Shown: piece by piece, positions 1 to 64,000 of the stretch
How positions within the stretch are numbered: position 1 is the stretch's first letter
How the letters are laid out: the number at the start of each line of letters is the position of its first letter
NCBI RefSeq assembly: GCF_018780105.1
Contig: NZ_JADMKC010000007.1
Span: forward strand, 186,001-250,000
From: Thiobacillus sp.
GTDB lineage: Bacteria; Pseudomonadota; Gammaproteobacteria; Burkholderiales; Thiobacillaceae
DNA length: 64,000 nt
Direction: 5' to 3'
Notes under the pieces: generated by a model
What the model saw: only the letters and a program-made list of their open reading frames with translations
What the model was told of the DNA's origin: nothing
Database searches by the model: none
Translations under genes and position numbers: made by a program

Positions 1-1605
1 GACGCCGTCACCCGCCCGGGACAGGGGCAGGCCCCGGCGCAGGTGCAGATTCTGGCGCAGGGGCAAGCAAGCGTCGACGCGGCGGCGAACTGGCTTAAAG
101 CGGACCTGGCTAAATATCTGGCCGGACAGACGGCTTGGCGCGGCCAGATCGATCTGCTGCCCGAAGGTGAACGCGTCCGCATCGAGTCCGATTTGCTGGG
201 GCTGCAGTCGCGCCTGCCGGCACCGCTGGCCAAGCCCGCCGCCCAGCCCCTGCCTTTGCTGATCAGCATGCAGCCGCAAGGCGCCGAGAAACAGGTTGAG
301 GTGCGCGTGGGACAAACCGTCGGCGCGGTCTGGCGCAGCACGGCCGACGGCCGTCTGGCCCGCGGCGAGCTTCGCTTTGGCGGCGCCCCGGTCTTGCCGG
401 CGGCGTCCGGCTTGCGCCTGGCCGGCAGCGGGCGCGGCCTGGATGTCAGCGGCTGGCTGGCCTTGCTGCCGGATACGCAAGGCGGCGAGGCGTTGCCGCT
501 GTCGGCGCTGGATTTGCGATTCGATTCGCTGGACCTGCTGGGGCGGCGTTTTCAGGATATCCGCTTGCTGGGCGCCAACCGCAACGGCCTGTTCCGTACG
601 CAGGTGAGCGGTCGCGGCGTGAACGGGGTGCTGAACTATCGTCCGGCAGGCGAACTCACGGCCCGCGTATCGGCGCAGTTCAGGCAGTTGACCATTCCGG
701 ATGCGGGCGCGGGGCCGGTTGCCACCACGCCGGGCGCCGAGGCGGATGCGATGACGATGACGGCGGCTGAATTTCCGCAGCTGGAAGTGACGGTCGAGGA
801 CTTCCGCTTGCAGGCACGTCCCCTGGGCCGGCTGGAGGTGTTGGCGCATGGCACGCCGCAGGGCCTGCTGATCGACAACCTGCAGCTGACGCATGCCGAC
901 AGCGTGTTTCGCATGAACGGCCTGTGGCATGAACAGGGCATCAGCGAGACGCGGGCCGAGCTGAATTTGCAGGTGCTGGATGCGGGCAAGTTCCTCACCC
1001 GATTCGGTTACGAGGACGCGCTCAAGCGCGGCAGTGCCAAGATCGCCGGCAATGTGAGCTGGGCCGGATCGCCTGCCGACTTCAGTCTGGGCACGCTCGC
1101 CGGCCAGCTGGATTTCTCGGCCAGGGAGGGGCAATTCCTGAATATCAATCCCGGTGCGGGCAAGCTGCTCGGCGTGTTGAGCCTGCAATCCCTGCCGCGC
1201 CGGTTGAGCCTGGATTTCCGTGATATCTTCACCAAGGGCTTTGCCTTCGACGATATGCATGCCGCGCTGCGCATTGCGCGGGGTGTGGTTTACAGCGATG
1301 ATTTCAAGATGCGCGGTCCGGCCGCCACGGTCCACATGTCGGGGCTGGCCGACCTGAATCAGGAGTCGGTGCAGCTGCGCCTGAAAGTGGTCCCGAAATT
1401 ATCCGAAGGCGTGGCGGTGGCCGGCGCACTGATCGGCGGGCCGCTGGTCGGCGTCGGCGTACTGGCCGCGCAGAAGCTGATGCGCGATCCGATCGAAGAA
1501 GCCAGCAGCCGGAGTTTCATGGTGACGGGACCATGGCTGGCGCCCGAAGTCACCCGTATAGTGAACCCTCAGCCCAAACCGGATGCCCAGGCAAACGAAC
1601 CTTGA
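1..1605 (+). CDS. yhdP: YhdP family AsmA-like protein, C-terminal part
   Basis: The reading frame is open from base 1, so the 5' part lies outside the window and about 534 C-terminal residues are seen. The product belongs to the YhdP/TamB/AsmA group of very large inner-membrane-anchored periplasmic proteins, thought to help phospholipid transport to the outer membrane. The typical C-terminal signature is visible: a short SLQSLPRRLSLDFRD stretch followed by FTKGFAFD. A hydrophobic Gly/Ala/Val segment near the end precedes a stretch ending in Pro/Asn. The next genes are a nitrilase and tldD, as is common for yhdP loci. Family assignment is firm; the role is from the family. Confidence 0.9.
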   Translation, partial: DAVTRPGQGQAPAQVQILAQGQASVDAAANWLKADLAKYLAGQTAWRGQIDLLPEGERVRIESDLLGLQSRLPAPLAKPAAQPLPLLISMQPQGAEKQVEVRVGQTVGAVWRSTADGRLARGELRFGGAPVLPAASGLRLAGSGRGLDVSGWLALLPDTQGGEALPLSALDLRFDSLDLLGRRFQDIRLLGANRNGLFRTQVSGRGVNGVLNYRPAGELTARVSAQFRQLTIPDAGAGPVATTPGAEADAMTMTAAEFPQLEVTVEDFRLQARPLGRLEVLAHGTPQGLLIDNLQLTHADSVFRMNGLWHEQGISETRAELNLQVLDAGKFLTRFGYEDALKRGSAKIAGNVSWAGSPADFSLGTLAGQLDFSAREGQFLNINPGAGKLLGVLSLQSLPRRLSLDFRDIFTKGFAFDDMHAALRIARGVVYSDDFKMRGPAATVHMSGLADLNQESVQLRLKVVPKLSEGVAVAGALIGGPLVGVGVLAAQKLMRDPIEEASSRSFMVTGPWLAPEVTRIVNPQPKPDAQANEP

Positions 1606-1620
1606 TTGTGGAACTTGATC

Positions 1621-2628
1621 ATGACGACAAAAAAAATCACCCAAGCTGTCCCCGCTAAATCCAGCCCAGCCAAATCCAGTACGGCCAAACCGGGCCCGGG
1701 CAAATCCAGCGTGGCGCGCCCCAAAGGCGCCCAGGTCAAAAAATCGGCGCCGCAGGCCGACACGGTGCGGGTGGCGGCCATTCAGATGGCGTCGGGCTCC
1801 AATGTATCGGCGAATCTGGCCGAGGCCGAACAGCTGATCGAGCTGGCCGTCGAGGCCGGCGCGCGTCTGGTCGCGCTGCCGGAGTTTTTCTGCATCATGG
1901 GCTTGAAGGACAGCGAAGTGGTGAAGGCACGCGAACCGGAAGGAAGCGGCCCGATCCAGTCGTTTCTGTCGCGCATGGCCAAAAAGCATCGCATCTGGCT
2001 GATCGGCGGCTCGGTGCCGCTCGAAGCCAGCGTGGCGAACAAGGTGCGCAACAGCTGCCTGGTGTACGACGAACGCGGCAAGCAGGTGGGGCGCTACGAC
2101 AAGATCCATCTGTTCGGGCTCGACCTTGGCAACGAGCATTATCAGGAAGCCAAGCTGATCGAGCCGGGCGATTCGGTGGTGGTGATCAACAGCCCGTTCG
2201 GTCGCATCGGCCTGTCGATCTGTTACGACCTGCGCTTTCCCGAGCTCTACCGCGCGATGCCCGAGGTCGATCTGATCGTGGTGCCGTCGGCGTTCACGGC
2301 CACCACCGGCCGCGCCCATTTCGAGGCCCTGATCCGCGCACGCGCCATCGAGAATCTGGCCTATGTGATCGCGCCGGCGCAGGGCGGCTACCATCTGTCC
2401 GGCCGCGAAACCCACGGTGACAGCATGATCGTCGATCCCTGGGGCGTGGTGCTCGACCGCCTGCCGCGCGGCTCCGGCGTCGTTATCGCCAACATCAACC
2501 CGGCTTACCAGGCCAGCCTGCGCAACAGCTTGCCGGCGCTGAAACACCGTTTCATCAAGTGCGAGCAGATCGGCACCAGCGTGGCCGAGCGACGTGTTGC
2601 CGCGTCGCGCGAGAAGGCCACCAAATAA
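1621..2628 (+). CDS. carbon-nitrogen hydrolase (Nit1/deaminated-glutathione amidase-like)
   Basis: A 335-residue nitrilase-superfamily amidase. The catalytic triad is visible: Glu88 in ALPEFF, Lys161 in RYDKIHLF and Cys201 in LSICYDLRFPELYR. These motifs are closest to the Nit1/Nit2 branch, which repairs deaminated glutathione, though the substrate is not proven. The ATG at 1621 is chosen; an upstream TTG at 1606 is less likely. An unusual feature is the first ~48 residues, a low-complexity Lys/Ala/Ser/Pro tail with repeated AKSS/AKPG units before the enzyme core begins at VRVAAIQ. It lies between yhdP and tldD with short gaps, probably one operon. Confidence 0.9.
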   Translation: MTTKKITQAVPAKSSPAKSSTAKPGPGKSSVARPKGAQVKKSAPQADTVRVAAIQMASGSNVSANLAEAEQLIELAVEAGARLVALPEFFCIMGLKDSEVVKAREPEGSGPIQSFLSRMAKKHRIWLIGGSVPLEASVANKVRNSCLVYDERGKQVGRYDKIHLFGLDLGNEHYQEAKLIEPGDSVVVINSPFGRIGLSICYDLRFPELYRAMPEVDLIVVPSAFTATTGRAHFEALIRARAIENLAYVIAPAQGGYHLSGRETHGDSMIVDPWGVVLDRLPRGSGVVIANINPAYQASLRNSLPALKHRFIKCEQIGTSVAERRVAASREKATK

Positions 2629-2643
2629 TCCAGGACATCCCCC

Positions 2644-4116
2644 ATGAATCCCATTGACGCCTTCGTTCCGATCCAGACCGCCGAGCAACTGTTCCAGTCC
2701 GCCGAGGCCACCTTGCTGAAACCCAACGGGCTCGACGCCGACAAGCTCGCGCCGGTGTTTTCGCGCCTGATGTCGCACGACGTCGACTATGCCGACCTCT
2801 ACTTCCAGTATTCGCGTTCGGAAGGCTGGAGCCTCGAAGAAGGCCAGGTCAAATCGGGCAGCTTCAACATCGACCAGGGCGTCGGCGTGCGCGCGATCTC
2901 GGGCGAGAAAACCGCGTTCGCCTATTCCGACGACATCAGCCTCGACGCGCTCGGCGCCGCCGCCGATGCCACCCGCGCCATCGCCCGCGCCGGGCAGCAG
3001 CGGCAGACTGCGGTGGCGCGCCGCGGCGACAGCCGCCTGCTGTACAACGCGGTCGATCCTTTAGTGAGCCTCGCCGACGCCGACAAGGTCGCTCTGCTGG
3101 AACGGCTGGAGAAAAAGGCACGCGCCATGGACCCGCGCGTGATCCAGGTGATGGCGAGCCTCGCTTCCGAATACGAAGTGATTTTCGTCGCGCGCTCCGA
3201 CGGCCATCTTGCCGCCGACGTGCGCCCGCTGGTGCGCCTGTCGCTGCAGGTGATTTCCGAGCAGGATGGCCGTCGCGAGCAAGGCAGCGGTGGTGGTGGC
3301 GGCCGTTTCGACTACAGCTATTTCACCGACGACATCCTCGACAAATACGCACGCCAGGCCGTGCATCAGGCCAGCGTCAACCTCGACGCGCGCCCCGCGC
3401 CCGCCGGCAGCATGACCGTCGTGCTCGGCTCCGGCTGGCCCGGCATCCTGCTGCACGAAGCGATCGGCCACGGCCTCGAAGGCGACTTCAACCGCAAGGG
3501 CAGCTCGGCCTTCTCCGGCCGGATTGGTGAGAGAGTGGCGGCCCCCGGTGTGACGGTGATCGACGACGGCACCATCCCGCTGCGCCGCGGCTCGCTCAAC
3601 GTCGACGACGAAGGCAACCCGACCCAGCGCACCACGCTGATCGAAGACGGCATCCTCACCGGCTACATGCAGGACATGATGAACGCCCGCCTGATGGGCA
3701 TGCCGGTCACCGGCAATGCAAGGCGCGAATCGTATGCCCACCTCACCATGCCGCGCATGACCAACACCCTGATGCTGAACGGCGACAAGAACCCGCACGA
3801 AATCATCGCCTCGGTGAAGAACGGCCTCTACGCCGTCAACTTCGGCGGCGGCCAGGTCGACATCACCAGCGGCAAATTCGTCTTCTCCGCCGCCGAGGCC
3901 TACATGATCGAAGACGGCAAGATCACCTACCCGGTCAAAGGCGCCACCCTGATCGGCAACGGCCCCGATGCGCTGACGCGCGTCTCCATGATCGGCAACG
4001 ACATGGAAATGGATTCCGGTGTCGGCACCTGCGGCAAGGAAGGGCAGAGCGTGCCGGTCGGCGTGGGCCAGCCGACGCTGCGGATCGATGGGTTGACGGT
4101 GGGCGGGACGGCGTGA
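2644..4116 (+). CDS. tldD: metalloprotease TldD
   Basis: A 490-residue TldD subunit, which with PmbA (TldE) forms a cytoplasmic heterodimeric zinc protease that trims peptides such as microcin precursors and unfolded peptides. The zinc-binding HExxxH motif is seen as HEAIGH at residues 271-276, and the conserved GTCGKEGQ motif at 461-468 near the C-terminus. Length is typical. It is the last gene of the yhdP-nitrilase-tldD set. The partner pmbA lies at 24059-25399 on the other strand. Part of this gene is duplicated as a decayed fragment at 5480-5660. Confidence 0.97.
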
Positions 4117-4227
4117 GCGGGACGGATTCAAGCACGCAGGGTTCACGGACTTGGGGCGCATCTTTAATCGTGATGCTTCCTGTCTGTTCATGGGCCGTTT
4201 GTTAGTGAAGCAGTTGAACATGTAGTC

Positions 4228-5376
4228 ATGAGAAACCTCCTCTCCAGACTGTTCCCGCAGCAAGCCACTGTCTCGCATCGCGAGCGGGTGCTTTCGGGAC
4301 TGGGAGGAATTCTTGCCATCTTTCTCACCACGCTGATTGCGCAGCGTTATATCGGCGGCGTCACGCTCCCTTTCATGCTGGCCTCCATGGGGGCTTCCAC
4401 AGTGCTATTGCTGGGCGCACCGCATAGCCCCTTGTCTCAGCCTTGGGCTTTCGCTGGCGGGCATCTGGTTTCGTCGTTTGTCGGCATTAGCTGCGCGACG
4501 ACTATTCCCAATGTCTATCTGGCGGCGGGCTTGGCTGTCGGCCTGTCCATCAGCGCCATGTATTACCTGCGCTGCCTGCACCCACCGGGTGGCGCAACTG
4601 CCTTGTTGACGGTTATCGGCGATCAGAAAATCCATATGCTGGGCTTTCATTTCATGCTGATGCCGGTTCTTGTGAATGTGGTGGTTCTGCTGGGGGTGGC
4701 GCTGATAATCAACAACCTCATTCCGGGGCGTCGCTATCCCGCCAACATCGTTCTCCACAGCAAGACGGAAGCGCACCATGGAGATGAAACCCCATCCCCG
4801 GTCAAGCTGAGCTTTGACCAGGAAGATCTGCGCACTGCCCTGCGTGAGATGGACGGTTACATTGACGTCAGCGGCGAAGACCTCACCCGCATCTATGGCC
4901 TCGCCACGTTACACGCCCACCAGCGTGGCTTTGGCGGCATGAGCCTGGGCGACATCATGACGCATGATGTCGTGACGACGAAGGCGGATACGGATCTGCG
5001 GGCGCTGTGGGCACAGATGAAAAAACACGGCATTCGCGGCGTGCCGGTCCTGGGTCAGGATGGCAGGGTGGTAGGGATGGTCACCATCGTGGATTTTCTC
5101 AATGCCGTGGACTGGCGTATTTGCGAGAGCTTCATTCACCGGCTGAAAGACGCCTTCAAACGCAAATCGCCATCCACTGCCGAGCGCATCATGAGTGCGC
5201 CGGTTATCACGGCTCGCGTCGATACCCCGCTTACCGAAGCCTTCCTGACTTTCTCGGAGCACGGGATCAATCATCTCCCCGTTATTGAAACTGACGGCCG
5301 CCTGATAGGTATCGTGACGCGGCTCGATCTGCTGTCTGCGCTTTACGGCGACCGGGTGGGTCAGCAGGCAAAGTGA
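4228..5376 (+). CDS. HPP family membrane protein with CBS domain pair
   Basis: A 382-residue protein. Residues ~20-160 are hydrophobic with about four membrane spans and carry the family motif LHPPGGATAL. The C-terminal third holds two CBS domains (about 235-300 and 310-375), with typical SLGDIMTHDVVT and ERIMSAPVIT starts. HPP proteins of this kind are integral membrane proteins; some plant and cyanobacterial members move nitrite. CBS pairs usually sense adenine nucleotides. Third codon positions are visibly less GC-biased than in tldD, which may point to a different history. It is separated from tldD by 111 bp without an obvious terminator. Confidence 0.88.
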   Translation: MRNLLSRLFPQQATVSHRERVLSGLGGILAIFLTTLIAQRYIGGVTLPFMLASMGASTVLLLGAPHSPLSQPWAFAGGHLVSSFVGISCATTIPNVYLAAGLAVGLSISAMYYLRCLHPPGGATALLTVIGDQKIHMLGFHFMLMPVLVNVVVLLGVALIINNLIPGRRYPANIVLHSKTEAHHGDETPSPVKLSFDQEDLRTALREMDGYIDVSGEDLTRIYGLATLHAHQRGFGGMSLGDIMTHDVVTTKADTDLRALWAQMKKHGIRGVPVLGQDGRVVGMVTIVDFLNAVDWRICESFIHRLKDAFKRKSPSTAERIMSAPVITARVDTPLTEAFLTFSEHGINHLPVIETDGRLIGIVTRLDLLSALYGDRVGQQAK

Positions 5377-5392
5377 GCCGTTTGTGTAGGGC

Positions 5393-5476
5393 GCGTCATC
5401 GAAGCGCATTGCATGCGCGAACAGCCCGTGCGGGTCGTCCCCCACCTCCATCGGCGCCACGGAGGCCACCCATTCG
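5393..5476 (-). pseudogene. remnant of a ribD-like 3' end
   Basis: Read on the minus strand this short stretch encodes EWVASVAPMEVGDDPHGLF, which aligns with EWVAYLAPMAAGDSARGLF near the C-terminus of the intact ribD at 6508-7587. No start, no remaining domain and no ribD stop are present. It abuts a tldD-like remnant on the other strand. It is seen only as sequence similarity to a neighbour; a chance match over this length is unlikely. Confidence 0.6.
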
Positions 5477-5479
5477 CCG

Positions 5480-5660
5480 AACCCGCGCGTGATCCAGGTG
5501 ATGGCGAGCCTCGCCTCCGAATACGAAGTCATTTTCATCGCACGCTCCAACACCGTCTGGCAGCGGGTGTGCGTCCGCTGGCGCAGCTGCCGCAGCAAGT
5601 CGTCGCCGAACAGGACGATCGCCGCGAGCAGGGTGGCGGCACCTGTGGCAAGGAAGGCCA
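5480..5660 (+). pseudogene. decayed, internally deleted tldD fragment
   Basis: Bases 5481-5550 match tldD 3131-3200 with about five differences. The similarity then continues more weakly, after a small indel that shifts frame, through the equivalent of [11 protein letters not shown] and EQDGRREQG (seen here as VRPLAQLPQQV and EQDDRREQG). It then jumps straight to the C-terminal TCGKEGQ motif, so the equivalent of roughly 730 bp of tldD is missing. There is no start codon and no domain left, so this is a non-functional relic. Confidence 0.75.
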
Positions 5661-5760
5661 GCACGTAGGTTGGGCAGAATGAAATGAAGCCCAACGCAGG
5701 CCATCGCACATAGGCAGACAATCACTCATGCAATTGGGCTTTTCAGCCCAACCTACGTGC
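5661..5760. repeat. small palindromic element with 15-bp perfect inverted ends
   Basis: GCACGTAGGTTGGGC at 5661-5675 is exactly repeated in inverse orientation at 5746-5760. Internal AAGCCCAAC (5687-5695) and TTGGGCTTTT (5734-5743) give a second, nested pairing. The ~100 bp element resembles REP/MITE-like intergenic palindromes with GTAGGTTGGGC ends that are common in proteobacteria. It carries no gene. It might also act as a transcription stop between the converging neighbours. Confidence 0.7.
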
Positions 5761-5767
5761 TCAGTTA

Positions 5768-6511
5768 TCAGCGCCCGACGCGTAGGAATAGCGGCCAGCT
5801 CAGGCGCAAGGCGGCGTCCGGTGTCCCCCACAGCAGTCCGAGTTCGGCTGCCAGCGCCGGCAGCGGATCGTGACCCTGCGTGCCCTGATAACGCTTCACC
5901 GCCGACCAGGTCGAGAGATACGCGACAAGGCGTGGCAGGGTCCACTCGACCTTGATCGCGAAGTTGGGGGCAGCGATTTCCGCAAACGGAAACGGCAGGC
6001 TCTTGTAAGCGTCGTCGATCAGCGCGCGCTCGGGTGGCCAGTAGGGCCCGACGGTCTCGGCGTAGAAGCGCTGGAAGGGTGCATCGAGTTCGCCCGGCAG
6101 CACCATGCGGCCGTAACCCCATAACGCGATCACGCCGTTCCGCTTGAGCACCCGTTTCGCCTCGGCATGGAAGCGCGGCAGGTCGAACCAGTGCGCGGCC
6201 TGCGCGACGGTGACGAGATCGACGCTGGCATCGGCCAGCCCGCTCGCTTCGGCGGTCGCCACGCGGTAGTCGATGCGGGCGTGTGGTGCGGCGTGGCGTA
6301 TCTGTTCGGCCGACGCGTCGGTGGCGACGATGCACTGGAAATGCGGCGCCAGACCGAGCGCCGCCTGGCCGCTGCCCGTGGCGCAGTCCCACGCCAGGTT
6401 GCGTTCAGCGCTGAGGCTGGCGAGCCAGGCATACAGCTCGGCAGGGTAGTCGGGGCGGAACGCGGCGTAGCGTTCGGAGGCGGTAGAAAAGTGGTCTTTG
6501 AAGTCGCTCAT
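5768..6511 (-). CDS. class I SAM-dependent methyltransferase
   Basis: A 247-residue methyltransferase of the Methyltransf_11 type. The SAM-binding motif I is seen as WDCATGSGQAAL (residues 41-52), followed by the acidic VATDAS motif (62-67). The N-terminal FSTASERYAAFRPDYP is typical of YcgJ/TrmB-unrelated methyltransferases acting on small molecules; the substrate is unknown. The ATG at 6511 overlaps the ribD stop as ATGA, so it is translationally coupled to ribD and is the last gene of the glyA-nrdR-ribD run. Confidence 0.88.
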   Translation of the reverse strand: MSDFKDHFSTASERYAAFRPDYPAELYAWLASLSAERNLAWDCATGSGQAALGLAPHFQCIVATDASAEQIRHAAPHARIDYRVATAEASGLADASVDLVTVAQAAHWFDLPRFHAEAKRVLKRNGVIALWGYGRMVLPGELDAPFQRFYAETVGPYWPPERALIDDAYKSLPFPFAEIAAPNFAIKVEWTLPRLVAYLSTWSAVKRYQGTQGHDPLPALAAELGLLWGTPDAALRLSWPLFLRVGR

Positions 6512-7587
6512 TGCGGCAGCAGCGTCAGGCGCAGGTCGTTGCCGACCGCACGCACGTCGCTCAAGCGGAAGCGGGCAGCCTCTGCCAGCGTCATCAAGGG
6601 TGGATGGTCGAACAGTCCGCGCGCGCTGTCGCCTGCAGCCATGGGGGCGAGGTAAGCCACCCACTCATCGATCAGACCTGCGGCGAGCAAGGCGCCGTTC
6701 AATCCGGCGCCCGCTTCGACGTGCAGTTCGTTGACGCCGCGTTGTGCCAGCAATGTCAGCAGAGCGGACAGATCGACGCGGCCGTCTGCTGCGGGCAACG
6801 CAACCACCTCTGCGCCGGCGTGTTCGAGCGCAGTGCGTGCAGCCGGATCGGCGTGATGACAGGCGATGAGCGCGGGCAGGATCGCTGCGTCCGCCGGCGT
6901 GCGTAGGGCGGAATCGACCACCACGCGCAGCGGCTGGCGGCCGATGTCGAAGTCGCGCACGTTCATGCGCGGATTGTCGGCCAGCACGGTGCCGCTGCCG
7001 GTGAGGATGGCGCAGGCGCGGGCACGCAGGCGTTGCACGTCGGCACGCGCGGCCGCGCCGGTAATCCATTGCGACTGGCCGTTGGCGAGGGCGGTCTTGC
7101 CGTCCAGCGTCGATGCGGTTTTCAGTCGCACCCACGGACGCTGCCGTGTCATGCGCGAAATGAAGCCGGGATTGAGCGCGCGCGCCTCGGCTTCCATCAA
7201 TCCGACCTCGGCTTCGATGCCGGCCAGCGTCAGCATGTCGATGCCGCCGCCCGCAACCAGCGGGTTGGGATCGGTCATCGCCGCCACCACGCGCGCCACG
7301 CCGGCGCGGATGAGCGATTCGGCGCAGGGCGGGGTGCGGCCGTGATGGGAACAGGGTTCGAGTGTGACGTAGGCCGTTGCGCCGCGTGCGGCGTCGCCTG
7401 CCGCCTGGAGCGCATGTACTTCGGCATGCGGCGTGCCGGTGCGCTGATGCCAGCCCTCGCCGACGATTTTCCCATCCTTGACGATGACGCAGCCGACGCG
7501 CGGGTTGGGGCTGGTGGTGGCCAGCCCGTACGCGGCGAGTTGCAGCGCGCGCGCCATGTGGGCGTGGTCGGCAGCAGAGAAACGCAT
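6508..7587 (-). CDS. ribD: bifunctional diaminohydroxyphosphoribosylaminopyrimidine deaminase / reductase RibD
   Basis: A 359-residue enzyme for the second and third steps of riboflavin synthesis. The N-terminal deaminase domain has the zinc site HAE (54-56) and PCSHHGRTPPC (78-88). The C-terminal reductase domain starts near VRLKTASTLDGKTA and ends with the NADPH-dependent reductase fold. Length is usual. It lies downstream of nrdR with a 184-bp gap that holds no recognisable FMN riboswitch, and its stop overlaps the methyltransferase start. Confidence 0.97.
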   Translation of the reverse strand: MRFSAADHAHMARALQLAAYGLATTSPNPRVGCVIVKDGKIVGEGWHQRTGTPHAEVHALQAAGDAARGATAYVTLEPCSHHGRTPPCAESLIRAGVARVVAAMTDPNPLVAGGGIDMLTLAGIEAEVGLMEAEARALNPGFISRMTRQRPWVRLKTASTLDGKTALANGQSQWITGAAARADVQRLRARACAILTGSGTVLADNPRMNVRDFDIGRQPLRVVVDSALRTPADAAILPALIACHHADPAARTALEHAGAEVVALPAADGRVDLSALLTLLAQRGVNELHVEAGAGLNGALLAAGLIDEWVAYLAPMAAGDSARGLFDHPPLMTLAEAARFRLSDVRAVGNDLRLTLLPQ

Positions 7588-7771
7588 GGTTGGGAGTGGG
7601 CAGCAGCCAGAAACGGAATAGCCGGATTATCGACGCGCCGGATGAAAAAAGTCGAGCCGTCCGGACAGCGGTCGCGGATGGCTCGGGTGCCTGCTGTACA
7701 GGCCCGATCGCCGCCAAGCCCGATCGCGGCCATGCCTGATTGTCGCCTGGGTTGGGCGAGCCTGCGAGGGG

Positions 7772-8254
7772 TTATTCGAACAAGTCGCCCACACCGTGCG
7801 GTGGGCTGCGCTCCAGATCCTGCAGCATCTCGCGAAAGTCGTCCGGGTCCTGAAAGCTTTTGTAGACCGAGGCAAAGCGGATGTAGGCGATCTTGTCGAG
7901 CTTTTTGAGTTCCTGCATCACCAGTTCGCCGATTTCGCGCGCAGGCACTTCGCGCTCGCCCAGGGTCAGCAGGCGCTGGCGGATGCGATCGACGGCCGCA
8001 TCGACCAGCTCGGTCGAAACCGGCCGCTTGTGCAGTGCGCGGCGAAAGCCTTCGCGCAGCTTGCCTTCGTCGAAGTCCGCCCGCATGCCGTTGCTCTTGA
8101 CGATCTGCGGCGGCCGCAACTCGGCGGTTTCCCAGGTGGTAAAACGCTTGTCGCACTGCGCACAGCGGCGACGGCGACGGATTGCATCGCCCCCCTCGTT
8201 GACGCGGGAGTCAATGACCTGGGTATCGAGGGAACCGCAGAAAGGGCATTTCAT
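7772..8254 (-). CDS. nrdR: transcriptional repressor NrdR
   Basis: A 160-residue regulator of ribonucleotide reductase genes. The N-terminal zinc ribbon has Cys3, Cys6, Cys31 and Cys34 with the RRRRRC basic stretch. An ATP-cone domain follows ([19 protein letters not shown] onwards) that senses ATP/dATP. The glyA-nrdR-ribD order is a familiar arrangement. The start ATG at 8254 gives the canonical MKCPFC N-terminus. Confidence 0.97.
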
Positions 8255-8264
8255 TTTGGGGGGG

Positions 8265-8338
8265 CGGTGAGCAGTGAGCGGTGAGCGGTGAGCGGTGAGC
8301 GGGGTTAACCGTTCACCGCTTCCCGCTTACCGTTCACC
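8265..8338. repeat. heptanucleotide tandem repeat with inverted arm
   Basis: Between glyA and nrdR there are five near-perfect copies of GGTGAGC (one with A for G). They are followed after GGGGTTAACC by a degenerate inverse copy (CGTTCACCGCTTCCCGCTTACCG). The two halves can fold into an imperfect hairpin, so the repeat may end or attenuate glyA transcription. No coding potential. Confidence 0.7.
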
Positions 8339-8345
8339 CATAAAT

Positions 8346-9587
8346 TCACCCATAAACCGGATACTTCGCCGTCAACTTCGCCACTTCGCCCTTGACGCGT
8401 GCGATCACGGCGGTGTCGTTTGGCGCGTCGAGGAGGTCGGCAATCAGGTTGGCGAGTTGTTCGGCTTCGAGTTCCTTGAAGCCGCGCGTGGTCATGGCCG
8501 GGGTGCCGATGCGGATGCCGCTGGTGACGAACGGCTTTTGCGGATCGTTCGGAATGGAGTTCTTGTTGACCGTGATGTGGGCGCTGCCGAGCAGGGCTTC
8601 GGCTTCCTTGCCGGTCAGGTTTTTGGCGCGCAGGTCGACCAGAAACACATGGCTCTCGGTACGGCCGGAAATGATGGCCAGCCCGCGCTCGATCAGCACC
8701 TTGCACATCACCAGCGCGTTGGCGGCGACCTGTTCCTGATAGTGCTTGAATTCCTTGGTCGATGCTTCCTTGAACGCGGTGGCCTTGCCGGCGATGACGT
8801 GCATCAGCGGGCCGCCCTGCAGGCCGGGGAAGATGGCGCTGTTGATCGCCTTCTCGTGCTCGGCCTTCATCAGGATGATGCCGCCGCGCGGGCCGCGCAG
8901 GGTTTTGTGGGTGGTCGAGGTGACGACGTCGGCGTGCGGCACCGGGTTGGGATAGACGCCCGCGGCGATCAGGCCGGCGTAGTGCGCCATGTCGACCATG
9001 AAGATCGCGCCGATTTCCTTGGCGATTTTCGCGAAGCGCTCGAAGTCGATGCGCAGCGCGTAGGCCGATGCGCCGGCGATGATGAGCTTGGGCTTGTGCT
9101 CGCGGGCCAGCGCTTCCATCTTGTCGTAATCGATGGCCTGTTCTTCGTTCAGGCCATACGCAACGACGTTGAACCACTTGCCCGACATGTTGAGCGCCAT
9201 GCCGTGGGTGAGGTGGCCGCCTTCGGCGAGGCTCATGCCCATGATGGTGTCGCCGGGTTTGAGGAAGGCCATGAATACCGCCTGGTTGGCCTGCGAGCCG
9301 GAGTTCGGCTGCACGTTGGCAGCTTCGGCGCCGAACAGCGCCTTGACGCGGTCGATGGCCAGCTGCTCGACGATGTCGACGTATTCGCAGCCGCCGTAGT
9401 AGCGCTTGCCCGGATAACCTTCGGCGTACTTGTTGGTGAGCTGCGAGCCCTGCGCTTCCATCACCGCCGGGCTGGTGTAGTTTTCCGACGCGATCAGCTC
9501 GATGTGATCCTGCTGGCGTTTATCTTCTTGTTGAATCGCCGCCCACAGGTCGGGGTCGGTCTGGGAAAGGGGCAGAGGAGCAAACAT
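8346..9587 (-). CDS. glyA: serine hydroxymethyltransferase GlyA
   Basis: A 413-residue PLP enzyme converting serine and tetrahydrofolate to glycine and methylene-tetrahydrofolate. Characteristic features are the N-terminal [19 protein letters not shown], the substrate/cofactor loop [13 protein letters not shown] and the PLP-lysine motif [16 protein letters not shown]. Length matches the family. The ATG at 9587 follows a purine-rich GAG site. A TAAAAT hexamer about 35 bp upstream could be a -10 element. The repeat block at 8265-8338 lies directly after the stop. Confidence 0.98.
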
Positions 9588-9652
9588 GGCGGAGTCCGGA
9601 ACGCGAAAACCGGCATTTTAGCAAAGCGCGTCGGAGAACGCGTGACAGCCGT

Positions 9653-10465
9653 TCAGCTGCCTGGTATTTCGTCAGCCTTCGACTTTGCGGGGGGCTGTTC
9701 CAAACGCTCGCGCAAGTAGGCAATCTCCTGGCGCAAAGCCTTCAGGTCATGATGCATTTCCAGCCGCATGCGCCGTTCTTCCTGCCCGACAAAAAAGGCG
9801 GCGAGCGAAGCGGTGACCAGCGACATCATGCCGTAGGTCAGCACGATGACCACGCTGGCAAACAGCCGGGCTGCATGGGTGGTGGGGGTGAGGTCGCCGT
9901 AACCCACCGTGAGCCCGCTGGTGAACGCCAACCAGACGCCGTCCCAATAGCTGTGCACGGTCGGTTCCATCCAGTAGAACCCTGCGCCGGATAACAGCAT
10001 CAGGCCAAAACCGAGCACCAGGATATAGGGCGTTGAGCCGGGCGTGATCGAGCGCATCTGGTGCGCCAGTCGCGCGATCAGCAGTCCGGCGAGCGCAATG
10101 CGCAGCAGCCGCAACAGCGCTGATAATTCTCCGGGCAGGTGTGCAATCAGCAGCGACAAGGCGGTGGCGGCAATAATGGCGAGCGATAGCCAGTTGTGCA
10201 GCAGATAGCGCGTGCGCTGGGTGGTGACATTTAGCATCAGCAGCAGTTCGACCGAAAACGCCAGCAGCACTGCGCGATCCAGCATGCGGCCAAGCCATTG
10301 CAAATCCGGCTCGGCCGCCAGTTCGCCCAGATAAAACGCAGGCAGGGCCAGCAAGGTCACGATCAGCATGGGCCAATGCAGGCGCTTTTCCCACTGATAG
10401 GCGCGGGAATTGTCGTGGGGCGGCACGCCACCCAGTCCCAGGGCAAGTCGGATATTGAAAGGCAT
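9653..10465 (-). CDS. voltage-gated-like potassium channel protein
   Basis: A 270-residue inner-membrane ion channel. Hydrophobic segments lie at about 31-50, 62-80, 90-110, 117-135, 146-165 and 202-225. The potassium selectivity filter TVGYGD is at residues 186-191, in the pore loop between the last two spans. The S4-like segment RLLRIALAGLLIARLAHQ has only a few arginines. The cytosolic C-terminus is a short coiled-coil-like tail (EERRMRLEMHHDLKALRQE) instead of an RCK domain. It lies divergent from the TRAP binding protein gene. Confidence 0.9.
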   Translation of the reverse strand: MPFNIRLALGLGGVPPHDNSRAYQWEKRLHWPMLIVTLLALPAFYLGELAAEPDLQWLGRMLDRAVLLAFSVELLLMLNVTTQRTRYLLHNWLSLAIIAATALSLLIAHLPGELSALLRLLRIALAGLLIARLAHQMRSITPGSTPYILVLGFGLMLLSGAGFYWMEPTVHSYWDGVWLAFTSGLTVGYGDLTPTTHAARLFASVVIVLTYGMMSLVTASLAAFFVGQEERRMRLEMHHDLKALRQEIAYLRERLEQPPAKSKADEIPGS

Positions 10466-10490
10466 TCGGTATGGATCGTGAAGGTATCTT

Positions 10491-10496
10491 TATAAT
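10491..10496 (+). promoter_or_regulatory. candidate -10 element
   Basis: A perfect TATAAT lies 57 bp before the ATG of the TRAP binding protein, in the divergent gap after the channel gene. No good -35 hexamer is seen at 17 bp, so this is a tentative sigma-70 promoter. Confidence 0.4.
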
Positions 10497-10552
10497 TCTA
10501 GACCTTTGCATCCTGTTCCCCAGTTTCCCTGTTAACCGTGACCGGAGTGTCC

Positions 10553-11641
10553 ATGCGTTTCAATCGCCGTGATTTCCTGGCGGGCACCGCCGCCTTGCTG
10601 CCGCTGGGCACAGCACAGGCCGCGGTTGCTGAATCCGGCTCGCTACCGGCCGTTCGCTGGCGTCTGGCATCGAGCTTCCCCAAAAGCCTGGACACCATTT
10701 ATGGCGCGGCCGAAACCCTGTCCAGGCGCGTGGCGGCCCTGACCGGGGGCAAGTTCCAGATTCGCGTGTTTGCGGGCGGCGATCTGGTGCCCGGCCTGCA
10801 GGTGCTCGACGCGGTGGGCAACGGCACCGCCGAATGTGGCCACTCGGCGGGCTATTACTACGTGGGCAAGAATCTGGCGCTGGCATTCGATACGGCCGTA
10901 CCGTTCGGCCTCACGGCCCGTCAGCAGAATGCGTGGATGTACGCCGGCGGCGGCCTCGAACTGCTGCGCAAGCTGTACGCGAAATACGGCGTGCTGCAAT
11001 TTCCCGGCGGCAACACCGGCACCCAGATGGGCGGCTGGTTTCGCAAGGAGATCAACTCGCTGGCCGACCTGCAGGGACTGAAAATGCGTATCCCGGGGCT
11101 AGGCGGCAAGGTCATGGCCCGCCTCGGCGCGGTGCCGCAAACCCTGCCCGGCGGCGACATTTATCCTGCGCTGGAGCGTGGCGCGCTTGACGCGGCGGAA
11201 TGGGTGGGGCCGTACGACGACGAAAAGCTCGGCTTCCACAAAATCGCCAAGCACTACTACTATCCCGGCTGGTGGGAGGGCGGTCCGCAACTGAGTTTTT
11301 ATGTGAACCAGACGGCGTGGCAGGCCTTGCCCGAGGCGTATCGCCAGGCCTTCGAAGTGGCCACTGCCGAGGCCAACCAGCTGATGCTGGCCCAGTACGA
11401 TGCCAAAAACCCGCCCGCGCTGCTGCGGCTGGTGGGGCAGGGAGTCAAGCTGCACCCCTACCCCAAGGACGTGATGCTGGCTGCGCGCCGCGCCACCTTC
11501 GAGCTGTATGAGGAAGAAGCGAAAATCAATCCCGACTTCGCGGCCATCTACCGCCCATGGAAGAAATTCCGCGATACCGAGTTCCAGTGGTTCAAGGTCA
11601 ACGAGGCGGCATACTCCAATTTCAACTATTACGTGAAATAG
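10553..11641 (+). CDS. TRAP transporter substrate-binding protein (DctP/TakP family)
   Basis: A 362-residue periplasmic solute-binding protein. The N-terminus [11 protein letters not shown] followed by a hydrophobic stretch looks like a twin-arginine signal. Family features are [22 protein letters not shown], the [15 protein letters not shown] region and [19 protein letters not shown]. The [12 protein letters not shown] segment places it near the TakP group, which binds 2-oxo acids or similar carboxylates. ATG 10553 is preferred over GTG 10538 because of CCGGAG at proper distance. No membrane subunits are adjacent; DctQ and DctM lie 9 kb away in another operon. Confidence 0.92.
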
Positions 11642-11643
11642 CC

Positions 11644-12270
11644 ATGAATCCACTCGACCGTTTCATCACCACCTTCGACCTCGGACTGCGCACCGTCTTC
11701 GCCACGCCGCATGCCAGCCGGCCCTATCCTGCAGCCGCAGCGCCCGAAGCGGAAATGAGCGAAGCCGAAAAGGCCCACGCCGCCGCGCTCATGCGCGTCA
11801 ATCACGTCGGTGAAGTCTGCGCCCAGGCGCTCTACGCCGGGCAGGCGCTCACCGCGAAAAATGAAAAAGTGCGCGGCGAACTCGAACAGGCCGCGCGCGA
11901 GGAAACCGACCACCTCGCCTGGTGCGAACAGCGCATCAACGAACTCGGAGGCCGCAAGAGCCTGCTCAACCCGCTGTGGTTCGGCGGCGCGTTTGGCATG
12001 GGCGTCGTCGCTGGCCTGCTGGGCGACAAATGGAACCTCGGTTTCCTGGCCGAAACCGAACGCCAGGTCGAGGCGCACCTCGACGGCCACCTGCAGCAGT
12101 TGCCGGAAGCCGACGCGAAGAGCCGTGCGGTTGTCGAGCAGATGAAGACCGACGAGATCAAGCACGCGCAGACCGCTGTCGACCACGGCGGCGCGCCGTT
12201 GCCGCTGCCGGTCAAACAAGCGATGCGTCTGGCGGCCAACGTGATGCGGCAGACGGCGAGCCGGATTTAG
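11644..12270 (+). CDS. coq7: 2-polyprenyl-3-methyl-6-methoxy-1,4-benzoquinone monooxygenase Coq7
   Basis: A 208-residue di-iron hydroxylase for the last ring hydroxylation of ubiquinone synthesis. The ligand motifs are visible: Glu57 in [19 protein letters not shown] (86-90), and DEIKH near the C-terminus. The ATG is only 2 bp after the preceding TRAP gene stop, so both probably share a transcript although the functions are unrelated. Length fits bacterial Coq7, which replaces UbiF in many betaproteobacteria. Confidence 0.96.
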
Positions 12271-12408
12271 ACGGATTGATGGTCGTTTCCGACCGCGTGG
12301 ACAGTAAGGCACCTATTCTTGCGCATCGGCCTATGATCAGCCTGTGTTGTGTGTGCGGTTATCTATGCACAGACCAGCACTTCTGTAGCCGTTGCAAGGA
12401 GAATGAGC

Positions 12409-12537
12409 ATGGCAAAAGGTCAGGTACGCGGAAACAAGGAAGCCAAGAAACCCAAAAAGCCGAAACAGGTCGTGGTTCCGGTGGGATCGTTCATCACCCC
12501 ACCCAAATCAGGCAAGCCGGAAAAAACCCAGCACTGA
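12409..12537 (+). CDS. small basic hypothetical protein, 42 aa
   Basis: A 42-residue Lys/Pro-rich protein beginning MAKGQVRGNKEAKKPKKPK. AAGGAG at 12396-12401 sits 7 bp before the ATG at 12409; an in-frame ATG at 12403 is too close to it. A strong terminator follows 15 bp after the stop, so this is a complete short transcription unit. The start motif resembles short conserved basic proteins of unknown function in other proteobacteria. The high lysine content suggests nucleic-acid or ribosome binding, which is only inference. Confidence 0.75.
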   Translation: MAKGQVRGNKEAKKPKKPKQVVVPVGSFITPPKSGKPEKTQH

Positions 12538-12552
12538 TTTTTTGGGATCAGG

Positions 12553-12579
12553 AAAACGCCACCGTTCAGGTGGCGTTTT
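12553..12579 (+). terminator. rho-independent terminator
   Basis: An 11-bp perfect stem AAAACGCCACC / GGTGGCGTTTT with loop GTTCA. A-rich on one side and T-rich on the other, so it can work in both directions. It closes the coq7/small-protein unit. Confidence 0.85.
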
Positions 12580-12659
12580 CACAACTGTAATTCCATGTCG
12601 AATCATGGGCGAACTGGCGGGTTTTCCGGAGGCATGCAAATGGCGACAATAGCTCGCAT

Positions 12660-13421
12660 ATGGTCACCGCCACCTTCCGCTTCTATGAAGAACTGAATGA
12701 CTTTCTGGCACCGAAACGGCGCAAGCAGGAATTCACCGTGCCGTGCGCGCAGGCGGCGACGACCAAGCACATGATCGAGGCGCTGGGCGTGCCGCACACC
12801 GAGGTTGAACTGATCCTGGTCAACGGCGAATCGGTGGGGTTCAGTTATCTGTTGCAGGACGGCGACCGGGTGGCGGTATATCCCCGCTTCGAGGCGATGG
12901 ACGTGACGCCGCTGCTGCGGGTGCGCGAACAGCCCCTGCGGCAGCCGCGCTTCGTGGCCGACGCGCATTTGGGCGGCCTGGCCCACATGCTGCGCATGCT
13001 GGGGTACGACACGCTGTACGACAACCATTTTGACGATGACGAAATCGTGGTGATTGCCGAACGGGACGGCCGCATTGTGCTGACGCGCGATCGCGAGTTG
13101 CTCAAGCGGCGGGCGGTGACGCATGGCTGTTATGTGCATGCGTTGAAATCAGAGGCGCAGTTGCGCGAGGTAGTCGAGCGGCTCGACCTCACGCGCAGCG
13201 CACGGCCCTTTACCCGCTGCCTGCACTGCAATATGCCGCTGCGTCCGGTCGACAAGGCCAGCGTGCTGGATCGTTTGCCGCCCCGGGTGCGGGCCCATTA
13301 CGAGCGCTTCAGCCTGTGCGATGGGTGCGGGCGCGTGTACTGGGAAGGCTCGCACTGGCGCAACATGCGGAGGGCGCTGGACGGGCTGCTGCCTGTCGAC
13401 CCGATAGTGGAAGACGACTGA
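12660..13421 (+). CDS. ubiquitin-like + Mut7-C RNase domain protein
   Basis: A 253-residue two-domain protein. Residues ~1-85 form a ThiS/MoaD-like beta-grasp domain (ending DGDRVAVYPRFEAMD). Residues ~95-245 form a Mut7-C domain, a PIN-like RNase fold: FVADAHLGGLAHMLRMLGYDT, the VLTRDRELL motif, and a C-terminal zinc ribbon with CLHC and CDGC pairs. Such fusions are widespread but unstudied; a role in RNA processing is inferred from the fold. It stands alone between a terminator and a convergent gene. Confidence 0.9.
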   Translation: MVTATFRFYEELNDFLAPKRRKQEFTVPCAQAATTKHMIEALGVPHTEVELILVNGESVGFSYLLQDGDRVAVYPRFEAMDVTPLLRVREQPLRQPRFVADAHLGGLAHMLRMLGYDTLYDNHFDDDEIVVIAERDGRIVLTRDRELLKRRAVTHGCYVHALKSEAQLREVVERLDLTRSARPFTRCLHCNMPLRPVDKASVLDRLPPRVRAHYERFSLCDGCGRVYWEGSHWRNMRRALDGLLPVDPIVEDD

Positions 13422-13458
13422 CTAAACGCGGTCGCTCTGAAACGCAAGCAGGGTGGGT

Positions 13459-13478
13459 CGGCGGTCATGCGACCGCCG
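13459..13478. terminator. hairpin between converging genes
   Basis: An 8-bp GC stem CGGCGGTC / GACCGCCG with loop ATGC, placed between the stops of the Mut7-C gene (+) and the outer-membrane gene (-). There is no clear T run, so it is a likely but unproven transcription stop. Confidence 0.5.
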
Positions 13479-13484
13479 GAAGGC

Positions 13485-14303
13485 TTAGAAGTGGAACGCC
13501 GCGCCCAGTGCGGGACCGCTGAACTCGACATCCTGCAGCAGTTTGTCGCCTTCCATGTCGTAGCTCAGGTGACGGTAAACCAGGCCGACATCGCCCCAGT
13601 TCCAGCTGTACGCCACGCCCACCATCGCCTGCCAGGTCAAGGCGGAAGAGCCGGCGCCGGCGTCGGCGTAATACGGCATCGACCAGTGGCTGTTTTCACC
13701 GAGCTTCACCCGTCCGCGCACGCCGACGACGGCGTCCCACAGATCTTCCTTATCCGAAACGCCCCCGGCCGGTGGAAGCAGGCCGATGGGGCCGGACAGC
13801 GTCCAGTCAGTCGAGGCTTCGAGGCTCAGGTAGCGAAAACCGCCAATGACGTCGAGCGTGGCCTGAGGGCTCTGCACCGCCGCATAACCGCCGACCAGGG
13901 TCCAGACCCCGCCGGTGATGGAAGACTGCGTGCCGAGGTCGACCGTGGCACTGACATGGCTTCCGCCGACTGTTTTGACCCGGCTGTTCTCGTCGCCGAA
14001 ATCGAGGTAGATCAAATCGGTAAAAATCGACCACTTGTCCTTGCGCGCTTCGCCGCTGATCATCAGGGCGAATTCGAGATGGCTCAAATAGTCGTTGGGG
14101 CCGGTTTCCACTTCGGCGTTGGTATTGAAGCTCGGCAGGTCGTATTTCAGCGAGCCGTTGATGGTTGGCAGCCACAGGTAGGGCGTCACGGTGAATGCCC
14201 AGGGGGTGCTTGCGGACGACTCGGCGGCAACCGGCAGCGCGGTGAACGCGAGGCCGGCAAGGGTGATGGCCAGAACAGGCTGCTTGAGTTTGGATGGGTT
14301 CAT
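13485..14303 (-). CDS. predicted outer-membrane beta-barrel protein
   Basis: A 272-residue protein with a signal peptide ([21 protein letters not shown]) and a body of alternating amphipathic strands: [66 protein letters not shown]. It ends in Phe (AAFHF), the usual beta-barrel assembly signal. It resembles the family of ~250-residue outer-membrane proteins with a YLWLP start; the function is unknown. The ATG at 14303 is chosen because it puts the signal peptide at the N-terminus. Confidence 0.85.
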
Positions 14304-14527
14304 GGATTGTTTCCGTATGGGTTTGGACGGGACGCATTCATTCCGGGAAGCGCGCCCGGAACCAGCGCTTGAAAGCCTTGGCATACTATCAAACTCCCAT
14401 TTACCCGTATTGGCAGGACGCCGGGAAAATGTGGGCATGCCCCGTATTCCGCTCCACGGGTGTGGATTTTCCTGCCGGAGCGGCTGGTAAACTGTCCGCC
14501 TCAACTTCCCCCATCAGGAGTCAAACC

Positions 14528-14923
14528 ATGAGCGAATACGGATTCGACACCCAGATCAACGGCCCCTTCGACGCAGCCGTGGACAAGGTCACCGCCGCCC
14601 TCAAAACGGAAGGCTTCGGCGTGCTGACCGACATCGACGTGCAGGCCACCATGAAAGCCAAGCTCGATGTCAACTTGCGCCCCTACCGCATCCTCGGCGC
14701 CTGCAACCCGCCGCTGGCGCATCAGGCCATCACGGCCGAGCTCGATGTCGGCATGCTGCTGCCGTGCAATGTGGTGGTGCGCGAGGAAGCCGACGGCAAG
14801 GTGACGGTGTCCTTCCTCGACCCCGGCATCATGGTCAAGCTGGTGAGCAACTCCGCCGTGCACGGCGTCGCCACCGAGGCACGCGCCCGTCTGCTACGGG
14901 TGAAGGACAGCCTGACTGCGTGA
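14528..14923 (+). CDS. DUF302 domain protein
   Basis: A 131-residue cytosolic protein of the DUF302 family. The typical start ([23 protein letters not shown]) and the [16 protein letters not shown] segment are visible. The function is unknown; family members often occur near sulfur or metal metabolism genes. The ATG is preceded by CAGGAG at 7 bp. A strong hairpin follows 15 bp after the stop. Confidence 0.93.
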
Positions 14924-14938
14924 GCGGTTTAGCGCCTA

Positions 14939-14968
14939 CGACAAAGCCCGCATTCGCGGGCTTTGTCG
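14939..14968. terminator. strong hairpin, probable bidirectional terminator
   Basis: A 13-bp perfect stem CGACAAAGCCCGC / GCGGGCTTTGTCG with loop ATTC, between the converging DUF302 gene and the FMN-binding protein gene. Confidence 0.75.
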
Positions 14969-14986
14969 CTTCAGGCTGGGGCGCGT

Positions 14987-15967
14987 TCAAGTCGTCACCC
15001 AGTCTCCTGTGTTCGCCAGAAAAGGCGATATTTGCACTTCACCAATCCAGCGCAGGGGCAGCGCGCCGACAACTTGCCTGACGTGCCGTATCCCGAATCG
15101 CAGCAGGCGTTCCGCCCCAGCAAAAGCATCCATTTCAGGGCTGTCGAAAATAATCTGTGCGTCAGCCGCAATGTAGAGCAGGTCGCCGGTTTCGAAATCG
15201 ATGAAGAGCAGGCCCGCGCGCGGGTTCAGCATGATGTTGCCGAGCGTATTGAAGAAGCGGTTGCCGGCGAAATCGGGGAGGATCAAGGTGTCGTCGCCCT
15301 CTGCGCGCACAAAACCGGGCTCGCCTCCACGGTGCGACACGTCCACCCCGTGTGATCGCGCGGTTCCATGGTGGGCGCCGGGGTGGGCGGTGGCGATAAA
15401 CAGGGTGTCCGCGCGCGCGACGATTTGCCGGGTCGCTTCATTCAGCGCCGTGGCGAAATGGACTGTGGCGGAATGAACAGCGCCGGGGCTTTCGATAGCC
15501 TGGTATTCGACCTGGCGTGCCTGGATATATTTTGGGCAGTTCCCGAAGCTTTGCTGTACGCCGACCAGAAAGCCGTCATCGTCCATGCGTTCGACGCGGC
15601 CGTTCATGCGGTTACGGCGACGCGTAGCCTGCTCTATTCCCAGCAGGGCAATGGGCGCGCCGGTGGCAAGCGTCTCGCGTAGAGGATCGAAGACGGCGGG
15701 CCGGGCGCGAATCAGAAGATGGCGTGCATCGGGGCTGCTTATGAATCCCGGCGGGTTAGGCAGTACGGATGCCCAGGGCTGTCCCTCGGCATCCATGCTG
15801 CCCACCATGACGAACGGCAGCTGGGCGAAAAACGTCCGCTGTTGTTCGGGCATGGACGTGCGTATCGCGTTCTCTCCGATTGCCGCCATGCGATCACGCA
15901 CCCCCACGCGCGCCTGCACCCGGCATTCGCCCGGGTGAAACACCGGTGGTTCCTCAGGCGATTTCAT
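14987..15967 (-). CDS. pyridoxamine 5'-phosphate oxidase family FMN-binding protein
   Basis: A 326-residue flavin split-barrel protein with two PNPOx-like halves. The first is QLPFVMVGSMDAEGQPWASVLPNPPGF; the second is ADTLFIATAHP...GVDVSHRGGEPGFV with FFNTLGNIMLNPRAGLLFIDF. Proteins of this type occur in the same operon as, or fused to, redox enzymes; the substrate is not known. The ATG at 15967 begins 1 bp after the GST stop, so the two genes form one operon, probably under the divergent LysR regulator. Confidence 0.88.
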   Translation of the reverse strand: MKSPEEPPVFHPGECRVQARVGVRDRMAAIGENAIRTSMPEQQRTFFAQLPFVMVGSMDAEGQPWASVLPNPPGFISSPDARHLLIRARPAVFDPLRETLATGAPIALLGIEQATRRRNRMNGRVERMDDDGFLVGVQQSFGNCPKYIQARQVEYQAIESPGAVHSATVHFATALNEATRQIVARADTLFIATAHPGAHHGTARSHGVDVSHRGGEPGFVRAEGDDTLILPDFAGNRFFNTLGNIMLNPRAGLLFIDFETGDLLYIAADAQIIFDSPEMDAFAGAERLLRFGIRHVRQVVGALPLRWIGEVQISPFLANTGDWVTT

Positions 15968-15968
15968 T

Positions 15969-16613
15969 TCAGGCAGCCAACCCAACCCTGGAACTCGCCA
16001 TGGGGACGAATCCCGACAACGCCTCGATCCGTTTCAGCCAGCTGCGCAGATTGGGATAGGGCTCAAGCGAGACATTGCCTTCAGGTGCGTGGGCAATGTA
16101 GCTGTAGTTGGCGATGTCCGCGATGGTCGGTGTGTTGCCCGCCAGAAAGGGCGAGATGTTCAGTTCGGCTTCCATCACGGCAAACAGCGCATGGGTTTGC
16201 GCAATGGCTTCTTCGGCATTGACGGGAGCCTTGAACAGCGTCGCCCGTCGTGCCGTTGCTGGGCCAGATGCGACCTGCCCGGCCGCTACCGACAGCCAGC
16301 GTTGCACGGCGGCGGCAGCGGCCGGATCACGCGGGAGCCATTGGCCAGCGTCATATTTGCCCGCCAGATACACCAGGATCGCATTGGAGTCGGCCAGGGT
16401 GATCTCGCCATCCTGGATCACCGGAACCTGGCCAAACGCGTTCATGGCCAGAAACGCGGGTTGCTTGTGTGCGTTGGCTGCGAGATCCACGTCCACCAGC
16501 TCATAGGGCAGCTTGAGCAGCGACAGAAACAGCTCGACACGATGGCTGTGGCCGGAGAGAAAGAAGCGGTGAAGCTTGATGGGGCGTGCAGGAAAAACGG
16601 CAGCGGTATTCAC
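15969..16613 (-). CDS. glutathione S-transferase
   Basis: A 214-residue GST. The N-terminal thioredoxin fold has HRFFLSGHSHRVELFLSLL, the cis-Pro region NAFGQVPVIQDG and the LADSNAILVYLAGKY glutathione-binding motif. The helical domain carries PTIADIANYSYI. The start is GTG 16613, because AAGGAG lies 8 bp upstream and the protein then has the normal length. It is divergent from the LysR gene and coupled to the FMN protein, which suggests a stress-inducible detoxification pair. Confidence 0.93.
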   Translation of the reverse strand: MNTAAVFPARPIKLHRFFLSGHSHRVELFLSLLKLPYELVDVDLAANAHKQPAFLAMNAFGQVPVIQDGEITLADSNAILVYLAGKYDAGQWLPRDPAAAAAVQRWLSVAAGQVASGPATARRATLFKAPVNAEEAIAQTHALFAVMEAELNISPFLAGNTPTIADIANYSYIAHAPEGNVSLEPYPNLRSWLKRIEALSGFVPMASSRVGLAA

Positions 16614-16686
16614 AATCAACTCCTTTTTGAAATGGGGAAAGTGTCCGGATGCATTGTGATCACCGCCACTTGATGAATAAATGGCG

Positions 16687-16717
16687 TGTTCCGAACATGA
16701 CTGATCCACTAAGTGGA
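16687..16717. promoter_or_regulatory. paired palindromes, likely LysR-type operator
   Basis: Two odd-length palindromes lie in the divergent GST/lysR gap: TGTTC-C-GAACA (16687-16697) and TCCACT-A-AGTGGA (16705-16717). Their spacing and position just before the lysR start fit a LysR regulator controlling itself and the GST operon. This is inference from sequence layout. Confidence 0.5.
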
Positions 16718-16728
16718 ATAATTGGCGC

Positions 16729-17631
16729 ATGGACAAACTCAAGGCCATGCAAACCGTTGTCAGCATTGCCGATGAAGGCAGCCTGACGGCTGCTGCCGCG
16801 GCGCTGGATTCGTCGCCCCCCGCCGTCGTGCGTACGCTGGCGGCACTGGAAGCCCATTTGGGCGTCCGCCTGTTCAACCGCACCACACGACGCATCTCGC
16901 TCACCGAAGAAGGTCGTCACTACATCGAAAGCTGCCGCCAGTTGCTGGCGGCCGTCAAGGATGCCGAATCGGCCTTGACCACGGACGCAGTCGAGCCCAG
17001 CGGCCAACTCACCATCACCGCGCCCGTGTTGTTCGGGCAGATCTATGTCGCGCCTGCCGTGACGCGCTTTGTGCAGCAATACAGCAAGGTGCGCGTCAAT
17101 CTCATGCTGCTGGATCGCGTGGTCAACCTGCTGGAAGAAAATATCGACGTGGGGATACGCATCGGCGCGCTGGAGGATTCGTCCCTGGTTGCGCAGCCCC
17201 TGGGCAGCGTTCGCCGCATGGTCGTCGCCAGCCCGGACTATCTCAGCCGGCGTGGCGTACCCGAACACCCACGGGACCTGCTCAAAGCCAACTGCGTGAA
17301 GTTCTCAGGCGGCATGGGTCCGGGCTGGATATTTTACGAAGGCGGCAGGCAGTTCTCCGTGCCTGTGACCGGCAACCTCGAGTTCAATCAGGTCGCCCCG
17401 GCAGCCGACGCCTGCCTGGCCGGGCTTGGGTTCGGCATGTTCATCTCTTATCAGGTTGCGCATCACATCGAGAAGAAGCGTCTGCAAATCGTGCTCGAAC
17501 CATTCGAACCGCCCCCGCAGCCCATTCATGTGATCTATCCGCATGCACGGCTGCTGCCGGCGCGCACCAAAGTCTTTATCGCGTGGATAAAGGAGGAATT
17601 AAAGGACTGCACCCCTAATCCGGGAGAGTGA
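16729..17631 (+). CDS. LysR family transcriptional regulator
   Basis: A 300-residue regulator with an N-terminal winged HTH (KLKAMQTVVSIADEGSLTAAAAALDSSPPAVVRTLAALEAHLG, described in parts: MQTVVSIADEGS, SSPPAVVRTLAALE). The effector domain begins near GQLTITAPVLFGQIYVAP. It belongs to the branch with DsbI/PecT-like NRTTRRISLTEEG. It is divergent from the GST operon and most likely regulates it. ATG 16729 is the natural start at the HTH. Confidence 0.94.
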   Translation: MDKLKAMQTVVSIADEGSLTAAAAALDSSPPAVVRTLAALEAHLGVRLFNRTTRRISLTEEGRHYIESCRQLLAAVKDAESALTTDAVEPSGQLTITAPVLFGQIYVAPAVTRFVQQYSKVRVNLMLLDRVVNLLEENIDVGIRIGALEDSSLVAQPLGSVRRMVVASPDYLSRRGVPEHPRDLLKANCVKFSGGMGPGWIFYEGGRQFSVPVTGNLEFNQVAPAADACLAGLGFGMFISYQVAHHIEKKRLQIVLEPFEPPPQPIHVIYPHARLLPARTKVFIAWIKEELKDCTPNPGE

Positions 17632-17633
17632 AC

Positions 17634-17668
17634 AACCGGGGACGGAACCTGAGCTAACCCCGGTTCCG
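17634..17668. terminator. hairpin region between converging genes
   Basis: AACCGGGG (17634-17641) pairs with CCCCGGTT (17658-17665). A competing stem CGGAACC/GGTTCCG (17643-17668) overlaps it. It lies after the lysR stop, so it is a probable terminator, without a clear T run. Confidence 0.45.
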
Positions 17669-17718
17669 GGGCACGATGGCCGTCATGGCTATAACGCTGA
17701 GCGGCCGTTCCTGCTTTT

Positions 17719-18047
17719 TTACGCCGAATCCAGTTCCTTCAGCACTTCCTGCACCAGCACCCACGGCGCCACCACCACGGCCCAGAATTGCGGCTGCCGC
17801 GCATGCCAGTCCTCGGCGTCATGCATTTCTGCGCGGGCGATGTGGCCATCGGCGAGCCAGGCCTGGGCCGCGGCCGTATCGTTTTCGGCAATCAGCAGCG
17901 CGGCGTCGATCAGGTCGGTGCCCACGGCGACCCGGATCACGTCGCCGCGCGCGAAGTGGCGTTCGAGTTCTTTCCAGCCGAGCCGGGCGGTTTCGAGGAC
18001 GAGCTTGGCGCGCAGGACTTCGCGCTCGGCGTGATGAACGCTTGAAT

Positions 18048-18051
<4 letters not shown>
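17719..18051 (-). CDS. DUF2288 family protein
   Basis: A 110-residue small acidic protein of the DUF2288 family, recognised by [20 protein letters not shown] and the central [20 protein letters not shown], with a Trp-rich C-terminal [14 protein letters not shown]. Function unknown. Its ATG overlaps the stop of ygiQ as ATGA, so it is translationally coupled to it. Confidence 0.88.
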
Positions 18052-20246
<2,195 letters not shown>

Positions 20247-20280
20247 GGAGCGATTTTACCGGTCAGGCGGGGCAGAAAAG

Positions 20281-20320
20281 ACAGGAGGCCAGGAGGGTTA
20301 TTCCCTGCCTGGCCTCCTGT
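20281..20320 (-). terminator. rho-independent terminator of the FKBP gene
   Basis: A 13-bp stem ACAGGAGGCCAGG / CCTGGCCTCCTGT (20281-20293 with 20308-20320). On the minus strand it is followed by TCTTTTCTG. It lies after the FKBP gene stop and before ygiQ. Confidence 0.8.
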
Positions 20321-20353
20321 CCGCCTTGCGACAAGGCGGGCTGCTGATTCGAC

Positions 20354-20680
20354 TTAGCGTACGGCCAGCAGTTCCACGTCGAACACCAGCGTCGCGTTCG
20401 GCGGAATCACGCCGCCTGCGCCGCGTTCGCCGTAGCCCAGATGCGGCGGGATGGTGAGCTTGCGCTTGCCGCCTACCTGCATGCCGGCCACGCCCTGGTC
20501 CCAGCCGGCGATGACGCGGCCCATGCCGAGTTTGAAGTCAAAGGGATCGTTGCGGTCGAGGCTGGAATCGAACTTGGTGCCGTTGGTGAGCCAGCCGGTG
20601 TAATGCACGACCACGGTCTGGCCTGCGGTTGCGGTGTCGCCGGTGCCGACGACGAGGTCTTCGATAATGAGTTCGGACAT
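20354..20680 (-). CDS. FKBP-type peptidyl-prolyl cis-trans isomerase
   Basis: A 108-residue single-domain FKBP without signal peptide. Typical residues are [18 protein letters not shown], the substrate-pocket VIAGWDQGV, and [10 protein letters not shown] with [14 protein letters not shown]. Cytosolic isomerase of proline bonds, maybe also a chaperone. It forms its own unit with the terminator at 20281-20320. Confidence 0.96.
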
Positions 20681-20740
20681 GATTTTAAATAGGAAATTGG
20701 ACTCGGGGCAGCATTCTAACAGGTGACCGGCCGGATCGAT

Positions 20741-22132
20741 TCAGCGCCATTCAGCCGGCAGGTAACCCGCAGCAGGATCGACCTCGATCGGAATGTCGGT
20801 GACGCTGCTGGCCTCGGGCGGGGCGTCGCGCAGCACGATCTGCGGGAAGGCGAGCACGGTCGCGACCATGATGAGCTGGATGACGAGAAAGGGGATCGCC
20901 CCCCAGTAGATATCGCTGGTGCGAATGGATTTGGGCGCCACGCTCTTCAGGTAGAACAGCGCGAAGCCGAATGGCGGGTGCATGAACGCGGTCTGCATGT
21001 TGACCGCGAGCATCACGCCGAACCAGATCGGGTCGATGCCGAGCTTGGCGGCGACTGGGGCCAGCAGCGGCACGGCGATGAAGGCGATCTCGAAAAAATC
21101 GAGAAAGAACGCCAGCACGAACACCATCAGGTTGACCACGACGAGGAAGCCGAGCACGCCGCCGGGCAACTGGTTGAACAGATGCTCGACCCAGAGGTCG
21201 CCACTGAGGCCGCGAAAGGCCAGGGTGAAGATCGTCGAGCCGATGAGGATGAAAATGACGAAGGTGGTGAGTTTGGTGGTGCTGTCGACTGCCTGCGTCA
21301 GCTGCAGCCGGGTCAGCCGGCCGCGCACCAGCGCCAGCAGCAGCGCGCCGGCCGCGCCCATTGCACCGCCTTCGGTGGGGGTGGCGACGCCGAGGAAGAT
21401 GGTGCCAAGCACCAGGAAGATCAGCACCAGCGGCGGCACCAGCGTGGTCAGCACGCGCAGCAGCAGTGCCGACCCGTGCAGGGTGCGCGCGCTGGCGGGC
21501 ATCGCCGGCGCGGCAGCGGGGCGGACCAGGGTGAGGACGAATACGTAGAGCAGATACAGGCCGACCAGCGCCATCCCGGGCAACAGCGCGCCCTTGTACA
21601 TGTCGCCCACCGACGCGCCCAACTGATCGGCCAGCACGATCAACACCAGCGAGGGCGGGATGATCTGCGCCAGTGTGCCCGAGGCGGCGATGACGCCGGA
21701 CGCCAGCCGCTTGTCGTAGCCGTAGCGCAGCATTACCGGCAGCGAAATCAGCCCCATCGCGATCACCGACGCGGCGACCACGCCGGTGGTGGCGGCGAGC
21801 AGCGCGCCGACCAGGATCACCGCGTAGGCCAGGCCGCCGCGTACCGCGCCGAACAGCTGGCCGATGGTGTCGAGCAGGTCTTCGGCCATGCCCGAGCGTT
21901 CGAGGATCAGCCCCATCAGCGCGAAGAAGGGAATCGCCAGCAAGGTCGGGTTGGCGACGATGCCGTAGACGCGCTCGGGCAGCGCCTGCATCAGCGAGAA
22001 ATCGATCACGCCGCTGGCCAGCCCGATTCCGGCGAACAGCAGGCCGTTGGCGGCGAGCGCGAACGCCACCGGATAGCCGAGCAGCAGAAAAAACACCAGG
22101 CCGAGGAACATGAACGGAGCAAGGTTCTCCAT
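20741..22132 (-). CDS. dctM: TRAP transporter large permease subunit DctM
   Basis: A 463-residue polytopic membrane protein of the DctM family, which moves the substrate through the membrane using a sodium gradient. Typical segments are LGYPVAFALAANGLLF, the FFALMGLILERSGMAEDLL region, ASVIAMGLISLPVMLRYGYDKRL and the HPPFGFALFYLKSVAP motif. The C-terminal tail is slightly long. The ATG at 22132 shares its A with the dctQ stop (TGATG) and has GGAGGT upstream; a GTG 3 bp earlier is possible. The operon lacks a substrate-binding gene. Confidence 0.95.
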   Translation of the reverse strand: MENLAPFMFLGLVFFLLLGYPVAFALAANGLLFAGIGLASGVIDFSLMQALPERVYGIVANPTLLAIPFFALMGLILERSGMAEDLLDTIGQLFGAVRGGLAYAVILVGALLAATTGVVAASVIAMGLISLPVMLRYGYDKRLASGVIAASGTLAQIIPPSLVLIVLADQLGASVGDMYKGALLPGMALVGLYLLYVFVLTLVRPAAAPAMPASARTLHGSALLLRVLTTLVPPLVLIFLVLGTIFLGVATPTEGGAMGAAGALLLALVRGRLTRLQLTQAVDSTTKLTTFVIFILIGSTIFTLAFRGLSGDLWVEHLFNQLPGGVLGFLVVVNLMVFVLAFFLDFFEIAFIAVPLLAPVAAKLGIDPIWFGVMLAVNMQTAFMHPPFGFALFYLKSVAPKSIRTSDIYWGAIPFLVIQLIMVATVLAFPQIVLRDAPPEASSVTDIPIEVDPAAGYLPAEWR

Positions 22133-22671
22133 CACACCTCCTCCGCAGGGGCTTCGGCGGGCAGCGTCAGCGCACCGGTCAGCACGCCGATGCGCTTGAT
22201 GATTTCGGCCACGCCCTGCAGCGCCAGCAGACCGAAGCCCAGCGGCAGCAGCAGCTTCACCGGCCAGCGCAGCAGGCCGCCGGCGTCGGGCGACATTTCA
22301 TGTGAGCGCCAGGCGTCCATGAACATCGGCCACGCTAGCCAGACCAGCAGCCCGGCCATCGGCAGCAGAAACAGCAGTCCGCCGATGAGGTCGACCAGCG
22401 CCTGGCCCCGGGCGCTCAGCCGCCCGTAGAAAATATCGATCCGCACATGGCCGTTGTGCTTGAGCGTGTAGCCCGCCGCCAGCAGGAATACCGCGCCGAA
22501 CAGATACCACTGGACTTCCAGCCAGGCATTCGAGCTTGCGCCAAAAGCCCAGCGTGCCAGCGCATTGCCTGCCGAGATCAGGGTCGCGACCAGCACCAGC
22601 CAGATGACGAGTCCGCCGATGCGCTCGGTGAGCGCGTCGATCGCGCGTGCCAGGGCGAGCAGTGTTTTCAT
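22132..22671 (-). CDS. dctQ: TRAP transporter small permease subunit DctQ
   Basis: A 179-residue protein with four predicted membrane segments (about 19-42, 55-71, 92-115, 138-158) and the DctQ signatures ALARWAFG, WLEVQWYLFGAVFLLAAGYTL and HNGHVRIDIFY. It pairs with DctM. Both its start (with the esterase gene) and its stop (with dctM) overlap neighbours, so the operon is strongly coupled. Confidence 0.95.
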   Translation of the reverse strand: MKTLLALARAIDALTERIGGLVIWLVLVATLISAGNALARWAFGASSNAWLEVQWYLFGAVFLLAAGYTLKHNGHVRIDIFYGRLSARGQALVDLIGGLLFLLPMAGLLVWLAWPMFMDAWRSHEMSPDAGGLLRWPVKLLLPLGFGLLALQGVAEIIKRIGVLTGALTLPAEAPAEEV

Positions 22672-23282
22672 AGGGCGCCGGATTCCTTCAGCAAGTCGGC
22701 AAGCTGCCGGGCTATCGTTTGATAACCGGCGGCGTTGGGGTGGATGGGGTCGGATTTGAGCGCGTTGTCCTTCAGCACCGCGTTGAGCGTGTCGCCGTCG
22801 TAGGGCAGTTCGAATTCTTCCGCCAGTTGCGCGTAAAAGTCCGGCGCACCGCCGAACAGCTTCGGCTCGGGCACGCCGATCAGCACCACCTGGATGCCGC
22901 TGGCGCGCAGCGTCTGCAGCATCAGGCGCAGATTGTTTTCGGTTTCGGCTTCGGGCAGTCGCCGCAGCATGTCGTTGCCGCCGAGGCACAGCAGCACCAG
23001 CTTGGGGCGGTGTTCATCCAGCAGGGCCGGCAGTCGCTTCAGGCCTTCGGCCGTTGTCTCGCCCGGCACCCCGGCGTTGACCACTGCGCGTTGCGTTAAG
23101 CCGACCAGCTGCGCCGGGTAGGCCTCGCTTGGGGCTGCGCCGGTGCCGTAAGTGAGGCTGTCGCCAAAAGCGAGAATGACATCGTGCGGACCCAGTTTGG
23201 GCAAGGTCGGCGCGCGGTCGCACGCGGCGAGCAGCAGCAGGGCGAACAGTGCAAAGAGGGCGCGTTGAATGGCGCGCGTCAT
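22668..23282 (-). CDS. GDSL-type arylesterase / TesA-like lipoprotein
   Basis: A 204-residue SGNH hydrolase. The catalytic Ser is Ser42 in FGDSLTYGTG; the other blocks are GVPGET, GGND (101-104) and DPIHPN near the C-terminus. A lipoprotein signal with LLLAAC (Cys21) suggests it is anchored to a membrane in the periplasm, unlike soluble TesA. It hydrolyses short acyl esters or thioesters by family. It overlaps DUF486 upstream and dctQ downstream as ATGA; the link to transport may be to release an acid for uptake, which is speculative. Confidence 0.93.
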   Translation of the reverse strand: MTRAIQRALFALFALLLLAACDRAPTLPKLGPHDVILAFGDSLTYGTGAAPSEAYPAQLVGLTQRAVVNAGVPGETTAEGLKRLPALLDEHRPKLVLLCLGGNDMLRRLPEAETENNLRLMLQTLRASGIQVVLIGVPEPKLFGGAPDFYAQLAEEFELPYDGDTLNAVLKDNALKSDPIHPNAAGYQTIARQLADLLKESGAL

Positions 23283-23635
23283 GCAGCGCCCAGCTTGCTG
23301 CGAAACACGAAATACACCGCGCCGAGGATGCACAGAGCGGCCCACAGGTAATCGAGCTTCAGTGGTTCCTTCATATAGAAGTAGGCGAACGGCACGAACA
23401 CGCTGAGCGTGATGACTTCCTGCAGGATCTTGAGCTGGGCCACCGACAGCACCGTGAATCCGATGCGGTTGCCCGGAACCTGCAGCATGTACTCGAAGAA
23501 CGCGATGCCCCAGCTGATCAGCGCCGCGACGAGCCAGGGTTTCTGGTTCAGCTCCTTGAGATGGGCGTACCACGCGAATGTCATGAAGACATTGCTGAGG
23601 GTGAGCAGGAGGATGGAGAGCCCGATCGGATGCAT
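23279..23635 (-). CDS. DUF486 (DMT superfamily) membrane protein
   Basis: A 118-residue four-span membrane protein of DUF486: MHPIGLSILLLTLSNVFMTFAWYAHLK, SWGIAFFEYMLQVPGNRIG and a C-terminal LDYLWAALCILGAVYFVF segment are diagnostic. Size and topology resemble small multidrug/DMT exporters, but the function is unknown. It is the first gene of the four-gene run ending in dctM. Confidence 0.93.
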   Translation of the reverse strand: MHPIGLSILLLTLSNVFMTFAWYAHLKELNQKPWLVAALISWGIAFFEYMLQVPGNRIGFTVLSVAQLKILQEVITLSVFVPFAYFYMKEPLKLDYLWAALCILGAVYFVFRSKLGAA

Positions 23636-23692
23636 GGTTTGCTAGGGTGGTGGTCCAGCTTCGTATTACTTTTTATTGCGAGGCTGACCGTT

Positions 23693-23953
23693 TCAGTTCT
23701 CTTGCACAGCGTATTTTCCAAGTCCTGCGATTCGGAAATATTCGTCCTCGGCTTTCGCCGCGTCGCGGCGGTATTTCATTGTGGCCAAGACGTAGCCAGC
23801 GACCGCAACGCCAAGCGCGAGTAACCAGCTTTCCCACTTCAGGTAAACAGATGTTGCTGCAAGAGCAGCAAGTGGCCAGCCCAAATTCTCCGCTACGCTC
23901 AAACGCGCGTCGGCAAGCTTAGAGAGTTGATGCAGGTCGGTTTCAGTTTCCAT
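23693..23953 (-). CDS. hypothetical small membrane protein
   Basis: An 86-residue protein not recognised as a known family. It has two hydrophobic segments, PLAALAATSVYL and SWLLALGVAVAGYVLATM, with a charged C-terminus (KYRRDAAKAEDEY). A start at 23953 is chosen because GGGAAG precedes it; an upstream ATG at 23965 has no ribosome site. It is surrounded by AT-richer, non-coding DNA (23636-23692 and 23954-24058), including a perfect TTTAACGTTAAA palindrome, so it may be a late arrival. Confidence 0.6.
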   Translation of the reverse strand: METETDLHQLSKLADARLSVAENLGWPLAALAATSVYLKWESWLLALGVAVAGYVLATMKYRRDAAKAEDEYFRIAGLGKYAVQEN

Positions 23954-24058
23954 AACGCTTCCCATTCTGATGTTTAACGTTAAATAGCAGTCGCCTGACG
24001 GAATAAAAACTATTGGACATGTTTGGCCTCCTGTCTCAACACCTTTAACCCTGCTGGT

Positions 24059-25399
24059 TCAATTCCCCGCCAGCGTCATCCTGTCAATCAAAATCGACCC
24101 CACCTGCTTGCTGCCGCGCCGCTCGACATCCTTGCCGATCGCAACAATGCCCTTGAACATCTCGGCCAGGTTGCCGGCGATGGTGATTTCCTCGACCGGG
24201 TACTGAATCTCGCCGTTTTCCACCCAGAAACCCGCCGCGCCGCGCGAGTAGTCGCCGGTGACCATGTTGGCGCCGTGGCCGAGCAGTTCGGTGACGAACA
24301 GGCCGGTGCCCATTTTGCGCAGCAGGCCGGCCAGATCGAGGTCGCCGTGGGAGACGATGAGGTTGTGGCTGCCGCCGGCATTGCCCGTCGTCGCCATGCC
24401 GAGTTTCTTCGCCGAATAGGTGGAGAGGAAATAGCCTTCGACCACGCCGTTTTTCACCACGTCGCGTTCCAGGCATGCAACGCCTTCGCTGTCGAACGGC
24501 GCGCTGCCGAGGCCGCCGCGCACGAAGGGCATTTCGCGGATGCTGATGTGCGGCGCGAAGACGGTTTTGCCGAGGCTGTCGAGCAGGAAGGAGGATTGGC
24601 GGTAGAGGCTGCCGCCCGACACTGCGGCAACAAAGTTGCCGATCAAGCCGGTGGCGATCTGCGCTTCGAACACGACCGGGCAGGTGCGGGTGTCGAGCTT
24701 GCGGCCGTTGAGGCGCCGCACGGTGCGCTCGCCGGCGGTGCGGCCGACGATTTCGGGGGCGTCGAGGTCGTTGCCGTTGCGCGCGCTGCTGTACCAGTAG
24801 TCGCGCTGCATGCCGCTTGCGTCTTCGCCGATCACCGCGACCGAGATGCCGTGGCGCGAGCCGGCGTAGCCGTTGCAGAAGCCGAGGCTGTTGGCAAAGA
24901 TGAACTGCGAGGTGTGGGTGGAGACGCCCGCGCCTTCGGAATTGGTGAGGCGCTTGTCGACCGCCAGCGCGGCGGCCTCGCAGGCCTGCGCGCGCGCAGC
25001 GGCTTCTTCCACCGTCAGCGCCCAGGGGTGATAGAGATCGAGGTCGGGCACGTTTTGTGCCAGTTTGTCGGCGTCCGGCAGGCCGGCCGCTTCGTCTTCG
25101 GCGGTGTAGCGGGCGATGGTGAGCGCCTTGTCGACGGCGCTTTTGAGGGCGGCTTCGGACAGGTCGGAGGTGGACGCATGGCCGCGCCGCTGGCCGACGT
25201 AGACCGTGACGCCCGCGCCCTTGTCCTTGTTGTATTCGATGGTTTCGATTTCGCCCTGGCGCACCGAAACGTTCTGGCCGATGCCTTCGGAGATTTCGGT
25301 GTCGGCAGCGGTGGCGCCGCTTTTCATCGCGTGCTCGATGACGGTCTGGGACAGGCTGATGAGCTGGTCGCGGGTGTAGCTGAAATGGGAACGGGACAT
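24059..25399 (-). CDS. pmbA: metalloprotease PmbA (TldE)
   Basis: A 446-residue partner of TldD in the TldD/E zinc protease. Family features are the N-terminal TEISEGIGQNVSVRQGEIETIE, the GGSLYRQSSFLLDSLGK block, and NLIVSHGDLDLAGLLRKM with the C-terminal RGAAGFWVENGEIQYPVEEITIAGNL. As usual for the PmbA subunit, no HExxxH motif is present. The start at 25399 gives the expected N-terminus. It is divergent from darP, an arrangement common in beta- and gammaproteobacteria. Confidence 0.97.
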   Translation of the reverse strand: MSRSHFSYTRDQLISLSQTVIEHAMKSGATAADTEISEGIGQNVSVRQGEIETIEYNKDKGAGVTVYVGQRRGHASTSDLSEAALKSAVDKALTIARYTAEDEAAGLPDADKLAQNVPDLDLYHPWALTVEEAAARAQACEAAALAVDKRLTNSEGAGVSTHTSQFIFANSLGFCNGYAGSRHGISVAVIGEDASGMQRDYWYSSARNGNDLDAPEIVGRTAGERTVRRLNGRKLDTRTCPVVFEAQIATGLIGNFVAAVSGGSLYRQSSFLLDSLGKTVFAPHISIREMPFVRGGLGSAPFDSEGVACLERDVVKNGVVEGYFLSTYSAKKLGMATTGNAGGSHNLIVSHGDLDLAGLLRKMGTGLFVTELLGHGANMVTGDYSRGAAGFWVENGEIQYPVEEITIAGNLAEMFKGIVAIGKDVERRGSKQVGSILIDRMTLAGN

Positions 25400-25468
25400 G
25401 GCGTGTAGGCGAAAAGGGAAGGGGGGCGGCGATGTTTTTTTGGGCGTTTTGTTGGGCTGGAAACTACA

Positions 25469-26032
25469 ATGGCGATCATAACAGCAACCGAAAGCCCCAC
25501 CGTGCGCCTGATCGATCCCGATGCCGAGCTGGAATTCGACCCCGACGAGGTCTACAGTGGGCCCAGCAAAAGCCAGCAAAAACGCGATGTCGAAGCCCTG
25601 CAGGATCTGGGGGAAATCCTGGTCAAACTGCCCGCAGCCCAGTTCAAGCGCATCGAACTGCCGGAAACCTTGCGTATCGCCGTGGCCGACTGCCGCAAAA
25701 TCACCCAGAACGGCGCGCTGCGGCGGCAGAAGCAGTACATCGGCAAACTGATGCGCGGCATCGACCCGGCGCCGATCCAGGCCCAGCTCGATGTGTTCAA
25801 CGGCGTGTCGGTGGCGGAAAACGCCAAGTTTCACCAGGCTGAGAAGTGGCGCGACAAGCTGATTGCGGACAATGAGGCACTGACCCTATTTCTCAATGCG
25901 CACCCCGATGCCGACGCCACGCATTTGCGGCAGCTGATCCGCAATGCGCGCGACGAAGCGGCGCGCAGCAAGCCGCCGAAAGCCTTTCGCGAGATTTTTC
26001 GGGTGATTCGCGAGGCGCTGGAGAAAAACTGA
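25469..26032 (+). CDS. darP: ribosome-associated protein DarP (YjgA, DUF615)
   Basis: A 187-residue protein with the DUF615 core: PSKSQQKRDVEALQDLGE, then RIELPETLRIAVADCRKIT and GALRRQKQYIGKLMR. YjgA/DarP binds the 50S subunit and helps late assembly of large ribosomal subunits. Divergent from pmbA with a 69-bp gap. The start is ATG 25469. Confidence 0.96.
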   Translation: MAIITATESPTVRLIDPDAELEFDPDEVYSGPSKSQQKRDVEALQDLGEILVKLPAAQFKRIELPETLRIAVADCRKITQNGALRRQKQYIGKLMRGIDPAPIQAQLDVFNGVSVAENAKFHQAEKWRDKLIADNEALTLFLNAHPDADATHLRQLIRNARDEAARSKPPKAFREIFRVIREALEKN

Positions 26033-26089
26033 GTTATCCGCACAGACCCTGCGGGGCGTGCGGGAAATCGCCGACAGGGGGAGCGCAGC

Positions 26090-29000
26090 ATGTGGGGACG
26101 GGTGGTCAAAATTGCGTTGAGCCTGCCGTTTTTGATCGCTGCGGGGCTGTTCGGCACCTATCTGATTTTCGGCTTCTTCCTGGTCAATCCGCTGGCGCAA
26201 AAGCTGCTCCCCTGGGTGGGCGAGCACAAGCTGGCCAGCCAGCTTTCCGCGCAGCGGGTCGAGTTCAACCCGCTTACCCTCGAAGCCACCGTGACCGGCC
26301 TCAAACTGGCAGAAAAAAACGGCGCGCCGCTGGCCGGTTTCGAGCGCCTTTACCTCAATCTCGGCACCACCGGGCTGTTCCGCTGGGCCTGGCGTATCCA
26401 GGATATCCAGCTCGACAGGCCGGCTGCCACGCTGCGGGTGCAACCCGGCGGGCGGCTCAACTGGCAGGACCTGCTCGACAAGCTGAAAGAAGACAAGGAA
26501 CCGCCGTCGGATACCGTCCCGCGCGTGTTGATCGACCACATCCGCATTGTCGACGGCGACATCGACTACACCGATGCCAACCGCAGCGGCCCGCCGTTCA
26601 AGGTCTCGCTCGAACCGCTTGGTATCGAGCTCGACGGCCTGTCCACCCTGCCCGAGGACCGCGGCGACTATCTGGTTGCCGCGAAGCTGCCGGAGCAGGG
26701 CGGCACGCTCAAATGGAAAGGCGACGTCGGCCTCAACCCGCTGGCGTCGGCCGGCCAGATCGGCCTGGAGAACGTGCGCCTGGGCAAGCTGCTGCACGTG
26801 ATCAAGAGCCCGCGCAATTTTGAATTGCCTGCGGGCGTACTGGCCGCCGGGCTCAATTACCAGTTCGCCATGGTGCGGACGAAAGCGGGCGAGGACCTGC
26901 CCTCGCTGCAGGTGCAGGGCGCCAACCTGCGGGTGAATGATCTGGTCGTCGCACCGAAAGGCGGCGGCGCACCTGTGCTGCAATTGCGCGAGGCGAGCGT
27001 GAACCATGCGAATGCCGACCTGTTGCGCCGCAGCATCGATGTAGAAAGTGTGCGCCTGAGCGGCGCGCAGATCGTGGCAACCCGCAACGCGGCAGGCGTG
27101 CTGGATTGGCAGACCCTGTTCGCCCCCGTCAGTGCACCTGTAGCTGCGCCTGCGGCGGCCCCGCCGCCCGCCGCCGCCACAGCACCATGGAAGCTCGCGG
27201 TGCGCGAAATCGCGCTGGACGGGTGGACGGCGCAACTCACCGACCAGACGTTCGCGCAGCCGCTGACCGCCCATGTCGGCCGCTTCGACCTGAGCGCCGC
27301 CGTGGCGGGAGAAATCGGCGCCACGGCTGCGCTGACGGTCGGCCCGGTCAAGGCGACGCTGGGCCCGGTCGAACTGCGTTCGGGCGATGCGCCGGTGGCG
27401 AAGCTGGCGCGTGCCGAACTCGACAATGCGCGCATGGCGCTGGCCGACAGGCGTCTCGACATCGACGCGCTGACGCTGTCGGGGCTGACGACCGAGGTGA
27501 CGCGGGACAAGGACGCGACGCTCAACTGGGCGCGCATTCTGCAGAAAGGCCCGGGTACGGCCGCGCCTGCATCCCAGGATGCGCAAGCCCCGCCGCTGCA
27601 GCTTGCGCTGGCGCGGTTTTCACTCGAAGGCGTTGCTGTTGGATTCACCGACCACACCACGATTCGCCCGGTCAGGCTCGATCTCGCCGATGGTTTCGTC
27701 AGATTGGCCGGACTGAGTCTGGATCAGGCGCGCCCGCTGCCGGTCGAGGCCGGGTTTGCCGTCAAGCAGGGCGGGCGTTTCGATGCCAGCGGCACGCTGG
27801 CGCCCGCGCCGCTGACGGGCGAGCTGAAACTCAAGCTGGCCGGTTTGTCGCTGACACCGTTTGCACCCTATATCAACACCCTCGTGCGGCTGAACCTCAA
27901 CCGCGGCACGGCGAACACCGCCGGCCGGCTGAAACTGGCGGCGGCCAAGGGCAAGCCGCTGACGCTTGCGTTCAAGGGGGGCTTCAGCGTCGACCGGCTC
28001 GACATCACCGAAGAACTGAGCGGCGCGTCCTTCCTCGGCTGGAAACGCCTGGCGAGCGACGACCTGCAGGTGGGGCTGCATCCCAACCGGGTACGCATGA
28101 CCATGCTGCGCGCAACCGAGCCGTTCGCCAAAATCCTGATCCACGAAGACGGCCGGCGCAATATCCAGACGCTGATGCGCGATCAGCCCGTCCAGCCGGC
28201 GCCGTCAGCGGCGGCTCAGGCCGGGGCAGAGCGCGCGGAGACGCCGGACGATGCGGCGCCAGCGGCCCGCTCGCCCGCCCCGGCGCAAACGGCTTCGGTT
28301 CCATCCGCCCCCCCGGCGTTTCCGCTGGATATCGCGCAGGTCCGCGTCGACAACGGCAAGCTGGATTTCGCCGATCTTTCGCTGACGCCCAAATTCGGCA
28401 CCCTGATGCACACCCTGTCCGGCGTGATCAACGGGGTGTCCAACGACCCCGCAACCGTGGCGCAGCTGGAGCTCGACGGCAAGGTCGACGAGTTCGGTTC
28501 GGCGCGGATCCGCGGCTCGCTGCAACCGTTCAAGGCGACCGAGTTCACCGATGTCACGCTCGCCTTCCACAATCTGCAAATGGCCAACCTGACGCCGTAT
28601 TCGGGCAAGTTCGCCGGCCGTCGCATCGAGTCCGGCACGCTCTCGGTCGACCTCGAATACAAGGTCAAGCAGCGCCAGCTGGCGGGGGAAAACAAGTTCG
28701 TCATCAACAGGATCAAGCTGGGTGAGCGGGTCGAGGGCCCCGACGTCAAGCATCTGCCGCTCGACCTGGCCATCGCCCTGCTGGAAGACAGCAATGGCAT
28801 CATCGACCTCGACCTGCCCATATCCGGCAGCCTCGACGACCCGAAATTCAGCTACGGCAGAATCATCTGGAAAGCGATCGTCAACGTGCTGACCAAGCTG
28901 GTGACCGCGCCTTTCCGTGCCTTGGGCAAGCTGCTGGGCGTCAATGCCGACAAGCTCGATGGCGTCAGCTTCGAGCCCGGCAGCGGCGTGCTGTTGCCGC

Positions 29001-29629
29001 CGGAACAGGAGAAACTCAAAACGCTGGCCGAGGCCATGGACAAACGGCCCGCGCTGACGCTCAGTCTCGAACCGGGCTTCGACCCGCTGGCCGACCGGCG
29101 CGCGTTGCAGGAGCAGGCGCTGCGCCGTGAAGTGGCGATCGTCATGGGGATCAAGCTGGCGCCGGACGAGGCGCCCGGCCCGGTGGATGTCAACAGCTAC
29201 AAGGTGCAGACCTGGCTCGAAGACCGCTACGCCGAACGCGTCGGCAAGGCGCAGTACCAGACGCTACGCGCCAGCTACAAGGCCAAGGATGGCGGCAACG
29301 CGATCACCGACAGCGCGACCGTCGAGCGGCTCGGCCGCCTGTTCAAATCGCGCGACAGCGGCCCGGCGTCGCCGTTTCATCTGGAGCTGCTGGAGCAACT
29401 CACGCAGCATGTCGTCGTCGACGATGCCGCGCTGATCCGGCTGGCGCAGGCGCGCGGCCAGACCCTGCGTGACGGCCTGATCCAGTACGGCCTGGCAGCC
29501 GGGCGTGTCAGCGTGGCTGCCCCGCTCGAACAGCCAGTCAAGGACAAGATGATTGGCAGCAAGCTGGTGCTGGGTGCAGCTGGATCGGGGAACCCCGCGC
29601 CGGCAGCCGCGCCGGCGGCGCAGCCGTGA
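26090..29629 (+). CDS. DUF748 domain giant envelope protein
   Basis: An 1179-residue protein with an N-terminal membrane anchor (LSLPFLIAAGLFGTYLIFGFF) followed by repeated AsmA/DUF748-type beta-rich stretches. Motifs such as LDNARMALADRRLDID, VDNGKLDFADLSLTP and FGSARIRGSLQPF repeat the DUF748 pattern. Residues ~700-750 are a Pro/Ala linker. The late part (~965-985) has FEPGSGVLLPPEQEKLKTLAEAMDK, an OmpA-like-looking segment. Family members are thought to act in envelope lipid transport or assembly. A GGGGGAG site precedes ATG 26090. Confidence 0.9.
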   Translation: MWGRVVKIALSLPFLIAAGLFGTYLIFGFFLVNPLAQKLLPWVGEHKLASQLSAQRVEFNPLTLEATVTGLKLAEKNGAPLAGFERLYLNLGTTGLFRWAWRIQDIQLDRPAATLRVQPGGRLNWQDLLDKLKEDKEPPSDTVPRVLIDHIRIVDGDIDYTDANRSGPPFKVSLEPLGIELDGLSTLPEDRGDYLVAAKLPEQGGTLKWKGDVGLNPLASAGQIGLENVRLGKLLHVIKSPRNFELPAGVLAAGLNYQFAMVRTKAGEDLPSLQVQGANLRVNDLVVAPKGGGAPVLQLREASVNHANADLLRRSIDVESVRLSGAQIVATRNAAGVLDWQTLFAPVSAPVAAPAAAPPPAAATAPWKLAVREIALDGWTAQLTDQTFAQPLTAHVGRFDLSAAVAGEIGATAALTVGPVKATLGPVELRSGDAPVAKLARAELDNARMALADRRLDIDALTLSGLTTEVTRDKDATLNWARILQKGPGTAAPASQDAQAPPLQLALARFSLEGVAVGFTDHTTIRPVRLDLADGFVRLAGLSLDQARPLPVEAGFAVKQGGRFDASGTLAPAPLTGELKLKLAGLSLTPFAPYINTLVRLNLNRGTANTAGRLKLAAAKGKPLTLAFKGGFSVDRLDITEELSGASFLGWKRLASDDLQVGLHPNRVRMTMLRATEPFAKILIHEDGRRNIQTLMRDQPVQPAPSAAAQAGAERAETPDDAAPAARSPAPAQTASVPSAPPAFPLDIAQVRVDNGKLDFADLSLTPKFGTLMHTLSGVINGVSNDPATVAQLELDGKVDEFGSARIRGSLQPFKATEFTDVTLAFHNLQMANLTPYSGKFAGRRIESGTLSVDLEYKVKQRQLAGENKFVINRIKLGERVEGPDVKHLPLDLAIALLEDSNGIIDLDLPISGSLDDPKFSYGRIIWKAIVNVLTKLVTAPFRALGKLLGVNADKLDGVSFEPGSGVLLPPEQEKLKTLAEAMDKRPALTLSLEPGFDPLADRRALQEQALRREVAIVMGIKLAPDEAPGPVDVNSYKVQTWLEDRYAERVGKAQYQTLRASYKAKDGGNAITDSATVERLGRLFKSRDSGPASPFHLELLEQLTQHVVVDDAALIRLAQARGQTLRDGLIQYGLAAGRVSVAAPLEQPVKDKMIGSKLVLGAAGSGNPAPAAAPAAQP

Positions 29630-29690
29630 CAGCTCAAGCGGCCGCCGGGCCGGCCGTTAAGGACTGCTCCTCCGCTGGACGCCCGCATTC

Positions 29691-30491
29691 ATGACTTTTC
29701 GCCGATTCCGTATTCTTATCCTGCTCGGTGTGCTGGCCGGCGCATTCAGCCTGAACTGGCTGGAACAGACCCTGGTGCGAGGCTGGCAGGCGCCGCTCGA
29801 TGTGGCAATCACGCCGATCAATGGCGATGGCTCGGAACAGGCGGTGGAAACGATCCGGGCGCTGCAGGCGAGCGACTTCGACGACATCAATGCTTTCCTG
29901 CAACGCGAGACCGCGCGCTACGGCGTGAAGCAGAATCAAGCCATGCAGATCACCCTGAAGCCGGAGCTGGCAGACAAACCGCCTGCGCCGCCGCACGACC
30001 GCAATGTGCTGAAAACCATCTGGTGGAGCCTGCAGCTGCGCTGGTGGGTGTATCAGCATTCTGGGCAAGCGATGCCGCAGCTCGGCCGCATCAATCTCTT
30101 CGTGCTGTATCACGCGCCGCAGGATGGCGTTGCGCTGGAACATTCTCTGGGTCTGCAAAAGGGCCTGATCGGCGTGGTGCACGCCTTCGCCGATCCGCGG
30201 CAGGCGCAGCAGAACAACATCGTCATCGCGCACGAATTGATGCATGCGTTGGGTGCGTCAGACAAGTATGGCCCCGGCGGGCGGCCGCTCTATCCGCAGG
30301 GCTACGCCGAGCCGGATTGGCCGGAGGGCATGCCGCGCACGGCGGCTGAAATCATGGCGGGGCGCTACGTCAACGCGGCAGGCAATATCGTGATGCCGCC
30401 CAGCCTGGCGCAGTGCACGATCGGCGCGCAGACCGCTCACGAGATCAATGTCGACGCCGGCTTTCGCCAGCAATATGCTGCGCCGGACTGA
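29691..30491 (+). CDS. membrane-anchored HExxH protein, putative metallopeptidase
   Basis: A 266-residue protein with one N-terminal membrane span (FRILILLGVLAGAFSLNWL). It carries a HELMHALGA motif (HExxH at residues 181-185), followed by DKYGPGGRPLYPQGYAEPD with further acidic residues, a layout of zinc-dependent peptidases. The family name is not known to me. It sits 61 bp after the DUF748 gene in the same orientation, so joint expression is likely. Confidence 0.75.
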   Translation: MTFRRFRILILLGVLAGAFSLNWLEQTLVRGWQAPLDVAITPINGDGSEQAVETIRALQASDFDDINAFLQRETARYGVKQNQAMQITLKPELADKPPAPPHDRNVLKTIWWSLQLRWWVYQHSGQAMPQLGRINLFVLYHAPQDGVALEHSLGLQKGLIGVVHAFADPRQAQQNNIVIAHELMHALGASDKYGPGGRPLYPQGYAEPDWPEGMPRTAAEIMAGRYVNAAGNIVMPPSLAQCTIGAQTAHEINVDAGFRQQYAAPD

Positions 30492-30500
30492 ACTACTGCA

Positions 30501-31058
30501 TCACTCCGCCGCGGGTCGTAGGGCGGACTTGGGACGGAACACCGCGATGCTGCCGGGCAACGCTTCGAGGTAAGGCCCGCCGATGAGATCGATGCAGTAG
30601 GGGACGGCGGCAAAGATGCCGTCGAGGGTTTCCTTGATCGCCTTGGGTTGTCCCGGCAGGTTGAGTATCAGGCTGGCGCCGCGCGTCACGCCGACCTGGC
30701 GCGACAGGATCGCGGTCGGCACGTATTTCAGCGACACCGCGCGCATCGCTTCGCCGAATCCCGGCAGTACCTTGTGTGCGACCGCCAGCGTGGCTTCCGG
30801 CGTCACGTCGCGGGCGGCGGGGCCGGTGCCGCCGGTGGTGAGGATAAGCGCGCAGCGTTCGGTGTCGGCCAGCTCGATCAGCGTGGTTTCGATCAGCGCC
30901 TGCTCGTCCGGAATCAGGCGGGTGACGAACTGCACCGGATTGCGCAGCACCCCGGCAAACCAGGTTTCGAGCGCGGGCAGTCCCTTGTCTTCGTACACGC
31001 CGCTGCTGGCGCGGTCGCTGATGGAAACAAGGCCGATGCGGAGGGGGTCGTGGGGCAT
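30501..31058 (-). CDS. mog: molybdopterin adenylyltransferase Mog
   Basis: A 185-residue MogA/MoaB-fold protein activating molybdopterin with ATP before molybdenum insertion. Visible motifs are IGLVSISDRASSGVYEDKG, the LILTTGGTGPAARDVTPEA nucleotide/pterin loop and ILNLPGQPKAIKE. The start at 31058 (MPHDPLRIG) fits the family; an upstream in-frame ATG at 31112 would intrude into the divergent promoter region. Confidence 0.95.
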   Translation of the reverse strand: MPHDPLRIGLVSISDRASSGVYEDKGLPALETWFAGVLRNPVQFVTRLIPDEQALIETTLIELADTERCALILTTGGTGPAARDVTPEATLAVAHKVLPGFGEAMRAVSLKYVPTAILSRQVGVTRGASLILNLPGQPKAIKETLDGIFAAVPYCIDLIGGPYLEALPGSIAVFRPKSALRPAAE

Positions 31059-31130
31059 ATGGTCTGAATGTCTGCTTGCGGAAAGCGCCGAATTTATCAG
31101 AATGACCTCCAATACCCGAGGAGATCAATC

Positions 31131-31619
31131 ATGAAACAGCCCCTGTTATGGCTTGCCCTGTTTTTTGCCGCCACAACCGCATGGGCGGACCCGCCTGCGG
31201 GCTATCCCTTTGTCGACTACAGCGCCGGCCTCAAGGCGGCGCGCGCGAGCGGCAAGCCGGTTTTTCTGTACTTCGGCCGCTACGGTTGCGGCTGGTGCGC
31301 CCACACCAACAAGACCACCTTCTCCGATCCCGCGCTGAAAAAGCTGTACAGCGCGCATTACGAGCTGGTGTATGTCGACTCGGAATCGGGGCGGCGCGTC
31401 ACCCTGCCGAGCGGCGAACGCATCACAGAGGCCGAGCTGGGCGTGCGGATGAACGCCTTTGCCACGCCGCTGTTCGCTTACCTCACGCCGGCGGGCGAGC
31501 AGATCGTGCAGATTCCCGGATTCAAGACCGTGGAGGATTTTCGCGACTACGACCGCTACGTGCGCGGCGGACATTACAAACAGCAGACGCTGCTTGAGTT
31601 CCTCGGGGGCAGACCGTGA
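31131..31619 (+). CDS. periplasmic thioredoxin-like protein
   Basis: A 162-residue protein with a Sec signal (MKQPLLWLALFFAATTAWA). A thioredoxin fold with redox-active CGWC (Cys53, Cys56) in FGRYGCGWCAHTNKTTFSD follows, and a cis-Pro region in AFATPLFAYLTPAGEQI. It resembles SoxW/Thioredoxin_7-type periplasmic thiol reductases. GAGGAG precedes the ATG at 31131. Its stop overlaps the start of the next gene (GTGA), so the two are coupled. Confidence 0.88.
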   Translation: MKQPLLWLALFFAATTAWADPPAGYPFVDYSAGLKAARASGKPVFLYFGRYGCGWCAHTNKTTFSDPALKKLYSAHYELVYVDSESGRRVTLPSGERITEAELGVRMNAFATPLFAYLTPAGEQIVQIPGFKTVEDFRDYDRYVRGGHYKQQTLLEFLGGRP

Positions 31620-32785
31620 GGGCGGCGCTGGGCTTGCTCGCCTTGCTGGCCATGCCGGGGCATGCGGGCTGGGGCTGGGAAGCGGCGCTTGAGGTGAACT
31701 CGGCCCATGGCCCGGCGATTTTTCCGCATCTGGAATCGGCCAACCGTCAGGGGGTGGCTGCAGCGGGGGGCGCGGTGGCGGTGGTGTGGGAAGACAACCG
31801 CAGTGGCGCGCCGCGCTGTTATGCGGCGATCAAGCCGGCCACAGCTGCGGTGTTCCAGCCTGAGCGCGCGCTCAGCGACGGCGAATGCTACGAGCCGGTG
31901 GTCGCGCCGCTGGGGCAGGGGCGCTTTCTGGCCGCCTGGGAAGAGGCGGGCAGGGTGCACGCGCGCGTGCTGCCGGACGGGCCGCCGCTGCGCCTGAGCG
32001 CGGGTGACGCCGCACAGGTGACGCTGGCCACGGGCAACGGAAACATCCATGCCGCGTGGGCGGAACAAGCCGGTGCCCATCGGCGCATCGTGGTGGCCGC
32101 ATTGGCGCTTGACGGCAATAGGCTGGCACTGGCGCGCGTGCAGCCGGTCGAATCCGGCCTGCCGGCGGACGGGCAAGCCTGGCCCGCACTGGCGGTCAGC
32201 GGCAGCGGCGGGGTGACGGTGGCCTGGGAAGACCGCCGCGCCCATCACACGGTGCCCATGGCCAGCCGGGGCGATGCCGGGCTGGCCTTCGCCGAGCCGC
32301 TGCGCATCACCGATCAGGCCAGTGGCGGCATGAACGGGCTGGGCGCGGGCCTGGGGGCGATGCGGCCCAAGCTGGCGACCTGGAAACAGGGCACGGTCGC
32401 CGTGTGGCTCGACAAGCGCGACTTCCTCTCGGGTTACGACGTGTATGCAGCCTTCGATACCGGCAGCGGGCCTTACACCCCCAACCTGCGCGTGCAGGAC
32501 AGTTTTGGCGATAGCATCGTCCAGTGGCATGCCAGCGTCGTTGCCGACGACACGCGGCTGACAGCCGTGTGGGACGACGCGCGCGACGGCACGTCCGACG
32601 TCTGGCTGGCGAATTGGGAGGGGAGCGGTTTCAGCGACAACGTCGCCGTGTCGGCAGCGTCGGGGCCGGGCGATCAGAGCGACCCGGTGGCCGCGCTAGA
32701 CGAGCGCGGCAGGCTGCATCTGGTGTGGCTGGACCGCCGTGCCGACGGGACGCGCGTGCGCTACGCCCGCGCGCAGTGGAAATAG
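31616..32785 (+). CDS. secreted propeller-like protein with repeated W-x-D-x-R motifs
   Basis: A 389-residue predicted secreted protein with a signal (ALGLLALLAMPGHA). The body has repeats AVVWEDNRSG, VAWEDRRAHH, AVWLDKRDF, AVWDDARDG, LVWLDRRADG, spaced about 50-60 residues. This is the Asp-box/BNR-like signature of sialidase-type beta-propellers. There is no catalytic residue pattern I can assign. The start GTG 31616 overlaps the thioredoxin stop, so the propeller may be the partner or substrate of the thioredoxin (its Cys pair lies near residues 69-88). Confidence 0.75.
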   Translation: MRAALGLLALLAMPGHAGWGWEAALEVNSAHGPAIFPHLESANRQGVAAAGGAVAVVWEDNRSGAPRCYAAIKPATAAVFQPERALSDGECYEPVVAPLGQGRFLAAWEEAGRVHARVLPDGPPLRLSAGDAAQVTLATGNGNIHAAWAEQAGAHRRIVVAALALDGNRLALARVQPVESGLPADGQAWPALAVSGSGGVTVAWEDRRAHHTVPMASRGDAGLAFAEPLRITDQASGGMNGLGAGLGAMRPKLATWKQGTVAVWLDKRDFLSGYDVYAAFDTGSGPYTPNLRVQDSFGDSIVQWHASVVADDTRLTAVWDDARDGTSDVWLANWEGSGFSDNVAVSAASGPGDQSDPVAALDERGRLHLVWLDRRADGTRVRYARAQWK

Positions 32786-32795
32786 CCGGCGGAGC

Positions 32796-33791
32796 TTAGA
32801 TCCAGCCGCGTTTGCGCAGCCGCCGGATCAGATAGACCATGGCGACGCCGGTCACCAGCAGTACCGCGGGATAGGCCCAGCGCCATTTCAGTTCCGGCAT
32901 GAACTCGAAATTCATCCCGTACAGACTGAATATCACCGTCGGGATCGCCAGCACCGCGCCCCAGCCCGCCAGCTTCTGCACCGATTCGTTTTGCTTGACC
33001 GACAGCGAGGCGAGATGGAACTGCATGGCATCCGAAGCCGAATTGCGCAGGCGGTCGATCGCCGCCGCGACCCGCACCGCGTGGTCGTCGATGTCGCGGT
33101 AATACGCCTTGAGCGATTTGGTGACCAGTTCGGGATGCAGGCGCAACAGGTTGTGGGTGATTTCCTGCATCGGTTCGGCAGCATCGCGCAGGGCCGTGAG
33201 GTCGCGCTTCAAGGCGTAGAGCCGGTCCAGCATGCCGCGTCCCGGCTTGGCCCCGCCCGTCAACTGGGCTTCCAGCGACAGGAAACGGTCCTGCATGCCG
33301 TCGATCACCGGACGGTATTGGTCGACAATCAGGTCGAGCACCAGATACAGCGCATAGGGCGTACCCGGCTTGATGCCGCTGGGGCAGCGTTGCAGCTTCT
33401 CGCTGACGCGCTGGTAGCCGCTGCCGTTGTCGTGGCGGATCGCGACCAGCCAGTTGCTGCCGGCGAACAGATGGGTTTCGCCAAATTCGATGCGCGCTTC
33501 CCACAGTTGCGCGGTGCGCAGGGCGATGAACAGGTGGCCCTCGTAGTCTTCCAGCTTGGCGCGCTGGTGCGTGGAAATGGCGTCTTCGAGCGCCAGCGCG
33601 TGCAGGCCGAGTTCCTCGCCCAGGCGAGTGATGAGGGCGCTGTCGGGCGATTTCAGCTCGATCCAGATGAAGCGGCCATCCTGTCCGACATGGTCGCTGA
33701 TGGCGTCGAAAGCGATGGCTTCGGCCTTTGAGTCGTGGAACAGCAGGCAGTCGATGATGGGCTCCGGGGTCGATGCGGGAAACTGCGGCAA
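32796..33791 (-). CDS. corA: magnesium/cobalt transporter CorA
   Basis: A 331-residue CorA-family channel. The cytosolic N-terminal domain is followed by two C-terminal membrane spans and the pore signature GMN in LYGMNFEFMPELKW. The C-terminus ends in Arg-rich LIRRLRKRGWI. The only in-frame start at the 5' end is TTG 33791 without a clear ribosome site, so the true start is unsure. Confidence 0.94.
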   Translation of the reverse strand: MPQFPASTPEPIIDCLLFHDSKAEAIAFDAISDHVGQDGRFIWIELKSPDSALITRLGEELGLHALALEDAISTHQRAKLEDYEGHLFIALRTAQLWEARIEFGETHLFAGSNWLVAIRHDNGSGYQRVSEKLQRCPSGIKPGTPYALYLVLDLIVDQYRPVIDGMQDRFLSLEAQLTGGAKPGRGMLDRLYALKRDLTALRDAAEPMQEITHNLLRLHPELVTKSLKAYYRDIDDHAVRVAAAIDRLRNSASDAMQFHLASLSVKQNESVQKLAGWGAVLAIPTVIFSLYGMNFEFMPELKWRWAYPAVLLVTGVAMVYLIRRLRKRGWI

Positions 33792-33979
33792 TTTTAGGGC
33801 GTGTTCAGATCAAATACACGCGGATTCAGGTTCTGTGGGCTCAATTTTGGCCCGTTCCTGACCGTCATAGCGGTACGGATTAAAACGCATCCATTCGTGC
33901 GGGCTGTTCCGTGACCGCAGCATGCTGCCGCAGCGCAAAAGCAATCGCAGTCCAACAATAACGATGAGCAGGAGACAAC

Positions 33980-34816
33980 ATGAAGTCATTCTGGATCAGT
34001 CTGATCCTGATGCTGGGGACGGCTTGTCACGCCGCATCCCCCAGCCCCTACGCGTTCGGCGTGCTGAACCAGCGCAGCCTGCAGGCAACGGCGGCTTACT
34101 GGAACCCGATCCTGAGTTATGTGACGACCCGCTCCGGCGTGCCGCTGGAACTGCACATCGGACGTACCGCCAACGAAACCACCGACCGCGTGACGGCAGG
34201 CAAACTGGATTTTGCCTATACCAATCATTTGTTCACCCCCAAGCGCGACCGGCTCGGCTGGCGCGTGCTGGCGCGCCAGAATTCGGCCGGTATTCGCGGT
34301 CAGCTGGTCGTGCTCGATTCCTCGCCAGTGAGATCGCTTGCGGCACTGGCGGGCAAGCCGGTGGCGTTTGCCAATCCCTATGGCTTTACCGGCTACTACG
34401 TGCCGATGGATGCCTTGCTGCGCGCCGGAGTCAAGGTGGTTCCGGTATTTGCCGGCAACCAGGAGGCGGCAATGGGGCAGCTGGTGTCGGGTGAAGTGGC
34501 CGCCGCCGGGGTCAACCATCAGGTGATGGCGGATTTCGCCAAGCGGCACGGCTTGAAGTACCGCGTGCTGAGCGATTCCGATCCTTACTACGATCTGGCA
34601 GTCATGGCATCGCCGCGCGTCAGCCAGACCGATGGCGAGAAGGTTCGTGCGGCCTTTGTCGGCATGACCGAAGACCCGGAAGGGCAGCGTGTGCTGCAGG
34701 CGGCGGCACGGGAGGTCGGCGCCTCCAAGGCGTGGGGGTTTGCCCCGGCCGACGAGCGTGATTACGACAATTACCGGGCGTTCCTCAAAGCTACCCTGGT
34801 CCCGCTCAATGAATGA
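33980..34816 (+). CDS. PhnD-like phosphate/phosphonate-type binding protein
   Basis: A 278-residue periplasmic binding protein with a signal (MKSFWISLILMLGTACHA) and the PhnD fold: YAFGVLNQRSLQATAAYWNPIL, the LDFAYTNHLF block and AFANPYGFTGYYVPMDAL. No transporter permease or ATPase gene is near. Instead the stop overlaps by 8 bp with the start of a GGDEF-EAL gene, so this is more likely a ligand sensor input than a transporter part. AGGAG precedes the ATG. Confidence 0.9.
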   Translation: MKSFWISLILMLGTACHAASPSPYAFGVLNQRSLQATAAYWNPILSYVTTRSGVPLELHIGRTANETTDRVTAGKLDFAYTNHLFTPKRDRLGWRVLARQNSAGIRGQLVVLDSSPVRSLAALAGKPVAFANPYGFTGYYVPMDALLRAGVKVVPVFAGNQEAAMGQLVSGEVAAAGVNHQVMADFAKRHGLKYRVLSDSDPYYDLAVMASPRVSQTDGEKVRAAFVGMTEDPEGQRVLQAAAREVGASKAWGFAPADERDYDNYRAFLKATLVPLNE

Positions 34817-37205
34817 GCACATGGGCGTGCGCGCCACCCGCTACAGCCTGACGGCGAATATCCTGGGCGCGGTGTTTGCCTTGATTCTGCTGATGTATCT
34901 GGTGACGCTGATCGGCCTGGGGTTCTCGCTGCGGGAACGTGCCCAGAAGAATCTGGAATTGGCGACTGAACGCGAACTCAGCGCATTCATGACCGTGATC
35001 CAGGATCAGGTGCTGCTGCGTGACTATCCTGCTATCGAGCAGCTGATCGCAGCGCGGACCAGGCATGAGCATATTTTGCTGGCGCGATTTGTTTCGCCCG
35101 GCTTTTCTTATGAAGCACGGACCCCGTCCGTACATCCGACTTCCCCAGCGTGGTTTTCCCTTATGCTCGATTTGCCTGCACCGCTGGCGGAGTCGGATGT
35201 AAAAGTGGGCGGAAGCAACTACGGCAGGATGAGCGTGATGCTGGATCCGACGCCGTCGGTACAAGGCTTGTGGAGCCTCACCGTGCGCTTTACCTGGCTG
35301 GTGATTATCGGCCTCGCGGTCAGTATGCTCTTGCTGAACTGGTTGCTGGGGCGCAACCGTCGGGGTCTGGCCGCCTTGCGCGAAGCGGCGCGCGCGATCG
35401 AAACCGGCAACCTGCGCGCGCGCGTGAGCCTGGCGCATGGTTCGTCCCCCGAGGTGCGCGAAACCAAGCTGGCGTTCAACCACATGGCCGACCACGTCAG
35501 CCAGCTGGTGAGCGCGCTGGAAAGCGAGCATGCGGATTTACTGGTTGAAAAGGAACGCCTGCGGGTGACGATCGAGTCCATCGGCGATGCCGTCATCGTG
35601 ACCGACTCGCGCGGCCTGATCGAATTCATCAATCCCAAGGCCGAGGAACTGACCGGCTACAGCAGCAGCCACGCGCGCGGCAGGCCAGTGTCCGAGGTGT
35701 TGCCGCTGTTCAACGAAGACAGCGGTGCGCCGGTGACCAATCCGCTCGAGCTTGCCCTGCGGGGCAACCAGGTCGTCGAGCTGGCCAGCCATTCCGTGAT
35801 TGTGCGTCCGAGCGGGGCGACGCTGGCGATCAGCGACACCGCCGCGCCGATCCGCTCGCGCGAGGGCAAGGTGCTGGGCGGCGTGCTGGTGTTCCACGAT
35901 GAAAGCGAAATGCGCCGCCTGATGCAGCGGCTGGCGCAGCAGGCCGAGCGCGACCATCTCACCGGCCTGTGGAATCGCCGCGCCATGGAAAACCGGCTGG
36001 CCGCGGCCTTGCAGGGCGTGCAGCAAAAAGGGCAGCGCTATATTTTTTGCTACATCGATCTCGACCGCTTCAAGCTGGTGAACGACACCTGCGGCCATCG
36101 TGCGGGCGATGCCCTGTTGCAGCGGCTGACTGCGTTGCTGGCCCGGCGCGCCGAAAGCGAGCAGCATTTTCTGGCGCGCCTGGGCGGGGACGAGTTCGGC
36201 CTGCTGTTCGTCGACACCACTTTGCCGGCGGCGCTGGAATACATCCAGGGCATGCGCGACGAAATTGACCGCTTTCGCTTCGAGTGGGACGAGAAAGTAT
36301 TCCGCCTGGGCGTGAGCATCGGCGTGACCGAACTGCACAGCGGCATGACCGATATCGGCGAGATTCTGGCGCAGGCGGATACCGCGTGTTACCACGCCAA
36401 GTCGCTCGGCGGCAGCATGATCCAGGTCTACGAGAAGACCCATCCCGCATTGCAGAAAATCAGCGACGAAATGCAGTGGGTGAGCGCGATCACCAAGGCG
36501 TTCGAGGCGCACCGCTTTGTCTTGTACCGCCAGCAGAAGGTCGCGCTGGCGCCCGGGATCGCCCAGCCGCATTACGAAATCCTGCTGCGTCTGCGGGGCG
36601 AGGATGGCGTGATCATTTCACCGGGCGAATTCCTGCCGGCGGCCGAGCGTTACGGTCTGGCGCCGAGTTTCGACCGCTGGGTGGTGCGCAACCTGTTCGC
36701 CTATCTCGACACCCATCCGGAAGATCAGGCCTGGTATGCGCTGAATCTGTCGGGGCGCAGTCTCAGCGACCAGGGCACTGCGGATTTTGTGCTGGAAGAA
36801 CTGGATCGCTACAAGCTCGACCCTGCCCGGATCAGTTTCGAGGTCACCGAAACGGCTGCGATCGACAACCTCGATGCGTGCGAACGTCTGATCCTGACGC
36901 TGCAATCACGCGGCATCCAGTTTGCGCTGGACGACTTCGGCAAGGGGCAGTCTTCGCTGGGCTACCTGAAGCGCCTGCCCGCGGCCTACCTCAAGCTCGA
37001 CGGCGATTTCGTGCGCGGCCTGGATCACAACCGCGAGAATCTCGCCATCGTCAAAGCCATGCACACGCTGGCGCACGAGCTGGGCAAGCAAACGGTGGCC
37101 GAGCAGGTGGAAACGCAGGGCGAGCTGGGGTGTCTGAAAACGCTGGGCGTGGATTTTGTGCAGGGCTATCTGTTGCACCGCCCGGAACTGCTGCAGATGG
37201 ATTAG
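34809..37205 (+). CDS. membrane PAS-GGDEF-EAL cyclic-di-GMP protein
   Basis: A 798-residue signalling enzyme. It has a membrane span (~13-36), a periplasmic domain (~37-160), a second span (~163-188), HAMP (~190-245), PAS (~255-360), GGDEF (~375-545) with intact RLGGDEF near 459-463, and EAL (~560-795). The EAL site appears complete (EILLRL, FEVTETA, LDDFGKG, LKLDG, VAEQVET, VQGYLL), although the EAL triplet itself is EIL. It may make and break cyclic-di-GMP. Its start overlaps the PhnD-like gene, suggesting control by that periplasmic protein. Confidence 0.93.
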   Translation: MNEHMGVRATRYSLTANILGAVFALILLMYLVTLIGLGFSLRERAQKNLELATERELSAFMTVIQDQVLLRDYPAIEQLIAARTRHEHILLARFVSPGFSYEARTPSVHPTSPAWFSLMLDLPAPLAESDVKVGGSNYGRMSVMLDPTPSVQGLWSLTVRFTWLVIIGLAVSMLLLNWLLGRNRRGLAALREAARAIETGNLRARVSLAHGSSPEVRETKLAFNHMADHVSQLVSALESEHADLLVEKERLRVTIESIGDAVIVTDSRGLIEFINPKAEELTGYSSSHARGRPVSEVLPLFNEDSGAPVTNPLELALRGNQVVELASHSVIVRPSGATLAISDTAAPIRSREGKVLGGVLVFHDESEMRRLMQRLAQQAERDHLTGLWNRRAMENRLAAALQGVQQKGQRYIFCYIDLDRFKLVNDTCGHRAGDALLQRLTALLARRAESEQHFLARLGGDEFGLLFVDTTLPAALEYIQGMRDEIDRFRFEWDEKVFRLGVSIGVTELHSGMTDIGEILAQADTACYHAKSLGGSMIQVYEKTHPALQKISDEMQWVSAITKAFEAHRFVLYRQQKVALAPGIAQPHYEILLRLRGEDGVIISPGEFLPAAERYGLAPSFDRWVVRNLFAYLDTHPEDQAWYALNLSGRSLSDQGTADFVLEELDRYKLDPARISFEVTETAAIDNLDACERLILTLQSRGIQFALDDFGKGQSSLGYLKRLPAAYLKLDGDFVRGLDHNRENLAIVKAMHTLAHELGKQTVAEQVETQGELGCLKTLGVDFVQGYLLHRPELLQMD

Positions 37206-37231
37206 GGCCTGAGGACGCTTCGTCAGGTGTG

Positions 37232-37276
37232 AAAAAGCCGCCGCATGTCTTCACCAAGACATGCGGCGGCTTTTTT
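37232..37276. terminator. bidirectional rho-independent terminator
   Basis: A 19-bp perfect stem (37232-37250 with 37257-37275), starting AAAAAGCCGCCGC and ending GCGGCGGCTTTTTT, with a loop of six bases. It has poly-A on one side and poly-T on the other and separates the GGDEF-EAL gene from the converging phosphomannomutase gene. Confidence 0.92.
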
Positions 37277-37290
37277 GATCGCGTGCCGGT

Positions 37291-38664
37291 TCAGAACGGC
37301 AGCGCGAGATCGGGCGCCGCCTGCCGGATCACCCGGCGGAAGTCGGCCTGGATTTTTTCCAGCGCCTCGGGACTGTCGCCCTCGAAGCGCAGCACGATCA
37401 CTGGCGTGGTGTTGGAGGGACGGGCGAGGCCGAAGCCGTTGGCGTATTCGACGCGCAGGCCGTCCAGCGTGATGACTTCCTGCGCGTCGGGGAAGGTCGC
37501 GGTTTTCTGCAGCGTGTCCATCAGCGCGTAGTGCGCGCCTTCCGCCATCTGGATGTTCAGTTCGGGCGTGTTGACGGTGTCGGGCAAGCCATGCAGGGTG
37601 GCGTTGATGTCGGCCTGCTTGCTCAGGTATTCGAGCAGGCGTGCGCCGGCATACATGCCGTCGTCAAAGCCGAACCAGCGCTCCTTGAAAAACACGTGGC
37701 CGGACATTTCACCCGCCAGCAGCGCGCCGGTTTCCTTCATCTTGGCCTTGATGAAACTGTGGCCGGTTTTCCACAACAGCGGACGGCCGCCGCGGTCGGT
37801 GATCCAGCTGAACAGATTGCGTGTCGACTTGACGTCGAAAATGATCTCGGCGCCGGGGTTGCGCGACAGCACGTCGTCGGCGAACAGCATCAGCTGGCGG
37901 TCGGGGAAGATGATGCTGCCGTCCTTGGTGACCACGCCGAGGCGGTCGCCGTCGCCGTCGAAGGCCAGGCCGATTTCGGCGTCGCTGGTTTTCAGCGCGG
38001 CGATCAGATCCTGCAGATTTTTCGGTTGCGAGGGATCGGGGTGGTGGTTGGGGAAGTTGCCGTCAACTTCGCAGAACAGTTCTTCCACCTGGCAGCCCAT
38101 GTCGCGGTAGAGCTGGGGCGCAAACGCGCCGGGTACGCCGTTGCCGCAGTCGACGATTATTTTCATCGGCCGTGCCAGTTTCACATCGGAGACGATGCGC
38201 GCGAGGTACTCGCCGGCGATGTCGTATTCGCGGTAGCTGCCGTCGCCGTGCGCGAGGTCGTTGTCGACCAGCCGCTGGCGCAGTTTCTGGATGGTGTCGC
38301 CCGACAGGGTCTCGCCGCCGAGCACCATTTTCAGGCCGTTGTAATCGGGCGGGTTGTGGCTGCCGGTCACCATCACTGCACTGTTGGTCCCCAGTTGATA
38401 GGCCGCGAAGTAGGTCATCGGGGTGGCGACCATGCCGAGGTCCACCACGCCGATGCCGGCCTTGCGGATGCCGCGCGCCAGCGCAGCGGCGAGTTCGGGG
38501 CCGGACAGGCGGCCGTCGCGGCCGATGCAGATTTCGGTTTGCTTGCGGGCGAGCGCTTCGGAACCGAGCGCGTGGCCGATGGCCTCGACGATTTCCGGGG
38601 TGAGGCTTTTGCCGACGATGCCGCGAATGTCGTAGGCCTTGAAGATTTCCTTGGGGTATTCCAC
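37291..38664 (-). CDS. phosphomannomutase/phosphoglucomutase
   Basis: A 457-residue alpha-D-phosphohexomutase of the AlgC/ManB type, interconverting hexose-1- and -6-phosphates for surface polysaccharide synthesis. Key motifs: FKAYDIRGI at the N-terminus, the phosphoserine loop MVTGSHNPPDYNG, the metal loop LAFDGDGDRLG and the sugar loop GEMSGHVFFKE. GTG 38664 is used with AGGAG at 6 bp. Confidence 0.96.
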   Translation of the reverse strand: MEYPKEIFKAYDIRGIVGKSLTPEIVEAIGHALGSEALARKQTEICIGRDGRLSGPELAAALARGIRKAGIGVVDLGMVATPMTYFAAYQLGTNSAVMVTGSHNPPDYNGLKMVLGGETLSGDTIQKLRQRLVDNDLAHGDGSYREYDIAGEYLARIVSDVKLARPMKIIVDCGNGVPGAFAPQLYRDMGCQVEELFCEVDGNFPNHHPDPSQPKNLQDLIAALKTSDAEIGLAFDGDGDRLGVVTKDGSIIFPDRQLMLFADDVLSRNPGAEIIFDVKSTRNLFSWITDRGGRPLLWKTGHSFIKAKMKETGALLAGEMSGHVFFKERWFGFDDGMYAGARLLEYLSKQADINATLHGLPDTVNTPELNIQMAEGAHYALMDTLQKTATFPDAQEVITLDGLRVEYANGFGLARPSNTTPVIVLRFEGDSPEALEKIQADFRRVIRQAAPDLALPF

Positions 38665-38694
38665 AGCGCACTCCTGATTGAGGGTGCGCCGATT

Positions 38695-39678
38695 CTACCT
38701 TTGGACGGTGTCGAAATGCTGCATCAGCCGTTGTGGCATCCAGTCGATATTGCCGGGGAATGGGCCAGACGGGAAGGCGACGTGGCCACCGGTTTCCGGC
38801 TGTTCCAGCGTCACGTCGGACGCTACCGCGGCGGCGGTCGGCAGCGCCCAAGCCGGCAGAAAAGGATCGTTCCGGGCGTTGACGATCAGCGTCGGCACGC
38901 GGATTGCGGGCAGCACGGGCCTGGACGAGGCACGCAGCCAGTAATCGTCGGCGTCGCGAAAGCCATGCAGCCGTGCCGTCACCAGGGTGTCGAATTCGCG
39001 AAAGCTGGCGGCGCGGGCAATGGCGTCGGCATCGAGCGTACCGGGGAACTGCCGGGCTTTTTTCAGCGCCTTCTGCTTCAGCGTGGCGAGGAAGTGTGCG
39101 GTGTAGACCCGGCGGTTAAAGCCGCGGTCGAGTGCATTGCCGGCCGCAGTGAGATCGAGCGGGGCAGAAATGGCGGCTGCGCGCTCGACCAGCGCCTGCG
39201 CCGCCGCACCGGACTCGCCCAGCCAGCGCAGCAGTGCGTTGCCGCCGAGCGAGACGCCGGCAGCGTGCAGCGGCGCGTCGGGATGGCGCGATTTGACGTG
39301 GCGCAGGATGCGGCCGATTTCCACGCTGTCGCCAGCGAAATACGCACGCGGCAGGCGGTTGTCCTCGCCCGAGCAGCCGCGGAAGTGCGCCACCACACCG
39401 CTCCAGCCACGCTGGCGGACGCGACGCATGAGGTCGTAGGCGTAATGGCTGGCCGAGCTGCCTTCGAGGCCATGAAACAGCACCACGACCGCTTGCCCGG
39501 GGTCGCCATCCACCCAGTCGAAATCGAGAAAATCGCCGTCATCCAGCTCCAGCCGCTCGCGCCGGTATTCCACCGGCGGCACGCGGATGAACAGGCTGCT
39601 GTAGAGGGTTTGCGCGTGGCCGCCGGGGAGCCATGCAGGCGCGCGGTAGGGGCCGGGCACGGCGTTTGGCAGGATCAA
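38695..39678 (-). CDS. YheT family alpha/beta hydrolase
   Basis: A 327-residue hydrolase of the YheT/ABHD group. The catalytic Ser is in GVSLGGNALLRWLGE, the oxyanion region in VVLFHGLEGSSASHYAYDLM, and the late His in TGGHVAF; N-terminal PAWLPGGHAQTLYSSLF is characteristic. The probable start is TTG 39678, overlapping the stop of the upstream gene as TTGA. The substrate is unknown. Confidence 0.9.
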   Translation of the reverse strand: MILPNAVPGPYRAPAWLPGGHAQTLYSSLFIRVPPVEYRRERLELDDGDFLDFDWVDGDPGQAVVVLFHGLEGSSASHYAYDLMRRVRQRGWSGVVAHFRGCSGEDNRLPRAYFAGDSVEIGRILRHVKSRHPDAPLHAAGVSLGGNALLRWLGESGAAAQALVERAAAISAPLDLTAAGNALDRGFNRRVYTAHFLATLKQKALKKARQFPGTLDADAIARAASFREFDTLVTARLHGFRDADDYWLRASSRPVLPAIRVPTLIVNARNDPFLPAWALPTAAAVASDVTLEQPETGGHVAFPSGPFPGNIDWMPQRLMQHFDTVQR

Positions 39679-40106
39679 TGCAGTACCGGCGTCGTGCGAT
39701 CGGGCGGCGTGCTGCCGCCGACCTGCAGCGGCGAGGCATGGTGCAGCACGATATGCCAGCCGTCGGCATCCTTGCGGTAGATATTGGTCGCCAGGATCGG
39801 TGGCCGCGGTGTGGTTTCCTGACCGATGACGAGGTATTCGCGCACGACGCGGATGACCTGGTCGGCATCGCGTATTTCGTGCACAAGCTCGACCTGCGTG
39901 CGGAACTGCCCAGCCGCTTCGAAGATGCTGCGCCAGCCCGCCGCCACCGCCACGCGGCCGTTGAGCGGTGCGACCAGCGGATGGATGCAGACGATGCTTT
40001 CGTGGCTGGCCCATACCGCCATCATGGCGTCGAGGTTGCGGGCTTCAAACGCCATGTAGAAGGCGGATTCGGCGGATTCCGGGGTGGCGAACACGGACGG
40101 GCTCAT
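39675..40106 (-). CDS. SnoaL/DUF4440-like nuclear-transport-factor-2 fold protein
   Basis: A 143-residue NTF2-fold protein with ESAFYMAFEARNLDAMMAVW, WASHESIVCIHP and a conserved C-terminal NIYRKDADGWHIVLHHAS. The fold is shared by small enzymes and binding proteins; the role is unknown. It is translationally coupled to the YheT gene. Confidence 0.88.
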   Translation of the reverse strand: MSPSVFATPESAESAFYMAFEARNLDAMMAVWASHESIVCIHPLVAPLNGRVAVAAGWRSIFEAAGQFRTQVELVHEIRDADQVIRVVREYLVIGQETTPRPPILATNIYRKDADGWHIVLHHASPLQVGGSTPPDRTTPVLH

Positions 40107-40138
40107 AGGCGGGCCGGCGCGGGGTCTGCAGGCTTCAA

Positions 40139-40342
40139 TTAGTGTGAGCCGCCGCTGGGCTTGCCTTTCAGGCGATAGAGCGTGCCGCAATACGGGCACA
40201 ACGCGTCGCCGCGGACTTCAATCGGCAGATAGACGCGCGGATGGGCGTTCCAGTCCGCGTGTTGCGGCATCGGGCAGTGCAGGGGCAAATCGTCCTCGTT
40301 GACCTCGATGACGCGCTGGGTGTTGTCATGCAGTTCGCTCAT
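40139..40342 (-). CDS. zinc-finger CHCC protein
   Basis: A 67-residue protein with the CHCC zinc pattern: CPMP, HADWNAHPRVYLPI and CPYCG. It resembles the mitochondrial complex I NDUFS6 family and small bacterial proteins found next to ilvE. Function unknown. It lies 10 bp after the ilvE stop in the same operon. Confidence 0.92.
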   Translation of the reverse strand: MSELHDNTQRVIEVNEDDLPLHCPMPQHADWNAHPRVYLPIEVRGDALCPYCGTLYRLKGKPSGGSH

Positions 40343-40352
40343 GCCCGCTCGC

Positions 40353-41276
40353 TTACTTGACGGGCGTGAGCCAGCCGGTATGGGCGGCAGCACGGCCGTG
40401 CACGCAGTCGAAATACATCGCCTGCAATTTCGCGGTCAGCGGACCGCGCGTGCCTTCACCAATGGTGCGGTTGTCGAGTTCGCGGATCGGGGTGACCTCG
40501 GCTGCAGTGCCGGTGAAAAAGGCTTCGTCGGCGGAATACACTTCGTCGCGGGTGATGCGTTTTTCCACCAGTTGCAGGCCGATTTCGGCGGCGAGCTGGA
40601 TGATCGTATCGCGGGTGATGCCTTCCAGCGCGCTGGTCAGATCCGGCGTGTAGAGCTTGCCGTTGCGGATGATGAAGACGTTCTCGCCCGAACCTTCGGC
40701 AACGAAGCCGTCGACATCGAGCAGCAACGCTTCCTGATAGCCATCCATCTCGGCCTCTTTGTGAGCGAGGATGGAATTCATGTAGTTGCCGTTTGCCTTG
40801 GCCTTGCACATGGTGATGTTGACATGGTGGCGCGAGAACGAGCTGGTCTTGACGCGGATGCCTTTGGTCAGCGCTTCCTCGCCCATGTAGGCGCCCCAGG
40901 GCCAAGCGGCGACGATGATGTGCACCGACAGATTCTTCGCCGAAATGCCCATCGCTTCCGAGCCGAAAAACGCCATCGGGCGCAGGTAGCCGGATTCGAG
41001 TCCGTTCTCACGCACGACGGTACGTTGCGCTTCGGAAATCGTGGCTTTGTCGTAGGGCAGTTTCATGCCGAGGATGTGGGCGGAGCGGAACAGCCGGTCG
41101 GTGTGCTCCTGCAGGCGGAAAATTGCCGTGCCCTGTTCGGCTTTGTATGCGCGCACGCCTTCGAATACGCCCATGCCGTAGTGCAGGGTGTGGGTGAGGA
41201 CGTGGGTGGTGGCTTCGCGCCAGGGGACAAGCTTGCCGTCGTACCAGATGACGCCGTCGCGGTCGGCCATGGACAT
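40353..41276 (-). CDS. ilvE: branched-chain amino acid aminotransferase IlvE
   Basis: A 307-residue fold-type IV PLP aminotransferase. The PLP Lys region is YMNSILAHKEAEMDGYQEALLLD, followed by VAEGSGENVFIIRNGKLYTPDL and the FFTGTAAEVTPIRELDNR loop. It makes leucine, isoleucine and valine. Length is typical. The next genes are zf-CHCC, the SnoaL-like protein and the YheT hydrolase. Confidence 0.96.
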   Translation of the reverse strand: MSMADRDGVIWYDGKLVPWREATTHVLTHTLHYGMGVFEGVRAYKAEQGTAIFRLQEHTDRLFRSAHILGMKLPYDKATISEAQRTVVRENGLESGYLRPMAFFGSEAMGISAKNLSVHIIVAAWPWGAYMGEEALTKGIRVKTSSFSRHHVNITMCKAKANGNYMNSILAHKEAEMDGYQEALLLDVDGFVAEGSGENVFIIRNGKLYTPDLTSALEGITRDTIIQLAAEIGLQLVEKRITRDEVYSADEAFFTGTAAEVTPIRELDNRTIGEGTRGPLTAKLQAMYFDCVHGRAAAHTGWLTPVK

Positions 41277-41350
41277 GGTGGGGTTCTCGTAACAAAGGGA
41301 AATCCGGATTTTACCGGAATCTTTGCGACGCGAAGCGTGAAACCGCTTGT

Positions 41351-41668
41351 TTACAGGTAAGCGCGAGCCTCCTCGCCGGGATCGGGCAGGCCGGCGACGC
41401 GCCAGGCGATGCGCGGGTTAGGGAACAGATGCTGCATGCAGTCGGCGCTTTGTCCGGTGAGATGGCAGACGTGGCTGAGCGCGGTGACGCATCCGTGCTT
41501 GGCATACTCGCTACGCAGGGCGTGCAGCAGGCCGATCTGCAGGTCGTTCAACTCGCCCAGGCCGTCGGCCTGGGCAATGCGGTCAGCCAGCGTGATGCTC
41601 CACACGTTCGGGTCGATCAGGAAACCGCTGGAATCGAAGAGGGCTGAATGGTTGTTGCTCGGGGTCAT
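41351..41668 (-). CDS. DsrC/TusE family protein lacking both conserved cysteines (RspA-type)
   Basis: A 105-residue protein with the DsrC/TusE core: FDSSGFLIDPNVWSITLADRIA, ELNDLQIGLLHALRSEY and LFPNPRIAWRVAGLPDP. The C-terminus reads DPGEEARAYL, so both carrier cysteines found near the end of DsrC (and the single one of TusE) are absent. Proteins of this kind have been called RspA, regulatory sulfur-related, so a sulfur-transfer role is unlikely. CAAGGAG precedes the ATG. Confidence 0.88.
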   Translation of the reverse strand: MTPSNNHSALFDSSGFLIDPNVWSITLADRIAQADGLGELNDLQIGLLHALRSEYAKHGCVTALSHVCHLTGQSADCMQHLFPNPRIAWRVAGLPDPGEEARAYL

Positions 41669-41733
41669 GGCAACTCCTTGCTCAGAGGCTACGACCCTAT
41701 ATATAGCACTATGAACTCAATCGGCTAGCTGTG

Positions 41734-44487
41734 TCATGGCGGGCTGCCGCCGAGCACCTTTTCAACCGGTTGCGGGCGGCCGAAGTGGTAACCCTGTGCG
41801 AAATCGATGCCCAGTGCGCTGACCCGTTTGAGGATGGCCTCGTTCTCGACATATTCCGCCACCGCCTGCTTGCCGTAGCCGTGGATCGCCTCGACCAGGG
41901 CCTTGACGAACAGCTGGTCGTCCTCGCTTTGATCGAGGGTGCGGATGAAGGAGCCGTCGATCTTGACGAAATCCACCGGCAGATGCTTCAGGTACTGGAA
42001 GGTCGAGAAGCCGACGCCAAAATCATCGAGCGCCAGCTTGCAGCCGAGCGCCCGGATGCCGCTGAGCAGAACCTCGGCATGGGCAAGCTGGTTGAGCGCT
42101 GCGGTTTCGGTGATTTCCAGGGTCAGCTGCTGCGGGTCGACCTGATGTTTCTGCAGCAAATTGTGCAGCAGTGCAGGGAGCTCGGGGTTGTCGAGGCTAC
42201 GCGCAGACAGGTTGGCAGCCAGATGCAGTCCGGGCCAGCGGGCGATCAGTTCGATGACGCGTTGCAGCACCCACAGGTCGATTTCGCGGATCAGGCCGGA
42301 AGCCTCGGCTGCGGCGATCAGCGGGGCGGGCGGCAGCGTCTGGCCGTCCGCCGTGTGGACACGCAGCAGGGCTTCGTAATGGGCCGGCCGGCCGGTTCGC
42401 ACCTCGATGATGGGCTGCAGGTACAACTCCAGCCGGTCGTTCTGCAGGGCGTCTGTCATCAGGGCGAGCTGTTCGGTGCGATCAAGCAGGTTTTCGCGAA
42501 TGCCGTCCTTGGGGTTGTACAAATGCCAGTTGCTGCGGCCTTTGCTGCGCGCCTGCGACAGGGCGAGGTCGGCCTGTCCCATCAGGGATTCGGTGTTGGC
42601 GCCTGGTCCATTCGGCTGCAGCGTGGTGATGCCGATGCAGGCTGTGGCGATATGCTGCTTCTGCTCACCTTTGCACAGCAGGCGGGCCGTTTGCAGCAGA
42701 GAAGCGTCGGGCATGGGATCGAAAAACAGCGCGAATTCGTCGCCGCCCAGACGCGCAGCCAGACGTGGTTCGGGCTTGAGTTCGCGCAGCCGTTCGGCCA
42801 TGCGCTGGATCACCGCATCCCCTGCGCTGTGGCCGGCCAGATCGTTGATGGCCTTGAAATCGTCGAGGTCGATCAGCAACAGTGCGCCGCCTTGCGCGCC
42901 AAGCAGAATCTGGTCCAGACGGCGCTGGAAGCCCTGGCGGTTGTACAGACCGGTGAGCGTGTCGTAATCGGACAAATAGCTGGCGCGCGCCTGCGCGCTC
43001 TTGAGCTCGGTCAGATCGAGGCCGACCGACAGGATGAGGGGATCGCTGCCGCTGGCCTGGCCGATCAGGGAATGCACCCAGGTAATGTTGCGCAGGCCGT
43101 CCGCAGTGACCAGCGGCGCTTCAAACCGCAGCGGCGTCAGGTCGCGGGTGAAATGCGTCAGCAGGCGGGAACGCCATTCCTGGCGCTCCTGCTGGGCAAC
43201 CATCAGGTCGAAGTAATCCTTGCCGATGAGCTGATTTTCCGTGAGGCCGGTAAGGTTTTCGCAGTAATGGTTGGCCATGCGGATCACGCCGCGCTGGTCC
43301 TGCGTCAGGATCAACGCCTGGGCGGTATCGAGCAGGCCGGTGATGAAATCGCGCTCGTGCGACAGGGTGTCCACCAGTTTACCGAGGTCGTTTTGCTGGT
43401 TGCGTGTGGCGGTATCCAGCGTTTCAAGCTGGCCCGCGAGCGATAGCGCAGCATCCTTCAGCGTGGATATTTCGTCGCGCGGCTCCTTGTCCGGGATGCG
43501 CAGATACTGGCGAACCTGCTGCCAGTGTCCCTGGCCGAGCAGGGGCAGGCAGGAGCTGACGCGGTTCATGCGCCGCATAAACCAGATCAGCGCAATGAGG
43601 AGCGCGACTTCAGCAAGTACGAATACGCCGATGCCGGTGAACAAGTTGCTCATGAACACGCGCTTGATGGCCTGCTCGTCTGCGGTGACTTCCTTGCGAG
43701 CAATGAAGTAAGGCGTGTTGGCTGCAGCCTCCAGTGGTTGCAGCTTCTGCCATTCGTAGGTCTTGCTGTCGTTGTGGCTGATGGCCGATTCGATGTGCGG
43801 AAGCTGCGGGTAAGGGGTGAAGTCGATCGCGCCGAGCAGCGTTTTGAGCGGCGGCGTGGTGGCGCTCAGCACGCGGGGCGCTCCCGCACGGTCGATCGCG
43901 ACCGCGAGATCGCGTCCGCTGCTCTTGGCGAAGGCGCTCAGCAAACCCGAAAGATCCATGGTGACCACCACAGCCCCGGCGGTGACGCCCTGGCGCAGCA
44001 CGGGCACCATGCCGACGAACAGACAGCTTTCGGTGCAATGCAAGGCGCTGGACGGGTGCTCCTGACGCAGCACTTCAGCCAGTTTGGCGCGAATCTGGCG
44101 GTCAGCCGGGGGCACGTTGCCAAAACCGATGACCAGATCCTGGCTGACATCGTAAAGTCGCAGGCTTTCAAATCCCTGGTTCAGACTGAGCTGATCCCAG
44201 TAGGGTTGCAGGAAGGCGGCAGAGTCCAGCTCGAGCGAGCCGGTGCTGCCGACCACCAGAAAGTCGGCCAGCGCGGTGCCCGCATCCAGCAACTGGCGTT
44301 CATTCTGCTGAATCAGAAAGCGCAGCAGCGCCTCGTTGCGCATGGCGTCGTCACGCCGGCTCTGTTCAACGGTGTTGCGCAGATTGGCGTCGTTCACCCA
44401 GGTGAGCGCGATGGTGCCGGCTGCCATGGCCAGCGTGAGCGGCAGCAGCAGCTTCCATTTCAGGCTGACGAAGCGCGGGATGAACAT
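41734..44487 (-). CDS. membrane PAS-GGDEF-EAL cyclic-di-GMP protein
   Basis: A 917-residue sensor enzyme. Two membrane spans (about 10-28 and 285-305) enclose a large periplasmic domain, followed by a coiled linker, PAS (~375-500), GGDEF (~505-665) with RLGGDEF near 577 and EAL (~675-910) with YEALLRV, LDDFGVGF and VAEYVEN. Both catalytic cores look intact. It follows the porin gene by 4 bp, so the porin and a mini binding protein are its likely partners. Confidence 0.93.
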   Translation of the reverse strand: MFIPRFVSLKWKLLLPLTLAMAAGTIALTWVNDANLRNTVEQSRRDDAMRNEALLRFLIQQNERQLLDAGTALADFLVVGSTGSLELDSAAFLQPYWDQLSLNQGFESLRLYDVSQDLVIGFGNVPPADRQIRAKLAEVLRQEHPSSALHCTESCLFVGMVPVLRQGVTAGAVVVTMDLSGLLSAFAKSSGRDLAVAIDRAGAPRVLSATTPPLKTLLGAIDFTPYPQLPHIESAISHNDSKTYEWQKLQPLEAAANTPYFIARKEVTADEQAIKRVFMSNLFTGIGVFVLAEVALLIALIWFMRRMNRVSSCLPLLGQGHWQQVRQYLRIPDKEPRDEISTLKDAALSLAGQLETLDTATRNQQNDLGKLVDTLSHERDFITGLLDTAQALILTQDQRGVIRMANHYCENLTGLTENQLIGKDYFDLMVAQQERQEWRSRLLTHFTRDLTPLRFEAPLVTADGLRNITWVHSLIGQASGSDPLILSVGLDLTELKSAQARASYLSDYDTLTGLYNRQGFQRRLDQILLGAQGGALLLIDLDDFKAINDLAGHSAGDAVIQRMAERLRELKPEPRLAARLGGDEFALFFDPMPDASLLQTARLLCKGEQKQHIATACIGITTLQPNGPGANTESLMGQADLALSQARSKGRSNWHLYNPKDGIRENLLDRTEQLALMTDALQNDRLELYLQPIIEVRTGRPAHYEALLRVHTADGQTLPPAPLIAAAEASGLIREIDLWVLQRVIELIARWPGLHLAANLSARSLDNPELPALLHNLLQKHQVDPQQLTLEITETAALNQLAHAEVLLSGIRALGCKLALDDFGVGFSTFQYLKHLPVDFVKIDGSFIRTLDQSEDDQLFVKALVEAIHGYGKQAVAEYVENEAILKRVSALGIDFAQGYHFGRPQPVEKVLGGSPP

Positions 44488-44491
44488 GGTG

Positions 44492-45688
44492 TCAGAATCG
44501 GTAGGCTGCTTGCAGCAAGCCCATGTTCCAGCGCTGTTCGGTGGCGAAAATGTCCGGGTTGTCCAGCCCCGGCACCCAGCTGGTGCCATCGACGTGGTGG
44601 TACTCCGCGCGCAGCATGAAATTGGGCGTGACATCCCAGCGCAAGCCGATTACCCAGTCGTCGCTGTACATGGCATGCGCCGGCAATCCGGTGGCCGCCT
44701 GCAGTTTCCTGCCGGTTTTATCCGTCTTGTCGCGGTAGTTGACCTCGTTGCGCAGCACCACCTCCCATTCGGGATGGAAGCGCCATTCACCCTGCACGTA
44801 ACGCGTGATCGAGTCGCGCCCGCCATCGGGAAAAGCCGGGCCGAAACCGGAGCGGTCGGTGCGCGGCTGGCCATACTCGGCAGTCAGCGTCACGGTGTCG
44901 AGTCGCTGCTGAAATGACAGCAGCAGATTGCGGAAGTGGATCTCGCCTGCGCCAAGGGTGTCCGGTGTGCCGGGTTCGTAGTCGGCATTGGCGTCGACGT
45001 AGGTCAGCATCAGCGTGGTGTCGGTCGGAGCCTCCCAGCGCAGACTGCTGCTGAATGCCGAGGAGTCTTTCAGCGCCCCCGGCCGGTTTCTGCCCAGGAA
45101 GACGTACTCCACCGCTTCGCTGTCGAAGTCGGGTTGCGCCCAGCCCAGCGTGAAGTCGAGCGTGCCCTGCGCACCGATCGCACTGGCGTGGAAAATGGCG
45201 CCCGGTGCGGCGATCAGCACACTGCGGCTGCTATCCAGATAAATGGCTTGCGGCAACAGAATGCTGGGACGGGTAAACGGGACGTCGCGCGTTTCGTTGT
45301 AAAGGCCGTACGGCACCTTGACCTTGCCGAGCTTGATCCCGAACTGGGCAGCATCGCTCTGGTAAAACCGCCAGTCGGCCTGGGCGTAATCCAGGCGCAG
45401 GCCTTCCTCGTCCCCTTCGCCTGCTTCGCGGTACAAAATCTGGCCGGACAGCTGCAATGATTTAACCGGCAACCAGAAAGCCTGCAGCCCGATTTCGGTG
45501 AAATCGGTGCTGATGGCGTCGCGGCTTTCGCCAAAAAAATTATTGTTGGTGCTGCTGATGAGCGTCTGTGCAGCAAACCCCTGGATGCGGAAACGCGTAT
45601 CGGCAAGGCCGTCTGCGTGGACGGCGGTTGCCTCCAGCAAGCCTGCCAGCAGCAGGCTACTCCAGCGTGAGCGTCTTGATGCCGTCAT
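44492..45688 (-). CDS. outer-membrane porin-like protein
   Basis: A 398-residue predicted beta-barrel protein with a signal peptide and many alternating strands. It ends in LQAAYRF, the outer-membrane assembly motif. It includes KVKVPYGLYNETRDVPFTRPSILLP, common in phosphate-selective or DcaP-like porins. It overlaps the preceding mini binding protein by 32 bp, and is 4 bp from the GGDEF-EAL gene. Confidence 0.87.
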   Translation of the reverse strand: MTASRRSRWSSLLLAGLLEATAVHADGLADTRFRIQGFAAQTLISSTNNNFFGESRDAISTDFTEIGLQAFWLPVKSLQLSGQILYREAGEGDEEGLRLDYAQADWRFYQSDAAQFGIKLGKVKVPYGLYNETRDVPFTRPSILLPQAIYLDSSRSVLIAAPGAIFHASAIGAQGTLDFTLGWAQPDFDSEAVEYVFLGRNRPGALKDSSAFSSSLRWEAPTDTTLMLTYVDANADYEPGTPDTLGAGEIHFRNLLLSFQQRLDTVTLTAEYGQPRTDRSGFGPAFPDGGRDSITRYVQGEWRFHPEWEVVLRNEVNYRDKTDKTGRKLQAATGLPAHAMYSDDWVIGLRWDVTPNFMLRAEYHHVDGTSWVPGLDNPDIFATEQRWNMGLLQAAYRF

Positions 45689-46094
45689 GGCGTGTGTCCT
45701 TGCTTGCGTCCTTGGTTATATAACCGATTGCTCCGGGTGTGGCGCGTACGCGTGCGCGCAGTTCATTCTCGTCCTTGACCTCTATCGGCGCGCTGGCCAT
45801 GCCGCTGTAGCTGAGGCGGTCCCAGATCTGGCGCAACCGGTAGGGGTAGAGGCCGAGTTTTTCCTTGGTAAAAGTTTCATGTGCAGGGTGGTTGTCCGGC
45901 AACACGAACACCACAATCATCTGGCCGCCGGGCCAGTTGGTTTGGCGCAGGGTGTAGATGTTGCGCAGGCTGGATGCGCTGATGCTGTTCACGCTGACAC
46001 TCGGGTTGACGATGACTTCGGCCATGACAGTCAGTGGGCTTGTCAGCAGGGTCAGTCCAATCAGCCAACAGGATGCAATTCGTACAAAGGTCAC
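45657..46094 (-). CDS. small PstS-like substrate-binding domain protein
   Basis: A 145-residue secreted protein with a signal (CWLIGLTLLTSPLTVMA). It resembles half of a PstS-type binding protein (PBP_like_2): SSLRNIYTLRQTNWPGG, LPDNHPAHETFTKEKLG and TPGAIGYITKD. It is too short for a complete ABC transporter partner. It uses a GTG start at 46094. Same-strand neighbours are a porin and a GGDEF-EAL protein, and a paralogous pair is at 61058-62613. Confidence 0.85.
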   Translation of the reverse strand: MTFVRIASCWLIGLTLLTSPLTVMAEVIVNPSVSVNSISASSLRNIYTLRQTNWPGGQMIVVFVLPDNHPAHETFTKEKLGLYPYRLRQIWDRLSYSGMASAPIEVKDENELRARVRATPGAIGYITKDASKDTRHDGIKTLTLE

Positions 46095-46127
46095 AAGGGG
46101 TGGCTGGGCAGGTGATGAGCTCCGCGA

Positions 46128-46133
46128 TTTATA
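46128..46133 (-). promoter_or_regulatory. candidate -10 element before the mini binding protein operon
   Basis: On the minus strand TATAAA lies about 35 bp before the GTG of the small binding protein gene, inside the short gap after mutY. No clear -35 hexamer is seen, so this is tentative. Confidence 0.3.
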
Positions 46134-46167
46134 GCATGGAGTCAGCGAAACAGTCAGTAGTTATCAC

Positions 46168-47220
46168 TCAATCTTTCATCAGTTGCACAACAAGTTTGCG
46201 TATGGGCGAGGGCAGGGCGGCATCCAGCGCATCGGCCGGAGGCAGCCAGATCTGGCCGGGCGCGGTGGCAAGGCGGGACGCGAGATGCAGTTGCACCGGC
46301 TGGATATGCAGCTTGAAGTGCGTGAAGCTGTGGCTCAGTTTCGGCAAGATTTTTTGCGATCGGGCGGCCACGCCGTAGTGTTCCTGGCAATGCCGGCCCG
46401 GGTCGTCGTCGACCGCAAGCTCGGGCAGACTCCACATGCCGCCCCAGATGCCTCGTGCAGGACGCTTTTCCAGCAGCAGCTCACCGCGGTCAAGCAGCAG
46501 CAGCATTTGCACCTGTTTCTCGGGCAATTGTTTTTTGGGACGCGGCGCAGGCAGTTCGGCGGTGCGGCCCTGCATGCGGGCGACACAGTCGGCATTGAGC
46601 GGGCAGGCGGCGCAGTTCGGCTGGCTGCGGATGCAGACGAGCGCGCCCAGATCCATCATGCCCTGCGTGTAGGTCTCGATGGCGCCGGCGTGGTGCAGTG
46701 TGCCGGTCGGCAACAGCGCCTCGGCCAGTTGCCACAAGGTGACTTCGATTTTCTTGTCGCCGGGCCAGCCCGCTATCCCGCCATGGCGCGCCAGGACGCG
46801 TTTGACATTGCCATCGAGAATCGCGCAATGCTGTCCATGCGCCAGCGCTGCGATCGCGGCGGCGGTGGAGCGCCCGACACCGGGCAGGCGGGCGATCTGT
46901 TCGGGCGTGTCCGGAAACACGCCGGCGTGTTGCTCGATGATGTATCGAGCGGCAGCGTGCAGGTTGCGGGCGCGGCTGTAATAGCCGAGCCCGCTCCACA
47001 GTGCGAGCACATCGTCCTCGTCGGCCGCTGCCAGTTGGGGCAGGCTGGGAAAGCGTGCGACAAAACGTTCGAAATAGGGAATGACGGTGGCAACCTGGGT
47101 CTGCTGCAGCATGATTTCGGACAGCCAGATGCGGTAGGGGTCGCGACTGCCCTGCCACGGCAGGGTATGACGGCCGTTGTGCTGTTGCCAGTGGATGACG
47201 CGGGAAGCAAATGATTTCAC
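46168..47220 (-). CDS. mutY: A/G-specific adenine glycosylase MutY
   Basis: A 350-residue DNA glycosylase removing A opposite 8-oxoG. Visible: LPWQGSRDPYRIWLSEIMLQQTQ, catalytic LSGLGYYSRARNLH, helix-hairpin-helix LPGVGRSTAAAIAALA, and the iron-sulfur cluster C-X6-C-X2-C-X5-C in CIRSQPNCAACPLNADC. The C-terminal Nudix-like part recognises 8-oxoG. GTG 47220 gives the common MKSFASRVIHWQ start; GTG 47244 is also possible. Confidence 0.95.
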   Translation of the reverse strand: MKSFASRVIHWQQHNGRHTLPWQGSRDPYRIWLSEIMLQQTQVATVIPYFERFVARFPSLPQLAAADEDDVLALWSGLGYYSRARNLHAAARYIIEQHAGVFPDTPEQIARLPGVGRSTAAAIAALAHGQHCAILDGNVKRVLARHGGIAGWPGDKKIEVTLWQLAEALLPTGTLHHAGAIETYTQGMMDLGALVCIRSQPNCAACPLNADCVARMQGRTAELPAPRPKKQLPEKQVQMLLLLDRGELLLEKRPARGIWGGMWSLPELAVDDDPGRHCQEHYGVAARSQKILPKLSHSFTHFKLHIQPVQLHLASRLATAPGQIWLPPADALDAALPSPIRKLVVQLMKD

Positions 47221-47268
47221 CCCGGCAGGGTAACACTCCCCCACATGCCCAGGCAGGCGGGAGAGGGC

Positions 47269-49524
47269 TCAGGCGTGACCGAGTTTCTGGCGGAACAGGT
47301 TCATCAACTTGCCGAGTGCGGACTCGGTAATGGACTTGCGTTCGACCAGGACAGCCTCGCCGCGCCGCAGTTTGTCGGCCAGGCGGTGCAGGCCGATGGA
47401 GAAGCTGTTCAGGCCATCCTGATCCGAGAACAGATAGGTGTTTTTGACGCCGCTGACCCAGCCCAGACGCGCCCAGCGGATGGTGCCGTCTTCGTAGTGA
47501 AACTCCACCCAGTCGCCTTTATTGAGCGAGCGGGCGCGCAGGCTGAACAGGTCTTCGAACACGGGGGCGGCTGGTTCCGATTCGGCCTCCGTTGTTGCAG
47601 GCACATCGGCAACGGTGTTTTCGGCTTCGAACTGCTCGATGGCCGCGACCTCTTCCACCACTTCTGCCGGCGTCGCCTCCGGTAGCGGCACGGGCTGGGT
47701 GTTGGGCCGCACCGCGTTGGCATGCAGGATGACCAGTGTGGCGTAGAAACGGTCTGCCAGCTTGGCCGGGAAGTTGATTTTGGTCGTGCCTTCGCGCAGG
47801 CGTTTCAACAAGCCCGGCAGAATGCGTACCAGCATCAGGCGGGCATCCATATCCGCTTTGGATTGCACGCTCCAGACCAGTTCGCGCATGGTCTCGACGC
47901 TGCTGCTGAAGTGCGCGCCTTGCTCGCCTTCTTCGATGTAGTCCGTAGTGAGCAGCCGCGACCAGTCGCGCCGCAGGAATTCGCGCACGGCTTCCGGCAC
48001 CGGCTGGTCCTTGAGGGCGCGATTGATGAAATCGTGCACGATGACCGGTGCGAGTTCGGCACGTTCGGCCTGTTTGATCTGGGCGATATCCTGTTGCAGG
48101 CTGACATCGACCGTTTCCTCCAGGGTTTCTTCCAGCGTTGCGCCCATCGCCTCCAGTTCGGCAGCGGCAGAGTCGAACACGGCAATGTCCTGTTCGAAGG
48201 TGTCGAGCACCCGGCTGACGATGTTTGAAATGGCATCAAGGCGGGCATTGCCCGCTTCGTTGTCGGGCAGATGGATCGACAGGGTGGCGATGGCGTCCAG
48301 CATGCGCCGCACCGGATGGTTTTGTTCCGAGAAGAAATTGCGATCCAGCATGGCCGCCTTCAGTACCGGAATCTGCAGCCGTGCGATTTGCGCTTTCAGC
48401 CGGTCGGGGATCGCGGCTTCGTCGAATACCACATCGAAAAGCATGGCGACGGCATCCACCAGCACGGCGTCGAGCGGGCTGGCCGATTGCATGACCGGAC
48501 TTTGCTGCAAGCTGCGCAGCACGTTCTGGATGGAGGCCGCTTCCAGAATCGGCAATTCGAAGCTGCCGCCGTCAGGCAACCTCATGGCGCCGAGCTGCAG
48601 CTGACTGAGCGAGTCGAGCAGGCTGAAGCCGCCCCCGCCCGCGGCACCCGAAAACCCACCGCCACCTGAGGCGCCCGCGCCGGATCCGCCTGCGCCTTTG
48701 CCGCCACCGGCGAGCTGTTCAAACAGGTTGAACATGTCACCGCCAGCCGCTGCTTGAGCGGCGCCAGCAGCTTGAACGGAGGCAGACGAAGGCTGGCTCT
48801 GCGCGCGCGCCTTGGTGCCGGCCTTCAGGTCCGGGAGAACGGCGTGGTTCACCAGGTAACGGTTGATGGCCTGATAAATGCCCGCAAGCTCGGTCGTGAG
48901 CACCAGATTGAACTGATTCATCAGCACGATCTTGATTTCCTGCGACACATTCATCTGGGTGATGCCGTCCAGCAGCGCCTCGCACAGTGCGCGCGGCCCC
49001 AGGGGATTGTCGTTTTCGCCCAGATTCGGGCGTGCCGCCAGATGGGCGATGCGCGCATCCAGGGCAACCAGTTCTTCGGCGCAATTGAAGCGCAGACGCG
49101 AGGTGGCCTTGTCGACGGCCAGGGTGAGCTCAAAATCCTGGTCGCCTACCAGGGAGAGTTCGGAGAGTTCGAGTGTGGCGGGCTTTTCGCGCCCCAGGGT
49201 GAATTTGCTGAACCCCTGGCAATACGCGTCCTTGCATGCGCTCAGCAATTCGTTCGCCTGCTTGTTGAGAATGCCCTGGGCGCCGTAATAGACGTTGCGT
49301 GTATCGAGCAGGGGCGCGCGGTCGGCCATCGCCAGCAGCGTGCCTTCCATGGCTTCCATCTGATGGGTCAGGGTGCGGGTCGCCCCTTCGATCAATTGGT
49401 CGCGGCAGTCGTTCAGCATGGTCAGGGTCTCGGCAGAGACCTGGGCTCCCGACGAGGCGCGGCGTGAACGGTCGAATTGATTGAGATTGACTACGACTGA
49501 GTTTTCAGACATTTCGCGCTCCAT
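47269..49524 (-). CDS. DUF1631 family protein, under a cyclic-di-GMP riboswitch
   Basis: A 751-residue protein of DUF1631, recognised by LEGTLLAMADRAPLLDTRNVYYGAQG and the C-terminal LNKGDWVEFHYEDGTIRWARLGWVSG block. A Gly-rich linker lies at about 270-310. DUF1631 proteins are large, cytosolic and uncharacterised; the C-terminal domain may be PilZ-like, which is inference. The start 49524 has GAGGTG close by. A clear cyclic-di-GMP-I aptamer precedes it, and a shorter paralog (49770-51848) lies upstream. Confidence 0.88.
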   Translation of the reverse strand: MEREMSENSVVVNLNQFDRSRRASSGAQVSAETLTMLNDCRDQLIEGATRTLTHQMEAMEGTLLAMADRAPLLDTRNVYYGAQGILNKQANELLSACKDAYCQGFSKFTLGREKPATLELSELSLVGDQDFELTLAVDKATSRLRFNCAEELVALDARIAHLAARPNLGENDNPLGPRALCEALLDGITQMNVSQEIKIVLMNQFNLVLTTELAGIYQAINRYLVNHAVLPDLKAGTKARAQSQPSSASVQAAGAAQAAAGGDMFNLFEQLAGGGKGAGGSGAGASGGGGFSGAAGGGGFSLLDSLSQLQLGAMRLPDGGSFELPILEAASIQNVLRSLQQSPVMQSASPLDAVLVDAVAMLFDVVFDEAAIPDRLKAQIARLQIPVLKAAMLDRNFFSEQNHPVRRMLDAIATLSIHLPDNEAGNARLDAISNIVSRVLDTFEQDIAVFDSAAAELEAMGATLEETLEETVDVSLQQDIAQIKQAERAELAPVIVHDFINRALKDQPVPEAVREFLRRDWSRLLTTDYIEEGEQGAHFSSSVETMRELVWSVQSKADMDARLMLVRILPGLLKRLREGTTKINFPAKLADRFYATLVILHANAVRPNTQPVPLPEATPAEVVEEVAAIEQFEAENTVADVPATTEAESEPAAPVFEDLFSLRARSLNKGDWVEFHYEDGTIRWARLGWVSGVKNTYLFSDQDGLNSFSIGLHRLADKLRRGEAVLVERKSITESALGKLMNLFRQKLGHA

Positions 49525-49590
49525 GAGTTCACCTCGCTGCATGTGCGATGCGCCAATCAGGGAACGAGGGAAGGCGGTCAAGCCGGAGTG

Positions 49591-49677
49591 CTACCGGCAG
49601 TCCCGCTATCTCGATCTGGGTGATCGAGACCGGAAACTTTGCGTCCCCGTCTCGCGGCGGGTTTGCCCTGTTCGGTG
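49591..49677 (-). promoter_or_regulatory. cyclic-di-GMP-I riboswitch (GEMM-I)
   Basis: Read on the minus strand, the 87-nt aptamer has the hallmark blocks ACAGGGCAAACC, a GNRA-like GCGAGA loop, GGGACGCAAAG, CCGGTCT and TAGCGGGACTGCCGG. This is the order and spacing of the well-studied Vibrio cholerae Vc2 aptamer. ACCG and CGGT close the base stem. Downstream, CCTCG (minus strand, 49565-49569) can pair with the CGAGG that holds the ribosome site (49532-49536), so translational control of the DUF1631 gene is likely. Confidence 0.93.
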
Positions 49678-49723
49678 ATCAGCGCATACGCCTGTGAAAC
49701 AGACGCAACATCGCATAGCTGAT

Positions 49724-49750
49724 CTATCGACGGCTTTCAGGGGAACTTGA
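49724..49750 (-). promoter_or_regulatory. FliA (sigma-28)-like promoter upstream of the riboswitch
   Basis: On the minus strand TCAAGTTC-N11-GTCGATAG matches the FliA consensus TAAAGTTT-N11-GCCGATAA with exact spacing, and the TCAAGTT variant is common in flagellar promoters. Transcription would start near 49717, ahead of the aptamer at 49677. This is a sequence-only prediction. Confidence 0.5.
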
Positions 49751-49769
49751 GGGGCTGCAGGAAAAAAAT

Positions 49770-51848
49770 TTACGCTGCGCTGTCTAGCAAATGCGATTTG
49801 AGACGCAGCATGGCTTTCCGGGTAAGCGATTGCTCCGGAATGCGTGCACGGCCGGCACGTATTTCGGCTGCGAGCTGGGTGCAGTCGAGCGAAAAGCGCT
49901 GTTCTTCGGCGTCGTCGCAAAACAGCAGGTAGCCATGTACCCCTACCCAGGCCACACGCGCCGTTGCCAGGCCTTCGTAGGGGGGCTCGAAATCGACCCA
50001 GTCGCCTTCGAGCAGTTGTTCGGCTTGCAGCAGGGCAGGGTCATCCGGGGCGGGGGGCGCCAGGTGCCGCGCCAGCGATTCGATTTCACCCTGTGAAATG
50101 GGCTGGGGCACGAACGTATCGACTACGCTGGCAGGCTGGCTGACATCCGGGCGAATCCAGCACTCCTGGGCTGTGGTGATGGCGCTGAAAAAATTTTTGA
50201 GCTGCGCGGAATCGGCACCCTGTGCCTGCAGCCCGCTGCGCAGTGCAGAACTGATTGCGGGGATGGAACGCAAGCGGGCTTCCCTTGCTTCTGGCGGCGG
50301 TGCTTGCAGGCTTTGAAACAACTGCAGCAAGGTGGAACAGGCATCGCGCCAGCTCGCCCCCTCGCCGGATTCGGCTACATAGAGCGAAGCCATGTAGGGA
50401 ACCCAGGCGGCTTCCAGCCGCCGCAGAACGGCTTCGGGGGCGGGGAAACGCGCAGTGAGATCGTGCAGGTTTTGCAGTGCCAGCAGGGTGCCCAGTTCCT
50501 GTCTTTCGATGTGTTGCAGATGGGCGACGTCAGACTTCAGCTCGGCTTCTGCACGGGTGTTTTCATCTTCCAGCCAGATGCCGAGTTCGCGCAGCGCCTG
50601 CTCGAATGCTTCAGTTGGGCGCAGCGGAGAGTCTGCGATGTGCCCGCAAGCCATCTCGACCTGTTGCAGGGCATCGGCGTAGGCTGGGTGCGTGTCGGGG
50701 AAGCGTCGTGAAAACTGGCCAAGCAGGTCGATCAGCTGGCGTGCCGGGTGGTGGTCGTCGCTGAAAAAAGCCGGCGATTCAAGGGCGACGCGCAGGGTCG
50801 GGATTTGCAGCTGCGCAATCGCAGCTTTATAGCTTGCCGAAACATCCGGATCGCCCAGGATGAACTCGAACAGACCCGCCAGCGCATCCAGTACCGCAAG
50901 ATCGAGACTTCCCGCATCGGTTTGGCGGGCGCTTTGCTGCAATTGTCGCAACAGTTGGGCGGAGGGCGCGGATGCGATGCTGCCTGGAGCGGGACTTGCC
51001 TGGCTTTGCCAATGGGCAAGGCTGTCGATAAAGCTTGGCAGGATGGCTAGCCGCTCACGGGTGCCGGACGACGGATTGCTTCCGGTGGCCGATGGGTGCG
51101 CGGCAGTCGGTTGGGCGGCCGTGCTTTGCGCCGCAACCGACTGGATGTGCGCCAGAATATCCACGCCGAGGGCTGATTCAGTGCGTCGCGATGTGGGGCC
51201 TGGTAGGGTGCGAATGGTGGTGCTTTCTTCGATTCCCTGTTCTTTCAGAAACTGATCGAGCGCGCTGTATGTGTGCTTCAGCGTATCGCATAGCGGGCTG
51301 ATCGTGCTTTGCATCAGCAGGGTGCCGCTCAGCGGGGTCAAGTCCAGCGTATCGAGGGCGCGCGAGAGCGCGTGGATGACGGGTGGCGGGCCAAACATCC
51401 GGGTATGCTCGGGCTCGCGCTGTGCGGTTTTCATCAGGGACTGCAGGCGGCTGAACAGCAGCAGCAATTCGGGACGCAGGCTCTCCGTTAGCTGGGCGGC
51501 GATTTTGTCTTCTGCCAGCTGTCGCCCCAACACATCGTCATCCACCAGTTGAAGAGGAGCCGACTGGTTGCTGGTTTGCTGTTCAAAAGTTTGAGATTGG
51601 TCGAGTTGCTGGCGAAACTGCTCGGCAAAGGCTGTCGACAGGGTGTCCGGATAGGCATTGATCCAGTCCAGCGAGGTTTGCCCGGCGGCCAGTATTGTTG
51701 GCGTGATCTGGGTGGCAATGGCGCGCAGGAGGGTGTCCTGGATTTCCTCGCGATTGCGCTGGAAAAAGTTTTCCAGCGCAATCGCCATGCGCTGCTCCAC
51801 TTCGTGGAGCAGCGCAACGGCAGAAGTCGGGTCGAGCGAAGCAGACAT
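49770..51848 (-). CDS. DUF1631-related protein, second copy
   Basis: A 692-residue paralog of the following gene, recognised by similar C-terminal LLEGDWVDFEPPYEGLATARVAWVG with YLLFCDDAEEQRFSLD and by a long alpha-helical body. Ser/Pro/Ala-rich linkers occur at about 215-290. It shares the fold but little identity with the DUF1631 gene downstream, so the pair is an old duplication. No riboswitch precedes it; the gap to tRNA-Gly is short. Confidence 0.85.
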   Translation of the reverse strand: MSASLDPTSAVALLHEVEQRMAIALENFFQRNREEIQDTLLRAIATQITPTILAAGQTSLDWINAYPDTLSTAFAEQFRQQLDQSQTFEQQTSNQSAPLQLVDDDVLGRQLAEDKIAAQLTESLRPELLLLFSRLQSLMKTAQREPEHTRMFGPPPVIHALSRALDTLDLTPLSGTLLMQSTISPLCDTLKHTYSALDQFLKEQGIEESTTIRTLPGPTSRRTESALGVDILAHIQSVAAQSTAAQPTAAHPSATGSNPSSGTRERLAILPSFIDSLAHWQSQASPAPGSIASAPSAQLLRQLQQSARQTDAGSLDLAVLDALAGLFEFILGDPDVSASYKAAIAQLQIPTLRVALESPAFFSDDHHPARQLIDLLGQFSRRFPDTHPAYADALQQVEMACGHIADSPLRPTEAFEQALRELGIWLEDENTRAEAELKSDVAHLQHIERQELGTLLALQNLHDLTARFPAPEAVLRRLEAAWVPYMASLYVAESGEGASWRDACSTLLQLFQSLQAPPPEAREARLRSIPAISSALRSGLQAQGADSAQLKNFFSAITTAQECWIRPDVSQPASVVDTFVPQPISQGEIESLARHLAPPAPDDPALLQAEQLLEGDWVDFEPPYEGLATARVAWVGVHGYLLFCDDAEEQRFSLDCTQLAAEIRAGRARIPEQSLTRKAMLRLKSHLLDSAA

Positions 51849-51923
51849 GGCCGTCAGTTAACGGCTGAATCGGGCGGAAAATTGAATGGCGGCAGGCTGG
51901 CAGGGTATTTTGATGCCGGGATT

Positions 51924-51997
51924 TGGAGCGGGCGAAGGGAATCGAACCCTCCTCATGAGCTTGGGAAGCTCAGGTAATGCCACTATACGACGCCCGC
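51924..51997 (-). tRNA. tRNA-Gly (CCC anticodon)
   Basis: The minus strand folds into a cloverleaf with acceptor stem GCGGGCG/CGCCCGC, anticodon stem TGAGC/GCTCA, anticodon loop TTCCCAA (CCC), T-loop GGTTCGATTCC, discriminator T and an encoded CCA. 74 nt including CCA. It reads the GGG glycine codon. Confidence 0.96.
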
Positions 51998-52092
51998 ACG
52001 GCAGGGATGCAGCTTCATGTCCCGTTGGGTGCTTCAGGGTAGAATCCGGCATTCTACTGAAACTCACGTCCCCCGGATAGAAGAAGTGTCCT

Positions 52093-52296
52093 GTGATTGA
52101 ACTTCATATCAATGGCGAGCCCCGCCGCTTTCCTGCACCGCTTACCGTAAGTCAATTGATCGAATCGCTGGATTTGGCGGGCAAACGCATCGCGATCGAA
52201 AAAAATGGCGAGATCGTACCGCGCAGCCAGCATGCCGCCACGTCGCTTGTCAGCGGCGATCGTCTGGAGATCGTCGTCGCCGTCGGCGGCGGCTGA
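52093..52296 (+). CDS. thiS: sulfur carrier protein ThiS
   Basis: A 67-residue ThiS with the beta-grasp start IELHINGEPRRFPAPLTVSQLI and the required C-terminal GG (VAVGGG), which is thiocarboxylated for thiazole formation. It uses a GTG start at 52093. thiG follows after 80 bp. No TPP riboswitch is visible in the gap before it. Confidence 0.96.
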   Translation: MIELHINGEPRRFPAPLTVSQLIESLDLAGKRIAIEKNGEIVPRSQHAATSLVSGDRLEIVVAVGGG

Positions 52297-52376
52297 CGCG
52301 GCCGGGGTGTCAGGGGTGAAACCCCGGCCTGCCCCATCGCGCCTTCGTTTTTACATCTGACGCTTTACTTGAATAT

Positions 52377-53180
52377 ATGAGCCCACTCGTCATTGCCGGA
52401 CAATCCTATTCCTCCCGCCTGCTGGTGGGGACCGGGAAATACCAGGACTTCGAACAGACCCGCCTCGCGGTTGAGGCCTCGGGGGCGGAAATCGTCACTG
52501 TCGCCATCCGCCGCACCAATATCGGCCAGGACGCGGGCCAGCCCAGTCTGCTCGACGCGCTGCCGCCGTCGAAATACACCTATCTGCCGAATACCGCAGG
52601 CTGCTATACGGCAGACGATGCGATTCGAACCTTGCGGCTGGCGCGCGAGCTGCTGGATGGCCACAGTCTGGTCAAGCTCGAAGTGCTGGGCGACCCGGCC
52701 TCGCTGTATCCGAATGTGGCCGAAACGATCAAGGCCGCCGAGGTACTGGTGAAGGACGGCTTCCAGGTGATGGTCTACACCTCGGACGATCCCATTGCCG
52801 CCAAGCAGCTGGAAGACATCGGTTGCGTCGCGGTGATGCCGCTGGCGAGCCTGATCGGCTCCGGCATGGGCATCCTCAATCCGTGGAATCTGCAGATCAT
52901 CATCGACCGTCTGTCGGTGCCGGTGATTGTGGATGCCGGCGTCGGCACTGCCAGCGACGCGACGATTGCGATGGAGCTGGGGTGTGACGCGGTGCTGATG
53001 AATACGGCCATTGCCGGCGCAGGCAATCCGGTGCTGATGGCGTCGGCGATGAAAAAAGCGGTGGAGGCCGGGCGCGAGGCCTTCCTGGCGGGCCGCATGC
53101 CGAAGAAAATCTACCAGGCCAGCCCGAGTTCGCCGACCAGCGGTCTTATTACTGATCAACAAAGCGCAGGCAAAAAGTAA
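52377..53180 (+). CDS. thiG: thiazole synthase ThiG
   Basis: A 267-residue TIM-barrel enzyme forming the thiazole of thiamine from DXP, glycine imine and ThiS thiocarboxylate. Marked by [13 protein letters not shown], the [10 protein letters not shown] block, LIKLEVLGD-like [16 protein letters not shown], and [24 protein letters not shown] 52377. Next to thiS, and followed by trmB, as in many betaproteobacteria. Confidence 0.98.
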
Positions 53181-53183
53181 GCG

Positions 53184-53870
53184 ATGACTGACGCATCTGG
53201 CGCGCATCCGCGCATCCGCTCCTATGTACTGCGTGCCGGCCGGGTCGGCCCCGGGCAGGCGCGTGCGCTGGCCGAAATCGGACCACAGTGCATGGTGGCG
53301 TTCCAGCCCGGCTTGCTCGATCTTGATGCGGCATTTGGAAGGATTGCTCCACGTATCCTGGAGATCGGCTTTGGCATGGGCGAGGGGCTGGCCGAGATTG
53401 CGGCGGCCCATCCCGAAAACGATTACCTCGGGGTCGAGGTCCATACGCCGGGCGTGGGCGCGCTGCTGAAGCAGGTGGGCGAGCGCGGCCTCACCAATGT
53501 GCGGGTGGTCCAGCACGATGCCGTCGAGGTGCTGACGCGCATGCTTGCCCCGGCCAGCCTCGCGGGCATCCACATTTTCTTCCCCGATCCCTGGCACAAG
53601 AAGCGCCACCACAAGCGCCGCCTGATTCAGGCGCCGCTGGTCGCCTTGCTGGCCAGCCGCATTCGTCCGGGCGGCTACCTCCATCTGGCAACCGACTGGC
53701 AGGACTACGCCGAGCAAATGCTCGCCGTGCTCGCAGCCGAACCGCTGCTGGTGAATACGGTGGCCGACTATGCACCGCGTCCCGCAACGCGCCCGCTCAC
53801 CAAGTTCGAGCAGCGCGGCATCCGCCTCGGGCACGGGGTGTGGGATCTGGTCTTCACGCGAATCGAATAA
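53184..53870 (+). CDS. trmB: tRNA (guanine-N7)-methyltransferase TrmB
   Basis: A 228-residue methyltransferase modifying G46 of tRNA. SAM site [21 protein letters not shown], the [10 protein letters not shown] block, and the signature [16 protein letters not shown] are visible. It begins 3 bp after thiG, so it is likely in the same operon. Confidence 0.97.
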
Positions 53871-53900
53871 GCCTCATGCCGTGCGGCTATGATGCACGGC

Positions 53901-54536
53901 ATGGATATCGCTGAACTCGCCAAGGCCGCACTCGCCCTATTCGCCATCGTCGACCCGGTCGGCGTCATTCCGCTGTTTCTCGTCGCCACCCAGGGCTACT
54001 CGCAGGCGCAAAGCCGTTCGGCTGCGCGCATTGCGGCGTTGACCGTGCTGGGCGTGCTGACCCTGTTCGCCTTCCTTGGCGAACCCATCCTCGGTTTCTT
54101 CGGCATTCGCCTCGCCGCTTTTTCGGTTGCCGGCGGCTTGCTGCTGCTTCTGCTGGCCTTGTCGATGGTGCAGGCGCACGTCAGTCCGCAACGGCAAACG
54201 CGCGATGAGGCCGTGGAGGCCGAGGCGCGCGATGCGGTCGGCGTGGTCCCGCTGGGCATCCCGTTGCTGGCGGGTCCAGGCGCCATTACCCATGTGATCG
54301 TGGCGGCGGGGGCAACGCATGGAAACTGGGTGCAACAGATGGCCTTGCTGATTCCGGTAGCGCTGGTGGCGTTATCGGTGTGGCTGTCGTTTCGCGCAGC
54401 GCCGGCGATTGCGCGGCGGCTCGGCAAGACCGGGATCCATGTGGTCACGCGGCTGATGGGCTTGATCATCGCGGCCATTTCAATTGAAATGATCGCGACC
54501 GGGCTGGGCACGCTGTTTCCGGGCTTGCTGGCCTGA
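53901..54536 (+). CDS. MarC family integral membrane protein
   Basis: A 211-residue MarC/UPF0056 protein with about six membrane spans and the motifs ALALFAIVDPVGVIPLFL, GEPILGFFGIRLAAFSVAGGLLLL and VPLGIPLLAGPGAITHVI. Despite the name, a role in antibiotic resistance is not established. Start 53901 chosen by family; in-frame ATGs also occur at 53889 and 53892. Confidence 0.94.
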   Translation: MDIAELAKAALALFAIVDPVGVIPLFLVATQGYSQAQSRSAARIAALTVLGVLTLFAFLGEPILGFFGIRLAAFSVAGGLLLLLLALSMVQAHVSPQRQTRDEAVEAEARDAVGVVPLGIPLLAGPGAITHVIVAAGATHGNWVQQMALLIPVALVALSVWLSFRAAPAIARRLGKTGIHVVTRLMGLIIAAISIEMIATGLGTLFPGLLA

Positions 54537-54615
54537 TGCGGTGCATGGTGCCCCTGACAGGTGCACGGTATATCTTCATCGCGCGTCAAACGCGCGTCCT
54601 TTCACGAGTTGGCTG

Positions 54616-54631
54616 TTGGCACGATTGTTGC
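54616..54631 (+). promoter_or_regulatory. sigma-54 promoter for gnd-zwf-pgl
   Basis: TTGGCACG-ATTG-TTGC matches the RpoN consensus TGGCACG-N4-TTGC with exact spacing, 40 bp before the gnd ATG. The upstream GTGCA...TGCAC inverted repeat (54541-54566) could be an activator site. The NtrC-type activator gene at 57848-59227 is near. Confidence 0.75.
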
Positions 54632-54670
54632 GCCATGCAGGTAGCTACCTAGCTTCAACGAGGAGTCAAA

Positions 54671-55585
54671 ATGGAATTTGGAATTATCGGGTTGGGTCGC
54701 ATGGGTGGAAACATGGCGCGGCGTCTGGCGCGCAAGGGCGTCAAGATTGCCATCCACAATCGCAGCCATGAAGTCAGCGAAGCCATCGCCGCCGAGACCG
54801 GGCACCTCGCTTGCGCCAGCTTGCCCGATCTGGTGGCGGCATTGCAGACCCCGCGCATCGTCTGGCTGATGTTGCCGGCAGGCGAGGCCACCGAGTCGGC
54901 ACTGGCGGCACTGACCCCGCTGTTGAGTGCGGGCGATCTGGTGGTTGACGGCGCCAACGCCTATTACAAGGACGATCAGCGCCGTGCCGAGCTGATGGCC
55001 GCAAAGCAGATCGACTATGCCGATGCCGGCGTGTCGGGCGGAGTATGGGGTCTGGAGAACGGCTACTGCATCATGTTCGGCGGCAGCGATGCCGCCGCTG
55101 CCCGGCTCAAGGCCTACATGGAAGCCTTTGCGCCGACCCCCACCACCGGCTGGCTGCACACCGGCCCGGTCGGCTCGGGACACTTCGTGAAGATGGTTCA
55201 CAACGGGATCGAGTACGGCATGATGCAGGCGTTCGCCGAAGGCTTTGCGCTGATGAAAGGCAAGTCGGATTTCGATCTCGACATGAGCGACATCGCCGAG
55301 TTGTGGCGGCACGGCAGTGTGGTGCGCTCCTGGCTGCTGGATCTTTCGGCGGATTTTCTGGCGAAGGACCAGGCGCTCGACAGCATCGAGCCCTATGTGT
55401 CGGATTCGGGCGAAGGCCGCTGGACCGTGCTCGAGTCGGTCGAGCAGGGCGTGCCGACGCCGGTCATGTCGCTGTCCCTGATGATGCGCTTCGCCACGCA
55501 GGGCAAGAACGATTACGCAGCCAAAATGCTCGCCAAAATGCGCCAGGGCTTTGGCGGCCATGCAATCAAGGAAGAGTCCACATGA
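54671..55585 (+). CDS. gnd: 6-phosphogluconate dehydrogenase, short form
   Basis: A 304-residue short decarboxylating 6-phosphogluconate dehydrogenase. Visible are the Rossmann motif IIGLGRMGGNMARRL, the substrate-binding DAGVSGGVWGLENGYCIMFGG, the GSGHFVKMVHNGIEYGMMQA catalytic region with Lys, and the C-terminal MSLSLMMRF. The short form is often NAD-linked. GAGGAG precedes ATG 54671. Its stop overlaps zwf as ATGA. Confidence 0.95.
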   Translation: MEFGIIGLGRMGGNMARRLARKGVKIAIHNRSHEVSEAIAAETGHLACASLPDLVAALQTPRIVWLMLPAGEATESALAALTPLLSAGDLVVDGANAYYKDDQRRAELMAAKQIDYADAGVSGGVWGLENGYCIMFGGSDAAAARLKAYMEAFAPTPTTGWLHTGPVGSGHFVKMVHNGIEYGMMQAFAEGFALMKGKSDFDLDMSDIAELWRHGSVVRSWLLDLSADFLAKDQALDSIEPYVSDSGEGRWTVLESVEQGVPTPVMSLSLMMRFATQGKNDYAAKMLAKMRQGFGGHAIKEEST

Positions 55586-57063
55586 GTGTTGATCACGAAA
55601 TAGTTTTGCCGTGCACGTTTGTTATTTTTGGCGCCACCGGCAACCTTGCCAGCAACAAACTGCTGCCCGCGCTGTACCACCTGGAAGTCGCCGCGCGGCT
55701 GTCCGAATCGCTGAGCATCGTGGCGTTTGCACGCCGCCCCTGGAGCGATGAAGAATGGCGTGTGCACATGCGCGAGGTGCTGGGCAGCAAGGTCAAGGGC
55801 AGCCTCGACACACCGGTATTCCAGCGCTTCATCGCGCGCTTCCGCTACCAGCAGGGCGACCTCAACAATGTTGCGTCGTACCAGGCGCTGGCCGATCGCC
55901 TGCCGCCGGAGTCGGCCTGCTCCAGCACGGTGTTTTACCTGGCGATCAAGCCGGCCGAGTTTTCCGCCGTCATCCACAACCTCGAAGCGGTCGGCCTCAA
56001 CAAGCCGCGCGGCTTGAACCGGGTGGTGATCGAAAAGCCCTTCGGCGAGGACATCGAATCGGCGCGCGTGCTGAACCAGTTGCTGCACCAGAACTTCGGC
56101 GAGGAACAGGTCTATCGCATCGACCACTTCCTCGGCAAGGAAACGGTGCAGAACCTGCTGGTGTTCCGCTTTGCCAACACCCTGATCGAGCCGCTGTGGA
56201 ACCGTAATTTCATCGACCACGTGCAGATCACCGTGGCCGAATCCATCGGCATCGAAAAGCGCGCCGATTATTACGACCGCGCCGGCGCGCTGCGCGACAT
56301 GCTGCAGAACCACCTGATGCAGTTGTTGACCGTGGTGGCGATGGAGCCGCCGCCCGCGCTGGAAGCCGACGCGCTGCGCGACGAAAAAGTGAAAGTGCTG
56401 CGCTCGATCCGGCCCATCGCCAAGCGCGCGGTGCACGCGCACGCGATCCGCGCGCAATACGCGCGCGGCAATGTCGAGGGCCAGCCGGTACTGGGTTATC
56501 AGGAAGAGGAAAACGTCGAGCCCAACTCGATCACCGAAACCTATGTCGCCGCCAAGTTCTACATCGACAACTGGCGCTGGCGCGGGGTGCCGTTCTACCT
56601 GCGCACCGGCAAGCGCATGAAGCACCAGACTTCGATGATCGCGATCCGTTTTCGTCATCCGCCGCAGCAGCTGTTCCGTGAAACCCCGCTCGAATCGATC
56701 GAGCCCAACTGGATCCTGCTGTCGATCCAGCCGGACGAATCGATGCGCATGGAAATCCACGTCAAGCAGCCGGGGCTCGACATGGATACGCGCATGATGC
56801 AGATGAACGCGAGCTTCCTGAAAACCGACGAGGAAACGCTCGACGCCTACGAAACCCTGCTGCTCGACGTGATCGAAGGCGATCGCTCGCTGTTTTTGCG
56901 CTTCGACGAAGTCGAGTGGGCGTGGCGGGTGGTCGATCCGATTCTCAAGCACTGGACGGTCGAACGCGACTACATCCCCACCTATGCGGCCGGCAGCTGG
57001 GGCCCGGCGGATTCCAACCGTCTGTTCGACAACGACGACCAGACCTGGCGCAACGAGTTGTGA
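55582..57063 (+). CDS. zwf: glucose-6-phosphate 1-dehydrogenase
   Basis: A 493-residue enzyme for the first step of the oxidative pentose phosphate pathway. Visible are the NADP-binding VIFGATGNLASNKLLPALY, the active-site YRIDHFLGKETVQNLLVFRFAN and the IEKPFGEDIESA block. The start ATG 55582 overlaps the gnd stop; its stop overlaps pgl as GTGA. Having gnd first, before zwf and pgl, is slightly unusual. Confidence 0.97.
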   Translation: MSVDHEIVLPCTFVIFGATGNLASNKLLPALYHLEVAARLSESLSIVAFARRPWSDEEWRVHMREVLGSKVKGSLDTPVFQRFIARFRYQQGDLNNVASYQALADRLPPESACSSTVFYLAIKPAEFSAVIHNLEAVGLNKPRGLNRVVIEKPFGEDIESARVLNQLLHQNFGEEQVYRIDHFLGKETVQNLLVFRFANTLIEPLWNRNFIDHVQITVAESIGIEKRADYYDRAGALRDMLQNHLMQLLTVVAMEPPPALEADALRDEKVKVLRSIRPIAKRAVHAHAIRAQYARGNVEGQPVLGYQEEENVEPNSITETYVAAKFYIDNWRWRGVPFYLRTGKRMKHQTSMIAIRFRHPPQQLFRETPLESIEPNWILLSIQPDESMRMEIHVKQPGLDMDTRMMQMNASFLKTDEETLDAYETLLLDVIEGDRSLFLRFDEVEWAWRVVDPILKHWTVERDYIPTYAAGSWGPADSNRLFDNDDQTWRNEL

Positions 57064-57743
57064 GTCTGCCGGCCTGGCACGTTTTTGCCGACGCCAACGC
57101 GTTGGTGGCCGAGTTGAGCGCCGCGCTGTGTGCCGAAGCAGCTTCCGCGATTGCGGCGCGCGGTGACTTTCATCTGGTACTGGCAGGCGGCACCACGCCG
57201 CTCGCGCTGTATCGGGCGCTGGCCAGTCAGCAGGTGGGCGATGCGCGCTGGCATGTCTGGTATGGCGACGAACGTTGTTTACCGGTCGACCACCCCGAGC
57301 GCAACAGCGGAGCGATCGAAGCAGCCTGGCTGGCGGCATCGGCCATTCCGCCGGAAAACCGGCGGCCGATACCGGCTGAGCTGGGTTCGCGCGCTGCGGC
57401 TGAATCGTATGGCGCGTGGCTGGCTGGCGTGGCTGATTTCGATCTGGTCCTGCTCGGCATGGGCGAGGATGGCCACACCGCCAGTCTGTTTCCCGGCCAC
57501 GATTGGAACGGCGCGGACGTGCTGGCCGTTCACGACGCGCCGAAACCGCCGCCCGAACGTGTCAGCCTGTCAGTCGCGCGATTGAATCGCAGTCAGCAGG
57601 TGTGGTTTGTGGTCACGGGAGCGGGCAAGCGCGAGGCGTTGTCGTGCTGGAAAAACGGCGCATCCTTACCCGTGTCGGCGATACACGGCAAGCAGCAAAC
57701 CGCAGCCTGGATAGACCGGGCGGCCTGGTCGACCGATACATGA
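57060..57743 (+). CDS. pgl: 6-phosphogluconolactonase
   Basis: A 227-residue DevB-type lactonase hydrolysing 6-phosphogluconolactone. Family motifs: FHLVLAGGTTPLALYRAL, WYGDERCLPVDHPERN and the LLGMGEDGHTASLFPG block. The start is GTG 57060, within the zwf stop codon. It closes the gnd-zwf-pgl operon. Confidence 0.95.
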   Translation: MSLPAWHVFADANALVAELSAALCAEAASAIAARGDFHLVLAGGTTPLALYRALASQQVGDARWHVWYGDERCLPVDHPERNSGAIEAAWLAASAIPPENRRPIPAELGSRAAAESYGAWLAGVADFDLVLLGMGEDGHTASLFPGHDWNGADVLAVHDAPKPPPERVSLSVARLNRSQQVWFVVTGAGKREALSCWKNGASLPVSAIHGKQQTAAWIDRAAWSTDT

Positions 57744-57847
57744 TTGGGTGTTCGGGCAACACCCTCATGCACAACAATCAGCCCAGGCAGTTGCTTCAGT
57801 AGGAAAAGCGCCAACGATCTTCGTGCTTCCGGGCCTGGTGATCGCGC

Positions 57848-59227
57848 TCAGGAGGGATTCTGGTCGGGACGGTATTTCTTCAGTTTGTACCAGAGGGTGC
57901 GTTCGCTGATGTCGAGTAGCGCGGCGGCGCGGGCCTTGTTGCCTTCGGCCTGGGTCAGCGCTTCATCGATCAGGCGTGCTTCGAGATCTTCAACCGCCTG
58001 GTTCAACGGGGGCGTTGTTTTCGATCCTTCGGCCGGCAAACTGGATGTCTTGAGCATGACTTCAGCCGGTTTGGGCTCAAGCAGAAAATGCACCTCTTTC
58101 AGCAGTCCGCCCCCACTCAGGATGAGCGCCCGCTCAACCATGTTTTCGAGTTCGCGGACGTTTCCGGGCCAAGCGTATTCCTCAAGTCGCTTGAGCACCC
58201 CGGGGGCCAGTTTTGTGTCGGCCGTCGAATGCCCATGCTTGGCAATAAAGTGTTCGACCAGGCCTGCGATGTCTTCCTTCCGCTTGCGCAGCGGCGGCAA
58301 CTCAATCGAAAAAACGTTGACCCGGTAGTACAGGTCTTCACGCAGTTTGCCCCCCCGCACACCTTCCAGCGGATCACGGTTGGTGGCAGCGATGACGCGC
58401 AGGTCGAGGTTGATCACGCGGTTGCCACCCAGGCGCTCAATGGTGTTTTCCTGGAGAACCCGAAGCAGCTTCGCCTGCAGGGCCATGGGCATTTCGGTCA
58501 ACTCATCGAGGAAAATCGTGCCGCCATCGGCCAGTTCGAATTTTCCGATGCGCTCCTTGACCGCCCCCGTGAATGCGCCTTTTTCGTAGCCAAACAGTTC
58601 GCTTTCGAGGATGTCTGCCGGAATCGCTGCGCAATTGATCGGAACAAACAGGTTGTCCCTGCGTGGCGAAGCATTGTGTACCGCCCGCGCCGCCAATTCC
58701 TTGCCGGTGCCCGTCTCACCCGTGATCAGCACCGAGGCCTTGCTCGGTCCCACGCGCTGGATCAGTTCATACACGGCCTGCATCGGCTGGCTGGTGCCGA
58801 TGAAGGCATCCCAGCCGCGATTGATTTCCTGCCGCAGGAAGGCATTCTGCCGTGCCACCTCAGCGCCGTTTAGCACGCGCGCGACGGCGAGTTCCACCAC
58901 ATCGATATCGAACGGTCGCAGGAGGTAATCGCTGGCGCCGTGTTTCATGGCGGCCACCGCGGTTTCGATGGTGCCATGCGCGGTGATCACCATCACCGGC
59001 ACCTCCGACGCCTGCGCCCGCAGCGCAGCCAGCAGTTCGATACCGTCCATTTCGGGCATGCGCAGGTCGGTGATGACGAGGTCGACACTGTTGGCCTGAA
59101 ACAGCGCCAGTGCCTCGACGCCGTTGCCGGCCCCGAGCACGCGGTGGCCCATCTTCTGCAGCAGGATTTCCAGGACGCGCCGCATCTTCGGCTCGTCGTC
59201 CACGACGAGGATCTGTTTGCCTTTCAT
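57848..59227 (-). CDS. sigma-54 dependent response regulator (NtrC family)
   Basis: A 459-residue activator: receiver domain (1-120) with the phosphoacceptor Asp54 in VITDLRMPEMDG, AAA+ domain with Walker A GETGTGKE (170-177) and the sigma-54 contact loop GAFTGA (217-222), and a C-terminal Fis-type HTH (NKARAAALLDISERTLWYKL). The normally invariant receiver Lys in YLxKP is Arg here (YLLRPF). It overlaps the kinase gene as ATGA and is close to sigma-54 promoters at 54616 and 62754. Confidence 0.96.
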   Translation of the reverse strand: MKGKQILVVDDEPKMRRVLEILLQKMGHRVLGAGNGVEALALFQANSVDLVITDLRMPEMDGIELLAALRAQASEVPVMVITAHGTIETAVAAMKHGASDYLLRPFDIDVVELAVARVLNGAEVARQNAFLRQEINRGWDAFIGTSQPMQAVYELIQRVGPSKASVLITGETGTGKELAARAVHNASPRRDNLFVPINCAAIPADILESELFGYEKGAFTGAVKERIGKFELADGGTIFLDELTEMPMALQAKLLRVLQENTIERLGGNRVINLDLRVIAATNRDPLEGVRGGKLREDLYYRVNVFSIELPPLRKRKEDIAGLVEHFIAKHGHSTADTKLAPGVLKRLEEYAWPGNVRELENMVERALILSGGGLLKEVHFLLEPKPAEVMLKTSSLPAEGSKTTPPLNQAVEDLEARLIDEALTQAEGNKARAAALLDISERTLWYKLKKYRPDQNPS

Positions 59228-60990
59228 ACTGCTCCAGTCGGTGTGCGGGGGAGGCGGATGCGGAACAGCGCTCCTCCCAGTCTGCTTTCCAGCGCTTCGA
59301 TTTCGCCGCCGTGCGCGCTGACGATCTGCTGCACGATGGCGAGCCCGAGCCCGATGCCGCCTTCGCGCTTGAAGAAGAAAGCCTCGAACACGCGCGCCCG
59401 TTCTGCCGGGGCGATGCCCGGACCGTCGTCGGCGATGTCGATGAAGAGTGTGCGCGCGTCATCGTGGGTGGCGATTTCGATGTGGCCGCCCTGCGCCAGA
59501 ATCTGCAGCCCGTTCATCAGCAGGTTGAGCAGGACCTGGGTCATTTGTTCCGCGTCGCATTCGACCACCGGCTGCGCCGCCAGGAGCGACGCAGTCACGC
59601 TGACCTGCTTCTTGCCGGCCTGCGCGCCCAGCATGGCAATGCTCTTGCGGATCAGGTCGTGCATGTCCACTGCCACGTAGGAGGGCGCACGCGGCCGTGC
59701 GGTATCGAGCATGGCCGACACCAGACGATTGAGGCGCTCGGTCTCGCTCTCGATGAAACCGACCAGCTCGCGGCCCTCGTCGCTGAGGGCGGATTCGCGC
59801 TGCAGCATCTGCGCCGAGGAACGCAGAATCCCCAGCGGCGTGCGCACCTCGTGCGCGATCACCGAGGACATCTCGCCGACCACCGCCAGCTTGGAGGCGC
59901 GCACCAGGTTTTGCTGCGACTGGTCGATGTCGCGCACCATCTGCACGAAGGCTTCGGTCAGTTCGCCCACCTCGCCGCCTTGTGCGACTGGTGGCACCTG
60001 CAGCACCTTGTTGCGCATGTAGCCGCGGGCAAACCCGGTGAGGGCGGTGATAGGCCGCGCGATCTCGCGGCTGACCCAGGTGGCCATGGAAACGGTCAGC
60101 AGTGCGATGAGGCTGAGCAGGCCGAGGAAAATTAGCGCCATGCGATGCACCGGCGCCAGCGCCTGGTCGACTGGCTGGATGATCAGTGTGGTCCAGCCGA
60201 AGCCGGCGAAGTTGGCATAGCCATGCGAGCGGGCGGCGCCGACGATGACCTCGGAAGCGGCCACCGGCGCCCCCGCGCGCAGCGACACCGCCTGGCCAGT
60301 TCCCGTGCGCCAGCCGGCGAGCGCTGTGCCGAGCAACAAGCCGCGCTCGCGCAACGACCGCGAGGCCGCGATCAGCCGGCCTTCGCGGTCGAGGATGGCG
60401 AGGGTGCGGCCGCCGCCGCCGCGGGTGGCCTGGTCCAGCATGTCGTTCATTTCCGACCAGTCGAGTTTCAGCCGCAACTGGCCGAGCGTGCCGCTGGCAA
60501 AGGTCGAAACCAGAGGCACCCGCATCAGCAGCGCGCCGGCCTCGCCCGCGACCGGCGATTCGAGTTCGATGCGGGCATTGGACAGCGATGCGCCGAGCCA
60601 GACCGGCTGGCTCGCCACCTGCTGGCCAACCCGGGCGGCGTCGCTGCTGCTGACGACGCGGCCCTGCGGATCGACGCAGGACAGGTCGAGGTAGACATCC
60701 TGGTAGCCGGCCTGCAGGCCCGCCAGAAAATGCGAGAGCCGCTTGTCCACATCGCGAACCTGCATGTCCTGCATGATGTCGAGCTGGCTCCAGGTGGCCG
60801 CGTTCTGCAGACGTTCGAACATCATCTTGTCGATGTCCGCGGCGACCCCGGTCGCCTGGATGGCGAGGTTGCGTTCGATTTCTGCCTGCACCGCCTCGCG
60901 CGCCTTGACAAAAGCCAGGCTGGCCAGAAGTATGGCGGACAGAAGGCCGACGCTGAGGAAGGCGACGAGTAGCGTCTTGCGTATGGTCAC
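59224..60990 (-). CDS. membrane sensor histidine kinase
   Basis: A 588-residue kinase. It has a membrane span (~3-28), a periplasmic Cache-like domain (~30-280), a second span (~283-305), HAMP (~306-360), HisKA with His380 in VIAHEVRTPLG, and an HATPase_c domain with DDGPGIAP and GGIGLGLAIVQQI. GTG 60990 starts the protein just at the first span. It pairs with the overlapping sigma-54 response regulator and is divergent from the porin/binding-protein pair. Confidence 0.94.
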   Translation of the reverse strand: MTIRKTLLVAFLSVGLLSAILLASLAFVKAREAVQAEIERNLAIQATGVAADIDKMMFERLQNAATWSQLDIMQDMQVRDVDKRLSHFLAGLQAGYQDVYLDLSCVDPQGRVVSSSDAARVGQQVASQPVWLGASLSNARIELESPVAGEAGALLMRVPLVSTFASGTLGQLRLKLDWSEMNDMLDQATRGGGGRTLAILDREGRLIAASRSLRERGLLLGTALAGWRTGTGQAVSLRAGAPVAASEVIVGAARSHGYANFAGFGWTTLIIQPVDQALAPVHRMALIFLGLLSLIALLTVSMATWVSREIARPITALTGFARGYMRNKVLQVPPVAQGGEVGELTEAFVQMVRDIDQSQQNLVRASKLAVVGEMSSVIAHEVRTPLGILRSSAQMLQRESALSDEGRELVGFIESETERLNRLVSAMLDTARPRAPSYVAVDMHDLIRKSIAMLGAQAGKKQVSVTASLLAAQPVVECDAEQMTQVLLNLLMNGLQILAQGGHIEIATHDDARTLFIDIADDGPGIAPAERARVFEAFFFKREGGIGLGLAIVQQIVSAHGGEIEALESRLGGALFRIRLPRTPTGAV

Positions 60991-61057
60991 AGCGGAATGG
61001 TAGCCGAATGAATGTTGGAATGAGACCGGAGCGTAAGCAGTCCATGAAAAATCCCGT

Positions 61058-62146
61058 ATGACGCCGCCCCCTGTTTTGCCAGCGGGCCGGCCAACGCGAG
61101 CGCTGCGGCAGCGCCTGTGTGCTGCCGTGCGGTTGATCGCCAGTTTCTGTCTGCTGTTCAGTGGCATTGTGGCCGCCGCCGACAACACGCTTTCCGACAT
61201 CGACTACCGGCTGGGCCATGGCCTGCAAGTGGCGGACACCGGCCTCTCGCTGGGCGGCTATGCCACCGCCAGCTACGAGGACCTGCAGCACGCGCCGTCG
61301 CGTGTCGCCCTCGACAACCTGAGCCTGTTCGTCTGGTGGCAGGGCGAAGGCCGCTGGAAATTCTTTTCCGAGCTGGATTACGAGAACGTGCTGGCGTCCA
61401 ACTCGGCCGGCCAGGAGGGCGAAGAGCGCTACCTGGCACTGGAGCGCCTGTACCTCGACTACGACGTCACCGATACGGCCACCCTCCGCGCCGGCAAATT
61501 CCTCACCCCGATCGGCCGCTGGAACCTGATCCATGCCACGCCGCTGGTGTGGACCACTTCACGCCCCCTCACCACCACCCGCATCTTTCCGACCAACGTC
61601 ACCGGCCTGATGCTCTACGGCACCCTGCCCGCCGTGGCAACGGGCTTCGAGTACACCCTGTACGGCTCGCGAGGCAACGAGATCCGCCCCAATCCGGGCA
61701 TCGACACGTTTGACGAAGTCTTCGGGGCGCACGCAACCCTCCCCGTTTCGAGCGAGGGGCAAGTCGGGTTTTCCCTCGCCATGTTCGAGCAGGAAGACGA
61801 CCCGGACGAGACCCGGCAGATCGCCGGACTGGATTTCGTCTGGGCGCGCAATCGCTATGAGTTCAGCGCCGAGGCGGCCTACCGGTTCTCGGAAAAGGGA
61901 CACCTGAGGGATGAGCGCGGCGCCTTCGGCCAGCTGGTCGTACCGCTTGCCGAAAAAACCTACGCCGTGGGCCGCTACGAGGTGTACCAGCCGGCCGGGG
62001 CAACGCAGGCGACCCAGCTGTTCGTTGCCGGTTTGAATTACCGCTACACCCCCGCGGTCGTGCTGAAGGCCGAATGGATCGCCGGCAGGAACAATCAGAG
62101 CGGCGCCCCGGAAGGCTTCATGTCCTCGCTCAGCATTCTTTTCTGA
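61058..62146 (+). CDS. porin-like outer-membrane protein
   Basis: A 362-residue predicted beta-barrel protein with an N-terminal signal (IASFCLLFSGIVAAA), alternating strands such as LFVWWQGEGRWKFFSELDYEN and LYLDYDVTDTATLRAGKFLTP, and a terminal SILF. This GKFLTPIGRWN strand is typical of OprB/phosphate-like porins. It lies divergent from the kinase and upstream of a mini binding protein. Confidence 0.87.
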   Translation: MTPPPVLPAGRPTRALRQRLCAAVRLIASFCLLFSGIVAAADNTLSDIDYRLGHGLQVADTGLSLGGYATASYEDLQHAPSRVALDNLSLFVWWQGEGRWKFFSELDYENVLASNSAGQEGEERYLALERLYLDYDVTDTATLRAGKFLTPIGRWNLIHATPLVWTTSRPLTTTRIFPTNVTGLMLYGTLPAVATGFEYTLYGSRGNEIRPNPGIDTFDEVFGAHATLPVSSEGQVGFSLAMFEQEDDPDETRQIAGLDFVWARNRYEFSAEAAYRFSEKGHLRDERGAFGQLVVPLAEKTYAVGRYEVYQPAGATQATQLFVAGLNYRYTPAVVLKAEWIAGRNNQSGAPEGFMSSLSILF

Positions 62147-62154
62147 AGCCCGGC

Positions 62155-62613
62155 ATGCCGACGCTTCCGTCCCTGCTGGCTTCCACGCTGCTGATCTTTG
62201 CCTTTGCCGTGCCCGACGCCTGGGCGGCGGAACGCCCGTTTGCTGTCATCACTGCGCCCGGCGTCTCCGACTATCGGCCGTCGCGCGAGGCCATTTCGCT
62301 GATCTTCAAGCGCAAGCAGAAATACTGGGGAAACGGCACCCGCGTCCAGCCGGTCAACCTGCCCGCTTCCCACCCGCTGCGCCGCGTCTTTTCGCAAAGC
62401 CTGCTGGGGCAACTGCCGGCGGAGATGGAAGACTACTGGCGCACAATGTACTTCCACGGCGTGCTGCCGCCGCACGTACTGGAGTCGGAAGAAGCGGTCA
62501 TTCTGTTTGTACGTTCCACGCCCGGCGCGATCGGCTATGTGTCGACCTGCATTCCGGAACAGGGCGTCACGGTCGTCCTGACGGTCGGCGAATTGCCCCC
62601 CTGCCCCAAGTAG
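62155..62613 (+). CDS. small PstS-like substrate-binding domain protein
   Basis: A 152-residue secreted protein (signal STLLIFAFAVPDAWA). The body resembles the mini binding protein at 45657-46094: ISLIFKRKQKYWGNG, LPASHPLRRVFSQSLLG and STPGAIGYVS. It starts 9 bp after the porin stop. Paralogous pairs next to a kinase/regulator here and a GGDEF-EAL enzyme at the other locus imply a signalling rather than transport role. Confidence 0.85.
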   Translation: MPTLPSLLASTLLIFAFAVPDAWAAERPFAVITAPGVSDYRPSREAISLIFKRKQKYWGNGTRVQPVNLPASHPLRRVFSQSLLGQLPAEMEDYWRTMYFHGVLPPHVLESEEAVILFVRSTPGAIGYVSTCIPEQGVTVVLTVGELPPCPK

Positions 62614-62617
62614 TGGT

Positions 62618-62645
62618 CTGCAAGTTTGGTCAACAAGACTTGCAG
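62618..62645. promoter_or_regulatory. inverted repeat, candidate activator site or terminator
   Basis: CTGCAAGT-N12-ACTTGCAG is an 8-bp perfect inverted repeat just after the mini binding protein stop and ~110-135 bp before the sigma-54 element. No T run follows, so an enhancer-type site for the nearby NtrC-type regulator is as plausible as a terminator. Confidence 0.4.
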
Positions 62646-62753
62646 CAAAGCAGCGGTGCGCACGCCGTGACAGCCCCCGAGTACACGCGCGCGAATTTGT
62701 TTTCGCATTCAACATCAATGGCTTGAACATATTTTTTGGATTTCCAGGCTAGC

Positions 62754-62769
62754 TGGCACTGGGTTTGCA
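62754..62769 (+). promoter_or_regulatory. sigma-54-type promoter for the hemolysin-family cluster
   Basis: TGGCACTGGGTTTGCA fits TGGCACG-N4-TTGCW with one mismatch (T for G) and correct spacing. It lies 54 bp before ATG 62823. Confidence 0.65.
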
Positions 62770-62822
62770 CTGTCTTTGGCATCTGCCCTGCGGCCTCGCC
62801 GCACCTCATGCCAAGGAATCCG

Positions 62823-63551
62823 ATGTCTTCCCTGACCCATGCCCCACTGCTGCCCCTGGAAATCCGTTCATCGCTGAACGCCCTGCACAGCTTTCTTTTC
62901 CCCAGCAGCCAGGGTGCGAAACAAGATGCTTCCGCTGCCACCAAGCGAGCCTCCCGCCCGTCTTTCGAACTGGTCGAGCATGCCGGGGCCGACCGCGCAG
63001 CCGTAGAGAGCTTCATCAGCCAGCGCTTTGCCGAAAGCTTCGGCTCCCGCATCGAAGGCTTCATGCCGCGCCTGTTCAGCGTGCGCAACCGTGAGGGCGA
63101 GATCTGCGGCGCCTTCGGCCTGCGCTCGGCCAGCCGCAATCTGTTTCTCGAACAGTATCTCGACACGCCGATCGAGAAAACCCTGGCAGAGCGCGTCGGC
63201 GTCACGGTCGAACGCCGGCTCATCGTTGAGGTCGGCCACTTCTCCGGAGCCGTTCCGGGCGTGGTTCGCGCCATGATCGGACTGCTGACGGAACGCCTGC
63301 GCCGCGAAGGCTACGAATGGGTGGTATTCACCGGCACCACCAGTCTGCGCAATGCATTCTGCCGCCTTGGCCTGTGCCCGATCGACATCCAGGCGGCCAC
63401 GATTGACCGCCTGCCGGTCGAAGAACGCGCCGCCTGGGGCAGTTATTACGCGCATGGACCGCGTGTGCTGGTCGGCAATATCGCGGAAGGCTACCGGGCC
63501 ATGCTGCCCCCGCCCGCGACAGACAAGGCGCAGCCAAAGGAATTTGCGTGA
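62823..63551 (+). CDS. thermostable hemolysin family protein
   Basis: A 242-residue protein of the T_hemolysin family (named after Vibrio delta-hemolysins, but with an acyltransferase-like fold). Marked by RFAESFGSRIEGFMPRLFSV, the LFLEQYLD block, VGHFSGAVPGVVRAMI and FTGTTSLRNAFCRLGL. Toxic activity is doubtful. AAGGAA precedes ATG 62823; an in-frame ATG at 62808 is less well placed. The stop overlaps the AMP-ligase start as GTGA. Confidence 0.88.
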   Translation: MSSLTHAPLLPLEIRSSLNALHSFLFPSSQGAKQDASAATKRASRPSFELVEHAGADRAAVESFISQRFAESFGSRIEGFMPRLFSVRNREGEICGAFGLRSASRNLFLEQYLDTPIEKTLAERVGVTVERRLIVEVGHFSGAVPGVVRAMIGLLTERLRREGYEWVVFTGTTSLRNAFCRLGLCPIDIQAATIDRLPVEERAAWGSYYAHGPRVLVGNIAEGYRAMLPPPATDKAQPKEFA

Positions 63552-64000
63552 GTCGGATCATCGCTGCCCTGCAGCGTCATGCCGCCAGCGATCCCTGGAA
63601 ACTGGCGCTGCAGGACGAGACCCGCTCGCTCAGTTATGGCGAGCTGCTGCCGGCAATCGACGCGCTGGCCCAGCAATTGCAGGCGAGCAACCCGCGTGTG
63701 CTGGGCATCCTGGCCGACAACGGCACGGCGTGGGCGCTGGCCGATCTCGCCGCACACGCAGCCGGCATCCCCACCATTCCGCTGCCGCTGTTCTTTTCTG
63801 CCGCCCAGCTTGCCCACGTGATCAGAACAGCGGGGATCGATCAGGTGCTGACCGACCATCCCGAACGGCTGCAGCTCGCATTCCAGCAGCCGGACCTGCA
63901 GGCGGTGCCTTGTTACGGCTCATTGCAGCGGGTTCATCTGCAGACACGTGCGGATGACGCCGCCCCCCTGCCTCACGGCACGCAAAAGGTGACCTTCACC
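63548..64000 (+). CDS. AMP-dependent acyl ligase, N-terminal part
   Basis: The reading frame runs off the window after 151 residues. It begins GTG at 63548, overlapping the previous stop. Visible are the typical ligase N-terminus (SLSYGELLPAIDALAQQL), LGILADNGTAWALADLAA and HAAGIPTIPLPLFFSAAQLAHV, ending just at KVTFT, the first residues of the A3 phosphate-binding motif. It activates a carboxylic acid as an adenylate; the acid is unknown. Confidence 0.9.
   Translation, partial: MSRIIAALQRHAASDPWKLALQDETRSLSYGELLPAIDALAQQLQASNPRVLGILADNGTAWALADLAAHAAGIPTIPLPLFFSAAQLAHVIRTAGIDQVLTDHPERLQLAFQQPDLQAVPCYGSLQRVHLQTRADDAAPLPHGTQKVTFT

Follow-up and report, generated by a model that had tools for sequence, protein, structure and literature searches.

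Why should an aptamer for cyclic-di-GMP (c-di-GMP) stand in front of a DUF1631 gene, a family little mentioned in the literature we searched, and when would such a gene be made? At this locus of Thiobacillus sp., our answer, to which we give a probability of roughly 80%, is that the DUF1631 gene (D2) would carry a canonical cyclic-di-GMP-I riboswitch in its leader, behind a sigma-28-type promoter of its own, and would be a motility-phase gene, probably gated at translation. "The window" is used here for the whole stretch of DNA analysed (64,000 nt). The two features at the centre of the question are:

47269–49524, minus strand: D2, a DUF1631 gene of 751 aa with an ATG start (PF07793, 563 bits, E 1.3e-168, cut-off 33.7)
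49592–49676, minus strand: cyclic-di-GMP-I aptamer (cmscan with Rfam RF03167 and RF01051)

The initial annotation had described the full set of conserved GEMM-I blocks on the minus strand, and the covariance-model search that it suggested bears this out. In a cmscan of the whole window, RF03167 (c-di-GMP-I-GGC) matched at 49592–49676 on the minus strand with 65.4 bits (cut-off 59, E 3.3e-13) over its full length (model positions 1–80 of 80), while RF01051 (c-di-GMP-I) matched the same interval with 61.9 bits against a cut-off of 35. This was the only riboswitch that the scan returned. The 3.3-Mb genome holds one match per model at E 0.001, and neither model had a match in 14 control genomes. 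The closing stem, P1, can be read from the sequence as had been claimed; ACCG at 49676–49673 pairs with CGGU at 49596–49593.

RF03167 is the best-scoring Rfam model for this aptamer, and its lead over RF01051 raises the question of whether the RNA is a "GGC" variant, perhaps with a ligand other than c-di-GMP. We consider this very improbable. At model position 37 the RF03167 consensus has G (GCGAAG), unlike the window, which has A (GCAAAG, the A being 49640); all 72 aptamers aligned to our own covariance model (R1), many of which are close relatives, also have A. We take the G at this position to be the mark of the "GGC" variant. In Vc2 numbering, G20 corresponds to 49667, A47 to 49640 and C92 to 49597. 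The A47 position is A and the C92 position, the ligand-pairing C, is C in 72 of the 72 aligned aptamers; G20 is G in 69 of them by script and in the remaining 3 by eye. According to one report, position 20 separates c-di-GMP from cGAMP sensing, as seen in an A20G swap (PMC6456294). The window has G, the c-di-GMP letter, at 49667, and the A20 mark of cGAMP-sensing GEMM-Ib RNAs is absent. Given these canonical pocket letters, the Rfam label "GGC" is no sign of an altered ligand: judged by its letters, the pocket is that of a canonical cyclic-di-GMP-I aptamer, which would bind c-di-GMP, and the "GGC variant" label does not fit. The aptamer is like other RF01051 riboswitches in its fold, pocket letters and position in a leader, but differs from RF01051 examples in its target, DUF1631, and in having a sigma-28-type promoter ahead of it.

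The aptamer was said to lie directly before a DUF1631 gene, and it does: it ends 67 nt from the D2 start codon (ATG, 49524–49522) on the same strand, with an SD (GAGG) at 49535–49532, and the PF07793 match of D2 is unambiguous. The further claim that DUF1631 is a likely member of the c-di-GMP regulon stands as far as the class of RNA and its target are concerned, whereas how D2 is regulated, and in which direction, is inferred below from folding and comparison. A DUF1631 scan of named genomes gave 245 relatives, and the best 80 loci were retained. In 71 of these 80 there is exactly one aptamer upstream of DUF1631 on the same strand, a proportion biased by a query alignment built from aptamer-linked genes and by the restriction to nearest relatives. 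The other 9 of the best 80 have no aptamer, and one of them (L083) begins inside the gene. One locus (L073) is near-identical, at 97% protein identity. From aptamer to start codon the leader measures 44–207 nt across loci (no start was found in L070, and that of L095 is uncertain).

Two further counts are less prone to this bias. When the tables for 36 genomes were compared by eye, an aptamer stood upstream of 28 of the 31 D2-type genes (>370 bits), the exceptions being in G011, G015 and G042; among the matches listed, none of 36 long DUF1631 frames (1228–1421 aa) had an aptamer within 1 kb. In an order-wide sample of 200 genomes, drawn evenly, R1 had matches in 79. The aptamer precedes DUF1631 in 20 of the 30 best order-wide loci, taken one per genome and bearing nine family labels, although R1 counts favour DUF1631 because 14 of the 30 aptamers used to train the model lie before such genes. 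One of the 30 loci (L167) has almost no downstream DNA.

The aptamer is flanked by two DUF1631 genes, and the neighbourhood contains the following:

49770–51848, minus strand: D1, a shorter DUF1631 paralogue of 692 aa upstream of D2 (PF07793, 263 bits)
51858–51885, minus strand: sigma-28-like boxes of D1, just before its ATG (motif scoring)
46168–47244, minus strand: mutY, 24 nt downstream of D2 (TIGR01084, 343 bits)
41734–44634, minus strand: GGDEF-EAL gene (domain search)
34689–37205, plus strand: GGDEF-EAL gene (domain search)

Both GGDEF-EAL enzymes that the initial annotation placed in the window are real. The tandem paralogue D1, the sigma-28-type promoter and DUF1631-GGDEF-EAL fusions elsewhere in the genome were absent from it. 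In many Thiobacillus loci D2 lies between thiG/trmB and mutY; a mutY homologue is present in 58 of the 80 loci, and mutY is possibly co-transcribed with D2.

In the window, 94 nt separate the end of D1 from the aptamer, and a D1 match lies upstream of it in 30 of the 72 loci, at a gap of 87–97 nt. Such closeness would suit an aptamer that is a mere passenger of the D1 3' end. It might equally be a free small RNA that soaks up c-di-GMP, as a stand-alone and hugely expressed c-di-GMP riboswitch RNA, merRNA, is described for Bdellovibrio (PMC3627812); in either case it would not control D2. The distribution of the aptamer makes both very improbable. The remaining 42 of 72 loci have no D1 match upstream (though some of those contigs end there), while a DUF1631 match follows the aptamer in all 72. 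Nor does a change of neighbours part the aptamer from DUF1631: in 11 distant loci whose DNA was examined (L095, L097–L101 and L103–L107), the link is retained without thiG, trmB or mutY as neighbours. Between the aptamer and D2, moreover, the minus strand has no terminator-like site. To judge from these comparisons, the aptamer travels with D2, not D1.

What, then, would transcribe D2? The 94 nt that separate D1 from the aptamer contain a promoter motif:

49724–49750, minus strand: sigma-28 (FliA)-type promoter, TCAAGTTC-N11-GTCGATAG (sequence, conservation and genus-wide pattern)

We take this motif to belong to the class with the sigma-28 consensus TAAAGTTT-N11-GCCGATAA and fixed spacing. 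Counting letters of 16 against TAAAGTTT and GCCGATAA, with C also accepted at the second position, the window promoter scores 13. In Thiobacillus-type loci, whether D1 is present or not, boxes resembling TMAAGTTT-N11/12-GCCGATAR stand some 46 nt upstream of the aptamer. Scores of at least 13 occur in 52 of the 72 loci; of 2160 random windows drawn from these loci, 9 score as high. Another 15 of the 72 score below 12. In the order-wide sample, 13 of the 20 DUF1631 loci score at least 12, as do 11 of the 17 that belong to families other than that of the window; the same score is reached by none of the 10 loci that lack a DUF1631 match and by 1.5% of shuffles. Several of the order-wide loci without a DUF1631 match have, by eye, TTGACA-like boxes. 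Across the whole genomes of 50 genus members, the pattern AAGTTTN{10,12}GCCGATA had 31 matches against 5 for its backwards control, and 18 of the 30 matches examined stand before D2. A suitable sigma factor is also at hand. Two FliA genes score over the cut-off in the window's own genome (G000). The same number occurs in 20 of 24 genomes tested from the genus, a set to which G000 belongs, and at least one FliA gene was found in all 36 genomes tested.

Several observations count against a simple assignment to FliA. In the genome of the window, a strict sigma-28 pattern finds nothing and a loose one is not enriched (15 matches vs 12 in the control). The flagellin upstream regions of this genome have a divergent version, TTAACTTT-N11-GACGATTC. 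Upstream of flagellin genes (MAQVIN/MAAVIN) in five genomes, there was no match at threshold in four and only poor ones in G051, and a conserved divergent motif is found in all five. In 98 kb comprising the window and the surroundings of FliA and flagellin genes, we counted 45 sites scoring at least 12, compared with 18.6 in mononucleotide shuffles; many of the 45 lie inside coding frames. One of the 45, TTAAGTTA-N11-GCCGATTC, precedes a gene read by eye as flgK. Among the 12 genus-wide matches that do not stand before D2, no flagellar structural gene was recognised by eye; the neighbouring genes appear to encode sensor-like, chemoreceptor-like and outer-membrane proteins, and several of these matches are inside frames. 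The motif before D2 and its conservation are clear; FliA would be the factor that uses it.

The promoter is sometimes kept where the aptamer is not. L052 and L054 retain the promoter, and the 5' part of their aptamer can still be recognised, but an intact aptamer is missing; in L064 the promoter is kept and the aptamer is absent by eye; and G011 (L183) has the same aptamer decay as L052. Of eight aptamer-less DUF1631 loci examined, four, L089 among them, have a promoter score of at least 12 and the other four fall below. Since the promoter outlasts a decayed or absent aptamer, the broader layer of control in Thiobacillus appears to be the sigma-28-type promoter, and the riboswitch an addition that certain lineages lose. 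Such loci are a good natural comparative system for the effect that the riboswitch adds to the promoter. The aptamer has eroded in L052, L054 and L183, and so in no fewer than three related loci. Its loss is therefore tolerated, and one could suppose that the window aptamer, too, is a decayed or chance match without function. We regard this as extremely improbable for a copy that is complete along the 80 positions of the model, with the E-value given above, and whose pocket letters are kept in the 72 aligned copies.

How the aptamer might act on D2 depends on the folding of the leader, in which three elements can be drawn:

49677–49722, minus strand: putative 5' leader segment ahead of the aptamer, predicted to form a hairpin (folding)
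49582–49598, minus strand: alternative (anti-P1) hairpin, GCCGG/CCGGC, overlapping the 3' strand of P1 (MFE fold)
49532–49569, minus strand: possible SD-sequestering pairing of CCUCG (49569–49565) with CGAGG (49536–49532) (sequence and constrained fold of the window leader)

For comparison we used 41 leaders, left from 43 with an ATGGAG-type start after reduction to 42 distinct sequences and removal of one with N letters. Consensus folds were made from 38 of the 41, with L075, L078 and L079 left out as divergent. Covariation of the 5' leader hairpin in the consensus fold of the 38 is weak (4 pairs, 1 changed on both sides). An earlier alignment had given a better-looking 5' hairpin, which a separate alignment failed to reproduce. 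The anti-P1 hairpin has a pairing probability of 0.76 in 42 Thiobacillus-type loci, compared with 0.67 in shuffles; in 30 other loci it is no different from shuffles (0.54 vs 0.55). The possible SD-sequestering helix of the initial annotation can be drawn as CCUCG/CGAGG, which includes the SD GAGG, but it is missing from a second consensus fold of the 38 leaders and lacks their support. This second fold has 9 pairs, one of them doubly changed, and in it the aptamer 3' end pairs with the SD.

From 49524 to 49770 the minus strand is free of terminator-like sites, which makes translational control likelier than intrinsic termination. Rho-dependent control of D2 is conceivable.

The direction of switching is a finer matter. 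In constrained folds of the 41 leaders, SD accessibility in the ligand-bound compared with the free fold goes down in 11 and up in none, with a change of at most 0.05 in 30; AUG accessibility goes up in 9 and down in 10. By way of precedent, the class I c-di-GMP switches of C. difficile, one of which lies before the flgB flagellar operon, are described as OFF switches (PMC11477304). On the strength of the SD accessibilities and this precedent, we slightly favour D2 being OFF at high c-di-GMP. The same architecture could instead work as an ON switch, D2 being made as a motility brake when c-di-GMP rises in cells running the flagellar programme, with a logic like that of FliA-dependent PilZ brakes such as FlgZ, and we hold this to be a serious contender at somewhat less than even odds. 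That the SD pairs with the aptamer 3' end in the consensus fold points rather this way, as a hint that ligand would break the pairing and free the SD. FliA-dependent c-di-GMP output proteins exist too, FlgZ being an example (PMC3913639). The constrained folds hint at the opposite, as a closed aptamer leaves the SD more open in 0 of 41 leaders and less open in 11.

In outline, a riboswitch behind a sigma-28-type promoter would work as follows. FliA would confine transcription of D2 to cells in which the flagellar programme is running, and the nascent D2 leader would fold into the aptamer. Binding of c-di-GMP would stabilise P1 and alter the pairing between the aptamer and the SD 57 nt on, and translation of D2 would then follow the c-di-GMP level. 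This amounts to a double gate on one gene, with a sigma factor first and a second messenger in the leader second. As the arrangement of aptamer and flagellar-type promoter recurs in many relatives, the D2 gene probably belongs to the swim-or-settle decision.

What the D2 protein contributes is less easily read. DUF1631 is its only domain match at E 0.001, and at the same threshold there is no Pfam match to PilZ. The NCBIfam name PacR was rejected for D2 and D1, which reach 162 and 35.8 bits where the cut-off is 1200. A structure model of the whole of D2 (mean pLDDT 73, pTM 0.42) is helical with a small C-terminal barrel. This barrel is similar to Tudor-type barrels, the matches listed being headed by TraI and spindlin/Tudor chains; as the Tudor-type barrel is a common fold, it is uninformative on function. 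More telling company is found elsewhere in the same genome, which encodes a PilZ-DUF1631-GGDEF-EAL protein of 1329 aa and a DUF1631-GGDEF-EAL protein of 1286 aa. Promoter, riboswitch and domain fusions independently put DUF1631 where flagellar control meets c-di-GMP, and make it a testable family. To judge from these associations, the likeliest role of the D2 protein is as an output of the motile-to-sessile switch. More tentatively, DUF1631 might be a widespread and unrecognised class of motility-to-attachment outputs in Burkholderiales, made under sigma-28 and gated by a leader riboswitch, with the fused paralogues acting in cis with GGDEF-EAL and PilZ domains, possibly at the flagellar motor or a pole of the cell.

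Our literature search returned no paper joining a c-di-GMP riboswitch, FliA and DUF1631; GEMM target lists, which lay outside the search, may name DUF1631. As far as we have seen, what is new is DUF1631 as a target family, its conservation in that place and the sigma-28-type promoter, whereas the aptamer itself is ordinary cyclic-di-GMP-I. One parallel is offered by the FliA-dependent FlgZ/YcgR-type PilZ proteins, which likewise represent a c-di-GMP output gene within the flagellar regulon (PMC3913639); they have the PilZ domain in the protein itself, whereas here the mRNA leader would sense c-di-GMP, for a protein without a PilZ match. In Bdellovibrio, TTAAG-N16-CCGATA was found by 5'-end sequencing at 92 of 140 attack-phase promoters and ascribed to FliA (PMC3627812). 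A c-di-GMP riboswitch RNA is made there in the motile phase, as one would be here. Bdellovibrio merRNA differs in that, according to the same paper, no gene is conserved downstream of it and the paper's table gives it no FliA mark; here the DUF1631 target is conserved.

C. difficile also has a class I aptamer in its flagellar system. That switch controls the early flagellar operon including sigma-D (PMC11477304), whereas the one described here would act downstream of sigma-28 and on one gene. Another class I switch of C. difficile lies before a secreted protease gene (same source), and here again there is a likeness. Where aptamers related to that of D2 precede something other than DUF1631, their targets include secreted subtilases with Ig domains, an Ig/cadherin-type surface protein, a PKD protein, a ShlB-type secretion protein and, as a weak match, a reprolysin-like protein.

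The promoter of D2, the DUF1631 gene with the cyclic-di-GMP-I aptamer in its leader, differs in sequence from the flagellin promoter. The window's own genome encodes two sigma factors of the FliA (sigma-28) type, 27 kb apart on one contig:

C29:249151, FliA-type sigma factor
C29:276967, FliA-type sigma factor

Two FliA-type factors were likewise present in 20/24 same-genus genomes tested. The flagellin and D2 promoters might each be served by a different one of the two factors.

D1, the shorter DUF1631 paralogue upstream of D2, has sigma-28-like boxes very close to its start codon:

51858-51885, minus strand, TCAATTTT-N12-GCCGTTAA, 9 nt before the D1 ATG

An inspection of 24 D1 relatives showed similar boxes 9-16 nt upstream of the ATG in many of them, and no clear SD accompanying these boxes was seen by eye. 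Given this short distance and the lack of a clear SD, the D1 mRNA may be nearly leaderless.

Further genes of the window and its genome encode GGDEF-EAL proteins, two of them fused to DUF1631:

41734-46094, minus strand, gene block downstream of mutY
34689-37205, plus strand, second GGDEF-EAL protein, carrying LapD/MoxY-type periplasmic and PAS domains
L112:2198-6187, PilZ-DUF1631-GGDEF-EAL fusion
L113:1932-5792, DUF1631-GGDEF-EAL fusion

The block includes a dCache-PAS-GGDEF-EAL protein, a small PBP-like protein and a 398-aa protein that has no Pfam match and appears porin-like by eye. Homologues of the block turned up in 18-19 of the 80 loci, a set in which many sequences stop short of this region.

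Among the matches listed, eight Thiobacillus genomes carry a second aptamer that shares its contig with a long DUF1631 frame, at a distance of 9.9-12.9 kb. Related aptamers also precede secreted subtilases with Ig domains (loci L003, L014 and L016).
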